DNA of 64,000 bases, taken from positions 41,398,901-41,462,900 of the forward strand of contig OX387183.1 in assembly GCA_947561395.2 (NCBI GenBank). Reading direction: 5' to 3'. The notes under the pieces are model-generated. The model saw nothing but the letters and a program-made list of their open reading frames with translations. It was not told the DNA's origin and made no database searches. Origin of the DNA: Buxus sempervirens. Its lineage: Eukaryota > Streptophyta > Magnoliopsida > Buxales > Buxaceae. The position numbers and the translations under genes are program-made. Of this stretch, positions 1 to 64,000 are shown one piece after another (the stretch's first letter is position 1; each line of letters opens with the position of its first letter).

Positions 1-814
1 CCAGCCAAGCAATTAAAATAAGCTTCTATATAAGATTTCAATTAAAAACTCGATCCAACTCTAACTAGGACTTCAGGAATTTCGCTAGAAATTGCGGCCA
101 ACTTTTGGATTGGAAATCTTCACTTCTGGACGTCGAGCCCTTCATAGAATTTGTAGCCCTGGATGTGTAGATGAATTTAGGCTTTTGAATCACTCGATTT
201 GGACATCAGACGCTCAAGTTATGGGCTTTTAAAACTTCAATGAGCGAACAGAAATCCCAGTCCAGTCAGGATTCGAATCAGCTTTCTAGATCTGACTTTG
301 AAGCAACGTTTGGGGGCTCATACGAACTCAGATTCTTACAAACCATACCATTCTGTAAAGCTCAGGACGTCTTCTACAAAAGCTCTGAAGATCACTTTCA
401 CATTCTGGAACTCTAATGTGATCAAAACCTTACAAGAAGTCCAGAAGGTCAAAATACTAAAAAGCTGGAATTTTTCCAATTATAAACACAATTTACTCTA
501 TCCCTTCCAAAAATGCCTTAACTATAAAAACAAGTATAAATGAACATAATAAGGCATAAAACACTTCCAAAAGACTAAATGAAAGGAAAATAAATATATA
601 ATAAAATGCACTTATCACTTTCAAGTAAATATCTTTTTTTAAAAATTGCACAAGCATCAAAGGTGGGAAGCGGAGTGTGGAGGTTGAAGGCTTCAACAGA
701 AAAGTTCAAGCTTCATTCAGGCTTCAAGTCTCAAGAGGTATTCGTCTATTTAATTTTCCAATATTAAATCATTATAAATATTATATATATAAGTAAGTCT
801 CTCTTTCTACCTTT
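1..814. other. Unassigned repeat-like sequence, no gene
   Basis: No convincing gene is visible. Bases 60-330 read like the leader of a degraded LTR element, with wording of the kind often seen in plant LTRs, but no TG...CA ends or target duplication were found. The only open frames are short, lack any recognisable domain, and end in AT-rich sequence. Confidence 0.35.
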
Positions 815-1013
815 TTTATTATTTGTAAACCTAGTATAGTGGGTGATATATTGTGTAGCTAAGTGTACCTCTAGGAAAAAAATTGTCACAAAGAATGAGA
901 TAATTGCCTAAGGAAACTAGGTTTTAAGTGGGACCGTTTGTGACCCCTCTAGTTATTTGAGAATTTTCTTGGTGCATTTTTGCGTACATTATTCCCCACT
1001 TTACTATACGGCA
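815..1013 (+). repeat. Diverged fragment of the copia LTR found at 17205 and 33122
   Basis: From 'TTATTTGTAAACCTAGTATA' to 'CCCCACTTTACTATA' this stretch follows the reverse complement of the copia LTRs at 17205-17811 and 33122-33736. Shared parts include 'GGGACCGTTTGTGACCCCTC' and 'TTTTCTTGGTGCATTTT'. It is a truncated, much older copy lying in the opposite orientation to the nested copia element. Confidence 0.7.
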
Positions 1014-1071
1014 ATTTATTACAAAAAAATTTATTATAATATTATTTATTAAGCAAATTTTTTTTACAAAT

Positions 1072-2445
1072 TTGAAAATGGACCTTAGGCACTCTCATTA
1101 CTTTAACACTGAGGAAATTGACTTTCTTAGACCCTTTTCTGACCTAGCTTTTTCTAGAGATTTTGATGAATCCCAACCCTTAGATCATGACCCTACCCCT
1201 GAGGGCCCTACCCTCCAAGATCCCACAGAAATGGGACCATCTCCCAAACCACCTAGGAGCGGGAAGAAGGCTAGAACCTCTGGTGTTTGGCAAAATTTTG
1301 CAATTGAAACTATAGGGGGAGATGAGAGGGCAGTTTGTAACCATTGCAAAAAAAAAACTTTTAGCTGCAAAAGTTCACGTGGCATAGGCCACTTACAGTG
1401 GCATTTGCAGAAATGCCTTTCAAAACATGGCCAAGTAGATCTTAAGCAAACCCAACTCTCCACTAGTAGCTCCAATTTGTCTAGTTATATGTTTAACTAT
1501 GAATAGGCTACAAAAGAAATTGTCAAGTGGGTAATACAAGATGAATTACCTTTTAAACTAATAAAGAGTAAAATAGTCATCCGTCTAGTAACCAAATATC
1601 TAGCACCACAATTTAAACCATTCTCACGCTACACTCTAAGAAGTGATGCTTTTAAATTATTTAAAAAATATGAAAAAAAGGATTAATAGAAACTTTTTCA
1701 AATTCTAGTTTTAAGGTGGCTTTAACCTCAAATATTTGGACAAGTAAACAAAACATAATTTATTTTAGTTATTAGTTGTACATTATATAGATGAGAATTG
1801 GAGAATGGAAAAAACAATAATAACTTCGGTCACTAGAACATAGACATTCTGGAACAGCAATAGCAACTTTTATAGCACAGAATATAAGAGTGTATAAATT
1901 AGAAAATAAAATGATGGCTGTAGTACTTGATAATGCACATGCTAATAATGTTGCAATAGACATATTAAAGCAACATTGAAACTTAAATTTAGACGGATGT
2001 TTATTTCATGTTCGATGTGCTTGTCACATCCTAAATTTATTTGTGCGGGATGGATTAAAAATTGTGCAACATAATATGGTGAATATTAGAGACGCAGTAA
2101 GATTTTTAAGACAATCTAGCATAACTATTAGAGAATTTAAAAATTATTGTGCAACTTTTGGAAAACAACATAAAAAAATTCTCCTAGGTGTTGACCATAG
2201 ATGGAATTCAACATTTTTAATGTTAGATGCTACACTAGAACTTAAAGATGTACTTACAACGCTTTGTAAAGAAAAAATGCCTTAAAGCAGATGACTGGGA
2301 AATAGCAGAAATTTTAAGTGATTTTTAAAAAGTTTTTTTTGATACAACAACATTTTTATCGATAGTTTACTACCCAACATCCCCAAATATTTTAAATGTA
2401 TGATTTTAAATAAATTGTTGTTTTGAAAGATATTAAGATATGCCT
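1072..2445 (+). pseudogene. hAT (Ac-like) transposase, segment 1: BED zinc finger and catalytic core start
   Basis: The opening ORF (1072-1506) carries a BED zinc finger: a WQNF aromatic block, then CNHCKKK and H-x3-H...C (about residues 70-115). After an in-frame TAG the same frame continues with hAT blocks (PFKLIKSK, then SRYTLRSD, then VALTSNIWTS). A later frame gives VLDNAHANN, FHVRCACHILNLFVRDGLK and DHRWNSTFLML, all hallmark hAT transposase motifs. The protein would cut and rejoin transposon ends in the nucleus. It is broken by several stops and frameshifts and by a 2.25 kb insertion after 2445, so it is dead. The rest of the gene is found at 4708-4986 and 7681-7976. Confidence 0.85.
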
Positions 2446-2546
2446 ATTGCTAACATGCTTTTTAGTACCGGGACCAAAGACCGGACTGTTCCCGGCCGGT
2501 CCTGATTCAAACTGGACCGGACCGTCCAGACCGGATGGTCCCAAAC

Positions 2547-3752
<1,206 letters not shown>

Positions 3753-4027
3753 TGCCAAATGGTCCAAAAGTTAATTAAAAAGAAAAAAAAAATAGAAAAC
3801 ACTCCCTCGTTTGTATCAAAGGCATTAAGGCGGTCCGAGTCCTGACTTCCTTCCCCTCTCGTCTTCAACGTTCCCTCTCTTTCGTCTCGTTCCGTCCGTT
3901 AGACCGCCGACCAGCGACACTTGGCAGTCCCTCCCTTAGTTCCTCGCCCTCTCTCTTACTTACCCTCCCTGGCTCCCCCTTGAACTCGAAGGCTCGATCA
4001 AAAACCATAAATGTCAAACTACGGCCC

Positions 4028-4385
4028 AGGATCCTCTGTGAAGCAGGAAGGTACCCTCGGTTTATATTGAGGTACCTTCGATTTATATTAGGGTACCTTA
4101 GGCTAATTTTGGTAACTGCATATGGCTTACCATGAGGGGGTACCTTAGGCTTATATGGGAGTACCTTAGACTTACATGAGGGTACCTTAGGTTTCAATTT
4201 ATATTAGGGTACCTCATGTAAGTCTAAGGTACTCCCATATAAGCCTAAGGTACCCTCTCATGGTAAGCCATATGCAGTTACCAAAATTAGTCTAAGGTAC
4301 CGCCTTCTAAACCTAAGGTACCCAATATAAATCGAAGGTACCTCAGTATAAACCGAGGGTACCTTCCTGCTTCACAGAGGATCCT
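4028..4385. repeat. 358 bp long palindrome built from GGTACC units
   Basis: AGGATCCTCTGTGAAGCAGG at 4028 is repeated in reverse complement ending at 4385. The two arms of about 165-170 bp match almost throughout around a short centre near 4195-4210. Each arm holds five to six GGTACCTTAG-like units separated by TATAT-type spacers. A transcript would form a long hairpin. The same GTACCTTAG word makes the large minisatellite at 39241-40352. Confidence 0.85.
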
Positions 4386-4707
4386 ACTCCGACTACTACA
4401 GGCTTGGCCTGCAAGCCAATTAATTGCTTGTCTTTTCAAATTTTAAAAGGAAGCTTCAATTGGGTTGTTTACCAAAAAAAAAAAAAGCTTCAATTGGGCT
4501 GTTACCCAAAAAAAAAATAGCTTCAATTGAGCGGTCCCAAGTTGGACCGCCCGATCTATTAAGAAACCGAGTGGTCCTTAATTAGATTGTGTGGTCCAAC
4601 TCAGGACTGCCCAAGTTCAACACCCCCATTACATGCCATTGTCCCGGACTAGAATATTGGACCGTAACATGACGATCCCGATCCGGACCGACCGGTCCAG
4701 TAAACCA
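4386..4707. other. Right end of the composite insertion
   Basis: No gene. Three copies of an AGCTTCAATTGGGC...ACCAAAAAAA unit lie at 4450-4535. They are followed by the GGTCC-rich subterminal part up to 4707. Confidence 0.5.
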
Positions 4708-4986
4708 TTGTTGCTAATGCTATTTGCCCAGCAATGGAATATGAAATTTTAAAATATTAGGAAGAAATGCCCCTTTTATATTGTTTAGCTACTGCAATGA
4801 ACCCTAGGATTAAATTAATAGGAGTTAAAGATTTAATAAAAGGAATAAATGAAAACCCGAGATCTTCTTATCAAATAGATATAACTAGAATAAGAAACCT
4901 TTTAGAAAAGTTTTTGAAATTTTTCTAAATATGATACTACCAAACAGGTTCTGACTTAGACCCAACAAACACTATCAAATAGTTCT
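4708..4986 (+). pseudogene. hAT transposase, segment 2
   Basis: After the composite insertion the frame gives MEYEILKY, an in-frame stop where a Trp is expected, then EEMPLLYCLATAMNPRIKL and LLEKFLKFF. This is the hAT block that precedes the dimerisation domain (KYW...P..y.iA.ILdPR.K). Further stops follow. The segment ends at GTTCT (4982-4986), which is the left target duplication of the solo LTR that follows. Confidence 0.75.
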
Positions 4987-5288
4987 TGTAAAATCCTGAA
5001 TTTTAATAATATTAAAATTTGGGTTTTATGTTTACTAATTGATTTAATTGGTGGAAAAATTTCAGGAAAGAAGAAAAAGGAAGTTGATTAGAGGAAATTT
5101 CAGAAATTAATTAAGTAATGAGGATTTATTAAAATGGTAAGTTAGTTATTTAAACTTTCATTGGCTGAATTTATATGATTTGGTGGTGTAGCAAGCATAC
5201 AAACAAGTCGTTTTAATTGTGCTCATGCAGGGAACCTGAGTGGAGGGGCAAACACCAAATTGAATTTCAAACTACTGATGGGCGGCAA

Positions 5289-5299
5289 CTATATATGGG
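5289..5299 (+). promoter_or_regulatory. TATA-like box of solo LTR C1
   Basis: CTATATATGGG lies about 300 bases into the LTR and about 390 bases before the splice-donor sequence. No functional data can be read from sequence. Confidence 0.4.
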
Positions 5300-5685
5300 T
5301 GTTAGTTGTCGATTTCAGTTGGTTGAAGGCTCTAGAGAATTCTGGAGAATTTGAGAAGAAGGGAGTGAGCTAGGGTTTGAAAGAGAGAAGGAAGAAGGGG
5401 ACGATCACATCTGGAGAAGATTTGTTCGCTAGATCTGGAGGAACCAAAATAGAGAAAGGAATTGGAGATCGGATGTTGTTGGATCAGATCTGAAGAATTA
5501 TTTTAATCCAAAGAGAAATCAGGTGAGTTATGATTATAACCCTTTAAATTCGTTGGAATTAAGAACCGTCAGAGGATTGAGAATAGATCTGGGAGGATTT
5601 TGAGTGTATGATGTTGTGTTTCAGAGAATTGTTTAAGTGATTGAGCAATTCATGGATTAAGCTCAGATCTGTAATTGGAGTTACA

Positions 5686-5700
5686 GAGGTAAGTAGCACC
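5686..5700 (+). promoter_or_regulatory. Conserved 5' splice donor in LTR leader (C1)
   Basis: CAGAG/GTAAGTAGCACC. The same motif sits at the matching place in C2 (23172), C3 (39019, minus) and C4 (46204), so it has been kept across diverged copies. Confidence 0.55.
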
Positions 5701-5992
5701 TTTCTAATCTGATTTCGTGCATGATTATTGAGTTATTGTGGAGAAGAAGTCATGAAACCTTGCTGTTTTGAGTTTAATCTGAGAATTCAGAGAAAGTGTT
5801 GTATAATGCTAGATCTAAATTGTGTTAGTGTTTTAATTGTTTCTTACATTAGTAGGAAAGCTTAAATAAGTGATTTAGATGATGTTTTGAGAGATATAGA
5901 TGGATTAGAACATGTTTTGATAGATCAGATTTCAAAATATCAGAAATTTTATAAAACAGTCATGAGTTGTGAATTTGGCCAAATGCTTGGAG

Positions 5993-6171
5993 TTGCGCTT
6001 GAGCGCAATCCCAAGTGCCCCGCTTGTGAGTGTTAAAATTCTTAGAACCCGAAACTAAAAAACTTAGATAAGCTGAGCGCTTGGCATAACGCTTGAGCGC
6101 TATGCCGAGCGTCGACTTCTTGATTTTGATTAATTTGGACACCTGTCAAGACGCTCGAGCGTGATGTCGAG
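5993..6171 (+). repeat. Palindromic word cluster 'GCTTGAGCGC' in C1 leader
   Basis: TTGCGCT-TG-AGCGCAA (5993-6008), GGCATA...TATGCC around GCTTGAGCGC (6083-6106) and the perfect palindrome ACGCTCGAGCGT (6151-6162). Similar words occur upstream of the TATA box at 9390-9535. Confidence 0.75.
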
Positions 6172-7680
6172 TGCCCATGACAGAATTTCCAGAATTTTCA
6201 ATTTAAGAAGAATTTCCCTACAAAATTGTTTATAATTAAATCCAACCTATGTACGAATAAGATTTAAGTATTTAGGAAGTGTTTGCACATGTTTTATCTT
6301 AAAATTCAATTTTATAAAGAATTTGTGCACATTCTACTAAAATGGGTTTTTGAGATACTCTTGGTTCCAAACTATTGTAAAATGAGTTTATTTCAATTCC
6401 AACACTTGTAACACTTCACTGAGATCTTTCTTAAGATGTTTTCAAAGACAATTTATACAAAAATGATTCTTATTAAATATTTGACCACTTATTCCTCAAA
6501 TTTAGACTATTTAATGGCTTTAAAAGGGTGTTTTTGAGGTTTTATCATACATAGGAAAGCTTAGGAATATTTTCTTATAAGAGATCTTGTATTAATTGGA
6601 TTTTGGATAAACAATTCTTTGAGATTATCTTTTTGATCAGATTTGGATAAAATTTGTATTTCAAACTCTTTGGAGTATTTTTGAGATTAACTTAACTTGA
6701 AAGAAGGATTTGCATTGTTACTTTACTATGAGATATTTTTAGAGCTTGGGGGTTTATTATGATTCTGAGATTGAGGTTTAATTTCTGATTCGGTTTTCCT
6801 CTGTGTACTCGGGGATGCCCCATGTACTTGGGATGTTGATGCCTTTGTGTACTCGGGATGATATGATTGAGATTGAATTGAGTTGTGCTTACTATGTATC
6901 GTACTTGGTTTTTTTTTGTTTGAGTCTAGTTGGCATAGGTCGATATGGATCCATTTAGGAGTTATATAGTGATAGGGATTATTCTTTGCTAGTTGTAATT
7001 CTTTGTTCGCGCACACGTTCCATCATGTACTAGATAAGGCCTTTTCTGTACTGGTGGGCTGCGGCTTTTTCTCATTTTATCGTGCACTCAGACTATGACT
7101 AATTAGTACATGCCAACCCTTCACTGTACTGGTTGGGTTCTCCTGCAATAAGACGATGATCATGTATTCGGCTTCGCACATAAGCTGGGAGGTGGCAGAA
7201 TGGACATTGATATTACCCTAGTTAAAGGTAGTCTTATTTCATGAGTTTTACTGTGACTTAATGATTTGAATTAAATATTGCGGATTGGTTTTACATGTTG
7301 GATTATTGATTATATTCGTATTTGAATTGGAATTGCTGATGGATTAATCAGATTAACTGTGTTATTGCCACTTTTATATGTCTTATAACTGTTTCATGTT
7401 TTAGAACTGTAAAATTATATTTGAGCATGCATGTGCTACTTGCTGTGATATTCATATCTCATTTGGTTTTGTTTTTTTTCAAATCCTAGTGAGGACAATA
7501 CTCTACGGGTAGACACTGCTAACGATTACCTGGAGTATAGGGAGGAGGATTGCTACATGGAGCCGTAGTAGTTTTTGATTTTATACTTGTTGGATATGAC
7601 TTGATATGGTGAGTAGTTGTTGACACTTGATATGGATTCGTTTGGATTGGTGATTGGGATTAGTAGACTCTAAGAGTATA

Positions 7681-7976
7681 GTTCTTTTAATATTTGGTAT
7701 GGTGGAAGCAAAATTAGTCTCATTATACTATGCTTTCCATCATGGCACGTGATCTACTAACAGTTTCGGCGTCCACAGTTTCATCAGAATAAGTTTTTAG
7801 TGCAGGTAGACGGACGGTGGACAAGTACAAGAGCAGATTAGCGCCAGAGATGGTGCAAGTATATGTCTGCCTGACCGATAGGCTAAAGGCGAAACTAAGA
7901 GATCAAGAGCTTGCTGATGATCAACTTGCTGGAGACTTTGATGATTTGATTATTGAAGATTTGAATCTTGAAGATT
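7681..7976 (+). pseudogene. hAT transposase, segment 3: C-terminal dimerisation domain
   Basis: Starting after the right GTTCT duplication the frame gives WWKQN, then SHYTMLSIMARDLLTVSAST, VSSE and VFSAGRR, then VDKYKSRLAPEMVQ. This is the hAT C-terminal dimerisation signature (WW...P.la.mA.d.L..p.Ss..sE..FS.gg......R..L.p). Two in-frame stops interrupt it (after WWKQN and after VSSE). The tail, ending at TAG 7974-7976, is rich in Asp and Leu. It proves that pieces at 1072, 4708 and 7681 were one gene. Confidence 0.85.
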
Positions 7977-8767
7977 AGTTTAAGTTTTATTTTATTTTTT
8001 GTAATCAATGTAAAAGTTTCAGTTTAGAAACTTTCCATCCTTTTTTTTCTTTTTTCTGAAACTGCAAATGAAAGATAGATAAATGGGTGCCAACCTAGTT
8101 GGGATGTGTTCATACTACAGTGATGCAATATTATTTGTGTAATTGTATAAGAATTGTTGCATTTACAACGTTGTACTTGTAGAAATGCAAAATTACAATT
8201 TTTAGTAATAGAAATACTTTATTTAAATTTTTTTGAGAAAATTGTATCTCAAATTGTGTAAGAAATTTTTGTGAATAATAAATATATATTTTTAGAATTT
8301 TCTGTGTTTTTATTTATTTATTCCTTTTTTTTTCTATTTTCCAGAATTTGTTGCAATAAAGTAGGAAAAATACCTAGGCCCGTAGGTGACCTGCAAACCC
8401 CTGTGCTGTGCCTGGGGTATTGGTATACGGGCTAGGCATAGCACAACCAGTTTCCTAGGCGGGCCATGTCGTGCCCTACTCGAGGCCCAGTAGGCACAAG
8501 CTAAACGCGCTTGTGTCGTACCGGGATGGCCTGATAAGCAACCCTAGTGGTGGGTGGTGGGTGGTGGGAGTAGTGGTAAGTGATGGTAAACTTTCTTTTC
8601 TTTCAAAATCTCTACGTTTTTAGAGAGAAAATTTTTACATTGAAGAGAAAAAGGAAGAGAAAATTTGGAGAGAAAATCTTAATTTCCTTCATGATAATCA
8701 AACGAGAAAAGAAAAGTTTAGCATTTTATTTTCTTTTCTTCCAAATCCAAGGTTCCAAACATAGCCT
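7977..8767 (+). other. 3' flank of the hAT element with GC-rich subterminal repeats
   Basis: No gene. At 8375-8545 words such as GGCCC, GGCATAGCAC, GGCACAAGC and CGGGATGGCCTGATAAGCAA are crowded together, followed by CAACCCTAG, the complement of a hAT-like CTAGGGTTG end. This probably marks the 3' border of the old hAT element near 8545. The rest is AT-rich. Confidence 0.45.
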
Positions 8768-8957
8768 TCAGTTATGGTTTTAGAAAGTGAAAAGCCAAAT
8801 TATCTTAGTTCCATTTACAGTTGGGCCTTTTTGGAAAATTGTTTTGAGTCCTCGAGGGTTTAGTGAACCAGCGGTTTTTCTTGTTTCACAATGTGTCCAA
8901 ACCATTAGCTACAGTATACTTTGGAATGGCAATCCATTTGCCAATAGAGGGCTCCAT
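8768..8957 (+). repeat. Dispersed repeat R2, copy 1
   Basis: TCAGTTATGGTTTTAGAAAG through CAATCCATTTGCCAATAGAG matches 63511-63684 in the same order, with scattered substitutions and a small gap. There it is followed directly by repeat R1; here it is not. Function unknown. Confidence 0.75.
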
Positions 8958-9359
8958 GTCGTCTGCACCAGACTTCCTACACCGATGAATGCACCTACAA
9001 TAATATGGAGACAGGTGTAGAGTGTTATATTTCATGTTCATGAGAAGGCTCAAAATTGATGCTTGTAGTTGTTTTCCTTCATTTTGTTGTGTTTTACCCA
9101 AATCCCACATTGGAAATCTATTGAAAGAAATTACTCTTTATATATGATTGTGTGAGTCCAAGCGGTGAATTCCCTCAAGGGCATGGGCCTTTGGACTATT
9201 ATGGGGTGTGTCTGAGGTGCTTTTAAATCTCGTGCGCTACCATCGTCACCCAGTCATGGTGTGGCATGGTGTGGTGTGGTTTGTGTGTGTGCACATGCAT
9301 GTATATTTAATATTTTGTTTGGTTTAGACATTGCATATAAAATCTCACATTTGATCACC
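8958..9359 (+). other. LTR-like remnant with TCCCACATTGGAAA motif
   Basis: No gene. AAATCCCACATTGGAAATC followed by CTCTTTATATATGATTGTGTG and a GT-rich tract (9258-9295) resembles the promoter part of a plant copia LTR. No ends were found. Confidence 0.35.
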
Positions 9360-9917
9360 ATGAGATGGAAGTTTGAGCAATCAATTGAACGCTCGAGCAT
9401 TGGTTCTAGCGGTCTCTAACACTGGACTTTGTCTGCATTTTTTTTATTTCATTTTCTACAAATCCAAGAGTGGCGTGCGACAGCATGAGACTGATCGCTT
9501 GAGCGATCAGGTCACTCAAGCGGTCGGACGGGTTTTTGTGTTAGTTTTTTAATGTGTTTGAGTGATCCGATGCTTCCGTTCGCTACCTATTTAAAGGTTT
9601 TTTCCCTAAACGTAGAGAGAACATGTCTAACCCTATTTTGTGGGAGAAATGGCTGTGAGAAACCATTGCTCTCATCTTCTTCTTTCTCAATACATCAAAG
9701 GTCTGATCTTAGTACACTCAAGGGGTCCGTCGTCGTCGATATTTTTGTGCGATTTATCAGAGAGGTCTAAGACCATTGAATGCTAGGAAACCGGACACTT
9801 GGAGCCCTTCGCACTAAGGATATCATCCAATAGGGGGCGTCTAAGGTTTCAAGTACAGACATAGGCAAATCTCGTCTCAGATTTATCTGCTCATTGATTT
9901 GAGATCTGAACACTTGG
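9360..9917 (+). repeat. LTR-like promoter region (E1) with palindromic words
   Basis: CTGATCGCTTGAGCGATCAG at 9491-9510 is a palindrome with a 9 bp stem. GAACGCTCGAGC lies at about 9390 and CACTCAAGCGG at about 9514. A TATA-like CTATTTAAAGG follows at 9586, then a leader with no long ORF. The sequence is cut at 9917 by a family-B solo LTR and continues after 16042. The 5' and 3' ends of the unit were not found. Confidence 0.45.
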
Positions 9918-11124
9918 TGTGCGCGCTTGACTTCGGTGGTCGCACTGGGTAAAAATGGGAATTGGAGTCGCCACCGCTTGATGGGGTGCAAGCGGACACC
10001 TCGGTGCCTGAGTTTGTCTATTTGGTCTGCGGCTTGAAATTCTAAGCAAGTTCTCGGTTACGGTCCGGGGAAGTCCGTAGACACCCCGGTCCGTCCCGTC
10101 AAGTGACGGGTCCCATAGGTTTCCTTGGTTTGAGTCAACTTTGGTCTCTCACTCACCCGATTCCTATTCCGGCATGCACACTTGTTTAAGTCTGGCGGGA
10201 CCGCCAAAGTGGTGTGGGTCCCTTTACTTGGTTTTATCTTCTTTAGTTAGAATGATCTAGGTCTGGTGGGGTGGGCCCCGTTGGAAGGCCCATGGTATCC
10301 CTTGGTGGGCCAAGTGTGGCCCACATGTTACTTGGTGGGCCAAGTGTGGCCCTTTGGACTTTGGTTCAATTTGACTTGATTTTATTTTGAGGTTCAAGTG
10401 GGGTTATTAAGTTATTTCCATGCAAGGTGGGCCGGATTGATTTGCAGGCCCGTGAGTGGGCCACACATGGTAGCCAAGTGATTTATTGGTTTTATCTTGC
10501 TTAAGTTTCCAAAATGGGCCAAGCCTGGGCTTGGGGCCCTTTACCTGGGCTTGGGCTTGAAAGCCCAAGACTTCCTTGGTTAGGGTTTTAAAACCCTATC
10601 CTGGTCTGGTTCAATGGGCTTGGTGGGCCCGACAGGCCCTGCCCGTGGTCTCGGCCAAACCACAACCTAATTTAAGCATGTATGCCCCACCTAGGGCTTG
10701 GGTGGGCCTCAAGTGGTTCGGCCCACTCAAATCTTTTAATTACCTTAGTTAAGCAAAATTGAATGGTTCGGGCTGGGCGGGCCCCGTTGGAAGGCCCACT
10801 AGAAATCAGGTTAGACCGGGTGGTCTGAGTCTCATGTTGGGTTTCCGGGTGACCCGGAAACCCTATTGGCACACTTGGTTCGGTTTAAGAATGTTACCCA
10901 CAGTCAGCAAAGATTACAGAATATGCAGAAATCATGAAATACACAAAATATACAAAAATCACATAATCTGGGTCCAAGGGGAGGGACCTGGGGCCCTTGT
11001 GGGTGGAGCGAAGCGGAGCCCACGGGGCGAGGTCCCTCCCCGCACCAAGGAATGAGTTGGATGCGCCGATACAAGGGTATTTTGGGTTTTAAAAAATATA
11101 AGCAACTTGGCCTTAAAAGGGTAT

Positions 11125-11160
11125 GCGCTGACCTCTGGGCGCTGGGCGCGAGGTCAGCGC
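11125..11160. repeat. GC-rich hairpin in B1 leader
   Basis: GCGCTGACCTC (11125-11135) and GAGGTCAGCGC (11150-11160) form a perfect 11 bp stem. It opens a 270 bp tract (to about 11395) full of GCGCGAGC and AGCGCGAG words. This tract is the B1 counterpart of the downstream word clusters in other family-B LTRs. Confidence 0.8.
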
Positions 11161-11842
11161 GAGCCCGGCGGACCGAAAACAGCCGAGAAAAGGCACCCCG
11201 CGCGCGCTAGGCGCAAGCCGGGCGGGCGCAAAAGGGCGCCTGGCGCGAGCGAGGCGCGCACTAAACGCGAGCGAAACGCGCTAGCGCAAGCCTTGCGTGA
11301 GCTAGGCGCGAGCCCCGCACAGGCCTCACGCGAGCGTGAATGTGCTCCTCACGAGCTCAGCGCGGGCTCCGCGCGAGCTCGGCGCATATCCTTGCCGAAA
11401 CGCGGCTCTTTGTTTCTTGCTTCGAACTCCATTACTGACTGGTTTTTGGAGCTCTGTAACAGCTTTTCGGCGTTTCTATCACTCCCAAAAGACACTTAAA
11501 CATGCATTGAAATTAATTTGAACTACTTCACCCCCACGACCCAAGATTTCCTCGCACACATCCCAAATCCGAAAATAGAATACTAACAGCACTAACAAAG
11601 AAGGGAACAAGGGGGCTTTACATTGGGGTACATGAGATAAGATGAGGTGACCACGGGGAACAAGCTCCCACGCTCGAATCAAACAAACATGAACAGGAAA
11701 TAAAAGGCTAGAACAGAAAGTGTAAGCACCTCATTTTTGCGTTCCCAGAAAAACCAGAAATGCAAACCCTGGACAGAAAGTCAAACCCTAAGGGGTGAAA
11801 AGTTGACTTTTTGATCAAGTGAAAATTGGCCACCTCGTTTTA

Positions 11843-12345
11843 TGCCATTGGATAGAGAATCTCGACACGGTTCCAACGCAACCGAGTTTGCAGGAATTGG
11901 GGTCCGATTGAAGGTTCTGCGGACGGTCAAACTTGAGCAGAGCCAAAAGTTGACTTTCTGCTAAAATCCGATCCAGAGGCCTACCCCTAGGTCATTGGAC
12001 AGAGAATCTCGATATTGTTCCAACGCAACTGAGTTTGCAGGAATCGGGGTTCGGATGAAGGTTCTGCGGGCGGTCAAACTTGAGCAGAGCCAAAAGTTGA
12101 CTTTCTGCTAAAATTCGATCCAGAGGCCTACCCCTAGGTCATTGGACAGAGAATCTCGACACGGTTCCAACGCAACTGAGTTTGCAGGAATCGGGGTCTG
12201 GATGAAGGTTCTGCGGGTGGTCAAACTTGAGCAGAGCCAAAAGTTGACTTTCTGCTAAAATTCGATCCAGAGGCCTACCCCTAGGTCATGGGATGGAGGG
12301 CTCCGATACGATTCTAACGCAACTGAGTTTGCCCAGATCGGAGCC
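11843..12345 (+). repeat. 146-147 bp tandem repeat in the U3 of Bi
   Basis: The landmark TTCCAACGCAAC (TTCTAACGCAAC in the last unit) recurs at about 11871, 12018, 12164 and 12311. Each unit holds the block with GAGTTTGC, GGATGAAGGTTCTGCGG and GTTGACTTTCTGC. One or two units of the same block occur in B1 (15800-15960), B4 (23700-23900) and B5 (26190-26400), so copy number varies between LTRs. Confidence 0.85.
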
Positions 12346-12402
12346 CGGATGAAGAAAATATGAGTTGACGAAGTTTCCGAGCAGCAAAACCGGCGAACTG
12401 CG

Positions 12403-12428
12403 CACGTGGCAAAAGCTGCACACGTGGC
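12403..12428 (+). promoter_or_regulatory. Paired CACGTGGC (G-box/ABRE-like) boxes in Bi
   Basis: CACGTGGC at 12403-12410 and 12421-12428, 18 bp apart. Pairs or single boxes stand in the same place in B1 (15623, 15642), B4 (23952) and B5 (26437, with a CACATGGC at 26457). ACGTGGC is the core bound by plant bZIP abscisic-acid response factors. The role here is inference. Confidence 0.5.
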
Positions 12429-12638
12429 GAGTTGCGCAGGAAAATATCTCGGGGATCAAATCCGTGAATATCCAAACATTTAAAATATCCTAGGGACTAA
12501 ATCTGTAAAAATCCCGGAATATCGGAGTAAACCAAAAATAACCAGGGACTAAATCTAAAAAAACCAGATTTTTCGACCGGCGAGCGGCGGCATTAAATGA
12601 TTTTTCATCATTTTGCCGCTCGCGCGGACGTGGCAGGC

Positions 12639-12716
12639 GGGTATGCGCTTAGCTCAAGCTGAGTGGATCCCCTTTTTAGGTGAGCGCATACCCCTTTTTT
12701 CTCGCCTATATAAGGC
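12639..12716 (+). promoter_or_regulatory. Palindromic words and TATA box of Bi
   Basis: GGTATGCGCTTAGCTC (12639) and the complementary arm TGAGCGCATACC (12681-12692) form an inverted repeat directly before TATA-like CTATATAAGG at 12707. GCGCTCAGCTCGCGCTC words return downstream at 13424-13612. Confidence 0.6.
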
Positions 12717-13423
12717 CGCGCGAGATTTCGCGCAAAAGGTTGGACGTTTTTTTTGTGGTTGGTGATTTGAAGGTTGGCCTGTTCTTCGGCATTCAAAGGT
12801 GGTCTTGACCACCATCTTCCCCAAAGAACAAACCAGACACTTCTTCCCTATCTTCCTCGGACCTTTCTTCCCATCCTCATCCTCATCTCTTGATACCCAA
12901 AGGAGAAGGAGGGGCTTGCCGGGTGAGCTCAAAGGAGGAGATCCCAGCTGCTGTTGGAGCTTCAAAGGGGGAGCCTACCTGCTCAATTCAGAAGGGTGTT
13001 TTGACACCCAGGTAATGTTCCCGACGAACTCTTGTCCAAAATAAATAAGTTCATTGCGATATCTTGTTTTCTAGCATTTTTGTTCTTCACTGCTATTACT
13101 TGTTTGTTTGATTCGAAAGGGGAGCATGTTCCCCATAATTTCTCCATCTCTGTTGTTGTAACCCCATAAAAACCCCCTCTTCCCTTCTTCATAATCATGT
13201 TCTGTTAGTTAGGGTTTTGATTTCGGAAGTTTATTCATGTTCTGTAGTGTTTGGTGTTCGGATTTGTAGGTTTGTAAAGAGATTTGATCCTCACAACTTC
13301 GGTTAGATTAATTTCAAATGGTGTTTAGAGGTCTTCTGGGGTTCTAAGGATCCCCAGGGAGGGCTTACGAGCTTAAAAACCATTAAAAATGGAGTTCGGG
13401 CAAAAAAACAGAAAATCAGGGTA

Positions 13424-13612
13424 TATGCGCTCACTTCATTTTTGATGCTCTCAGCTCGCGCTCACTTAGTTTTGGATGCGCTCAGCTCGCGCTCACTTAA
13501 ATTTGGATGCGCTCAGCTCGCACTCACTTAAATTTGGATGCGCTCAGCTCGCGCTCACTTAATTTTTGGATGCGCTCAGCTCTCGCCCACTTCATTTTTG
13601 GGTGTGCCCACT
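13424..13612 (+). repeat. 31-32 bp tandem repeat with GCGCTCAGCTC core
   Basis: GGATGCGCTC starts at 13474, 13505, 13536 and 13568, with degraded units on both sides. The core repeats the word found just upstream of the TATA box of the same LTR. Confidence 0.85.
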
Positions 13613-13691
13613 TCGCCTGTGGCTCGTTTTTTTTTGGTTTTTTTGGTCCGCCCACCTCGCTGACCTTGCGCCTAGTGCCTGAGGTCAGCCA

Positions 13692-13887
13692 AATCCCGAA
13701 AATGCCCTTTACCTTGAAAAATCCCGAAAATGCCCTTTACCTTGAAAAACCCCGAAAATGCCCTTTACCTTGAAAAATCCCAAAAATGCCCTTTACCTTG
13801 ATAAATCCCGAAAATGCCATTTACCTTGAAAAATCCCGAAAATGCCCTTTACCTTGAAAAATCCAGAAAATTCCCTCCCCTTGGACC
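13692..13887 (+). repeat. 28 bp tandem repeat, seven units
   Basis: AATCCCGAAAATGCCCTTTA-type units start at 13692, 13720, 13748, 13776, 13804, 13832 and 13860, with few substitutions; the last unit is degraded. It lies between the GCGCTC array and the conserved 3' half of the LTR. Confidence 0.9.
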
Positions 13888-16042
13888 CACTATAATGAGC
13901 TAGTCTCTCCTTGATAAATATCAATTTTGATATGTTTTTGTGATGTATATTCTGTAACTTTTGCTAGACATGGGTGGCATTCCTAAATCAAGCCAACTGA
14001 GCCAAAAGGGTTTCCGGGTCACCCGGAAACCCAATATGGGACTTGGACCCCCGGTCCAACCTGATTTCCAGTGGGCCTTCCAACGGGGCCCACCCGGCCC
14101 AATAAACATGTATGCATGCAACTTAATCAAGATAAGCAAAATTAATCGATTAAACCGGGCGGGCCAAACCTAAGGCGGTCCACCCGAACCAGACTTGTGA
14201 AATTGATGCATGAATTGCGTGGTTTGGCCGAAACCAAGGGCAAGGGCCTACCGGGCCAGCCAAAGCCCACCAACCGAACCAAGGAAGGGTGTAAACCCTA
14301 ACTTCTGGTAACTTGGGCTTACAGGCCCAGATTTGGACTACGGGCCCCAAGCCCAGTGTCCAACTCACTTTGGCAAATTAAAAAGATAAATCCAATAAAA
14401 TTATTTGGCCACCATGTGGGCCCACAAACCAATCCGGCCCACCTTTGCATGGAAAACACTTAATCTTCAAATCTGAACCTAAAGAAAAATAAATTCACTT
14501 AACCAAAGCCCAAAGGACCTCCTAGGATAGACCGAGGCCCACAAGGGCACACGGGCTTGACTAAGCCCACCAAGGACACCGTGGGCCTTCCAACGGGACC
14601 TACCCAACCAGACTTAGATTACCTAATTAATCAAGATAAAAGCAATTAAAGGGACCCACACCACTCAGGTGGTCCCGCCAGACTTAACCAAACTGCATAT
14701 CGGATTAGGAATCGGGTGAGACCAAAATAAGCTGACTCAAACCAGGATAAACCTAAGGGACCCGTCACCCGACGGGGTGGACCGGGGTGTCTACGGACTT
14801 CCCCGGAACCGAGACCCTACTTAGAATCTCAAAGCCGCAGACCAAAAGCCCTAATAGACAAGATTAGGCACCCAGGTGTCCGCCTGTACCCCATCAGGCG
14901 GTGACGACTCTGAATTTCCCCGTGCCGCGTTTCCGACGCGCGCACAGAAAGTATACTAGAAAATGAATAGGGGGCATGCTCGATGGAGTTGACTCTCCGA
15001 GCACACCCCGATTTATAAATGTTGAACTAATAAAAAGGGAGAGCTCACCTTGGGGTCTTAAGACCTTGCGGAGTGTGCGTGATGCCTCCTCGGAGCAGAT
15101 GAGTGCCGGAACCTCCTTCTTCTTTTGGCACCAGCAACAAGTCCTTCAAATTAGACGAGGGAGGAGAGGGAGCGAGAAACTGGGGTCCAAAGGGGCTTGA
15201 GGTGTCGTCGGGGGCTTTGTGGAGGAAAGGAGTGGCCTGGGGAGGGGGTCTCGAACCAGGCAGAGTGGGGAAGAAGAAGAGAACCAACTGGCAAAGTCGT
15301 GCCAATCAAGAAAAACCAAACAAAAAAAAAAAAAAAAATCTCCAACCCTTTGTAATACGGAAGCAACTGTATTTATAGGGGAAAGTTTGGGTATCCACCG
15401 GGTTTGGCGCCGAGTAGCTGTCACTCGGCGTGAGCGACACAATGATTAAAACAATAAATGTGGCCGCGAATTCGTCCGAAAAATCCGAAAATTAAGATAT
15501 AGTTCGTGGGATATTTGGATTTAATATTATTTTATTCAGATATTTTCAGATTGGTCCCTGGGATCTTTTGAATGTTTGGATATTTACGGATTTGATCTCC
15601 GAGATATTTTCCTGCACAACTCGCCACGTGTGCAGCTTTTTGCCACGTGCGCAGTTTGCCGGTTTTGCTGCTTGGGAATTTTGTCAGTTCATATTTTCTT
15701 CATCCGGGCTCCGATCTGGGCAAAATCAATTGCGTTAGAATCGTATTGGAGCCCTCTATCCAATGGCATGGGGGTAAGCACCTGGATCGGGGTTTAGCAA
15801 AAAGTCAACTTTCGGCTCCCCCTCAAGTTTGACCGCCCGCAGAACCTTCATCCGGACTCTGATTCCAGTAAACTCGGTTGCGTTGGAACCACGTCGGGAT
15901 TCTCCATTCGTTGAGATAAAGCAAGGTGGTCAATTGTCACTTGATCAAAAAGTCAACTTTTATCCCCTTAGGGTTTGACTTTCTACCAGGGTTTTTATTT
16001 TCAGCACTTCTAGGGGTGCAAAAATAAGGTGCTTACACTTGG

Positions 16043-17204
16043 GATTCTTCATTTGGTTTTTCTACTGCATATCTGTGATCATTCTGTCAAATTTATTTGC
16101 TCATTGATTTTTTTGGTTGGTTTGGTTTGATTTCCCCTTCATAATTTTCTTTGTAGAGCTGCCTATGTCATCTAACACTGCCAAGGCTTCCGTCTTGTTA
16201 ACCCCTCTTTTGTTTTGTATTTTTTTTTAAACGAGCTCAAAACATAGCCAAACCATTCAGCAAAAGTACAAAACCCATCTGGTGATTTTCCTACCATTTT
16301 TATTATCTACTAAAAACGCACCCCCAAGATGATGAAGTTTCATAGTCTTCAACCCCATTTTATATATCTTTGTTTTTGAGAGAAGCCCAACTTAGATTCT
16401 CCTATCCTCATTTCTTCTTAGTTGCTCAATCTCTTCAAATACGTTATCCAATATTTCATATACATTCACCGAAAGAAAGGTTCAGAAGATCAACCGTTTG
16501 GGCAATTTGAAGATCTTCAACAGCTGCTCCAAGTTATCACAGAAGCATAGAATCTGTAAGAATGGAATCTACTAGACATATGTACCGGATTGAGTTATAT
16601 ATGGTTAGAGTTTCAGAAATTCTTGAAAAAGACTCAAATTTCAGAAATGAGCAAAAGAGAAATAGGGAAGAAGTAGGAAGTTGAAGAGAGCAAATACAAA
16701 AAACAAAAGAAGCTTGTAAAGATCTTTAACGTCTTCATCATTGTAACATGGTCGTGGTTTCAATTTTAAACATCTTCTCCATAAATTCCAAGTACCGTTG
16801 CCAGCTCCATTTCAAAGTATCTCGAAGACTGCCTAACCTGTCATCTCTGTCTTGTTTGATACTAGTGCCTCTCAAACAAGGTCTCTCTTTTTTTTTCCCT
16901 TCCTTTTCTTCATTTTTTTTCTCATGTGCAGTGGCAAAACAGATCAAGGAGGCTATGTTTTGGGCATAGCTCTTGAGCTCTACAAACTAAATTTGTTGAT
17001 TGTGAAAAGTAAGGGAGGTCCTTAAGAAGAGAAGGAAGGGTGCAACCTCTTGAGGCAACAATGATCGGCTGAAAACACTCTAGGTTGATAAAAGGTTTGT
17101 TGTTGGTAGTAGCAAAATCTGGAATAGCATGGTGGCGCTCGTTAGCTTCTTAAGAAAGGCTGGAAGAAAGGGAAGGCCGTCTTTCAGCAATGGAGTAGGG
17201 GAAG
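16043..17204. other. Unassigned sequence between solo LTR B1 and the copia element
   Basis: No gene is certain. On the minus strand a short frame at 16947-16738 reads through RDRDDRLGSLRDTLKWSWQR, which I do not recognise. Across the copia insertion the minus strand (33770 down to 33737, then on from 17204) begins MPDPIWTSLPPTLF. That faintly resembles the start of a plant F-box domain but stops soon after. It may be a decayed host gene or an older repeat. Confidence 0.25.
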
Positions 17205-17811
17205 TGCCGGGTAAAAAACCCCTAACTAACTATCGCATATATTAAAGTGAGGAGTTGTGTACGCAAAATGCACCAGGAAAGCTCCCAGGAAACTGGAGGG
17301 GTCACAAACGGTCCTGCTTAAGACCCAGCCTCCTTAGGCGATTATAGCCCTTTTGACAGAACTTTCCTAAACGTGCACGTAACAACACAGTATATCTCTC
17401 ACAAAACTATACTAGGTTTACAAATAATAACTAATGCTATTGGAATAAAGAACTAAGAAATAAATACAAAAGCAGGAATGCTAAGGCAGAATGTAAATAC
17501 AGAAAGCTAAATAAAAAATACCAGAATTTAACGAAGTTCGATAAGTACCTACGTCCTCGAGCACTGCTGACCACTTCCACTAGATGAGAATAAAAATTTT
17601 ACAACTTGGATCTCCATTCGGAAACCCACAAATGGAAGGCTTTCAGCAAGAAGGCCTTCTCATAAAATGAAGAAAGAAAATTATATCTAATTTTTAACTT
17701 AAGTGTTGTTTTGGGGAGGGGGGGGGTGTCAAAACATTTGACACCCCCCCTTGGGTCCCGTGTACAACCGGTATGGGACCACATTTTCTTTTATTTGCCA
17801 CCGCCTCAATA
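17205..17811 (-). repeat. 3' LTR of the copia element
   Basis: Plus strand runs TGCCGGGTAAAAAACCCC to CCGCCTCAATA. It is 607 bp and closely similar to 33122-33736. Its end bases have decayed (TGTT to TGCC, and CAACA to CAATA). The place of the TATA box in the other LTR is here replaced by a hairpin (17721-17749). Confidence 0.9.
17721..17749. repeat. G-tract hairpin replacing the TATA box
   Basis: GGGGGGTGTCAAA-ACA-TTTGACACCCCCC is a perfect 13 bp stem. The 5' LTR has at this point TTGTATAAAAAGGG on the minus strand beside a run of 14 G. Confidence 0.85.
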
Positions 17812-17830
17812 GATCTCCACCTTGGCAAAG
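17812..17830 (-). promoter_or_regulatory. Polypurine tract of copia
   Basis: The minus strand reads CTTTGCCAAGGTGGAGATC immediately before the 3' LTR. The purine-rich AAGGTGGAGA part is the expected plus-strand primer. Confidence 0.75.
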
Positions 17831-17940
17831 AAAAAGCCATAAAAATTCTTCTTTTCCTCGTATCCTCTATCAAATGCTATCAATTTCAGTAGTGCCTTCA
17901 TATGCACCCATAAGCGCCATACACCCAAAGGTGTTTAAAT

Positions 17941-18300
17941 TCACCAAATATTGATCAAGTCCAAACAGTGATTGAACTTGATCCCTGTTACCACTTTGAT
18001 CATCATATCTGTAGGATTCTCAACAATCCCAATCTTTTGAAGTAGTATCTCCTCCTCTTCAATTATTTCCCGCACAAAATGAAACCAAACATCGATGTGT
18101 TTTGTTTGTGCATGGTAAACTTCGTTCTTTGCTAAACAGATAGCACTTTGACTGTCACAATGTATATTAATGTGCTTCTGAAAACTCCTAAAGTCTTTAA
18201 GTAACCCCTGCAACCAAATAGCTTCCTTTACAGCCTCTATAACTACCATGTACTCTGCTTCTGTAGTAGACAAAGCAACTGTAGACTGTAAAGTCGACTT
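17941..18300 (-). pseudogene. Copia RNase H domain
   Basis: Carries STTEAEYM (catalytic Glu) and HCDSQSAICLAKN (catalytic Asp), then KHIDVWFHFVRE, the RNase H signature of plant copia elements. It would degrade template RNA during reverse transcription. It ends at a stop near 17941, about 130 bases before the polypurine tract. A stop separates it from the RT segment. Confidence 0.88.
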
Positions 18301-18351
18301 CTAACTTACTGGTACTCGAGCAAGAGTAAATACATATCTAGTAGTTGAACG

Positions 18352-19290
18352 TCACTTATCCAAATCACCGGCATGATTGGAATCAACATATCCATAAAGA
18401 CCAAGTGTATCATCCTTTTCAAATATTAAACCAACATCTACGATATTTAGAATATACTGTAGAATCCATTTCACAGCTTGCCAATGTCCCTTGCCAGGGT
18501 CGTGCACATACCTGCTCACAATTCCAACTACTTGTGAAATATCAGGCCTTGTACACACCATTGCATACATCAAGCTACCAACTGCATTAGAACACGGAAC
18601 TTTCGACATATATTCTCGTTTCGTATCAGTGCTTGGAGATAAGGAAGCATTAAGCTTGAAATGAGGAGCAAGTGGGGTACTAACAGGTTTTGCTTGCTCA
18701 GTCATACCAAAATGTTGTAGTACCTTCTTCAAATATTGCTTATGTGTCAAGCAAAGCTTGCCCTGTCTTCTGTTTCTGCTAATCTCCATGCCAAGAATCT
18801 TCTTGGCTTCTCCTAGATCTTTCATTTCAAATTCTTGATTCAGCTGATATTTCAATCTTTCAATCTCCTAGTGATTCTTTGAGGCTATCAGCATATCGTC
18901 AACATAAAAGAGTAAATAGATGAAAGATCCATCTCGTAGCTTGCAAAAGTATACACAGTAGTCAAACTTGCTTCTTGTGTATTTTTGCCTGATCATAAAC
19001 TGATCAAATCGCTTGTAGCACTGTCTTGAAGATTGCTTCAATCCATACAACGATTTTTACAAAGCCAATTTTCTTTACTAGCAACCTTGAATCCCTCTGG
19101 CTGAGTCATATAGAATTCCTCTTGCAAATTATCGTGTAAGAATGCAGTTTTCACATCAAGTTGAACTAGTTCCATATCAAACTGCACTACCAAGGCTAAC
19201 AAAATTCGAATGGAAGAAAGTTTAACAACTGGAAAAAATACCTCATTGTAATCAATTCCTTCCTTCTGAGTGCAAACTTTTGCTACCAAT
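18352..19290 (-). pseudogene. Copia reverse transcriptase, main part
   Basis: In order on the minus strand: EGIDYNEVFFPVVKLSSIR and LDVKTAFLH (first catalytic Asp, about 19150), MYGLKQSSRQ, then LLFYVDDMLIAS (YVDD active site, about 18900). After that come FEMKDLGEAKKILGMEI, the thumb, and connection sequence with CTRPDIS. Frame changes occur near 19050 and 18860, and stops split the reading. Upstream it is cut at 19290 by solo LTR B3; the first RT blocks lie at 20952-21117. Confidence 0.9.
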
Positions 19291-19432
19291 TGTAAGCACC
19301 CATATTTTGATCAAACCAAAATATGCTAAGATAAATGGGAAATAATAAAAATTGGAGGAGCATGATTCGTCCGAGTGGGCGGCTGAGTCGCCTCAGCCGT
19401 CAACTCAAGACAAAAGGGGAGAGAAAAACACA

Positions 19433-19705
19433 ATATGCGGTTGCTTCGCAACCGCATATGGTGTGCGGTTGATTTTTTTGGCCACTGCCCTCGCGAGCCA
19501 ATCAGAGCAAGCGGTGCCGAAAAGTCAACCGCACATACAGTACGGTTGCATGGCGCGTCAGTCTGCGCCTGTACGAGTTTGTCCCCTAATGATTGCTGAA
19601 AAGACATTGCCAAACCGCACATACGCTGCGGTTTAGACCAAACAGCACCTACTGCGCGGTTTTGACCAAATTGCACATAAACCGCACTGTATGTGCGGTT
19701 TTGTC
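19433..19705 (+). repeat. Cluster of AACCGCACATAC...GTGCGGTT palindromes upstream of B3 TATA
   Basis: A perfect 12 bp stem with 3 base loop spans 19433-19459 (ATATGCGGTTGC arm). Further palindromes lie at 19527-19547, 19612-19634 and 19679-19702. The TATA box follows 12 bases after the last one. The same word returns downstream at 20347-20398. Confidence 0.88.
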
Positions 19706-19713
19706 CCTGTTTT

Positions 19714-19723
19714 CTATAAATAG
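19714..19723 (+). promoter_or_regulatory. TATA box of B3
   Basis: CTATAAATAG, directly after the palindrome cluster. The leader that follows leads to the splice-donor sequence at 20004, about 280 bases on. Confidence 0.65.
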
Positions 19724-20000
19724 CAAACCCGAACTTTGGACAGGGGTTGGCCCCCTTTGGATGGATTCCCACTTCTTCTCCCCCACACCCTCTGATCCGA
19801 AACCCCCTCTTTCAAGCCCTCTTGGCTTCCTAAGTCCCCAAGCCCCATCTAAAGCCCATCTTGCCCTCTTGTAAGCCCTTCTACCTCATCCTAGAAGCTT
19901 AAAGAAGGAGGAGCTTGTTATTGGTATTGAAGGAAGGAGCTCCAGCCACCTCCTTCGCCTCAAGGAGCTTCAACACACCTCACTCCAGGGTCTTAACCCC

Positions 20001-20015
20001 AAGGTAATGTTTCCC
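20001..20015 (+). promoter_or_regulatory. Conserved splice donor in family-B leader (B3)
   Basis: CCAAG/GTAATGTTTCCC. Matching sites are CAG/GTAATGTTCCC in Bi (13012), AAG/GTATTG in B4 (24771), AAG/GTAATGTTCCC in B5 (27189) and AAG/GTGAGC in B1 (15048, minus). Confidence 0.55.
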
Positions 20016-20346
20016 ATGGAATCTTGTTTGTCATAAATGAAAATGAGCATATTTCGGGCATATTTGTGTGTCTCCCATCTTGGGAGTGCTTTTGTTTCCT
20101 TTTTTCCAGCATGCTAGTAATCATGCCTGATCGTCGCTGTTTGGTTTAGTTCACGTATTTGTTCATGATTTGATCGAATGGGTATGTGTATGGATGAGCG
20201 AACAAAGTAGGTTCTTGAGCCAAAAATGGAGCATTTGAGCCACTGTGGGTCTGTTTAGAGACCCACAGAAGTTCGTAAAGACTCCTGAGAGGTAGACGAA
20301 CACAGCCCCACCTGGTATTTTCTGCCTTTTAGGTTTTCTGGGCCTG

Positions 20347-20398
20347 AACCGCACACACAGAGCGGTTTGGCCCAAACCGTACCGCATGTGCGGTCGAA
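20347..20398 (+). repeat. Second cluster of the B3-specific palindrome
   Basis: AACCGCACACACAGAGCGGT and ACCGCATGTGCGGT repeat the word seen upstream of the TATA box of the same LTR, about 630 bases downstream of that box. Confidence 0.8.
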
Positions 20399-20951
20399 GC
20401 CAAACCACAACCGTTCTACGTTTAAGCCCAGTAAACCCACCGATTTTGTGTAATTAGTCAACCCCCAAATCAAATAACCAAATCCAATAAGCAGGGTTAT
20501 CCAACGTAACCCCAAATGGGACTTGAGCTTTCACTAAAGCCCAAATTGGAATCTTGTCGGCCTTCCAACGGGGTCCACGTCAAACCAACATTACCTGGAT
20601 AAAAAGATAAAATCAAATAAAAGAAAAGGGGACCCGCACCGTCTTGGTGGTCCCCACCTAGACCAATAAAATGTGCATGTTGGCATAGAAGTGGGGTAAA
20701 TTTAGAATTGAGTCAACTCACAAAACAGAAAACCCAAGGGACCCGTCAAACCGACGGGGCGGACTGGGGTGTCTACGGACTTCCCCGGGTCGTAACCGAG
20801 CCCTTTCTCAGAATCTCAAGCCGCAAACTAAAATAGACATCCTTAGGGCACCCAGGTGTCTGCCTGCACCCCATCAGGCAATGGCGACTCTTAGCCCCCA
20901 ATTCTCCCCTCGCTTTCGCGCGTGCCCTCGCACCGGCACGACGTGCACACA

Positions 20952-21402
20952 CCAATCTTGCCTTGAAGCGGACATCATTATTTTCAAGAAATCCTTCTTT
21001 CTTTGCATATATCCACTTGCACCCCATTGCCTTCTTCTCCTTTGGTGGTTGAGCTAGCTCCCAAGTCTCATTCTTCTGAAGGGACTTCATTTCCTCATCC
21101 ATGGATTTCTTCCATTGCTAACTTTCTAAACTTCTGACTACTTCTCTAAAGGTGGAAGGAATATCATCACTGGCAATTGGAAGTGCATAGGCCACCATAT
21201 CATCAAATCGAGCAGGTCTACAAATCTCTCGTCTTGGCCTACTAACTGCAATTGATTCTTGCTGCTGTGGAAGTTCTTGGGTTGAAACTTCCTCTTCACT
21301 TGTTTCCTCCTCTGCCACTGGAGTGTCCTCATTTATTTTACTAGCACTTGCTGGATCAAATTTGGTTGTTTCAAGCTCCACCGGCTGCGTGGTATGCTCC
21401 AC
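20952..21402 (-). pseudogene. Copia integrase-RT linker and RT start
   Basis: 21402-21118 is a Glu/Ser-rich linker (ETSEEEVSTQELPQQQE) ending in RPRREICRPARFDD, typical of the copia stretch before RT. After a stop, 21102-20952 gives MDEEMKSLQKNETWEL and GCKWIYAKK, the first RT block, cut by solo LTR B3 at 20951. Confidence 0.85.
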
Positions 21403-22645
21403 CCGCTATGAACCATTCTGTACTTGCTATGCGTCTTTTAATGCTGCCTTTTTCATCATGGCAGACTCATCAAAGGTTACATCCTTGCTAAAAATTATTT
21501 TCTTCAAATATGGACACCAGAGACAGTATCCCTTTAATCCTGAGCTGATCCCCATAAATAGTGCCTTCTTAGCTCTTGGATCCAACTTTGATTCCTTTAC
21601 ATATTATAGACAGTGGAACAAAATATATGTAAAGAATCATAATCATTAGCAGGTTTTCCAATCCATACCTCCATGGGCATTTTGCCCTCAATTGTAGCTG
21701 ATGGTAAATGATTAATAAGATGGCTCGCCTATACAACTGTCTCAGCCAAAAATTGCTTGCCCAATCCGGCATTGGACAACATACATCGAACCTTCTCCAG
21801 CAAAGTTCGATTCATGCGCTCTGCCACCCCATTCTGCTGTGGTGTATTTCTGACTGTGAAGTGTCACACAATTCCTTCATCTTCACAGATTTTGAAAAAC
21901 AGGTTATTGCGGTATTCATCGTCGTTGTCTGTTCGAAGCCATTTAATCTTTCTACCAATCTGTGTCTCAATCATCTTTTTCCACTTAAGAAAAAAACTCT
22001 TATGGAAAAGTCATCAACAAATGTAACAAAGTAGTGCATAGCTCCCATAGAGTTTGCTTTGGTAGGTCCCCATACATCAAAGTGAACATAGTCCAAAATA
22101 CCTTTAGTATTATGGATTACAGTGGCAAACGTCACTCTTGTTTGCTTTCCCAGAATACAGTGTTCACAGAAATCCAACTTGCAGGTCTTTACACCTTTCA
22201 ACAAGCCTTGCTTCATAAGATTTTGCAAAGCTTTCTCACTTGCGTGTCCTAATCGCATATGCCACAACCTGGTTGCTAATGCATCTTCATCCTCCTTTGA
22301 AATTGTAGCTGCTACTCCAAAACTGTACTATCCTGATAATAGTACAAGTTGCTTCTTCTCGTACCTTTCATCATCATGAGTGTGCCAAAGATAACTTTTA
22401 GAATTCTATCTCGAATAGTCACACTGAAGCCTTTAGATTCTAAGGTTTCCAAAGAGATGAGATTCTTCTTCAAATTTGGAACTTACTGTACATCTGTCAA
22501 AATACTGGTTGTTCCATCGCGATTCTTCAATTGGATTGAGCCTACTCCAATTATTTTACATGGGGTGTCATCTCCCAGAAAAAAACTTCACAGTTTAGCT
22601 CCTCAAAGTTGAAAAACCATTCTCTGTTTGCACACATGTGGTATG
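21403..22645 (-). pseudogene. Copia protease remainder and integrase
   Basis: From 22645 downward, degraded protease and linker sequence leads to the GAG-pre-integrase motif LWHMRLGHASEKALQNLMKQ with FCEHCILGKQTR. The integrase core follows with HFDVWG (first Asp, about 22077), RTDND (second Asp, about 21928) and NGVAERMN (catalytic Glu, about 21822). PMEVWIGKP lies at about 21670. Stops and frameshifts are frequent. Protease and gag continue beyond the solo LTR C2, from 32104. Confidence 0.88.
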
Positions 22646-22929
22646 TGTAAAACCCCGAAATTTTCAAAAAAATAAATTAATAAATAAAATAAATAAGTAA
22701 ATAAATAATATTTCAATTTAATTAAAATTATAAAATTTAATGTGATTTTTTCTAAGATCTATTATTAGGTTATATAGATGATCACGTGGAAGGAGGAGAT
22801 TCAAAAGATCAAGTAGATCTGACCGTTGGATTGTGAGGAATCAAGGTAAGTGTGGATTAAAGGTTATTTTAAATCTGATTGGCGGATATGTATAGAACTT
22901 GATAGTGGTGTGATGCGTAGGATCATGGA

Positions 22930-22940
22930 GTATAAAAGAA
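22930..22940 (+). promoter_or_regulatory. TATA box of C2
   Basis: AGTATAAAAGA, about 285 bases into the LTR and about 240 bases before the splice-donor motif. Confidence 0.55.
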
Positions 22941-23344
22941 ATAGGGTTTATACCTAGAGGATACGTTTAGTGTTCTGTTTGGTATTACCTCTTTGTATTG
23001 CGGCTGATAGCGACCAGAGATGAGCCAAAAACCGAAGAAGGAAGAAGAAGAAGAAGGAGGGAGAGAGAGACCGTAGCTCTTGAGTTTCTCATCTCCCCAA
23101 GAGCCTTGCGCATCCGTGAAGAGGCTTGGTCTTTGCTATTCAGAGGAGGAAGAAGAAGAACTCACGAATAGGTAGGTAGCACACGTTTTCTTCGTTCATT
23201 TTGGTTTTTGATTTTTTTGAATCGTATTGCATGTTTGCTTGATGTATATGTACCTATTTAGTTTGAATATGATTGAATATACATGTTAGAATTGATCAGT
23301 ACATAGAAAAACCCAATTTTTGATTGATGTTTGCCGCAGAAGTA

Positions 23345-23500
23345 TGGGTGCCTAGCACTGACCACCTAGGCGATCGTAGGCGCCCATGCACTACAATTGG
23401 CTGCTCACCCTCGCCTAGAAGAAGAGGGTAGGCGCTGGAATTTTGAACAGGCGCCTAGCACCAACCGCCTAGGCAATCCATGAGCGTCCGTAGAAAACTA
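23345..23500 (+). repeat. Palindromic word cluster 'CGCCTAGGCG' in C2
   Basis: GTGCCTAGCAC, ACCACCTAGGCGAT, GGCGCCTAGCACC and CGCCTAGGC recur within 160 bases. Position, about 170-330 bases downstream of the splice donor, corresponds to the GCTTGAGCGC cluster of C1 and the ACGTTCG cluster of C3. Confidence 0.8.
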
Positions 23501-24127
23501 ATTTGATTGAAAAATCAACTAGTGCTTACCTAGTGCGCCTCGGCCCTGTACTAAGCTCCTGTAAGCACCCAAATTTTGGTCAAACAAAAAATGTGCTAAA
23601 AGACAGCAAAACAGCTCAAAGCCCTAGCTAAAAAGTCAAACCCTAAGGGGGCAAAAGTTGAATTTTTGATCAGGTGCAAATCCACCACCATACTTCTTCC
23701 CTATGATTAGGAAATTCCGACATAATTCTAACGCAACTGAGTTTGCTCAAATCGGGGTTCGGATGAAGAAGATATGAGTCGGTCAAACTTGAGGGGAGCA
23801 GAAATTGACTTTTTGCTAAACCCCAGAACAGCTGCCCAAACTTGTCCCAGTGGACAGGTCATCCTGACACGATTCCAATGCAACTGGGTTTGCTCGAATC
23901 GAAGTCCCGGATAATAAGTTATGAGCAAAACAAGAAACCCTAAAAACTGCCCACGTGGCAAAAACAGCAGAGAAAACAGCAGAAAAAGGTGTCTGGGGGC
24001 AAATCCGTAAATAATCAGGACATTCAAAAATATCTGATGGCATATCTGTAATTATCTGGGGACGAATCTGTGAATATCAAGTTGATGTTAAAATAGCTTA
24101 GGGACTAATCTGCAATTACCAAGAAAA

Positions 24128-24358
24128 TCATCCCCACATGCTTAATTCCCCACCACATCTTTCTCTCCATCTCTCTCCGCCATAACTCATCCCCCACATG
24201 CCTAATTCCCCACCACATCTTTTCCCTCTCTCTCTCTCTCCTTCATAAATTCTTGTTCCCCATGTGCATCCCCATACATCATGCATGCAAACACCTCTCT
24301 CTCTCTCTTTCTCTCTCCCTCTCTCCCTCATGAGTGTCCATGCATGCATCATGCATAC

Positions 24359-24398
<40 letters not shown>

Positions 24399-24435
24399 CA
24401 AACACCTTTTCCCCATGCATGCATCATATGCATTC
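24128..24435 (+). repeat. CT microsatellite and CATGCATG-rich leader of B4
   Basis: Long CT runs (for example 24360-24395) alternate with CATGCATGCATCATGCATAC and with two near-copies of CCCACATGC-TAATTCCCCAC. The open frames here come only from low complexity and were not taken as genes. A weak TATA (ATAATAAAAG) lies at 24451. Confidence 0.75.
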
Positions 24436-26639
24436 ACCCATCACAATCCACATAATAAAAGCCCCATGGAGCCCCATACGTAGAGGAGGAGACATTTTTG
24501 TTGCTCTCTCCATCTTTGCTCCAACCTCTCTCCCAAGCTCCAAGCTCTCCCCCATTGGTCTTCCCAAAGACTCTCCTTCTCCATCTCTCCAAAAACCCTA
24601 GCCTAAAGCCTATCTTAACCCTCCATCCTCAATCCCTTCTTCATCTCCATCACCTAAACACTTGAAGGAGAAGAGAAGCTTGCTGTTGGTGGTAGGAGGG
24701 AGCTGCTCCAGCAGCCGTCCAAGCTTCAAGGAGGAGTGTACACACCATTCTAGGGTTCCAAAACTCCAAGGTATTGCTTCTTTCCACATTTCATTTCACA
24801 TATATAAAAATGAGAGTATTTCAAAGTGTTTAGAGAGTTTGGTTTCTCCTTGGTATAAACTTGTGTTTGTACTTAGTTTTCAATTGCTTGTCTCTTATTT
24901 CTGTAATATGAAAATCTCCAAAGGTAAGGGGGTGTACATATGATCCAAAAAGGGGGAGATGAGAGGCTTTTCCACACATTTTTAGGTTCTATTTCAAGCT
25001 ACTGTTTTGGGTGTTTTGTTTTATCTTTTGATGGAGCATGTTCCCCATTGTTAGCCTATCTAATGTACCCTCATGTAACCCCCACTTTCCCTTCTTATGT
25101 ACTCTCTTTTTCTTCTCTTTTACCACTTTCTTTTGGATGTCTTCTAATGGTGATGTTTTGTTTCTTTTGTGTGCCTTGAAGTATGTGAAAAGTGTGTGCA
25201 TATGTGCATGTAAAACCCACCATCATGCTTCCCTCTTCCCCTTTACAAGGTTGTTGTAGAATCCATTAGCATGCCTTTAGTAGTGTTAATAACATGTCCT
25301 TTTCTTTGCCTTTTTAACTTGCTGTTTTGATGGTATTAGCATGACCCTTATCCCCCCAAACACCTTGCTGTCCCAGCATGCTCCATGCCCCATTTAGGCT
25401 TCGTATGCAACCCACTAGCACCATGCATATAGGTTGCCATCCCTACAACCTTTTTAGGTTGTTCCCAACCCATTTAGTATGCCTAATCCACTCCAAAATA
25501 GCTGCCCCCCCTCCTACAGCATTCTTTTTCTGTTTCATTTTGTTTACCTTCATGATTGGCTTCCTTGTTTGTGCACACACATCACGTGCACACACTCACC
25601 AGCCTTATCATGCATGCTTGGTTGCTCCCCACCATGCCACTACTTCCTATTGCATGAGTCTAAGCCCGAACACCTGCTGTCCCCATGTATAGTACATTGA
25701 AATGCATATGTTGGACTTTTGGGCTCGAGCATGCCTTAGCCCCTTTGTTAATTGTGTACCTTAAGGGCTATGGTGCTTGCTGTTTTGCATGGACTGAGAG
25801 ACCAAAATAGGGTCAACATGGTCCCTGTTTAACTATCATATGTGGTTTAGGTGGGAGAAGGCAATCACCCATGCCTTCTCCCCTTCTCTTTGTTGTAAAA
25901 CCCCCCAAAAAGAAACCGAAGTGGGGAGATCCCCCATTCCCTAAACCAATGTGGGCCTTCCAAAGGGGCCCACCAAGCCTAATAAACCCTCTTAAATGTA
26001 AATAAGCAATTTAATTAAACTGGGTGGACCACACCACTCAAGGCCCACTGTAAGCACTTTATTTTTGCACCCCTGGAAGTGCTGAAAATGAGAACCCTGG
26101 CGGAAAAGTCAAACCTTGAGGGGTCGAAATTTGACCTTTTGATCAAGTGAAAATTGGCCACCTTGCTTTATCTCAATGGATAGAGAATCTCGACACGGTT
26201 CCAACGCAACTGAGTTTGCTGGAATCGGAGTCCGGATGAAGGTTCTGCAGGCCGGTCAAACTTGAGGGTGAGTCGAAAGTTGACTTTTTTCGAACCCCGT
26301 GCCAGGTGCTTGGCTCTACATCATTGGATAGAGGGCTCCGATACGAGTCCAACGCAACTGAGTTTGCTCAAATCGGAGTCCAATTGAGGGAGATATAAGC
26401 TGTCGAAGTTTCTGAGTGAAAAAACCGGAAACTGCACACGTGGCGCAGGAACTGCACACATGGCAGCCAACGCAGCAAAATATCTCAGGGACTAAATCTT
26501 AAATATCCAAAAGTTGCTAAAAATCTTAGGGACTAAACCAAAATTCGCAGGGGGCAATCCGTAGATATCCAAAAGTGTCAAATCGGTCAAATCGGTCGAA
26601 TCGGTCAAGTCGAGGGGCAAATCCGTAATTTTTCGATTT

Positions 26640-26906
26640 GTATCCGACCAAATATGCCGGATACACTTGCTCCTCTTCATATCCGACATCAAATGTTGGA
26701 TACAAAGATTTGCTCGGCGAGATTCGTGCCGATTCGCCGATAGATTCGCGGCGGCATTTAATTTTCGAAATTATTATGTCTTGTATCCGATATAATAAGC
26801 CGGATACAAAGGGAGTGCAGTGTATCCGACATAATATACCGGATACAAAGGAAGTGTAGTGTATCCGACATTAAATGCCGGATACAAAAATTTATCTATA
26901 AAAAGG
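26640..26906 (+). promoter_or_regulatory. GTATCCGACAT...ATGCCGGATAC palindromes and TATA box of B5
   Basis: Five copies of an imperfect palindrome (10-11 base arms, 5-6 base centre) at about 26640, 26680, 26784, 26821 and 26861, the last ending 7 bases before TATA-like CTATAAAAAGG (26896-26906). The same word stands in front of the TATA boxes of family-D LTRs at 40921-41045 and 35917-36020. Confidence 0.85.
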
Positions 26907-28149
26907 CAACAGCAGCCCCATTTCGGGGGTTGGCTTCTTGTATGATGTTTCCACCCCTTCTCCCCCACTGCACCTGGTCCGAAATCTCCCACTTTAACCC
27001 CTCCTTGCTCACCCAAACCTAAAAGACCATTCCTTTGCTTCCCTCCTTCATCTTCTCCTTCATCTTCTCCACTTCAAATCTCAAAGGAAGAAGGTGAGTT
27101 TGCTGTTGGTGTTTGAAGGTGGTGTTCCAGCAGTGTTCAAGCTTCAAGAAAGGGTGAGCACGCCACTCGAAGGTCACGAGGCCCCAAGGTAATGTTCCCT
27201 ATGGTATTTTGTTCATGATATATAAAAATGAGCTCCATATGAGCATGTGTTTTCAACCATGTGCTTCTTACCATTTCAAGCATGTCTTGCCTTTTCTTTC
27301 TCTACTTGGTCTTCCCCATTGTGTATAAGAATAACCCCATGGTAAGGGGAAGACACGTGACTGGCTTCAAGGGAGGAAGAGGGTAACATATAAGATGCTC
27401 TTAATGGTTCTTTTGGGCTACTGATTTGTCTCATTTAAAGTGGGAATTTGTTCCCTCCATTTTGCATCTAATGTATCCTTTAACTCCCCCCTCTCTCCCT
27501 TCTCTAACTAGGCTGCTTAGATCATGGTGTTGGCTTCAAATATTAGATTGGTAATATGGCTTGTTAGCATGTCTAAGTTAGGCAAAAAGGGGTGCCTGTT
27601 TTTTGGATGCATGCTCTCATGTTTTCACTTTAATAAATCCTAGCTGCTGCTGTAGGTGATGAGCATGTCTCTCCCTCCTTTTAGCACCTGCACACATATC
27701 CAATATGTCTCCATGTGCCTACTTATCTTCACTAGAAGCATGTTAGGACATTCCCTCATTTGTCATAAGCTAATCCTCACACTAGCAAGCAAATACAGCC
27801 TAGGGAATGCATGCACTTCTATCATGTTTTAAAGAATTCCTTTTAGTCATGTTTGGTAGGTTGGCATTCGAATTGCTTGTTTGCTATTTCGTGGAAGTTG
27901 GAAGAACCAAGGTAGGGATACTCAGGTCCCTACCCCATTGTTGAAGGTGGCTTAAGTGGGAAGAGGCAACTCCATGCCTTCCTTCCTCCCTTCCCATGCT
28001 GTAAAGTCTCCAAAAGAAACCAAAGTGGGGAGATCCCCCACTACCTGAACCACTGTGGGCTCAAACAGGGGCCCACACAACCCCTGGAGCATTCTAGAAG
28101 GCCCAAAAACCCAACCCCCTCTGAAAAATCCAAAAACAAGCTTCTGTGT

Positions 28150-28254
28150 GTTGATCCGGCAACTCAGGTTGGATCAACAAAGTTCCATTCGTAGCCGGCC
28201 AAAGATGCCGGATACACAGAGCTGTGTGTGTAACCGGCATCTCAGGCCGGCTAC
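28150..28254 (+). repeat. Second cluster of GTATCC/GTAGCC palindromes in B5
   Basis: Three palindromes at 28150-28178 (TTGATCCGGCA arm), 28191-28217 (GTAGCCGGC...GCCGGATAC) and 28230-28254 (GTAACCGGC...GCCGGCTAC). They are variants of the word upstream of the same TATA box, about 1.3 kb downstream of it. Confidence 0.85.
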
Positions 28255-30799
28255 GCTGCCAGAATGCCATTTTTTTTGCTATTTTGTGATTTTGTGCTAT
28301 TTTCTTGATGTGTTTGATCAATCCGGATGAACCAAATTGATTTCTGGTCCAAGGTGGGCCTTGGACCAACCCGGCCCAAATTGATTTCTGGTGGGCCTTC
28401 CAACGGGGCCCACCAAGCCCGACAAACCCATTTTTTCTAAATGAAGACAATCAAATTAATTGAGTGGGCCGGACCATTGGAGGCCCACCCAAGCCTAGTT
28501 TCAGTAGCATGTTGCTTAGATCTAGGCATGGTTTGGCCGAGACCACGGGTAGGGCCGATCGGGCCTGCTAAAGTCCATTAAATCGAACCAATTTTAGGGT
28601 TTCCAAACCCTAACTCATGAAGACTTGGGCTTTCAAGCCCAAACCTAGGTAAAGGGCCCCAAGCCCAAAGCCTGGCCCATTTTGGTGAAGATAAATCAAA
28701 GATAAATTAAATCATTTGGCAACCAACTGTGTGGCCCACTCAAGGGCCCACAAAGCAATCCCAGCCCACTTTGGCATGGAAATCCACTCAAATTTAATTA
28801 AACTTGAAATTTAAATAAAATCAATTCATTGAACCAAAGCCCAAAGGGCCTCTCAGGTTTAGGCTGAGGCCCACCAAGGGAACATGTGGGTTTAACCAAG
28901 CCCACCAAGGGATCCGCAGGCCTTCCAACGGGGCCTGCCCAATCCGACTCACACCACTTTAAGCTAAGAAAGATAAAACCAAGTAAAGGGACCCACACCA
29001 CTTTGGCGGTCCCGCCAGACTTAACCAAATTGAATGCTGGAATAGGGATCGGGTGAGTGAAAGACCAAAGTTGACTCAAAACCAGGGAAACCTATGGGAC
29101 CCGTCACTTGACGGGGCGGACCGGGGTGTCTACAGACTTCCCCGGACCGTAATCGAGAACTTGTTTAGAATCTCAAGCCGCAGACCAAGCCTTAATAGAA
29201 TAACTTAGGCACCCAGGTGTCTGCCTGCACCCCATCAGGCAGTGGCAACTCCAAACACTCCCGAGGCACGCATCATTTTGCATGCGCCTCGTTGTGCGAC
29301 CGAAATCGGGTGCTCACACCCACCAAAGCCCAACTTGATGCATGCTGGACTAGCTAGGAATGGTTTGGCCGAGACCACGGGCTAGGGCCTATCGGGCTCG
29401 CCAAGCCCACTAACCAAGCAAGCAAGGGTTCAAACCCTAGCTTCAAGAAACTTGGGCTTTCAAGCCCAAATTTGGACTACGGGCCCCAAGCCCAGTGTCC
29501 AACCCGATTTTGAGAATTAAATCAAAGATAAGCTAAAACACTTGGAAACCCTCGTGTGGCCCAATGGGCCCACAAACCAATCCGGCCCACTAGGAATAAA
29601 ATGTAGTTTAATCTTTCAATCTGAACTCTAAAGTAAAATCAATACACTTAACCAAAGCCCCAAAGGGCCTCCCAGGCTTAGACGGAGGCCCACTAGGGGA
29701 CATATGGGCTTAACCGAGCCCACCAAGGAGACCATGAGCCTTCCAACGGGGCCCACCCAATCAGACAAAGTTCACCTTAATTAACCAAGATAAAATCAAT
29801 TAAAGGGACCTACACCACTCAGGTGGTCCCGCCAGACTCAATGAAATGAGCATGTTGGAATAGGAATCGGGTGAATAGACAGACTGAGTTGACTCGTAAC
29901 CAAGAAATTTGTGGGACCCGTCATTTGACGGGGTGGACTGGAGTGTCTACGGACTTCCCCAGACCGCAACCGAGAACTTATTTAGAATCTCAAGCCGCAG
30001 ACCGCCTAAATAGAAAAACCTAGGCAACCAGGTGTCTGCCTGCACCCCATCAGGCAGTAGCGACTCCAACTTTCCCGAATTACCCTTCAGGAGGCTCGCG
30101 CCCACGCCGTGTGACCATGCGCACAGCGCCCTTAACAGAAAATTCTTGATTTTCATAATTTGATTCTAAATTCAATACTAAATGATTTTTAATGGATTTT
30201 ATCAATTAAATTAGATGATTTGAGACACTTTTAACTGGTCAAATACCCTGGTTGCCACATAAACAAATTGAAGATTATTTTAGGACGGATAGTGGCTTGA
30301 CTTGAATATAAAATTAAAAATTGAATTATTTGAACATCTGAATCTAATTGATTTAAATTCTTAATTAGGAAAAATGTAATTTTAAGTATCATGACCACTG
30401 AACTTCACTAGAAAAATCGACACCAGAAACTATCTTATAGACTCAATCTTGGAGAAAAATGTAATTTTAGGCTTTATTATTTAATTAAATTGGCTTACTC
30501 CAATTTCTCTCTACTAAATTGTAAGTACCCTATTACTTTAAGTGACTACCTCTAAACCTTAAATAAGCTTTAAATTACTTTAATCAATCTCACCACTACC
30601 TTTAACCACTTGAGTCTTCTATTATTATAAAAATCGCATAACTAGACCCCGTCCTTGTGAGTACAAACTAATGAATTGATTTTGGAACAAGGTTTGGAGT
30701 ATCAATTGATTAGGATTAAGCTGTTATATATAATTAAATATAATTTGGACTGTGGATCAAATGCCATGATGGCGATAAGAGATTTTGACCATCTACGAA

Positions 30800-31275
30800 T
30801 GAGATTTGATTACCTCTTGCGGGAGAGATGAGACCTCATGTTGGGGGGGAGATGTAATCCAGATTGGATTGCATCCCATAGGGAGATATGTGACCACCTG
30901 TGGGGTGAGATATGACCTCTTGTAGGGGGAGATGTAATCCAAATTGGATTGCATCCCACAGGGGGGATATGTGACCACTTGCGGATGAGATGAGACCTCC
31001 TGTTGGGGGAGATGTAGTCCGGATTGGATTGCATCCCACATGAGAGATATGTGATTACCACTTGCGGGTGAGATGTGATCATTTGTAGGTAAAATGTGTT
31101 AACTCTTGCTGGAGAGACCTCTTGTGGGGGAGATGTAATCACGATGTGATTGCAATAACATCCCACAGGGGAGATGTATGTGTTACCACCTACGGGTGAG
31201 ATATGTTAACTCCTGCGGGAGAGACCTTATGTAGGGGAGATGTGATTACTACGTGATTGCATCCTACATAGGAGA
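30800..31275 (+). repeat. 80 bp tandem repeat in C2
   Basis: GGGGGAGATGTAATCC (AGTCC in the third) recurs with 80 bp spacing at about 30846, 30926 and 31006. Two longer, diverged units follow from about 31125 and 31225. Units contain ATTGGATTGCATCCCA. Minus-strand frames across it are repeat artefacts. Confidence 0.88.
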
Positions 31276-32103
31276 ATGTTACTATCGGATTGTGAGATTG
31301 ATTATTAATTATGATTGAAATGATTTCATTTAAATAAGAAGAGTTTGATTAAACGATTTAGCTGTGACTTGATTAGAATAACTCTAAAATAGAATATTAA
31401 TGAGACACAAAAAAAAAATGTAGAATTATTTTAGGAAGACAATAGTTTCAGTGAATTGGAAAACCCTTTAGATGTGATTTATATTACATTGCCCTTCTGT
31501 TTGAAATGAATATAATAAAATGCCTTTTTGAGCACTGATTTAATGTTGGTTTTGTACCGTGATTACCCGTTTTTCTTATTGACCGTAATAATTCGCTTAT
31601 CTTATCGAGCATGATATCATTGTTATTTCCTTATATATAAATTGTTTTTCTTTCATGTATAGTGTTACCTACTGAGATATTCGTATCTCATACCTTTTGT
31701 TTTGTTTTGTTTTTCAGCTGATCTGCGTGAGAGCGTCCTTGGGGTTGACACAGGAGGAGAGTTGCAGATTTATATGATGAGGATCATTCCTATCTTGTTT
31801 AGTTTTTCTTTTAGAGGTTGATATAGATGTACCTTGATGGATATTTCATGATTTAATTGATTATGAGAGAAAGTGTGTTAGAAAACCCTTTTACCAGACT
31901 TATGAATTTATATTGATGAGTTAGTATGATGGTTACATTTAGCCACGCTTATTGATGAATTTAAGGTTTTAACTCTCCGCACTTTGATAATTAATGGAAT
32001 TCTTTGCATTTAAATGTCTGGTAATTAGTAGTTGTGGGCCCAGTAGCACTTCGGATTCGGGTTTGGTGCCAGTTTTGCATAGACCTGGGTTTGGGGCGTT
32101 ACA

Positions 32104-32967
32104 GTATGTGTATCCTGAATCCATAAGCCACTTGTCTGTATGTGATGTTGACAGGAGTCCAACTAGTGCATATTCAAACTCATCCTCTACACTTTCAGCT
32201 ACATATGCATCTGACGCATTTTTGTTTTTGTCCCTTTTCTGCAGCTTCGGACAATCTTTCTTCCAATGCCCTTTTTCATGACAAAAGGCACATTCATCTT
32301 TACCAAGTCTACCTCTCGAATGAGATTTTCTCCTTCTTCCTGGGTTACGGCTTTGACCATGACCCCTTACTATGTAAGCCTCTGTTGCTACATGCCTGTT
32401 TTCACTTTGATCTTTCTTTCTAATTTCATTGTTATACAAAGCGGTATAGACTTCATCAAAAGATATCTTTTCCTCCCCATTTAACAAAGTCATGATCAGA
32501 TGATTATATTCCTTGGGAGGAGAGGCTAACAGCATCATAGCTAAATCCTCATCCATAAATTTTTCATCTAAATTTATCAAACCTATAACTAACTGATTGA
32601 AAGCGGTAACATGGTCATTGATAGTGGTACCTGGTACATACTGGAGGCGGAATAACTTCTTCTTCATATATAGTCGATTCTGACTATTCTTCTTCAAGAA
32701 TTTATTCCCCAGCTCCTTCCACAGCTTGTATGCAGACGTATCTCTCATGAACAGATACTTCTGTTCCTTAGTGAAACACAAACGAATGGTACCACATGCC
32801 AAGCGGTTTATCTTCACCCATTATTTATCATCTAAAGATTCTAGTTTCTTTTCTTGAAGGGCAATATGTAACTCTTGTTGGAAAAGAACATCAAGCACCT
32901 CGCATTGCCACATGCCAAAATTCCCGGTGCTGTTGAATTTCTCCACGTCAAATTTTGCATTAATCAT
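32104..32967 (-). pseudogene. Copia gag with zinc knuckle and start of protease
   Basis: ATG at 32967 opens a gag domain that would form the particle coat. After a single in-frame TAA (32821-32823) it continues with the UBN2-type core (FLKKNSQNRLYMKKKLFRLQ, YNHLIMTLLNGEE). The CCHC zinc knuckle CAFCHEKGHWKKDC lies at about 32280. The protease active-site block WLMDSGYTY follows, where copia usually has DSG or DTG. Reading is cut at 32104 by solo LTR C2 and resumes at 22645. Confidence 0.9.
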
Positions 32968-33107
32968 AACTGGTCTTGATGAAGAAGCTAATGATTTTTT
33001 TTTTGCCTGATGAAGAAGCTACTAATTTTGCCATTTCTCAAGTACAACAACTATATTCCAATATCAAACAAAGTGGAAATACAACAAAAGCCTAGGACAG
33101 ACCTTCG

Positions 33108-33119
33108 GCTCTGATACCA
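33108..33119 (-). promoter_or_regulatory. Primer binding site, initiator-Met tRNA
   Basis: The minus strand reads TGGTATCAGAGC directly after the 5' LTR. This is complementary to the 3' end of plant initiator methionine tRNA and typical for copia. Confidence 0.9.
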
Positions 33120-33121
33120 AT

Positions 33122-33736
33122 TGTTGGGTAAAAAACCCCTAACCAACTACCCCATATAGTAAAGTGAGGAGTTGTGTATGCAAAATGCACCAAGAAAACT
33201 CCCAGCAAACTGGAGGGGTCACAAACGGTCCCGCTTAAGACCCAGCCTCCTTAGGTGATTATAGCCCTTTTGGCAGAACTTTCCTAGACATGCATGTAAC
33301 AACATAGCATATCTCTCACAAAACTATACTAGGTTTACAAATAATAACGAATGCTATTGGAATAAAGAACTGAGAAATAAATACAAAAGCAGGAATGCTA
33401 AGGTAGAATGTAAATATAGAAAGCTAAATAAAGAACACTTGAATTTAACGAGGTTCGGTAAGTACTTACGTCCTCGAGCACCGTTGACCACTTCCACTAG
33501 ATGAGAATAAAAATTTTACAACTTGGATCTCCTTTCAGAAACTCACAAATGGAAGGCTTTCATCAAGAAGGCCTTCTCACAAAATAAAGAAAGAAAATTA
33601 TATCTAATTTTCAACTTAACTTATGTGGAGGGGGGGGGGGGGGCCCTTTTTATACAACATTTGACACCCCCCCCCTTTGGGTCCCATACACAACCGGTAT
33701 GGGACCCTCTTTTCTTTTATTTGCACCACCTCAACA
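33122..33736 (-). repeat. 5' LTR of the copia element
   Basis: Plus strand TGTTGGGTAAAAAACCCC to CACCTCAACA, 615 bp, with intact TG...CA ends. A TATA box (TTGTATAAAAAGGG on the minus strand, 33646-33657) lies beside a 14-base G run (33630-33643). Confidence 0.9.
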
Positions 33737-33827
33737 AGAAGAGAGTGGGTGGTAGGCTCGTCCAAATAGGATCTGGCATTTCTTCTAGCGCGCAAGAGGG
33801 TGTGTTTTAGTTGAAGACGAAAGACGG

Positions 33828-36133
33828 GTGTGAGACATGGAAAAATCACCTAAGTGACTTCCTAGATCATGACACGGGATTCAGGAAAAGCTAAAGTGAA
33901 AATAACTCTAATTCAAAATAAAAAACCAGAGATGGGTAAGGGGATTAGATTATGAATAGGGGAAGGTGTTAGGCACTCCTATTCATCCACACAAGGTGGT
34001 TGCCAAGTATTGTTCATGCTCTAAATAAAGAAAGCTTGCTAATTAAAACAATCAAAAAGGCTTGAAAAGAATCAAACACATGTATGATTCCTCCACATGA
34101 GAAGTCCGATGAATTCTAGACCCTCTTTATGAAAGTATCACTTCTAGGACATCACCATTAATTACAAATCAAATACAAGCAAGTTAAGGCAAATCCGGGG
34201 CATTCGGTAAAAGATGGAGTCATTCGACCATAAATAATTCAAATCAAATTCAAATTGAATGAGACTGAAGCCATTTGAAAGATTATGACAAATAGAAGAG
34301 TCAGGAAAATTTTCAATTAAATCCGATTAAAGTCCTAAGAGATGTGCTTGTTTGAAATCTATTGTTATAAGTTGATAAAAGTGGCAAGTGGGCAACTTTG
34401 AAAACCTATTTGTGGAGATTGGCTCCATATAAATCTTTGGAAATTTGCATGAATGAAGTATGAGGTGCCATCTTTCAAACGAAATAGGCCTCACACAAAA
34501 CTTCATTCGGATGTGACTTGTGTGACCTCCCGAACATGCCCAGAGGATCACAGATTAACCCAGAATTGTGCTATTGAGCAGTTTTGAGTAAATCAGACAC
34601 ACAAGACACAAATGAAAGCAAACATTTTTGAAACCAATTGGATTTGAAAGTATACTCATAAAGGAAAACACCTAAATCAAAACCACTTAAATCGGACTTA
34701 AAACGAGCAAATGGTGCTCATTCAAAGTGACAGGTTCAGCAATCTGACCTGTCGACTTTGATCAAATCGTGTCAAAAATCCACTCCATAAAAATGGCTGA
34801 AATTTTACAGACAAAAACTATACAATTTCACCTTTCACATGTCTTTGAAATCACTCCAAAATTCATCTGGATGATGAAGCTATGAGTGTTCTAAGATAGG
34901 GTACAGGTGCTGTCCTGATTTGAAACTTTTAAGTAAAATCAACCCAAAACAGGGGGTATGTGCCTACAATCTCTATGATCTGAACTAAAATCATGTGGAA
35001 AAATGTTGAAAAACCTCCAAAAAGATATAGGGCACGAATTTGGCTCAAAACTCTCATTGATTGGAGAGAAAATACCAAAACCCCCAAAATGGAGCAAAAA
35101 TGCCCAAAATAGAGAGACTAGACCATGAGGTCTTCTATTATCAAGGATGAACCTTCTTGTATTCTTTTGAAAACCATTAAGAAATGTCCAAGAAAGACTT
35201 AGGGCAATTTATCTCAAATCTATCATAATGAATACGATAGATCCAAAATATAAGCCTATTTTATCAACACAAGTGCGATGGGTGCATGTGTAAAGAAACA
35301 TCTTCTTTCGGAGGGAATGGAGATCCAATGCTATAAAAAGCATGGATCTAAGTATTCTCCCTGGAAAATGAAATCAAAAAAATAATCAACACCCATGAAT
35401 CACAACATATAGCATTCAAATATACATTAATTAAATGGGGGTTCTATCACTAGGGTTATATTCCCATTCTCGTTTCCCCTAGCTTTCTCTTCACGTTTTA
35501 CAGCTAGAGATAGTCTTGAGGTACTTTGAGTAAGGAATGGGGTTCCAAACACACTTAGGCCATTATTAGAAAAAAAAAAAAAAGGAAGAAGGAGGAACTA
35601 ACCCTAGAATTTAAGAACAGAAAATTAAAAGAAGGTTTAGGGCTTACCTGGATTTCTGGGAGCAATGAGGCAGAGGTTCCCTTCTTCACTTGAAGCTCTT
35701 TAATCTTCAACTTTCTGGCCATTTGCTTGAGGAGAAGCTTCCTATTTATAGGCAAAGGCTAGGGCAAGGGGTGCCCTAATGCTAGACACAAAATTATGTA
35801 TAGAATCCACCAACTTAAACCCTAAGGCTATTTTTGAGAATTCCACTCTTAGAACAGGGATAAGACAGTAAAAGTGAAAACTTTCGGAATTTTCCAATTT
35901 TTGCAGCAAAACATTAGTATCCGGCAACTCAGGTCGGATACCAACCCAACCCTTTGTATCCGACATTATCTGTTGGATACAAGCAAAATAACTTGTATCC
36001 GACAATTATTGTCGGATATATAGGCAGAAACTTTTATTTGAACTTTCATTTCGGATACAAAAGAAAAGCTATTTTTTTAATACTTTGGGCCAATTATTCA
36101 TCTTTTTATGCAGTGCAATTTGGGGTGTCTACA
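33828..36133 (-). mobile_element. Family-D solo LTR (D2), reverse orientation
   Basis: TGTGAGACATGG...GGGGTGTCTACA, 2306 bp, flanked by ACGGG (33823-33827) and ACTGG (36134-36138), 4/5. It is the reverse complement of a shorter relative of 40353-43299; both share the CACCTTGTGTGGATGAAT-type stretch (near 34000 here, complement of about 43040). Minus-strand landmarks: palindromic GTATCC words (35917-36020), TATA CCTATAAATAGG (35743-35755), splice donor CAG/GTAAGC at 35647. No coding domain is present. Confidence 0.85.
35917..36020 (-). promoter_or_regulatory. GTATCCGACA palindromes upstream of D2 TATA
   Basis: Three palindromes at 35917-35941 (GTATCCGGC...TCGGATAC), 35955-35982 (GTATCCGAC...GTTGGATAC) and 35994-36020 (GTATCCGACAA...TTGTCGGATA). 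In the LTR's orientation they stand about 160-270 bases upstream of the TATA box at 35750. Confidence 0.85.
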
Positions 36134-36196
36134 ACTGGGAAAATCCGAATCTGGAGAGCTTTCTGTCTAGAAGGTTTAACTTTGTTTTGAACAGAG
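36134..36196. other. Short unassigned flank of D2
   Basis: Continuation of the 33737-33827 sequence that hosted D2 and the copia element. Nothing recognisable is present. Confidence 0.3.
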
Positions 36197-36508
36197 GTGC
36201 AACTCTGGTTTGGTACGGTTTGACCTTAACACAAGACCACAACCCAAAACCAAACCAACTCGAAATGAGAACTGATTATCCCAACCCAAACACCAAACCG
36301 AAAAAAAAATGTAAAATCCAACCCAACCCAATTTTCACATTTGGTTCAATTTGGTTTGGGTTAGGCCAATTTCACCTATTTTTATCACTTGTAATGAACA
36401 AATATAAAAACAATAAATCGTAACTGTCATCTAATGTTAGTCATTAGTTCATTATTATGTATACGACATATATTATATATTATAAATTTATAATACTAAT
36501 GAATAAAT
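36197..36508 (+). repeat. Dispersed repeat R1, copy 1 (left part)
   Basis: AGAGGTGCAACTCTGG then GACCTTAACACAAGACCACA, CCCAACCCAAACACCAAACC and a TATATTATAAATTTATAATA tail. It matches 63686-64000 throughout and continues at 43764-43796 across solo LTR C3. The AGGGGTGCAAC start in the other copy is similar to plant hAT-type MITE ends, but no second end was seen. Confidence 0.75.
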
Positions 36509-37638
36509 TGTAGTGCCCCAGATCCGGGTCTGCCCTATCACGGCACCAACCCGTCCCCGAGACCTACTTATGGACCCAATAGAATTTGATTAACACAATC
36601 AATCCTGGGCAATCACAAAGTAATCATCAGAGTGCATGACTAAAGAAGCATGGAATAAAAATTTCCATATAATCAAAAGATCATCTGTACTATAATCTCC
36701 AAAACATGATATACATGTGAACAAAATACAACTAAGGCAACTAACCATTCACAATGATCTCTCCAAAATATACAGACATGTACAAAAGATATCTCCCAAG
36801 AGTATAAGTCCAAAAATAATATTTGCATCCCATATACAATCCCCAAGACAAAATACAAGGTCATAAAAAGAATCCTACTGCGGGTAGTAGTAGCCCTCAA
36901 GCCTGTACTCAAGCTCACCCTCAATAACTGCCCTGGTACGTGGCTCACCAAGCGGATTTGAAAACAAATCCGGTAAAACAAAACACGCGTGAGACATAAA
37001 GTCCCAGTAAGCAGCAAACATGCATGCATAGAAACAATTTATGCAGTTTTATAACATCATGATGATATTCACAAATATATAGTACCAAATGTAAACCAAA
37101 ACAGTTCAATCGGATATAAAAGAAATTCCAATTTAAATATCTCAATAGTGTAACTTGGGAAATCAAATCAACAAATACGATCAAATACTGTAAACATGTC
37201 TTGTTAGGACTCGTGGTTAACGTGTCTGTAAATTAGGTTAATGTCCAATGTCCATTTGCCACCTACACGACTTATAGAGAGAAGCCTAGCTAGGGTATCT
37301 CAGCAAGCGGAGCACCCACGTATGGGCTGGCAAGTAACAACCAAAGTAATAATCAAGGCTAGGTGGAATGCCCCATCCATTACCGGACCAAACCATATGA
37401 ATCACAAGAACGTCCCACCGATGCCCCACGGTGGGTGGTTGCCGCAGCACCTTTATGCCCCAAGAGGGCCTCACTGATACCCCACAGTGGAAAGCTGTAT
37501 GGAGAAGGAAATTAACGCTAACAAGCCAACACTAACACACAAATTAGACTCACTGTGGAGCCACACTAAGAACAACGTCCAATTAGACGACTCACAATTT
37601 AAACCAAACCAATCAAATCAAAGAGTAAAACCAGTGCT

Positions 37639-37756
37639 TAAACCAAAGCCAAGTGGAATTCCCCATCCACTATTAAATCAACTGAAGCCAAGTGGAATTC
37701 CCCATCCACTACCAATCCATACCAAGGGCTAGTGGAATTCCCCATCCACTGCCAAT
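37639..37756 (-). repeat. About 45 bp tandem repeat in C3
   Basis: Three units of the form CAAGTGGAATTCCCCATCCA (GCTAGTGGAATTCC in the third). They stand where C2 has its 80 bp repeat and C4 has the GGGGAATCGG repeats at 47560-47620. Confidence 0.8.
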
Positions 37757-38397
37757 AAAACCATAGGCCAAAGCCTTGCCAAATCATATAAGAGTTTTTC
37801 GACATCGCTTTCATAAATCCAAACCAATCAAAACGAAGTTCATAAAATCCTCGAAACACATTTTTGATGAGTGGGTTGATCTTAAAAATCCCAAATAAGT
37901 CATCATACCAAAAATCAATGGATTCCGAGACAAAAAGTTTTGGACCTAAAAAATATTCCAAGTCTGATTAAAAACGTTGACTTTTCGGTGTATAATTTTT
38001 CTAGACCAATCTACAAGGAATTTCAGGCTCAAATTCTGGTTGTGGTCTATTGGAAAGTAAACAAATCTTCTAGAATTTTCTGGGCTTCTGAATCACTTGT
38101 TTGGGTATCAAACTCAAAAAGTGGCCTTTTATGAAAATCGGGGAAAACTAGAAATTTAGGCATAAACTGGAAAGTTGACTTTTTATTGGTTGGGAATTGG
38201 GCCTTGGGAGTATTTTTATTGGTTCCAAATGGGGGGTAAAACCTTATTTACATGTAAAGACTTAAGTAAATGGAGCAATAAATACACAGGACATTTACTT
38301 AAATCTCTTTCGTATAATAAGGGTACTGTGTAGCAGGCTTAGGTTGTTTGGAATAGGGTTGGGGAGAAAAAGGGTGAAGAATTCTCAAAAACATAGG

Positions 38398-38610
38398 GTC
38401 ACTCTGCGGACGTTGAGGTTGGACGTTCGGGCGTTAAGATAATAGGCAAGGCAACGTTCGCACGTTGAAGGTGGACGTTCGTGCGCTAAGGCAATGGACG
38501 TGCGCGCGTTCCCTTTGAATGTTCGCGCGCTGAGGCTCTGGATTAATCGCCTAGGCTAATCCTGATTCGCGATTAGGTTAACAGGGGTGGATTTTTAGGG
38601 GTTTTGGCTC
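38398..38610 (-). repeat. ACGTTCG/GCGCG word cluster in C3 leader
   Basis: GGACGTTCGGGCGTTAAG, AACGTTCGCACGTTGAAG, GGACGTTCGTGCGCTAAGG and GGACGTGCGCGCGTTCC follow one another, then CGCCTAGGC and GATTAATCG words. It lies downstream of the splice donor in the LTR's orientation. Confidence 0.8.
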
Positions 38611-39240
38611 AGGATTAATCGTTAGGCCGAGTTTTCAACTATTTTTGGCTATTTTTAACACAAAACTCATGTGAATCATTTCCAACACTTCCAACATCAA
38701 ATAGGATGATCATAAAACATCCCAACATACTTTAAAACACTTTCCAAAACAAAATTTTATCCCAAAACCACACGAACACAAATCCAACCCACAAATCATC
38801 ATTCAAATTACCCAAGTCAAACCCTAATCCGAAATATGATCAATGTGAGTGAAAATCTATGGCAAATCAATAGAAAACTAACAAGATTATCATACAACCA
38901 AAACCCTACGTATTTTTGAAATCAAACCATCATGCAAGATCATTTCATCAAGTAAACCAAACCCTAGAGAGAAAATACGAATTTTGTAATACATTTTGTT
39001 TGAAGGGTTTGCTACTTACTTGTTAATGGAGAAGAAACCTCCTCTCCTAGCTCACCTCTTCTTCTCCTTCTTCTTGAAGCTTTGAAGCAAGCTCCCACAA
39101 CTCTGTTTCTTGTTCTATACGATCAAGACAAGAGGAAGTGTTCTCAAAACACTTAGAATAGAAATTAGGGCATCCTTTTATATGCCCAAGTTTTTGGTCT
39201 GTCAAATCTGCCCCTAAACAAAGCTTTTATTCAACTAAAA

Positions 39241-40352
39241 CACTAGGGTGTACCTAAGGCATACCAGGGGGTACCTTAGTGTTATTTGAGGGGGTACATT
39301 GGTATTAAATGAGGGTACTTTGGTGGTTCAAGGGTTTTTTTTAACTATTTTAAGGGGTATACTATAGGGATGCTTGGGGGTACTTTAGTGTTATTCAAAG
39401 GGGATACCTTGGTATTAAGTGGGAGTACCTTAGTGTTAAGTGGGGGTACCCTTGTGTTTCAAAGGGGTTTGCCTTAGCCACTTCAAGAGGTATGTTTTAG
39501 GGATGCTTGGGAGGTGTACCTCAGTTAACACAAGGGGTACTTTAGTTATATGAGGGATACTTCAGTTATTTGAGGAGGTACCTTGATGTTTCAAGGGATT
39601 TACCTTAGTCATTCTAAGGGATAAACCTTAGATAAGCTTAGGGAGTGTACCTTAGTTATATTGACGAGGGGTACTTAGCTATAGAAGGGGTGTACCTTAG
39701 TTATATGAGGAGGTACATCTAAGTAATACGAGGAGGATGTACCCTAGGTAATATAAGGGATGTACCTTAGGTATGTTGGAAGTATATTAGTGATATAAAG
39801 GGGGTACCTTTAAGTAATACCAAGAGGGTGTACCCTAGGTAACATAAGGGATGTACCTTAGGTATATTAGAAGTACTTTAGTTATATAAAAGGGGTACCT
39901 TAACTGTATAAGGGAATGTACCTTACTTATATAAGGGGGATGTACCTTAGGTAAACAAGGGGGTACTTTAAGTAAAACAGTGGGGTACCTTAGCCAATAT
40001 GAGTGAGGTGCCTTAGGTAATATAATGGGTACTTTAGGTATACATGTGGGGTACCTTAGGCAAACACAAGAGGATACCTTAGATAAACACAGGGGTACCT
40101 TAGGCAAACACAAGAGGATAACTTAGGTAAACATAGGGGTACCTTAGGCAATTAAAGTAGGGTACCTTAGGAAATTAAAGTAAGGTACCTTAGGGATACA
40201 AGTGGGGTACCTTAGGTATAATTGGGGGGTACTTTAAGTATCACTTGGGTGTTACCTTGGGTAATACTTGGGCGTACCTTGGGCATACAATGGGGGTACC
40301 TTGGGTAATACTTAGGTGTACCTTGGGCATACAATGGGGGTACCTTGGGTAA
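39241..40352 (-). repeat. GTACCTTAGG minisatellite in the U3 of C3
   Basis: About 45 irregular units of 20-30 bp such as GGGGTACCTTAGGTAAACAC. The array begins about 60 bases upstream of the TATA box in the LTR's orientation, and solo LTR D1 sits inside it. It continues at 43300-43510, so the original array was about 1.3 kb. The same word builds the 358 bp palindrome at 4028. Confidence 0.92.
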
Positions 40353-40920
40353 TGTAGACACCCCAAAATTGCACGATTTTTGATAAATCTTGAAGGAGAG
40401 AAATATTTTATTGGAATTTTCAATTCTTTGCATTGGGTTTGAGATACTTAACCCGTTTGAATCCAAAACCGTAAAGGAAAAGGCCCGAATTCAATCTTTT
40501 GTGCAAAGTCAAACTTTTTTCCGGTTGAATTTTGTTGACTTTTGACCCCAGAAAATGAAATATTTTTTAAAGCCAGATTTCAAGATAATTTTTCCCGATA
40601 ATCAGGTTTTTAGCCATGTTATTGCATAAAAGAATTTTTTGAGATTTTAAATCTTGACGAATACCTTGGTTTTAACATGTTGAATCTTTTTACCGGACCT
40701 GAAAAATCGGAATTTTGCCTAGAACTGGAAAGTTGACTTTTTATTCACTTGGAATTTGGGTCTGGAACTATTTTTAATGGATTCAAATTGAGGGGGGGGG
40801 GGGGTGTTTGCTTATTTACATGTAATATCTTAAGTAAATAGAGATTAAAAAATACAAGGACATTTACTTAAGTAAATAAGTATTGCCTGTGTTAAAATTG
40901 GGATAAAAGCTTCTTTTTTT

Positions 40921-41045
40921 TGTATCCGACATTATCTTTATTGTATTCGACAAATAATGCCGGATACAAGTAGCCCTTAATGTATCCGGTAACATATGCC
41001 GGATACACATAGGCGCTAGTGTATCCGACCTGATATGCCGGATAC
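40921..41045 (+). promoter_or_regulatory. GTATCCGACAT palindromes upstream of D1 TATA
   Basis: Three or four imperfect palindromes (for example 40981-41006 GTATCCGGT...ATGCCGGATAC, and 41020-41045 GTATCCGAC...ATGCCGGATAC). They end about 165 bases before the TATA box, matching the spacing in D2. Confidence 0.85.
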
Positions 41046-41210
41046 ACTAATTTTGCTCAAAATTAGGGTTTTCCGAGAGCTTTTCACTTTTATCATCATA
41101 TCCCTCATTAAATGAGTGGAAATCTCGGAAATAGCCTTAGGGTTAAGGTTGGTGAGCTATAGACATTATGTTGTGTCTACCATTCTCACCAACCCTAACC
41201 CTAGCCTTTG

Positions 41211-41222
41211 CCTATAAATAGG
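41211..41222 (+). promoter_or_regulatory. TATA box of D1
   Basis: CCTATAAATAGG, identical to the D2 box at 35743-35755. The leader to the splice donor is about 120 bases. Confidence 0.65.
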
Positions 41223-43299
41223 AGGCTCATCCTTAAGCAAATGGCCATTAACTCTTGCCTTGAATTCTTGCCAAGAATCTCTGCCAAGAAGAGCTCCAAG
41301 AGAAGAGGGAAACTGCTGCGGAAGTGCTTCCAGAACCCAGGTAAGTCTCAAACCTCTTTTTAATTTTTGTTTTTACATTTCTAGATCTAGATCTCTTCTT
41401 CTACCTTTCTGTAGAATAAGGCCTTCTATGTGTGTGAAAACCCTTCCCCAGCTCAAAGTATCTCAAAATTCCCCCTAGCCGTAAAACGTGAAGGCGGGAT
41501 CTAGGAGAAACGAGATTGGGGATTGACCCTAGTACTAGAACCTATTTAGAATAAAGCCTTTTGAATCTTTGAAGCCCGTTTCATATTCAAAGTACCCCAA
41601 GATTATCTTGAAGAACCGTGTTTAACGGGGAGAGAGAACTAAGGGAAACGATCATGGAACGGAACCGTAGGTTGTTTTAGATCCCTTTTTTTTATTGATC
41701 TAAATGCATGCTATGAGCCTTGTGATTCTTTGAAAACCCTTTCATATTCAAAGTACCCCAAGATTATCTTGAAGAACCGTGTTTAATGGGGAGAGAGAAC
41801 TAAGGGAAACGATAATGGAACGGAACCCTAGGTTGCTTTTAGAACCCCATTTTATTGATATAAATGCTTGATATCTTTGCTATGCTATTGGAATGGTTTT
41901 CGCACTTACACATACATAGCACATGGTTTTGGCGGGATAGGCTCACATTTCGGGTTTATTGCATTTATTGTGATAAATCTGAAATAAATAGCCCCAATCA
42001 ATTCTGGAATGTCTTTAAATGATTTTTAAAGGATTTGTATTCATTTTGCACGAATTGCACACACTTTGTCACAGTTTTGAATTGTTTTTCTCCAAAAAAG
42101 GCCTAACTTGACAGCAACTGTACCCCGACTTCGGACACTCATAACTTCATCGTCCGGATGCATTTTGGAGTGATTCTAGAACCATGGGAAAGGTGAGGCT
42201 GTCTAGTTTATGTCCACCAAATTTCATTAATTTCTATCAAGCGGATTTTTGACATCTCTCTGTCGAAGTTGATTGGACAGTTCAGGTTTAAATACGGAAC
42301 TTGTCACTTCGATCGAGCGCCATGTGTTCGTTTTAAATCCGATTCGAGTGATTTTTGTTTCTGGGCACTCCTTTATGAGTATATTTTCAAATCCAGTTGG
42401 TTTCATAATTTTTTGACTCCATTTGTATTATTGGTAACAGATTTACTCAGAACTGCTCATCAGTACTTTTCTGGGTAAATCTGTGATCTTCGCGGCCTGT
42501 TCGGGAGACCACCCAAGGCACATCCGAATGAATTTTTGTATGAGGCTAGTTTCGTTCGAAAGATGGCCATACAGACTTCAATCACACCAAATTTCGTAGA
42601 TTTTTATGTAGTGGAGTTTTCTAGGTGATTTTCCAAACTTGCATGCTCACCACTTTTGATTTTCTCCAACAGCAACTTCAAAGGAGCATAACTCCTAGGA
42701 TTTCAACCGGATTTACTTGAAATTTTGCATGAGTCTCTTATTTACCATAATCTTTCAAATGGATTTGGTTTGGTTCAATTTAAAATTGGATTTGAATGAT
42801 TTCAAGACAAATGGCATTACTTTTTACTAAATTCTCCGGATTTGCCTCAACTTGGTTTTGAGCAACTTTTGCTTTGATTTCCATCTTTTTATGATATTCC
42901 AGAAATGATATTGACATAAGAGAGGATCTGGAATCTATTTGGATCTTCATGTGAAGATATCATACACTTGTCCTTTTCCAATGTTTTCAATGATTTTAGC
43001 AAGCTTTCTCATTTTTTGCATGAACAAACACTTGGCAACCACCTTATGTGGATGAATGGGGGTGCCTAACACCTTCCCCCGTTCATAATCTAATCCCTTT
43101 ATCCATCTCTGGATTTGATTTTCAAGTAGGGTTATTTTTACTTTAGAATTTACCTTTTAGCTATTTTTGCTTATCTTTAATCTTTTGGTGTCCATTCTCA
43201 CCTCAAAATTCTGAATGGTGGCGACTCTCCCAATTTTACATTGAGCCCATGTGTTGACGGAGGAGGAAATCATCCTGGTGATTTTTCCTGTGTCTCACA

Positions 43300-43510
43300 G
43301 GTAATACTTAGGTGTACCTTGGGTATAGAAGTAGGGTACCTTGGGTATACTTGAGAGGTTATTTGGGTATTCTTTGAAGATACTTAAGGTACACTTGAGA
43401 GGTACCTTGTGTATTCTTAAGAGTTACTTTAGGTACTCCTAGGGGATAATTTGGGTACACTTGGGAGGTACTTTAAGTATACACAGGAGATAATTTGTGG
43501 TACACTTAAC
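43300..43510 (-). repeat. Remainder of the GTACC minisatellite
   Basis: Units such as GGTGTACCTTGGGTATA and GAGGTACCTTGTGTATTC continue the 39241-40352 array after the D1 insertion, with more substitutions toward the end. Confidence 0.85.
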
Positions 43511-43796
43511 TCCAATTTTTCCGAATTTGATTTCCAATTCACTAGATCTAATTGAAAGATATCTTAGCCAATTGTAATTAAGACATAACACTAACTAAGC
43601 TTACCTTAATAACTTCAATAAAGTTCAATTTGATTTCCCTATATCCTTAAGTATAATCCATATTTACCTCATCTTCATAATACAAGTACTTAATTAGTCT
43701 AATAATCACACTTTAGATAATTAATCTTAATAATTAAAGTATAATCCGAGTCGGGGTTTTACATAAATAGCTAATGCATATAGTATGTCGTATATA

Positions 43797-45541
43797 CTAG
43801 TTGTTTTACATGTGCTTAAATATGTTCTTTTTAAATAATTTAAAATAACCACTGCAATGAGTAAATATAATAGTTGGACGTTTTGCTACCATGTGTAACA
43901 ATGCCAGTAGTTTATTTATAGTCCAAGATTTTAATGGCAACAATTCGTTTGTCATTAAATCTTTTATTGGCAGGATACAATTTTTTGTTGGCCGTTTTTA
44001 ATTTGCTACTAGTAAAGTCCCTTTTTTTTTAATGAAAATTTTACAATTTTCATCCATTGTAATGACATAACTGTTTTCATTATGTGGATAAACTTTCATT
44101 ACCTGGTTTCTGGATGGAAACCAAAACCCTAACTCGCCCCTATCAGTTTTGTAGCAAGGACAGGTTAGGGTTAATTAATAGTTATTAAGCAACTATTATT
44201 TAATAATTAAATAATTATTATTTAATTAAAGGATTACTATTATAGAAACATTTGGATAACACACTTAAATTATTTAAATAAATAATAATTGTTTAACTAA
44301 TTAAAATTTAATTATATTATAATATATTAGTAAAGTAAATATTTTTTGTAAAAATAATAGTAAAATAAATATTTAAAGTGGCGCCCAAAAGGGCCACTTT
44401 AAATAATGTCTCATTACTATTGTTAAATAATAGTAAAATAAATATTCAAATTAAGATATATCTAAAAAATTAACTATTCTTTTTTGTTTTTATTTTTAAT
44501 AACTATTATTATAATTTTGAGATATATCACCAACGATCGTAGCTTGGAACACAAATATCTTTTCGATGAAGAAACACCGGCAATCACAGATTCAGCAAAT
44601 TTTTTGGAAAATAGAGAAGTATATCTTTGATTATTAATTTAGTTAAAGATAGTTATGGGTTTCTACTTGATTTACCCGTGCTAAGCATGAGAAGATATAT
44701 TTTCCATACATAATATTTTATTAAATAATGTAAAATATATAATATTTTCTTTAAATATATGGGTAGGACATTTTGGCAGTATATATGTTAAACAGTGGAC
44801 TAGTAATTTAAAAAAGTACAAAAACATAGAAAAAAGTAATAAGAAAAAAAATAATTTTTGAATTAAAAATTTAGACAATAGACATATATTTTTGGACGAA
44901 ATATTGATTTGCCTGATAATTGAGAATGCGTATACATATATTTAATTTAAATAATGGGTTACTTTTTGATAATTATAAATTAATGATAATTTTTGAAAAT
45001 AATTGAAAATTAGTCTCCGAGATGGGAGTAATCTCTATCAATTTAAATTAATGATACTTTTTGATAATTAACCTGATTAAAATAATAACAAGGGCATTTT
45101 TGGAAGTAAACAGTAAAATGACACTCATTCTCAATTATTTAAAAAAGGTATCACTGCTTTCAAATTACTAAGAATTAGGTGACTGAATATGGATTATTTT
45201 TTTAAGAATATCACGAAAACCAATTTTCCCCACTAAAAACAAATTTCCCTAGAAATTTATCACATGAGCATTAGGTCTCCTTATCATTTTGTTAAAGAAG
45301 TTATAGGTTTATTGGGCCCTAAAAATATAAGGATTAATTATATTATCTTAATTTAGTCAAAGATAATATTGGAGAAAGATATCATGTCCACGTGGAGGTC
45401 AGATATATATATTTTAAGAAAATATTTATTTTAAATAAATTATTTTAACGTGGGGCCCAAAAGGGCCATTGGAAAAAGAAGGAGATGTCCACATGGAGGA
45501 GAGAGAAGGTGGTGTTTCTGTACTCTGCTTTAGTATATATA
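43797..45541 (-). mobile_element. Helitron-like element, array copy A
   Basis: On the minus strand the 3' end reads TGTAAAACAA then CTAG/T at 43797, and the right side ends near TACTAAAGCAGAGTACAGAA, the 5' side of this family. Inside, 43830-44480 matches 48875-49400 and 45350-45530 matches 50180-50335. A second 3'-like end (GTGCTTAGCACGGGTAAA on the minus strand) at about 44660 suggests another Helitron inserted within. No replicase/helicase domain is visible, so it is non-autonomous. Confidence 0.55.
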
Positions 45542-48500
45542 CTAGTTGTTTTACCCGTGCTAAGCACAGAGATTTTTTCTAATAACATATTATTAATGTA
45601 AGATCCCAATTCTCTAAATCAATGTTTAAGTTGTAATTGTAATATTATAACTGACACAGGGTTTGTGTTGTGAAAGTGATCCTTCAGAGGTCTAGATTGG
45701 AATTATGAATCAGAGTCCTCAAATTAAGAAGGGACCTTAAGGTGAGTTTTAAATTGTAATTTGAAGTTTAATTAGAGTGTTGATAAACAATTGATGTTTT
45801 GTAAATATATGTTGCTGAAATTTTAATGGCATGCGAGTAAATATAATGAACTAATGGAGAAGGATAGGGATGTAATTTGCTTTAAATATAAGGGTAATTT
45901 GGGGAATGAGGAAAAATTGATAAAAACCCATCTAAAGCCAATTCGTATGAAGCATTTTTTTGGCTTTTCTCTTCTCCATCTCTTCTCAAGAACAAAACCC
46001 TAACCCTAGGAATTGGTGGGGATTTGTTGTATTTGGTTGAAGGATTCCATTCAATGGGGAAAGCATACTAGAAGCTTAAAGTGGAGTTAAGTTGCTGATT
46101 CCAAGCTTGGAGAGAAAAACAAAGCTGGAAACTTGAAGAAATCGGTATTTTGATTTCATATTTGGGTTGCTAAAGCTAAGAAGAGGGTGATTATAGTTTC
46201 AAGGTAAGCAACACCCTTCTAAATAAATCTTGATTTAGTTTTCTTGAATTTAAAATGAATTTTCGAATTTCTTTTGCTGATATAGTAAATTGGGTGATAA
46301 AATGATCTATTTTGTATATAATTGTGTTCTTTTGTTAGGGATAAGTTAAGGAAACCAAACGGTATGCTTGTTAGATGTATCATACAAATTTTGGACTCTT
46401 GAGAATGCCAATTTACTGTAGTTTTGGATGTTAGAATCTTAACAATTGAAATAGGTTCAGATTTGGGGATTTCGTAGTATAAGTGCTTTGGTTTTATAGT
46501 AGATTGGGATTGAAGATTTATTTGTGATAATTAGTGATATTAGGAGGTAATAGAGAAATCTGGGAAGTATAACAAAAATTGGTAGTTAGGAACAAGCTTT
46601 GTAAGTTTACAAATAGAAACAGTCTTGTTAACTGTTTCAAAATCGCACCATATTTCTGTCAGCATGCGAAGACATGAAAACGATGCGTAAAAATTCAAAC
46701 TAATAGCTTAAAATTTATTTTAAGGTGTTTATAATTGAATGGAGGTGATTTGGGACCGATTAGACATCAGGATTTTGCAAGAAAAATCAGGAAAGTTAGA
46801 TGGTTCTCGTCCTAGTGTGGTATAAAGCTCGTAACCACCTGTAGTAAAATTGCAATAACTCTCTCTATGAAACTTCAAATTTAATTCCGTTTGATGCGTT
46901 AGAAACTAGACTCGTAGACCTTTCTATTGGTATATGGCTCATTAGTTATTTCTTCACCAATTGAATCAGGTTTGACATTTTGTAAGGGTCAAAAACCAGA
47001 TTTGCCGTTTGACTGCATTTTTAGGAAAAGTGCATGTTAGCCCAATTTTTCATATGATTAATTTAAGGTTTGCAAATTCATTAATTAAGATTGAAATGAG
47101 ATCAGTATTATTATAAGTTGCTGTTAAATGAGTTCGCAATTTATTTTAGATGCATATGAGTATAGTATGTTATAAAATGAGATTAATGTAATGCTATGTT
47201 TGCATAAGAAAGTACTGCTTGAGTTTTCTACATGAAATGAACGACTTAAGATTAAATGTATGGAAGCATAAGGGCATAGGCCTATGATTTGAAAATGAAA
47301 TATAATCCATGGGGCAATGGCCTAGATAATTATGAATTAGTAGCCCTACGGGTTGTATTTGAGAAAGATAATTCTATTGACATGGAAATGACTATATAAA
47401 ATACAAAAGAAAATGAAAGGCATAAAATGTTAACTTAAGATGCGGATCCGTATAACTTAAGTGGTTTCACTACACGTTGATTTTATTGATTCCGGCTTGA
47501 GGCTGAGGTTCTATTGATTCAGGCGTGAGGCCAATGATTGTATTGAATTCCAGCACCAAGGGGAATCGGTGGCTGATGCCTAAGCTTCATCTAGATGCCC
47601 TACGCTAAGGGGAATCGGGTTGGATGCCTAACCTATATGAGAAACCTATAGAGCTAGATGTGGTCACGATATTTACACTTAAACTACCTAGTTAACTCTA
47701 TAAATGGAATGAGATCAAAGTGGTTGTTATTGCATAGAGTTAGCATATTTTAATCTTAGTTTCCACTGATTAATGAATGCCTTTGTAAGCATGTGCTAAA
47801 TATTATGAGTGATCTTTAATGATGTATATTGGCATGTTGCATCAGATTTTGATATAGTGCTATGAATCATGGATTTAAAAAGATATGGCATGAACTGTGA
47901 TTTTAAAAGCATGCATAGTGTTGCTTACTGGGACTTTCGTCTCATCAAACGTGGTTTATCGGTTTTGTTTTAGATCCATCGGCATCTGGAGCAAAAGCCG
48001 ATAAGGGGAAAGAGAAAGCTTTGGGATACAGAGAAGAGGACTTCTTCAGGCCTGCTAGGACTACCTAGATACATGTATATCTTATTTTGGATTTATGTAG
48101 ATAGAGAGAGAGAGAGGGATGTAAGATGCTTAGATGGCCCACTTTTGTAGAACTATGTATATAACTTTTAATGGGTTCTTTTGCTACCCTTTTCTTCATG
48201 GTACAGACCTTATTTATTTTTTTTTATAGTTGGCTTAACTGTACACATATATTATATGTTGCACCCACGTTTATCAGGTATTTTATACACTTGTTTATCG
48301 TCCATTTTCTAGGTGTTATATATGCCTTTGTTCAAAAAAAATTACTATCATGTTTATTAGGACCTGGTTAACATCCCTCAGCTAATCTTTGTCCAAAGGG
48401 ACGAGATGCGGCTTATTAGGGTGTTACAATTAATATATACTAACATATCTTTTTCCTATATTTTCTATCTTTGTTAAAATATTTTTTAAACATAAAATTA

Positions 48501-48870
48501 ACATATGTTTCATATCTTTATTAATGCAATTTTTCTTAATTGAATTCTATAAGTGGTGTCAAGATTAACCACGCCAATTATGAATTCTTTTTTGTTCGGA
48601 TCCGTCTATCATTTGGACTAAATTTTTGTTGGCAATTCACCTATGTGTTTAAATTTATTGGTGCTGTTTTATGGAAAAATTCTAAATATTTTGAAAATTA
48701 TAGAACTCCAAAAAAATAATATCCACATGGAGGTAACAAATATATATTTTAAGAAATTATTGATTTCAAATAAATATTTTGATGTTGGGCCCAAAAGGGC
48801 CATTGGAGAAGAAGGGGATGTCCTCATGAAGGAGAGAGAATGTGGTGTTTCAAGACTCTGCTTTAATATT
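45542..48870 (-). mobile_element. Helitron-like element, array copy B, split by solo LTR C4
   Basis: The minus-strand 3' end GTGCTTAGCACGGGTAAAAC plus CTAG lies at 45542-45570, with the GCTTAGC hairpin typical of plant Helitron ends. The right side (48690-48868) repeats the GGCCCAAAAGGGCCATTGGA and TCTGCTTTAATA landmarks of copies A, C and D. The middle is unlike the other copies. Confidence 0.5.
45597..48428 (+). mobile_element. Family-C solo LTR (C4) inside a Helitron-like copy
   Basis: TGTAAGATCCCAATT...TAGGGTGTTACA, 2832 bp, exact duplication ATTAA at 45592-45596 and 48429-48433. Splice donor AAG/GTAAGCAACACCC at 46204, GGGGAATCGG repeats at 47560-47620 and the TACTGGGACTTTCGTCTCAT block at about 47930 align with C1-C3. 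A clear TATA box was not found, and the palindromic word cluster is weak. Confidence 0.92.
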
Positions 48871-50356
48871 TTATTTTTAAATAATTTAAAATAACCACTA
48901 CAATGAGTAAATATAATAGTTTGACGTTTTGTTACCATGCGTAAGCACACTAGTAATTTATTTATAATCCAAGATTTTAATGGCGACAATTCCTTATGTC
49001 ATTTAATCTTTCATCGGCAGAATTCAATATTTTGTTGTTAGCTGCCAGTCCTTTTTTTTAGTGAAAATTATACAATTTTCATCCATGGTGCATTTGACGT
49101 AATTGTTCTCATTATGTGGATAAGCTGTCATTACCTAGTTTTAAGGATGGCAACCTAAACACTAACTCGCCCCTATCAGTTTGGTAGTGAGGACAAGTTA
49201 GGGTTAATTAATAGTTATTAATTACCTATTATTTAATAATTAAATAATTATTACTTAATTAAAGATTAGTATTATAGAAACATTGGGATAACACACTTAA
49301 ATTATTTAAATAAATAATAATTGTTTAACTAACTAAATTTAATTATATTATATTAGTAAAATAAATATTTAAATTCAGATATATCTAAAAATTAACTTTT
49401 CTTTTTCGTTTTCATTTTTAGTAACTATTATTATAATTCCAAGACATATCATCGGCAATCGCAACTAAGAACACAAAGATCTTTCCATGAAGAGACACCG
49501 GCAATTGCAAATTCAGCAAATTTTTTTGACAATAGAGAACTATATCTTTGATTATTAATTTAGTTAAAGATAGTTATGGGTTTCTAGGACTCTGAAAAGA
49601 TAAGGATTAATAATATAATTTTGATTTAGTTAAAAATAACATTGAAGAAAATGTATTTTTTAATTTAAAAATGTTGACAATGTATATAAATTGTTGGACG
49701 AAATATTGATTTGGCTTATAATTGAGAATGAGTATACGTATATTTAATTTAATAGTAGGTTACAACTTAGTTGCAAGACTATGAGGGCATTTTTGTAAGA
49801 AATACGTTTTAACAGTAAAATAACACAAACTCAATTGTTTTAAAAAAATTCAATTTATTTTTAAAATATATTACTGAAACCCAGTTTACTCAAACCCGTA
49901 TCCGTGTTGCACTGTTTTGTCTTGTGTTAATGTTTTTTTTTTTTCCCTTACTTTCCAATTTGAATTGAAATTTTTTTTCATTGTTAATCATATGATCTTT
50001 TGTTGTGTTCTTCAGTTTTATATTATTGTGTTTTGAATATTAGCATTATTTTGAAAAAGAGAGAAGTATATCTTTGATTGTTTTCATTATTAATTTAGTT
50101 AAAAGATAATTATGAGTTTCTAGGAATCTGAAAAGATAAGGATTAATTATATAATTTTAATTTAGTTAAAGATAATATTGGAGAAAGATATCATGTCCAC
50201 GTGGAGGTAGGATGTATGTATTTTAAGAAATTATTTATTTTAAATAAATTATTTTAAGGTGGGCCCAAAAGTGCCATTGGAGAAAGAAAGGGATGTCTAC
50301 GTGGAGGAGAGAGAAGGTGGTGTTTCTGTATTCTGCTGTAATACATATATATATGA
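48871..50356 (-). mobile_element. Helitron-like element, array copy C
   Basis: The right boundary at 50356 gives on the minus strand TCATATATATATATGTATTA, a TC start. Internal order matches copy A, including the TAACACACTTAAATTATTTA block (49290) and the GGAGAGAGAAGGTGGTGTTT block (50300). The left part lacks the hairpin and CTAG, so it abuts copy B without a clean 3' end. Confidence 0.5.
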
Positions 50357-51697
50357 TTTGTTCTTGTAACTTGGATAAGCTTTCATTATCTAGGTTTAGG
50401 GATGGCAACCAAAACCCTAAATCGCCCTCAGCAAGTTAGTAGTGAGGGCATGTTAGGTTGACCTGGTCGTATAAAAAAATAGAAAAAGTGTTTTTTTTAA
50501 ATAGAATATATCTATAACGATATATGTATATAGTTAGAATTGGAGTGGATTGGGCTAAACCCGAGCCCACCCCTAACCTGTTTTGGTAATAATGTTAACA
50601 ACAGTATTTCTGAAGTATTTATTGAACTTGGTTGTTGTTTTACGAACTTCCACGTATATAATAGTTATGTTTCTAGGATGCTTCACAACCAATGGATTAG
50701 GAGCTTGGTCGGTTGGTCCTCTTCGGTAATGTTAAAACGATGCAATGTGAAGGAAAAAGAGTGAAACAAATAATATTTAATCAACTATTTTATATATTAC
50801 ATAATTGTAAATTTAAATATCTAAGTTTAATAATTAACTATTACTTAATAATTAAATAATAATTATTTATCTCGATGATTACGTTGTGATAACGCATTTA
50901 AATTATTTAAACAAATAATTATTATTTAATTTATTAAAATATAACTATAATTATATTAGTAAAATAAATATTTAAAGTGGCACAGAAAAAGGCCACTTTA
51001 TTTAAATAATAAAATTTAATAGTAAAATAAATATTTAAATTAAGATATAGCTAAATATTAACTATTCTTTTTCGGTTTCATTATTAATAACTATTATTAA
51101 AATTCAGGATATATTATCTACTATGTTGATAATATCAAAATTTAAAATTCTTATTAATTTTTTTGGTAAATTAATTTATGGTTCTTGATTTAATTACGTT
51201 AAAGATATATATATTTATCAATATATTAACTACTATTAATTATGGTTAAGATGATTAGAAGTAAAAAATAACATGAGTTGTTAATGATATATATTAATTA
51301 ATTGCTATAAAATATAAATCTATAAACCAAAAAGGTAAGGTCAATATAATGTTAAAGATATATATTAATTAGTACTATAACATTAAATAAAAGATAAAGA
51401 TAAAGATATTAATCATTTGATTTTTTTTAAAATAGATATTAAACATAAAGATGATTTTAATTTAGTTAAAGATAACATTGGAAAAAGGGAGCATGGGAGA
51501 TAAGATATATTTCAATTTAGTTAAAGATAACAAAAAAAAATCAAATATTATCCATTTTAAGAAATTATTGATTTCAAATAAATTATTTTGATGTGGGGCC
51601 CAATAGGGCCATTGGAGAAAGAAGGGGATGCCCATGTGGAGGAGAGAGAATGTGGTATTTTTGTACTTTGCTTTACTATATATATATATATATATGA
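50357..51697 (-). mobile_element. Helitron-like element, array copy D
   Basis: The right boundary at 51697 again gives TCATATATATATAT on the minus strand, followed by AGTAAAGCAAAG. The inside has the AAAGTGGC...GCCACTTT palindrome (50977-51000), also in copy A (44378-44402), and GGGCCATTGGAGAAAGAAGG at 51607. About 240 bases at 50523-50765 look foreign to the family. Confidence 0.5.
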
Positions 51698-52020
51698 TTA
51701 GGTTCGAATCAATTCAATTTAGAACCTGATGTATGTAAGTCAAGTTTTGGTTCAGTTTAACTTATCCTTAAGCACAAGACTGAATCGAAGTAATTCACTT
51801 TGTTATTTTTGGAACAAAAGCGATAAACGCCAAACCAAACCAACCGTTTTCAATTTTACCCAACCAAAGTTGCACCCCATATAACGTGAGCCATCGCTAT
51901 AGAAATCGCGCCAAGCTAAATGTGAGACTTTCCAAAATTGACCTTTAACATTATTGTGAAGATTTATTAATAAGAGGGTATAATAGTCAAAATTGTCGCA
52001 ATTTTTTAAGAACTTAATAA
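51698..52020. repeat. R1-like or hAT-MITE-like remnant
   Basis: AATTTTACCCAACCAAAGTT followed by GCACCCC (51853-51878) is the complement of the GGGGTGCAAC...TTTGGT start of R1 copies. No second end or duplication is clear. No gene is present. Confidence 0.4.
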
Positions 52021-52049
52021 TCAGTTGCGATTCCCTCTCTCCTTTACCT

Positions 52050-52089
52050 CTTTCTTCCCATGTGCAGTACGGCACATGCACCCTGCTAG
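52050..52089 (+). mobile_element. Helitron 3' terminus (plus strand)
   Basis: CAGTACGGCACATGCACCCT then GCTAG/T, ending at 52089. The complement of 52390-52420 gives the same end (AGTACTGCACGTGCACCCTG then CTAG). The matching 5' TC end was not located. Confidence 0.5.
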
Positions 52090-52389
52090 TCGGCAATATT
52101 AAGGATGAGAGGGACCATCGTCAAGGACACCCACTTCCATGTACCTTTTCATTCTCTGTTAGCAAACACTTGCACTTGCATTTGCGTAGGCTGACCTTGA
52201 TGCTAGGATCCAGAGGCTTATAATAAGTAGGGTACACATTACTCATTTAATATATGTTGATAATGTGTACATTTTTTGAGAGAGCTAGGATCAATGAGTG
52301 TAATGTCAATGCTCGATTCTTCACAAATTTTATGTGGAATTGGGTCACAGTATATTTTTTGATAAATCCAATCTTTATTTAGACATAAA

Positions 52390-52420
52390 CTAGCAGGGTG
52401 CACGTGCAGTACTACACGTG
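52390..52420 (-). mobile_element. Helitron 3' terminus (minus strand)
   Basis: CTAGCAGGGTGCACGTGCAG at 52390 is the reverse complement of a Helitron 3' end with a GTGCAC palindrome and CTAG. The element would extend to the right; its 5' end was not located. Confidence 0.5.
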
Positions 52421-52529
52421 TGTAGAAGGGAAGGAACGAATGGAGACAATATGGGAGGGAACGGTTGCAAAATTGAATGTTAGGATTTGAAAATTTTGAA
52501 GCAGTTTGGACAATTGTCAAAAACACAGT

Positions 52530-53660
52530 TTAGATTCTAACAACACCTAGAGGGGGTGAATAGGTGTAAACGATTGTGGAATAAAATTTCTACTAATTAA
52601 AGACATGTCTTAATTAATAGGCATGCACAAGCCTTAGTCAAATAGCAACAATATGATATCCAAGGTCACTCAAAATTGCAAATAAGAAGAATTAGTAAAT
52701 AAGACAACACTAGCAATTTTGGTGACGAAGGGAAAACTCTAAGAGAACTCTCAAAGAGAAAAACCCTCCGAGCGATCAGGAGCCACCTCAGAAAATTTCA
52801 CTATAAGAAGAAGACAGACAGTGGTTCAGACGACCCAACACAGACTCTGACTCATAGTGTAAGTATCCAAAGAACTCTTTAGATTTGCAACATTGCACTG
52901 ATCCAAAACTCTAAATATCTTCTTTGTGAAGTGCCAAACGAACTCGCTCAGCAACCTTAGGAACTCCAAAGAGCAAACTCTCCAACTCGGAACTCTAAGG
53001 TAAGAGAAGAAGGAAGAAAAGAAGCATTGATGGCTCAAAGGTAGAAAAGAAGGAGAGAAGTTTCTCTTCTTCACACACCACGATTAGGGTTCCAAAAACA
53101 ATTTAAGTAAGTCTATTGGAATGTCTTAAGAATCCTTATATAGGTTAGGAAGAAGTCCAGAAGGAATTAGAATTAAATTAGAAAAGTTTAGAATTTTATA
53201 AGTGAATTTACGTCTCGATCGTTCGAATGGTCTCGAACGCAGCTCTCATGTTCGTTACGTAAAAACAACTTATAACATGTCATTCGAACACGGCTCTCAT
53301 GCTAGGTTAAACACAAGTGATCGTTCGAACGTCGGCTCTCACGATCTCAAACGCTACTCTTGGGTTTGTTTATGATAACTACTGTACCTGTAGCGTATGA
53401 ATGACCACTCTCACGATCTCGAACGCTACTCTTGGGTTTGTCTGAGATAAGCTCTTCACCTGTGGAATTCAAACGGTGCATCAAACTCTCTCTAACTTCA
53501 ATCATAAATTTTTTTATTTGACTCCGATTTTGATGCCGTTTGAACCGTGACTTCTATAACCTATCCTTATCAACTTAAACACATTGACCACATATTTTTG
53601 GACACGGAATTAAGCCAAACTAAAATATTAAACCTAAAAAATTGTATCCTTTTATTAATA
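52530..53660 (-). repeat. Copia-like LTR remnant (E2) with palindromic words
   Basis: The CACCTAGAGGGGGTGAATAG block at 52542 is common in plant LTR elements. On the minus strand a TATA-like CCTATATAAGG (53137-53147) is followed by a leader with CCCTAATCG and CTTACCTTAGAG. Upstream of that TATA box lie GATCGTTCGAA words at 53217-53228 and 53319-53335 and CTCGAACGC words up to 53450. Ends are not defined. Confidence 0.45.
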
Positions 53661-53965
53661 TAAATCTTCTTAATAGTGTATAAGGGTTCTTTTGGAAAGC
53701 TACGCATTTTGTTCGGCACGATACCCAAGGGGCCTCTTCTCGTTATATATAATATAGATATAGATGTTGATTGCCAAATCCGTGTTTCTATAAGTAAAGA
53801 GTTCAGTGTTTCTTGGGAAAAAGGGATTTTGGTCTACAGAACCAAGAGAATCAATGGAGCTCACTTGAAGGAGCTAATGGAGATGAAGATGGAAAGATCT
53901 TTTTTGGTAGGTGAAGATGGAAAGATCTTGAAGACCCTAAATCATGAACAGTGAATTTATGTCAA

Positions 53966-54186
53966 CTAGGGGACTGCATGTGCTACACGCTTAGCAAAAT
54001 CCTAATTTGCAAATATTTTTGTGGGGCCCACTTAGAAAAACACCCAACCATATCATTCCATTTTGTTAGTTATACTTATATGGCATAATAAATCTATAAA
54101 ATAAGGAAAAGCTGAAGGACAATTTGGGCATATATTTTCAGGCTAGAATCTTGATAATTTCCTTTATATATTAGTATTGATATAGA
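53966..54186 (-). mobile_element. Short non-autonomous Helitron, 221 bp
   Basis: On the minus strand it starts TCTATATCAATACTAATATA and ends GCACATGCAGTCCC then CTAG, with host A before TC and host T after CTAG, as Helitron insertion requires. No target duplication is expected or seen. Confidence 0.75.
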
Positions 54187-54742
54187 TTTAATTTGATGTC
54201 GTATGCCTCTAACTAATGGCCCTTCTTTTTTATTTGTGGCTTGAACAACACATGCACACACTTCCACTTTGAATTTTTATTCAAGTATCCACAGAAGCAC
54301 ACATTGAGCACAATTTAGTTAACTTTTAATCACTTGCATGCCTTATATTCGTGTTGTTTGGTCAACACTTCCAGACACGGCTTCTCAAGCCACTTTTTTC
54401 TTTTTCCTATAAAATGGAAAGGTTGTCTGTAAACCAAGGGCTAAGAGTCACCATTATCAAGCCAAAGACTTCGAGATTCTAATTTCCTTGTCATCCCATC
54501 TTAAGGAAATCCTAGAACAATGAAAGAAAAGGCCCCAAGGTGCCACCAAAAATGCCATGGCATGGCCAACCTTGGCCCCGCAAAGTCTTCTTCAAGCACA
54601 ATCAAAGAAGTCCCAAAAAATCCCTCCGGAAAATGTAGATAAAAATCCTCTATCTGCATCATGCACTTCATACGATGCAAAAGAACATCCGGTACAGAAG
54701 AAGCATATGATGTATCATGCTGTGTGCACGAAACAACAAACA
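54187..54742 (+). CDS. Candidate gene start with TATA box, unknown product
   Basis: TATA-like CCTATAAAATGG at 54407 is followed by about 110 bases of unremarkable leader and ATG at 54520, opening MKEKAPRCHQKCHGMANLG with a stop after about 40 codons. A second ATG (54557) opens a frame beginning MAWPTLAPQSLLQ that runs into the Helitron at 54743. Neither is recognised. The layout resembles a plant promoter and first exon that the Helitron insertion may have truncated. Confidence 0.25.
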
Positions 54743-54943
54743 TCTATACTATTAATAAAGAGAAGAGTGGGATATTCTTTGATTTTGGCCCTCCCTTCCC
54801 CCCCCCCCCCCCCCCTCCCAAAACATTGCCCCCCACAAACAAAAGAATTCTAACCTATAACCACCACTCCTTCCACTTTTAAACTGTGGACACTTGCAAC
54901 TGTTCCTTCCCCTACGTATAGTTCTGCATGTGCACCCTACTAG
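54743..54943 (+). mobile_element. Short non-autonomous Helitron, 201 bp
   Basis: TCTATACTATTAATAAAGAG at the 5' end and TTCTGCATGTGCACCCTA then CTAG at the 3' end, between host A and host T. The 5' end closely matches the element at 62687-62902. A C run of about 17 lies at 54799-54815. Confidence 0.8.
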
Positions 54944-55019
54944 TAAAGTGTAAAGAAACCAAAAAAAAGTGTATTCTTGATAAGTTCTAGCAAATTAAAT
55001 CCTTAAAAAATTGAATAAA

Positions 55020-55435
55020 AGGTCATTTTGGATACTTCCAAAACCTTCTAAGGGTCTTGGGCTCAATTTTAAGCCCAATTTAGCAAGTGGACCTACCAAC
55101 GAGACCCACTCCTTCAAACCCACACAATGGAATAATAAAACAAATAAAAGTATAAAAACAGGCCAAACACAAAGAGGCCCAAATTGACCTGAACTGCAAG
55201 CATGCTGGAATATGCAAATTAGAAAAACTCAACCCGTCTAACTCAAAACAATTGATACCCACTAATCAGCGAAATGATCTCAGATGTTCACGAACTTCCC
55301 AAATCATAACCGAGTAATTTACACCGGACCATGGGCAGACCTTGCATATAATTGGGTAATTATTCACACCCCAACCATGAATGGTGATGACTCTCGAAAT
55401 ACCCATAATGACCGCACACCATAGTGTGCGCAAAC
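55020..55435 (+). repeat. Degraded 3' end of a family-B LTR (B6)
   Basis: CTACCAACGAGACCCACT, CACGAACTTCCCAAATCATA then ACCGAG, and GGTGATGACTCTC follow the order of the conserved 3' third of the family-B LTRs, with many substitutions, ending near GTGTGCGCA. It is older than the other copies. Confidence 0.65.
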
Positions 55436-57459
55436 CGCCCTTAATTAATTAAATTATTACTTTTATATGTTAAAAAACAGTATGTATATCATACATAAAC
55501 TATACATATTTCATTAAAAAAATATTTTTAATATATATATTCTATTTAACAAAAATACTTTTTTTTAATGAATTTTTTAATATAATCGGGTCAACCTGAC
55601 CTGCCCTTTCTAGACAACCGAGTTGTGGCGAGTTCACTAACCTCCACTCGTTGGTGCTGAAGTATAGAGATTCAACTCTTTCACGGATTAACTGAAGATA
55701 TGATTTTTTATGGAGCGGGATAGAGGGACATTATTCATGTTGCCGACCCCACTTTGGTAGGAACTGACCTATGATGATGATGATGACTTGCACATGTGCA
55801 TGTATGGAATGTTCTTAAACGTTATAATATCACCATTAATAAATACCGATGGCTTATTTGTATATCAATTCGTAACTGTTGTCTATCTGTGCATATATAC
55901 AGTGTTGCACGTGCTACCCACCAGTCAATCATTTAGATTATGTTATAAACATGCTAACCCCTCCAAACTCAAGCTATATATATCCAAACCATTCTAAATA
56001 ATAAAGGGGGAATTCAAATCCCTTGCCATATGGCTTGTGATGTGAGAAATATTTAACTGATTCTCTACTTGCTAATACAAGAGATATTTGAAATTTCCAT
56101 ATGTTTTCTGGTAACATGTTTCCAGCTTGTGTTGGCTGAACCTAACCTAACCTGATCAAAATGTGGCGTTGGCTTATGAGCCAAGCCCAGTGACTCTCGT
56201 CTTTACTAACTCTCATCACTGAAGATGAGGAATTAATGGAGGCTCAGACGCCTGGTGACTCTCTCTATTTGTTCCATCTACTCTCTATTTTCTGGATTGC
56301 AGGTTAAGCTCTCTCTGCCTCTCTCTCTCTATCAGTTTTTCTATCTGTTCTATTTCACCAATTCAGCAATTGAAAGTCCGGAATGGTTATAGCTTTGGCA
56401 CTCAATGGTTTCTGAATTGCAGGTTGAGACTGAGAAATTAAATCTCATAGTTTGTTGTCTACTCATCAGGTTTGAACCACGAGGAAAATCTAATCCTACT
56501 AGATTTCATTGTCTTGCATTATAGAACAAATTAACTTGAATATCAAAATATGTAGCTCCTTAGATTCAGATATTCTAGATTCTTTGCTTATCTAACCAGA
56601 AAAAACAAATGCTTAATTACATTAAAACACTAATAACTAGAGGTCAGCGTTAACTTGAGTTCATATCATGTCACATAAATAGGCCGGGCACTTAAATGTG
56701 GTTCAAGTATAATTTTTTCTAATGCTTTTATAATTAATGTTTATTTGATTTAAATAATGGGCCGACAAAAACAAAAGCCAAAAAAAAAAAAAAAAGAAGA
56801 GGGGAAAGGAAAGACCATCCTCAGAAAAATCAAATGGTAAAAAAAAAAAAAAAAGGATTTCAATTAATAGAAGAGAAACTCATTATGATAATTAAGTATA
56901 AAATTTTCTAATAATAATGACATAAAAATATTAAACAGAATCTTGAAAGGTTCCACTTTTCAACTTATGATAAATGGGAAATGAACCCTCTTGCCCAAAT
57001 AAACCACAATGGAATTGTTATATTGCACGAAAATTGCAATAAATACCCACTAGGTATGAATTTTAATTTCTACAAATAATGAGATTTGGTCAACCAAACG
57101 TATAGTTGAAATCCAAAACCACCAATTTCAAATCCCTCATCTGAATTCCTGTCTCTTCCAACCATACCATTAGATGATTTGATCTTCTATCTTTACAGTT
57201 ATGGTCGTTGGTATTATTACCTGCTTCTTTGATTTATGTGATACTGTGATAGCTAACCTGTGACTCAGTTTCGTTTGCCTGAATTTTATTTATCTGTTTA
57301 TGCTACTGAAACAAATGGAAGAACTTACAAGAATGTGAAAATGAACAAACAAAATTACATCAGATAAAGCTATACCAGGGGAACCCCCATGAATTTGTAG
57401 AAAATTTTACAGTGTAAAGATTTGAGAGACCTGTCTGGAACTCATACTCATCTTTCTAG
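55436..57459. other. Gene-poor flank downstream of the ATL gene
   Basis: No gene was recognised. GCACGTGCTACCCACCAGT at 55906-55924 resembles a Helitron 3' end but has CCAG in place of CTAG. A CT-rich stretch (56250-56335) repeats TCTGGATTGCAGGTT and TCTGAATTGCAGGTT (about 56292 and 56411). Poly-A runs lie at 56777 and 56839. Bases just below 57460 would be the 3' UTR of the ATL gene. Confidence 0.5.
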
Positions 57460-57939
57460 TCAATTCTGCCTCCTTGCCAAGGGAACCACCTCAGCGAGAG
57501 GCGTCGAGAGGGGAGTTGGCATTGGAGAGTTCCGGCAAACCGGACAAGTAGGGTGCAGCATCAACCATGGGTCAACGCAATTGAGATGGAAGAGGTGCCC
57601 ACAATCAGGCAGCAGCCGAAGCAGGTCAGTTTCCTTGTAATCAGCTAAGCAGATGGAGCAGCAGGTGGAAGAAGTGTCTTTGTTCTGGAGCTTGGCTTCT
57701 GAATACAGGATCTTGGGATAGCTCGTGAGGGTGGCCTCATCAAGCCCTGCTTCAATATCGGCCAAGTTCTGGTTCGGGGCCACCACAGGGGTCTGTCGAG
57801 GCATGTTCGAAGTGAGGTGGGGGCGGGTGCAGAAGTAGGAAGCCAGGCTGATGGAGACGATGAAGAAGAGAATTCCCGCAGAGAATCCAAAGGCGTAACC
57901 AAGCCCGCCAAGCCCTGCCCCTGTGGTGGTGTTGTTCAT
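57460..57939 (-). CDS. RING-H2 E3 ubiquitin ligase, ATL family (ATL67/69/70-like)
   Basis: Intact intronless frame of 159 residues from ATG at 57939. Residues 15-35 (FGFSAGILFFIVSISLASYF) form one membrane helix. The ATL GLD motif is at about residue 65 (AGLDEATLTSYP). The RING-H2 domain follows at about 95-136: CSIC, then PDCGHLFHLNCVDPWL, then HPTCPVC, with all eight zinc ligands in C3H2C3 order and the conserved Pro-x-Trp-Leu. The C-tail PTPLSTPLAEVVPLA is typical of the ATL67-70 group. Such proteins sit in endomembranes or plasma membrane and pass ubiquitin from an E2 to substrates; no substrate can be inferred. Length and lack of introns fit the family. It is the only clearly functional gene here. 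Confidence 0.96.
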   Translation of the reverse strand: MNNTTTGAGLGGLGYAFGFSAGILFFIVSISLASYFCTRPHLTSNMPRQTPVVAPNQNLADIEAGLDEATLTSYPKILYSEAKLQNKDTSSTCCSICLADYKETDLLRLLPDCGHLFHLNCVDPWLMLHPTCPVCRNSPMPTPLSTPLAEVVPLARRQN

Positions 57940-58104
57940 GGTTTAGAGGATGTTGGAACTGTGAATAAGCGTGAGAGGTGGATCAGTCTGTGGTTATAGA
58001 AGGGAGATAAGATGGAATATGAGCTGACAGAGACGAGATGGACATGGCTGTTGCGAGGTCAAAAGGTTTGGAATTTCAAAGGTGACATGAGAATGATGGA
58101 AGCT

Positions 58105-58118
58105 ATCTATATATAATA
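58105..58118 (-). promoter_or_regulatory. TATA box of the ATL gene
   Basis: The minus strand reads TTATATATAGATAG about 170 bases upstream of the ATG, giving a 5' UTR of roughly 130-140 bases. Two perfect 80 bp repeats start just 25 bases further upstream. Confidence 0.6.
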
Positions 58119-58140
58119 AATAGCAATCAGTTTTCATTGA

Positions 58141-58300
58141 GAGAGCTACAAACCTTCATTCCTCAACCCTGGTAGCTCCACATCACAGCTGATGTGGCAG
58201 CTTACTTGTCACAGAATCCAGAGAGCTACAAACCTTCATTCCTCAACCCTGGTAGCTCCACATCACAGCTGATGTGGCAGCTTACTTGTCACAGAATCCA
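58141..58300. repeat. Perfect 80 bp tandem duplication in the ATL promoter
   Basis: 58141-58220 and 58221-58300 are identical. Each holds the near-palindromes AGCTCCACATCACAGCTGAT and GCTGATGTGGCAGC. Identity over all 80 bases points to a recent duplication, and its place beside the TATA box could change expression. Confidence 0.95.
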
Positions 58301-58471
58301 TTCAGTTTATAATATCTCTTGATCTACTCTAATAAACATCATTCAATTAATGTAATAAACAGGTTACCAATTAAAGAGTTATCCGCTTATGTGGACGACT
58401 TAAACGTTACATTTCCTGGGCTACCATAGATTCATGACTCTTTTCAATTGCCTGTGTATCAGATCCTGTGT

Positions 58472-58555
58472 TATTCGTTTCAACAATGCTGTTGTGGAAG
58501 GATAGACAATATCGTAACATAATGCTGTTGTTATTCGTTTCAACAATGCTGTTGT
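58472..58555. repeat. Direct repeat of TTATTCGTTTCAACAATGCT
   Basis: The 25-base stretch at 58472-58496 recurs exactly at 58531-58555, separated by 34 bases that include a third AATGCTGTTGT. Confidence 0.9.
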
Positions 58556-58559
58556 AAAC

Positions 58560-59165
58560 AGGGTTAGTATTAGGTTCGCTTTTCATGTTGTCGGGTCATG
58601 CTGGCACAGGCACTGGCACTGGCGTCCGTAAACGGAAGAAGCAGAAACGATGGCCGTCAGTCTTCCCAAAACGTAAGGCTATGGAACAGAGGCTATTGCA
58701 AACGGCAGATATAAACATTGTACATCGTCGTAGCTGTACATTATTATGTGACGTGGCTGCTAATGGAAGCCAAGAAGTAACGACTGTTACTGCAATACAA
58801 CAAGTAGCGACTATAAAGGGAAGAAAGTATGGCCGTCGGTGAAATAAGATTCAATCACAAGGCCTTGAAAAGTGTATTTTCTCCTCTTCCCATCATAAAT
58901 AAGGCAATTGGATCTGTATTGTTCTCAAAGAGTCCATTTATCCGGTATAGCAATCCCAGCAAATTGGAAATCTGTAAGTTGAGATCTAACCTTCGATTTC
59001 CATATCTGCGTTCTGGCTTTTCCTCCCTTTCTTGTTATTTGGCATTTTTTGTTCTCGTTTTAAAACGTGGATTTGCTAATACCTGTTATGTGTTTGACAA
59101 AATTCCTCTGTTATTCTTCCTTAAATCTATTACTGAGCATATCTGTTATATTTGTGTTTGACAAG
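58560..59165 (+). CDS. Candidate short gene, unknown product
   Basis: TATA-like CTATAAAGGG at 58811 precedes ATG at 58829, which opens MAVGEIRFNHKALKSVFSPL and continues for 110 codons to 59161. A splice-donor-like AAATCT/GTAAGTTG at 58972 could end a first exon. The Ser/Lys-rich, acid-poor start could suit an organelle-targeting peptide, but no domain is recognised. Part of the frame overlaps AT-rich sequence, so it may be chance. Confidence 0.22.
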
Positions 59166-59950
59166 CGTTATACTTCTATTTATCACATATGATATGTATT
59201 GCAATAATCCATTTTGTTAAAAGATTGTTAAGTTATAGCATGGCATGAATTATTACGTCCCTATTTGTGTATGTGATAAATAGAAGTCTAACACTTGAAT
59301 GATCAAATTGAACACTTCAGCACAAACAATAACAAGCAAAAGATGAACAATGAGCAAGAACCCAAAGACAGTAGAATCTTCCAAGCCACATACACTTTAT
59401 CAAGCAGATGTTTGATGAGCACCACATAATTCATTGATTTGGAAAGATTTCATAGTGTTTTACAGCAAATTCATTTACTGTTCTCCATAAAAGACAATCT
59501 TTTTTCCTTCTAGCCCAATTCCTGTCAACGATCTATCATGGCCTGTAGCACCACAGAAGGGTCAAAGCTTTTCATGGATGACTCTCCTGTAGAAAATCAA
59601 TACAGAAGGGTTAAAGCTTCCCATCCCCGTGCATCGCATAGGGTGTTTGCCACTCGAGACCGACAGGTTCTCCGGTGCTACAGTCAGCCCTTTACTTTCT
59701 CTTCATTATGTAAGTAACCAAAATCTGGGGTTTTAAGCGAAAGGATCGAGAGGTGTCGTTTAGATGGCAAAGAAGAGTGTTGGAGATGTGTTCCGGCAAA
59801 TTTTAAGGGAAAGAAAGAAAGCCTTTGTGAGGGCTAATTGCTATGGCCCTCCAGATGGTAACCAATTTATTACTTATGATATAGGATCAAAGCTGCAAAA
59901 CCAACATTCAAGCATTTGATTGGAAATGGTGATAAATGTTGTTCATTCCA
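59166..59950 (+). other. Unassigned region with one short exon-like frame
   Basis: ATG at 59764 opens MAKKSVGDVFRQILRERKKA then FVRANCYGPPD, followed by a GGTAACC that could be a splice donor. It is lysine/arginine-rich and not recognised. A CAGAAGGGT(C/T)AAAGCTT stretch is repeated at 59555 and 59604. Nothing else is supportable. Confidence 0.25.
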
Positions 59951-61794
59951 GCCCTTTGGTAAGATGGATCTTTTTTGTTTTGATTATAATTTGATTAACT
60001 CATATGAAAATTTGCATGTCTTTTTCTTAATTTCAACCTCTGGCACCTTAATTTTGTAATGAAAATTCTTAATTTTCCTAGATTAGGTTTTACATTCGAT
60101 CTGAAAATCTGGTTTTAGATGCAGTGTTCTCAGTTGGGCGATCAATATTTCTTTAAGCATGCTTTAAACTTCAAACTTCAATTTCATGGTAGTCTTATTA
60201 GACTCTAATAAGCTTGCACTTTTTAATTTATTATTCCTTTTGTTTTATTTTTGGAATTCTTTCTTCTGCAATATACTTGGTGGTTATGACTTATGAGGAT
60301 TGATCAGGTAATTATTTTCTCGGGGTGTGAATTTAATTGTTGTGCCATTGAGTAATGTAAGTTCTTGGATGCTTTAGATTGTATTGGGACTTTTAGATTT
60401 AGACAACTTTGAAGCCAGTTTTTTTCACCCAAATATTTTTGTGGCAATTTCAAGTGTGCTATTTTTGTCATTAGGTTCCTTATATATTTTTATTAAGTTC
60501 ATGGGAAACACTAGTGTCATAACAAATTGGAGTATTGTCATCTTCCTCCAACTTTTGTTTGACACATTTTATTCTTCGTTATATTTTATTGATTTTCTAT
60601 CGGTTTGCATCTGTTACATCAGACCTAATTAATTTAACTTTGCTGATGTTTAAACAAAAACTCTGATTTAGCGATTCTATTTTTGCACGTGTCAAAAAAT
60701 TATATAATAATTTATAGTACTAATATTATGAAATTAACTTTGTTGATTAATGATTACCAATAAACTCTTATATTAACCTTTTTAATCCATCAACTGAATA
60801 ATATTATAAATTTACTTGAAGATAGCCAGTTTCATCATATGTTATATAATTCATATATAACAAATCTTTTTTTTTTTGCTTTGTTTTGATCTCATAATGT
60901 GACTTTTAAACAAGAAGATAGCCATTGATAAATTATATGGATATAGCTGTTGCCAAATCCTATGGATTCCATCGCTAGATTAATAGTGCCTTAGCAAACA
61001 TGGTAATATGGTTTTCCTAAAGTTCATCCTATACTCCTATTTAGATGCAATTAAGTGTTCATTTTATTTTCTTTTTTCTTTTTTTTATACATCAACACCA
61101 AAGCTGTGCTTTAAATTGTATTGGAAAAACATACCCATTTACAAGGATTCTAAGTTGAGTTTAGAGGCGTGTGGTAAATTTGTTAAAGAATATGAGTTGA
61201 AATACTAAAATAATGGTGTTGTGGTTGTTGTTGTTGTTCTTTTTTTTTTTTTTTTTTTGGTAACAATTAAAACCTCCTGCAAACTGGAATTTCTCATAAA
61301 GCAAGAAAAAAAAGCAGCAAGTAGTGAGCCCTTATAGCTAATTTTAAGTTTAATCTGATTTGGTTGTCCGAGTTTATAGCACATAGTTTGACTTTGACTT
61401 TAAATTTTGCAAAAAAAAAAAAAGAAAAAGACCATTGAAACCTCAATAATGAAATTGATTTTATTTAAGAAAAAAATAAAATCATCAAAATCATTTCAAT
61501 TAACTATATATCTCTTATATTATAATTATTTATATAATGATATTTACTATTTTTTATCCATTCCCACGGGGTGTTTGCTAGTTAAAAGGGATAGAGATTG
61601 TGTTTGACAGATATAAAATACTAAGGTTTTTGTGATGAAGTTTTGGAGTTTCTGCGTGGAGTTTTGGAAGTCAACGGTTATATTACGTTGGTGAGTAACG
61701 TCATTCTTGAGAGTTGGCACCAGTTATAGTGGCCAGTGATGGGGATTTCTCCATTAATAACTGGAATCTAACTCCAGATAAAGGCCTGCCTTAG
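59951..61794. other. AT-rich region, no gene seen
   Basis: Open frames here are short and arise from AT-rich sequence. A T run of about 22 follows GTTGTTGTTGTT at 61220-61258, and an A run lies at 61411-61423. No transposon ends were recognised. Confidence 0.5.
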
Positions 61795-62664
61795 ATTTTT
61801 TTTTTTTTTTTTGTTGTGAAAGGCCATGCTTATAGGCATTCATTAACAAAAGCCAGAATTACAGACACCATTAACTGCCAGAAAATACAAGAAACCAACA
61901 AAAACAACAAGAAACTAAGATCCAGACCACCAAAGAAAACAACCTCATCAACTGCGTCTCGAACCGAAAGTGTCAGATTTGTGGTATAGACCGCAAACAC
62001 CAGTTGGTAACCAGCGGTTGATACTGACAAAGGGTCCGCACTAAGGCGGATTAATAGAAAAACTCCCAATGTAGGGGAGGAAGACATCACCAACGGTGAT
62101 GGGAAAGGTGGAGGAGGAACCGGCAAACCGGACCTCTACCACGACCAGAGACGCACTAGATAGAGGTTGTCCAAGGCAACCCATCTCCTAGTTTCAGCAA
62201 CCTTCAAAAGAAGCAAAACGCAACCATCACAACCATCGGCAAATCCAAACAGACAAACTACATATAAACAAAAAGAAACTAAAAACAAGATATAAACACA
62301 GAGACACCTAGAACACCAGCAGGAAGGGGGTTACCCAAATCCGACTTTCTCAACAGAGGAAGTCGACGATAACCCCCCTTTATCGTCCCCATCTTCATCG
62401 TCTGAAGCGTCTTCATCCGAGTCCATCTGGAGTGTTGCAGCCGAGGTCGGTTCAGATGCCTCAAGAAGTTATCAGCGAGAAACCCCAAGGAGAAAACGAA
62501 GTTGGTGAGTAGAACAATCACTAGAAAGAAGCGGTTAATGGGAGAAGAAAATCGAAAACCAGAGCTTCAGCTGGAGACGAAGACCCCCTCACACACTCAG
62601 TCGCCTACCTCAAGCGTAACAATCGCCAGAACTCCTTGAGCTCTGTGCTTGCCTTAGATGTTAC
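61795..62664 (-). mobile_element. LINE-like non-autonomous retroelement with poly(A) tail
   Basis: A T run at 61796-61813 (poly(A) on the minus strand) and a 16 bp exact duplication TAAAGGCCTGCCTTAG (61779-61794 and 62665-62680) show target-primed insertion. The 870 bp body has no RT. Near its middle a 31-codon frame begins MDSDEDASDDEDGDDKGG. The 3' end (AATGCCTATAAGCATGGCC then TTTCACAAC before the A run) is plausible for a plant L1-type tail. It may be a LINE derivative or a retrocopied non-coding transcript. Confidence 0.75.
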
Positions 62665-62686
62665 TAAAGGCCTGCCTTAGGCGTTA

Positions 62687-62902
62687 CTAGGGGACTGCAC
62701 GCGCATAGCAAACCAGATGGGCCCCACTTAGAAACAACTTCTAAGTGGGTACACTAACGTGGCATAACAAATGTGTTACAGTGGGAGATTGTTTTGTTTG
62801 TTGGAAAGCAAAGTTTGGAAAAAAAAAAAAAAGGAGTGGAAGCGGCGGCGGCGACCAGAATTTATAAATATTCCTCCCTCTTCTCTTTAATAATAGTATA
62901 GA
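62687..62902 (-). mobile_element. Short non-autonomous Helitron, 216 bp
   Basis: On the minus strand it starts TCTATACTATTATTAAAGAG and ends GCGCGTGCAGTCCC then CTAG at 62687, with A before TC and T after CTAG. It sits 6 bases from the right duplication of the LINE-like element. Confidence 0.82.
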
Positions 62903-62998
62903 TGCTTTCGGTTCACAATGTCCACTTTTTTCTGAGTTCGCGTTTTGATTGGAGCTTATGTGGGGCTAGAGCTTTGTAGAGTGAAAGGGATGACATTT

Positions 62999-63322
62999 GG
63001 GGAAAATTATGATATGACTTAGTAACTTTTTCATAAATGACTATGGAAATGAGAAAAAATAGACCATTTGGTCCTATTGCTAGAGAATTACAAGTTAGGT
63101 GATGGGAGTTACAACTCTATTAATGAGAATTAAAAGTTAGATGATAAAAATTACAATCCTGTTGAGGGGGAGTTATAAGTCTTGTGATGGGATAAATCCC
63201 ATCATTTGACTTGTAATAGGGCCAAATGGTCTATAATTTCTTAATTCCATGCTCATTTTGTCATTTACGAAAAAGTTATGACTGATAAGTCATCCAAAAG
63301 GTAATTGAATAGTAATTTTCCC
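62999..63322. mobile_element. MULE-type MITE with ~100 bp inverted repeats
   Basis: The left arm (62999-63095) starts GGGGAAAATTATGATATGAC and matches the complement of the right arm (63213-63322) through AACTTTTTC, AAATGAC and ATAGACCATTTGG. Flanks TGACATTTG (62990-62998) and TTATATTTG (63323-63331) match at 7 of 9, the Mutator-like target size. The centre repeats ATTACAA-TT/GTTGAGG units. Confidence 0.72.
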
Positions 63323-63510
63323 TTATATTTGAAGAGCAATAACTTTCAAGAAATTGAGCCATGAATAATCAAATTGGAGAGAAGACGGTTCAATCAATAC
63401 TTCAAAACCATTGAATTAGAGGACAATTTTAAGGGTTGTCAATTCGTTCGGTTCAAACTGAAAATCTATTGAACCAAACCTCAAAAAAGGGGTCAATTTG
63501 GTTAATTTAC

Positions 63511-63684
63511 TTTAGTTATGGTTTTAGAAAGCGAAAAGCCAAATTAGCTTGGTTCCATTGACAGTTGGGTCTTTTTGGAATAATTTTTTGAAGGGTTTAG
63601 TGAATCAGGAGTTTTTGTTGTTTTGTAATGTGTCTAGACCATTAGCTATAGTGTTCTTTTGAATGGCCATCCAATTGGCATTAT
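63511..63684 (+). repeat. Dispersed repeat R2, copy 2
   Basis: TTAGTTATGGTTTTAGAAAG through GGCCATCCAATTGGCATTAT, matching 8768-8957. Repeat R1 follows without a gap. Confidence 0.75.
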
Positions 63685-64000
63685 AGGGGTGCAACTCAAT
63701 CCGATTTGGTACAGTTTGACCTTAATACAAGACCACAACCCAAAACCGAGCCAACTTGAATTGACAACCGACTATCCCAACCCAAACACCAAACCAAACC
63801 AACCCAACCAAAATTTCACATTCAGTTTATTTTGGTTCTGGTTAGGCCAATTTCACCTATTTTCATTACTTGTGATACAAAAATATAAAAACAATAAATC
63901 ATAACTATCATCTACTGTTAGTCACTAGTTCATTACTATGTTTATGGCATATATTATATATTATAAATTTATAATACTAATAGATAAATAGCTAATACAT
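63685..64000 (+). repeat. Dispersed repeat R1, copy 2, cut by the window end
   Basis: AGGGGTGCAACTCAATCC to AATAGATAAATAGCTAATAC matches 36197-36508 plus 43764-43780. This copy shows the undisturbed sequence across the site where solo LTR C3 inserted in the other copy, confirming the TAAAT duplication there. Confidence 0.8.

Follow-up and report, generated by a model that had tools for sequence, protein, structure and literature searches.

The window (that is, the whole 64-kb stretch of DNA that we analysed) holds a series of long terminal repeats (LTRs) of retrotransposons, in whose promoter regions short palindromic words are repeated. What are these words, and what do they belong to? The features on which our argument turns are the following.

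12641..12691, plus strand: Bi word GTATGCGCT...AGCGCATAC, of another word class, without the N11 geometry
15408..15430, minus strand: B1 palindrome CGCCGAGT-N7-ACTCGGCG (CCG-N13-CGG)
19291..20951, plus strand: B3 solo LTR (TGTAAGCACC...GTGCACACA), 5-bp target duplication CCAAT, 30 copies aligned
19433..19459, no strand: large palindrome ATATGCGGTTGC-TTC-GCAACCGCATAT in B3
19449..19471, plus strand: B3 word unit 1, CAACCGCA-N7-TGCGGTTG (CCG-N11-CGG)
19526..19548, plus strand: B3 word unit 2
19612..19634, plus strand: B3 word unit 3
19640..19662, plus strand: B3 word unit 4, with left arm AACAG here and AACCG in most other copies
19679..19701, plus strand: B3 word unit 5, ending 13 bases before the TATA box
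19715..19723, plus strand: B3 TATA box TATAAATAG
20346..20396, plus strand: two AACCG units of B3 downstream of the promoter, 28-bp step
26049..29318, plus strand: B5 solo LTR, target duplication CCCAC
26640..26885, plus strand: five GTATCCGAC-N7-GCCGGATAC units of B5, starting at 26640, 26679, 26783, 26822 and 26861
28150..28254, plus strand: three more B5 dyads of the same spacing, downstream of the promoter (28150-28178, 28191-28215 and 28230-28254)
33829..36133, minus strand: D1 solo LTR, target duplication with one mismatch
35917, 35956 and 35995, minus strand: D1 TATCCG units, with TATAAATAG at 35742-35750
39249..40352, minus strand: C3 LTR array of GTACCTTAGG units, mostly direct repeats, 21-23-bp step
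40353..43299, plus strand: D2 solo LTR (TGTAGACACCCC), target duplication GGTAA
40943..41045, plus strand: three TATCCG units of D2, 39-bp step, with TATAAATAG at 41213

Exact 5-bp target duplications flank B3, Bi, B5, B1, D2 and C3, and those of B4 and D1 have one mismatch; D2 is inserted within the C3 LTR, and B3, by eye, sits within another repeat. The B3 units are AACCGCA-N7-TGCGGTT, 23 bp each, five of them upstream of the TATA box (unit 4 decayed in this copy), and those at 19433-19701 and 20346-20396 are all ungapped and in register. The B5 units follow each other in 39-bp steps inside two groups, after which comes TATAAAAAG at 26897, and the dyad at 28150-28178 has TGG in place of CGG. 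The words stand where the initial annotation had put them (in B3, B5, Bi, D1 and D2, E1 and E2), and the palindromes are real. It had the B3 word end 12 bases before the TATA box, which is right as to place, although the count is 13. Its picture of words stacked directly upstream of the box holds for B3 but not for D2, where 167 bp separate the end of the array from the TATA box, nor is the word confined to that slot, since B3 (20346-20396) and B5 (28150-28254) repeat it downstream.

How far do the palindromes exceed chance? Local inverted 6-mer pairs were counted over the 300 bp that precede the TATA box and compared with 300 dinucleotide shuffles; with six of the 10 TATA positions used lying 1-8 bases off those found, the observed count was above all 300 shuffles in B3, B4, B5, D1 and D2, and the excess was weaker in B1, Bi, E1 and E2, where 7, 5, 5 and 4 of the 300, respectively, reached it. 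In C3, 136 of 300 shuffles reached the observed count, which is not above chance; the array that the initial annotation had named is present there, but it consists mostly of direct repeats, and we reject it as a palindrome array. An Rfam search and a tRNA scan gave no matches, and LTR backbone patterns had none in the collections of viral contigs and genome contigs.

One Geometry and a Shared Vocabulary

The B3 and B5 words look unlike, yet both are CCG-N11-CGG. For a 164-kb sample, made up of the window and ten stretches of 10 kb from preset places, we counted CCG-Ns-CGG at each s: s = 11 has 43 occurrences (window 19, stretches 24) vs. 2-20 at other values of s; when two matching outer bases are added, 28 occurrences at s = 11 stand against 0-3 at each other spacer from 0 to 30. 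Across the 676.5-Mb assembly of 247 contigs, AACCGCA-N0-24-TGCGGTT was found 3,781 times vs. 14 for the reversed pattern, TATCCG-N0-24-CGGATA 43,191 times vs. 404, and GACCG-N11-CGGTC 4,254 times vs. 146. With spacers of 0-24 allowed, 49 of the 50 AACCGCA dyads listed have spacer 7 (which is the 11-bp CCG/CGG spacing), and spacer 11 is found in 81 of the 87 TATCCG dyads listed, which span 0.14-4.25 Mb of one contig and are not independent, many being copies of a few elements. The words, in other words, are a shared vocabulary, with one geometry in nearly all of the dyads listed. Within families, some of this constancy of spacing is due to common descent.

Words as Properties of LTR Families

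Are the words specific to single copies, as was first claimed? A query with the B3 slot gave 40 scored places in the genome, the window's own included, 36 of them near full length and four partial. A second query, covering only 19730-20340 and so blind to the slot to avoid selecting for it, also gave 40 copies (window's included), and the AACCG word is kept in 40 of 40, as read in 30 of them and as known from alignment alone for the other 10 slots. Those read were 29 together with L085, the fortieth copy, which has the same words; the remaining 39 slot-blind copies overlap a slot match (four of them partial). Since the AACCG word is kept in B3 copies, it is a property of the LTR family. Thirty full B3-type LTRs have a mean pairwise identity of 0.950 over their whole length; the slot stands at 0.946, the U3 that precedes it at 0.959 and the part that follows at 0.950, with a minimum along the alignment of 0.86, at the 3' end, and an indel hot spot at 19411-19450, within the first palindrome. 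A B3 relative of 75% identity, in stretch L035 of the preset sample, retained the AACCG words.

Full-length B3-type elements (L044, L031 and L033, on C4 and C19) have a gag with a long N-terminal extension. Their gag matches Retrotrans_gag, with Ty3_capsid below the cut-off, and the absence of an RT match among the ORFs scanned (part of all ORFs) suggests that they may be non-autonomous. Beside the B3 copy of L085, at 28-110 on the reverse strand, lies a 55-bp tandem with TAACCGACCTAAGTTTTCGGTTA, which is CCG-N11-CGG too.

For the D2 family, D2 positions 1-545, which end before the array, served as the query; there were 39 other copies, and in the 20 whose slots were fetched, TATCCG dyads are present in 20 of 20, with 2-5 strict units each. 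Identity among the window copy and these 20 is 0.98-0.99 just before the slot, goes down to 0.69-0.74 at 40938-41017, stands at 0.98 over 20 bases past the slot (41058-41077) and is then 0.77-0.94 up to the TATA box; the slot dip is not the sole variable stretch. Nine copies have four units in exact register, and with units picked by their arm letters (up to 3 mismatches), identity is 0.906 in the arms, 0.721 in the inner spacer, 0.529 in the linkers and 0.800 in the flanks. Over 77 units, selected on 12 arm letters (2 mismatches allowed at most) and hence biased upward at those letters, arm positions carry 1.4-2.0 bits (1.0-1.1 at two A/G, C/T positions) and linkers 0.2-1.1; arm letters outside the picking pattern still carry 1.4-1.9. 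The D2 slot is variable, and the words are the part of it that is retained: the linkers and the inner spacer change fastest, and the arms do not.

With the word kept in 40 of 40 B3 copies and in 20 of 20 fetched D2-family copies, we reject copy-specific words. A peak of divergence at the slot, which had been offered as a check, appears as the D2 dip (0.69-0.74) but not in B3 substitutions (0.946 in the slot, 0.950 over the whole), and as a general rule it is rejected. Of the proposed hypervariable module, what survives is a binding-site-like array that is replaced between related LTRs (L084 with L054, and L035), although its arms are kept within a family.

Exchange between Lineages

Nor, contrary to the first description, is a word kept to one family. 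B5 shares with D1 and D2 its word (GTATCCGAC-N7-GCCGGATAC-like units) and the 39-bp step despite their unlike LTRs, of which no other part matched. Within D2-like sequence, L084 with L054 matches D2 at 93.8% identity through positions 1-519, beyond which its words are AACCG; in L035 the match extends over 1-545 at 88% identity, and GACCG words follow. D2-like backbones that run into other words, along with the sharing between B5 and the D elements, are the pattern expected from promoter-module exchange between lineages, and it is by such exchange that words change between related LTR lineages.

The Antisense PMD Gene and Its Promoter

Identical four-unit TATCCG sets lie 20.4 kb apart on contig C1 (3409339 and 3429750), with more arrays between, and from the array positions we take them to be two LTRs. 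The pieces between them encode, in sense, G-patch, RVT_1, RT_RNaseH and RVT_3 domains (an integrase zinc-binding domain falls just below the cut-off) and, in antisense, a PMD/DUF7745 protein (E 8e-13 and 5.6e-19). A second antisense ORF looks coiled-coil-like by eye. TATCCG element L087 has RT_RNaseH and a second RNase H, RVT_3, and since a dual RNase H is the criterion of the Tat lineage in the accessible part of PMC9289625, the TATCCG PMD element points to Ty3 Tat. As to B3 and that lineage, gag is present and an RT match absent among the ORFs scanned.

In L089, four TATCCG dyads stand upstream of the antisense PMD start, and TATAAA follows them after 13 bp. The same layout is found in a second copy (L091) and in L041, which came from the preset sample and whose PMD is 78% identical; the 13-bp gap between array and TATA box is common to the TATCCG-type PMD promoter and the B3 LTR. 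Sixteen stretches were fetched, for their AACCG dyads alone, round some of the 50 AACCG sites listed, and in two of the 16 (L055 and L057, 95% identical copies) a PMD gene begins that shares 68-70% identity with the first; four AACCG dyads precede it, along with, by eye, TATTTTAAA. Two further sites among the 50 lie 357 and 355 bp before PMD matches. At these two copies and the other AACCG-type PMD promoters, there is no strict TATAAA.

If words are element-wide, AACCG is expected in the LTRs of L055 and L057 as well. Both stretches at the expected distance (L092 and L093) contain the D-type LTR start TGTAGACACCCC; in each, five strict AACCG dyads fall in U3 and another three immediately precede the LTR, TATAAATAG follows the array at roughly 200 bp, and strict TATCCG dyads are absent. 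A single GACCG dyad is present in L092 as well. L093 was picked by distance alone and L092 by distance with its GACCG dyad already known. From distance and orientation, these LTRs (presumably 3' LTRs) would belong to the PMD elements. The two LTR stretches are relatives, 92% identical, and therefore make up one lineage only; in this AACCG lineage of two related copies, the same word stands at the PMD promoter and in the neighbouring LTR.

The genome has at least 118 PMD/DUF7745 matches, of which 20 were fetched, picked for spread; DUF7745 had no match in any of 14 control genomes. Eleven of the 20 are 60-77% identical to the first gene, and nine of these 11 have strict N11 dyads upstream: AACCG, in 3-4 units, in L099, L104, L113 and L109 and a fourth word, GCCCG, in L103, L108, L110 and L112 (2 units) and L111 (1). 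The arrays before PMD in L102 and L107 are, by eye, decayed. The other nine, more distant PMD genes (31-41% identical) are without any strict N11 dyad upstream. Upstream of all 20 genes, 24 units occur at spacer 11 vs. five at the remaining spacers between 4 and 19 taken together. PMD proteins whose genes carry one word are 0.95 identical (14 pairs), as against 0.77 (highest 0.86) in the 41 pairs that differ in word; for this comparison L109 was treated as having a word to itself, and L055, L057, L102 and L107 were excluded. That words follow PMD clades could come from linkage alone. A PDB sequence search with a PMD piece gave no match. The distant PMD/DUF7745 group without strict N11 dyads consists of L094-L098, L100, L101, L105 and L106, and in L029 a PMD-like stretch of 33% identity lies beside a B3 copy.

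Relation to Known Systems

The initial annotation knew of no named feature that would fit. The closest published parallel is, in fact, found in the repeated-motif boxes of Sireviruses (Bousios et al. 2010, PMC2829016), which in the portion of that paper available to us are likewise element-specific palindromic CGG/CCG boxes, many per LTR, a short way upstream of the TATA box, as our palindromic repeated boxes are. There, too, extra boxes lie beside an additional gene, which is env in Sireviruses and the antisense PMD gene here. The Sirevirus boxes belong to Ty1/copia and are called Sirevirus-specific, whereas the elements here are Ty3-type; neither the B3-type elements (gag) nor the TATCCG elements (RT, dual RNase H) are Ty1/copia Sireviruses. 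Their order is CGG...CCG with 4-6 bp between (our count from the paper's Table 3, without Tnd-1), whereas here it is CCG...CGG with 11 bp, in several words and in thousands of sites common to families. The Bi, C3 and B4 words have neither order.

VANDAL elements are Mutator-like DNA transposons. As described in the accessible sections on VANC (Hosaka et al. 2017, PMC5735166), they likewise carry arrays of short non-coding motifs that evolve by tandem repeats, with a motif that differs between families and one that is found also in an unrelated element, as here; motif arrays in non-coding regions are a feature of our PMD-encoding element as well. The VANDAL motifs are arrayed in one orientation, and VANC binding has been shown experimentally, whereas the reader here is only a candidate. 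The U3 of Tnt1 is likewise modular and group-specific in otherwise similar sequence; the part of PMC1838419 at hand describes for it neither a common set of palindromic words nor a constant spacing or an antisense gene. Grande (gene23), Retand and RIRE2 have, as here, an antisense gene between pol and the 3' LTR, and for Grande an antisense promoter of its own is reported, with no link to LTR motifs in the text accessible to us (PMC7264820). Maize Ty3 elements are generally without an obvious peak of such structures, according to the available part of PMC10760457. We found no report in the open literature of a shared fixed-spacing Ty3 LTR vocabulary or of the same array recurring at an antisense PMD promoter; since only the open literature was covered, the absence of a report is not proof of novelty.

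A Proposed Address and Its Candidate Readers

What might such words do? Judged from sequence, shared fixed-spacing palindromic words may be docking sites for a regulator. We propose that the words are probably arrays of dyad-symmetric binding sites for a dimeric regulator and that they form an element-wide address. In most of them the dyad consists of CCG, 11 bp and CGG, with 2-4 matching outer bases giving the word its identity (TATCCG, AACCG, GACCG or GCCCG); arrays at the promoters of Ty3-type LTR retrotransposons would be bound by a dimeric, sequence-specific factor acting on transcription or silencing; and in some elements the same word also marks a 3' non-coding stretch and the promoter of the antisense PMD gene. 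The presence of one word at LTR, 3' stretch and PMD promoter suggests that it works as an address for the whole element. LTRs of different families share one address, and in a lineage that changes its address, the slots would switch together, by whole-module exchange. Regulator sites fit best, since the spacing is fixed while the inner sequence is free, the arms are kept, and the arrays stand before two kinds of promoter. Weighing against the proposal are the Bi, B1, B4 and C3 words that deviate from N11, the nine distant PMD genes without a strict dyad and the AACCG-type PMD promoters without a strict TATA box. To positions, geometry, conservation, sharing, module exchange and the common word of PMD promoter and neighbouring LTR in one AACCG lineage, all of which we observed, the proposal adds what we infer: that LTR and PMD gene belong to one element, that the sites are bound, that a dimer binds them, that transcription responds and who the reader is.

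For that reader, a host transcription factor (or small family of factors) with CCG half-sites is a serious possibility, though it falls somewhat short of probable. Retrotransposons would have converged on its sites or swapped them, so as to be expressed while it is active, which suits the finding of one word in otherwise unlike LTR families; and the Sirevirus boxes of other plants, which also have CGG/CCG dyads, matched mostly sites of stress factors when compared with a motif database (PMC2829016, in the portion available). One factor does not easily explain several words of one geometry, however, or why LTR and PMD promoter should agree in their word. The literature on plant LBD half-sites yielded nothing useful. 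The other candidate is the element's own antisense PMD protein, in a VANC-like self-recognition that would keep the element unsilenced or active and that other LTR families with the same word (B3 and B5) would exploit; we think this rather unlikely. The PMD promoter and its neighbouring LTR share a word, both unlike those of another lineage, and words track PMD clades (0.95 within vs. 0.77 between), a correlation that promoter-gene linkage would also yield. The coiled-coil-like look of the second antisense ORF also counts in its favour. We know of no PMD shown to bind DNA, which counts against such a reader. Arabidopsis PMD proteins do act in silencing (PMC5418596 and PMC7156037, as far as their accessible text goes), and VANC offers a precedent that includes a motif common to an unrelated element (PMC5735166, same limit); the DOWN motif of MAIN/MAIL1 targets (CATGCAGTTT in MORC1, in the available part of PMC9899485) is, however, unlike these words. 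In its fullest form, which we put forward just as tentatively, the antisense PMD would be a dimeric DNA-binding reader of CCG-N11-CGG with a lineage-specific outer flank, both in front of its own gene and in the LTR. A change of address would go with a change of reader, and LTR families that have taken over the address, gag-only ones among them, would be parasites of that reader.

Two further accounts dispense with a DNA-binding reader. The palindromes could act mainly as RNA hairpins, at transcript ends or, as has been suggested for maize elements, as small-RNA substrates. The slots do fold strongly (z of -7.2, -7.7 and -8.6 for slots folded alone), A-T and G-C partners co-vary at one position in D2 units, and in maize the LTR hairpins of Copia elements show a correlation with small RNAs and with methylation (PMC10760457, in the part at hand). 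But a hairpin does not need a constant loop, and the loop here is fixed in length and varied in sequence; mispairs show little strand bias (G-T vs. A-C, 31 vs. 29 in D2 and 93 vs. 75 in B3), and pairing alone does not demand one sequence common to all of an element's units, so we regard hairpins as improbable as the main constraint. It is less probable still, and in our judgment very much so, that tandem duplication and template switching in reverse transcription have simply made functionless palindromic arrays, even though strict units vary from 2 to 5 among D2 copies and arrays are swapped as modules; arms exceed spacers, linkers and even flanks in conservation (a comparison subject to the bias of arm-based picking), and the same geometry recurs at PMD promoters.

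A fixed-geometry motif in tens of thousands of copies, standing at LTR and PMD promoters, gives a direct in vitro handle on the role of PMD genes in retrotransposons, a matter that, like the roles of plant LTR antisense genes, is left open in the literature consulted (PMC7156037 and PMC7264820). It would also show how retrotransposon families share and swap regulatory addresses and would bear on the origin of the PMD-family host silencing proteins.

Words Outside the Geometry

A universal N11 rule is rejected: the words of B1 (N13), Bi (GCGCYCAC, with varied spacing), B4 and C3 deviate from it. GCGCTCA words related to the Bi word are found also at 13420-13600, and Bi-type LTRs (13420-13600 and L037) have the GCGCYCAC word on both sides of the TATA box; in L037, a relative of Bi, it is altered in both places, before the box and downstream of it. 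A foldback of 358 bp at 4028-4385 has arms made of GGTACCTTAGG units with a 21-bp step, and its word is that of the C3 array (39249-40352), though the two look unrelated.
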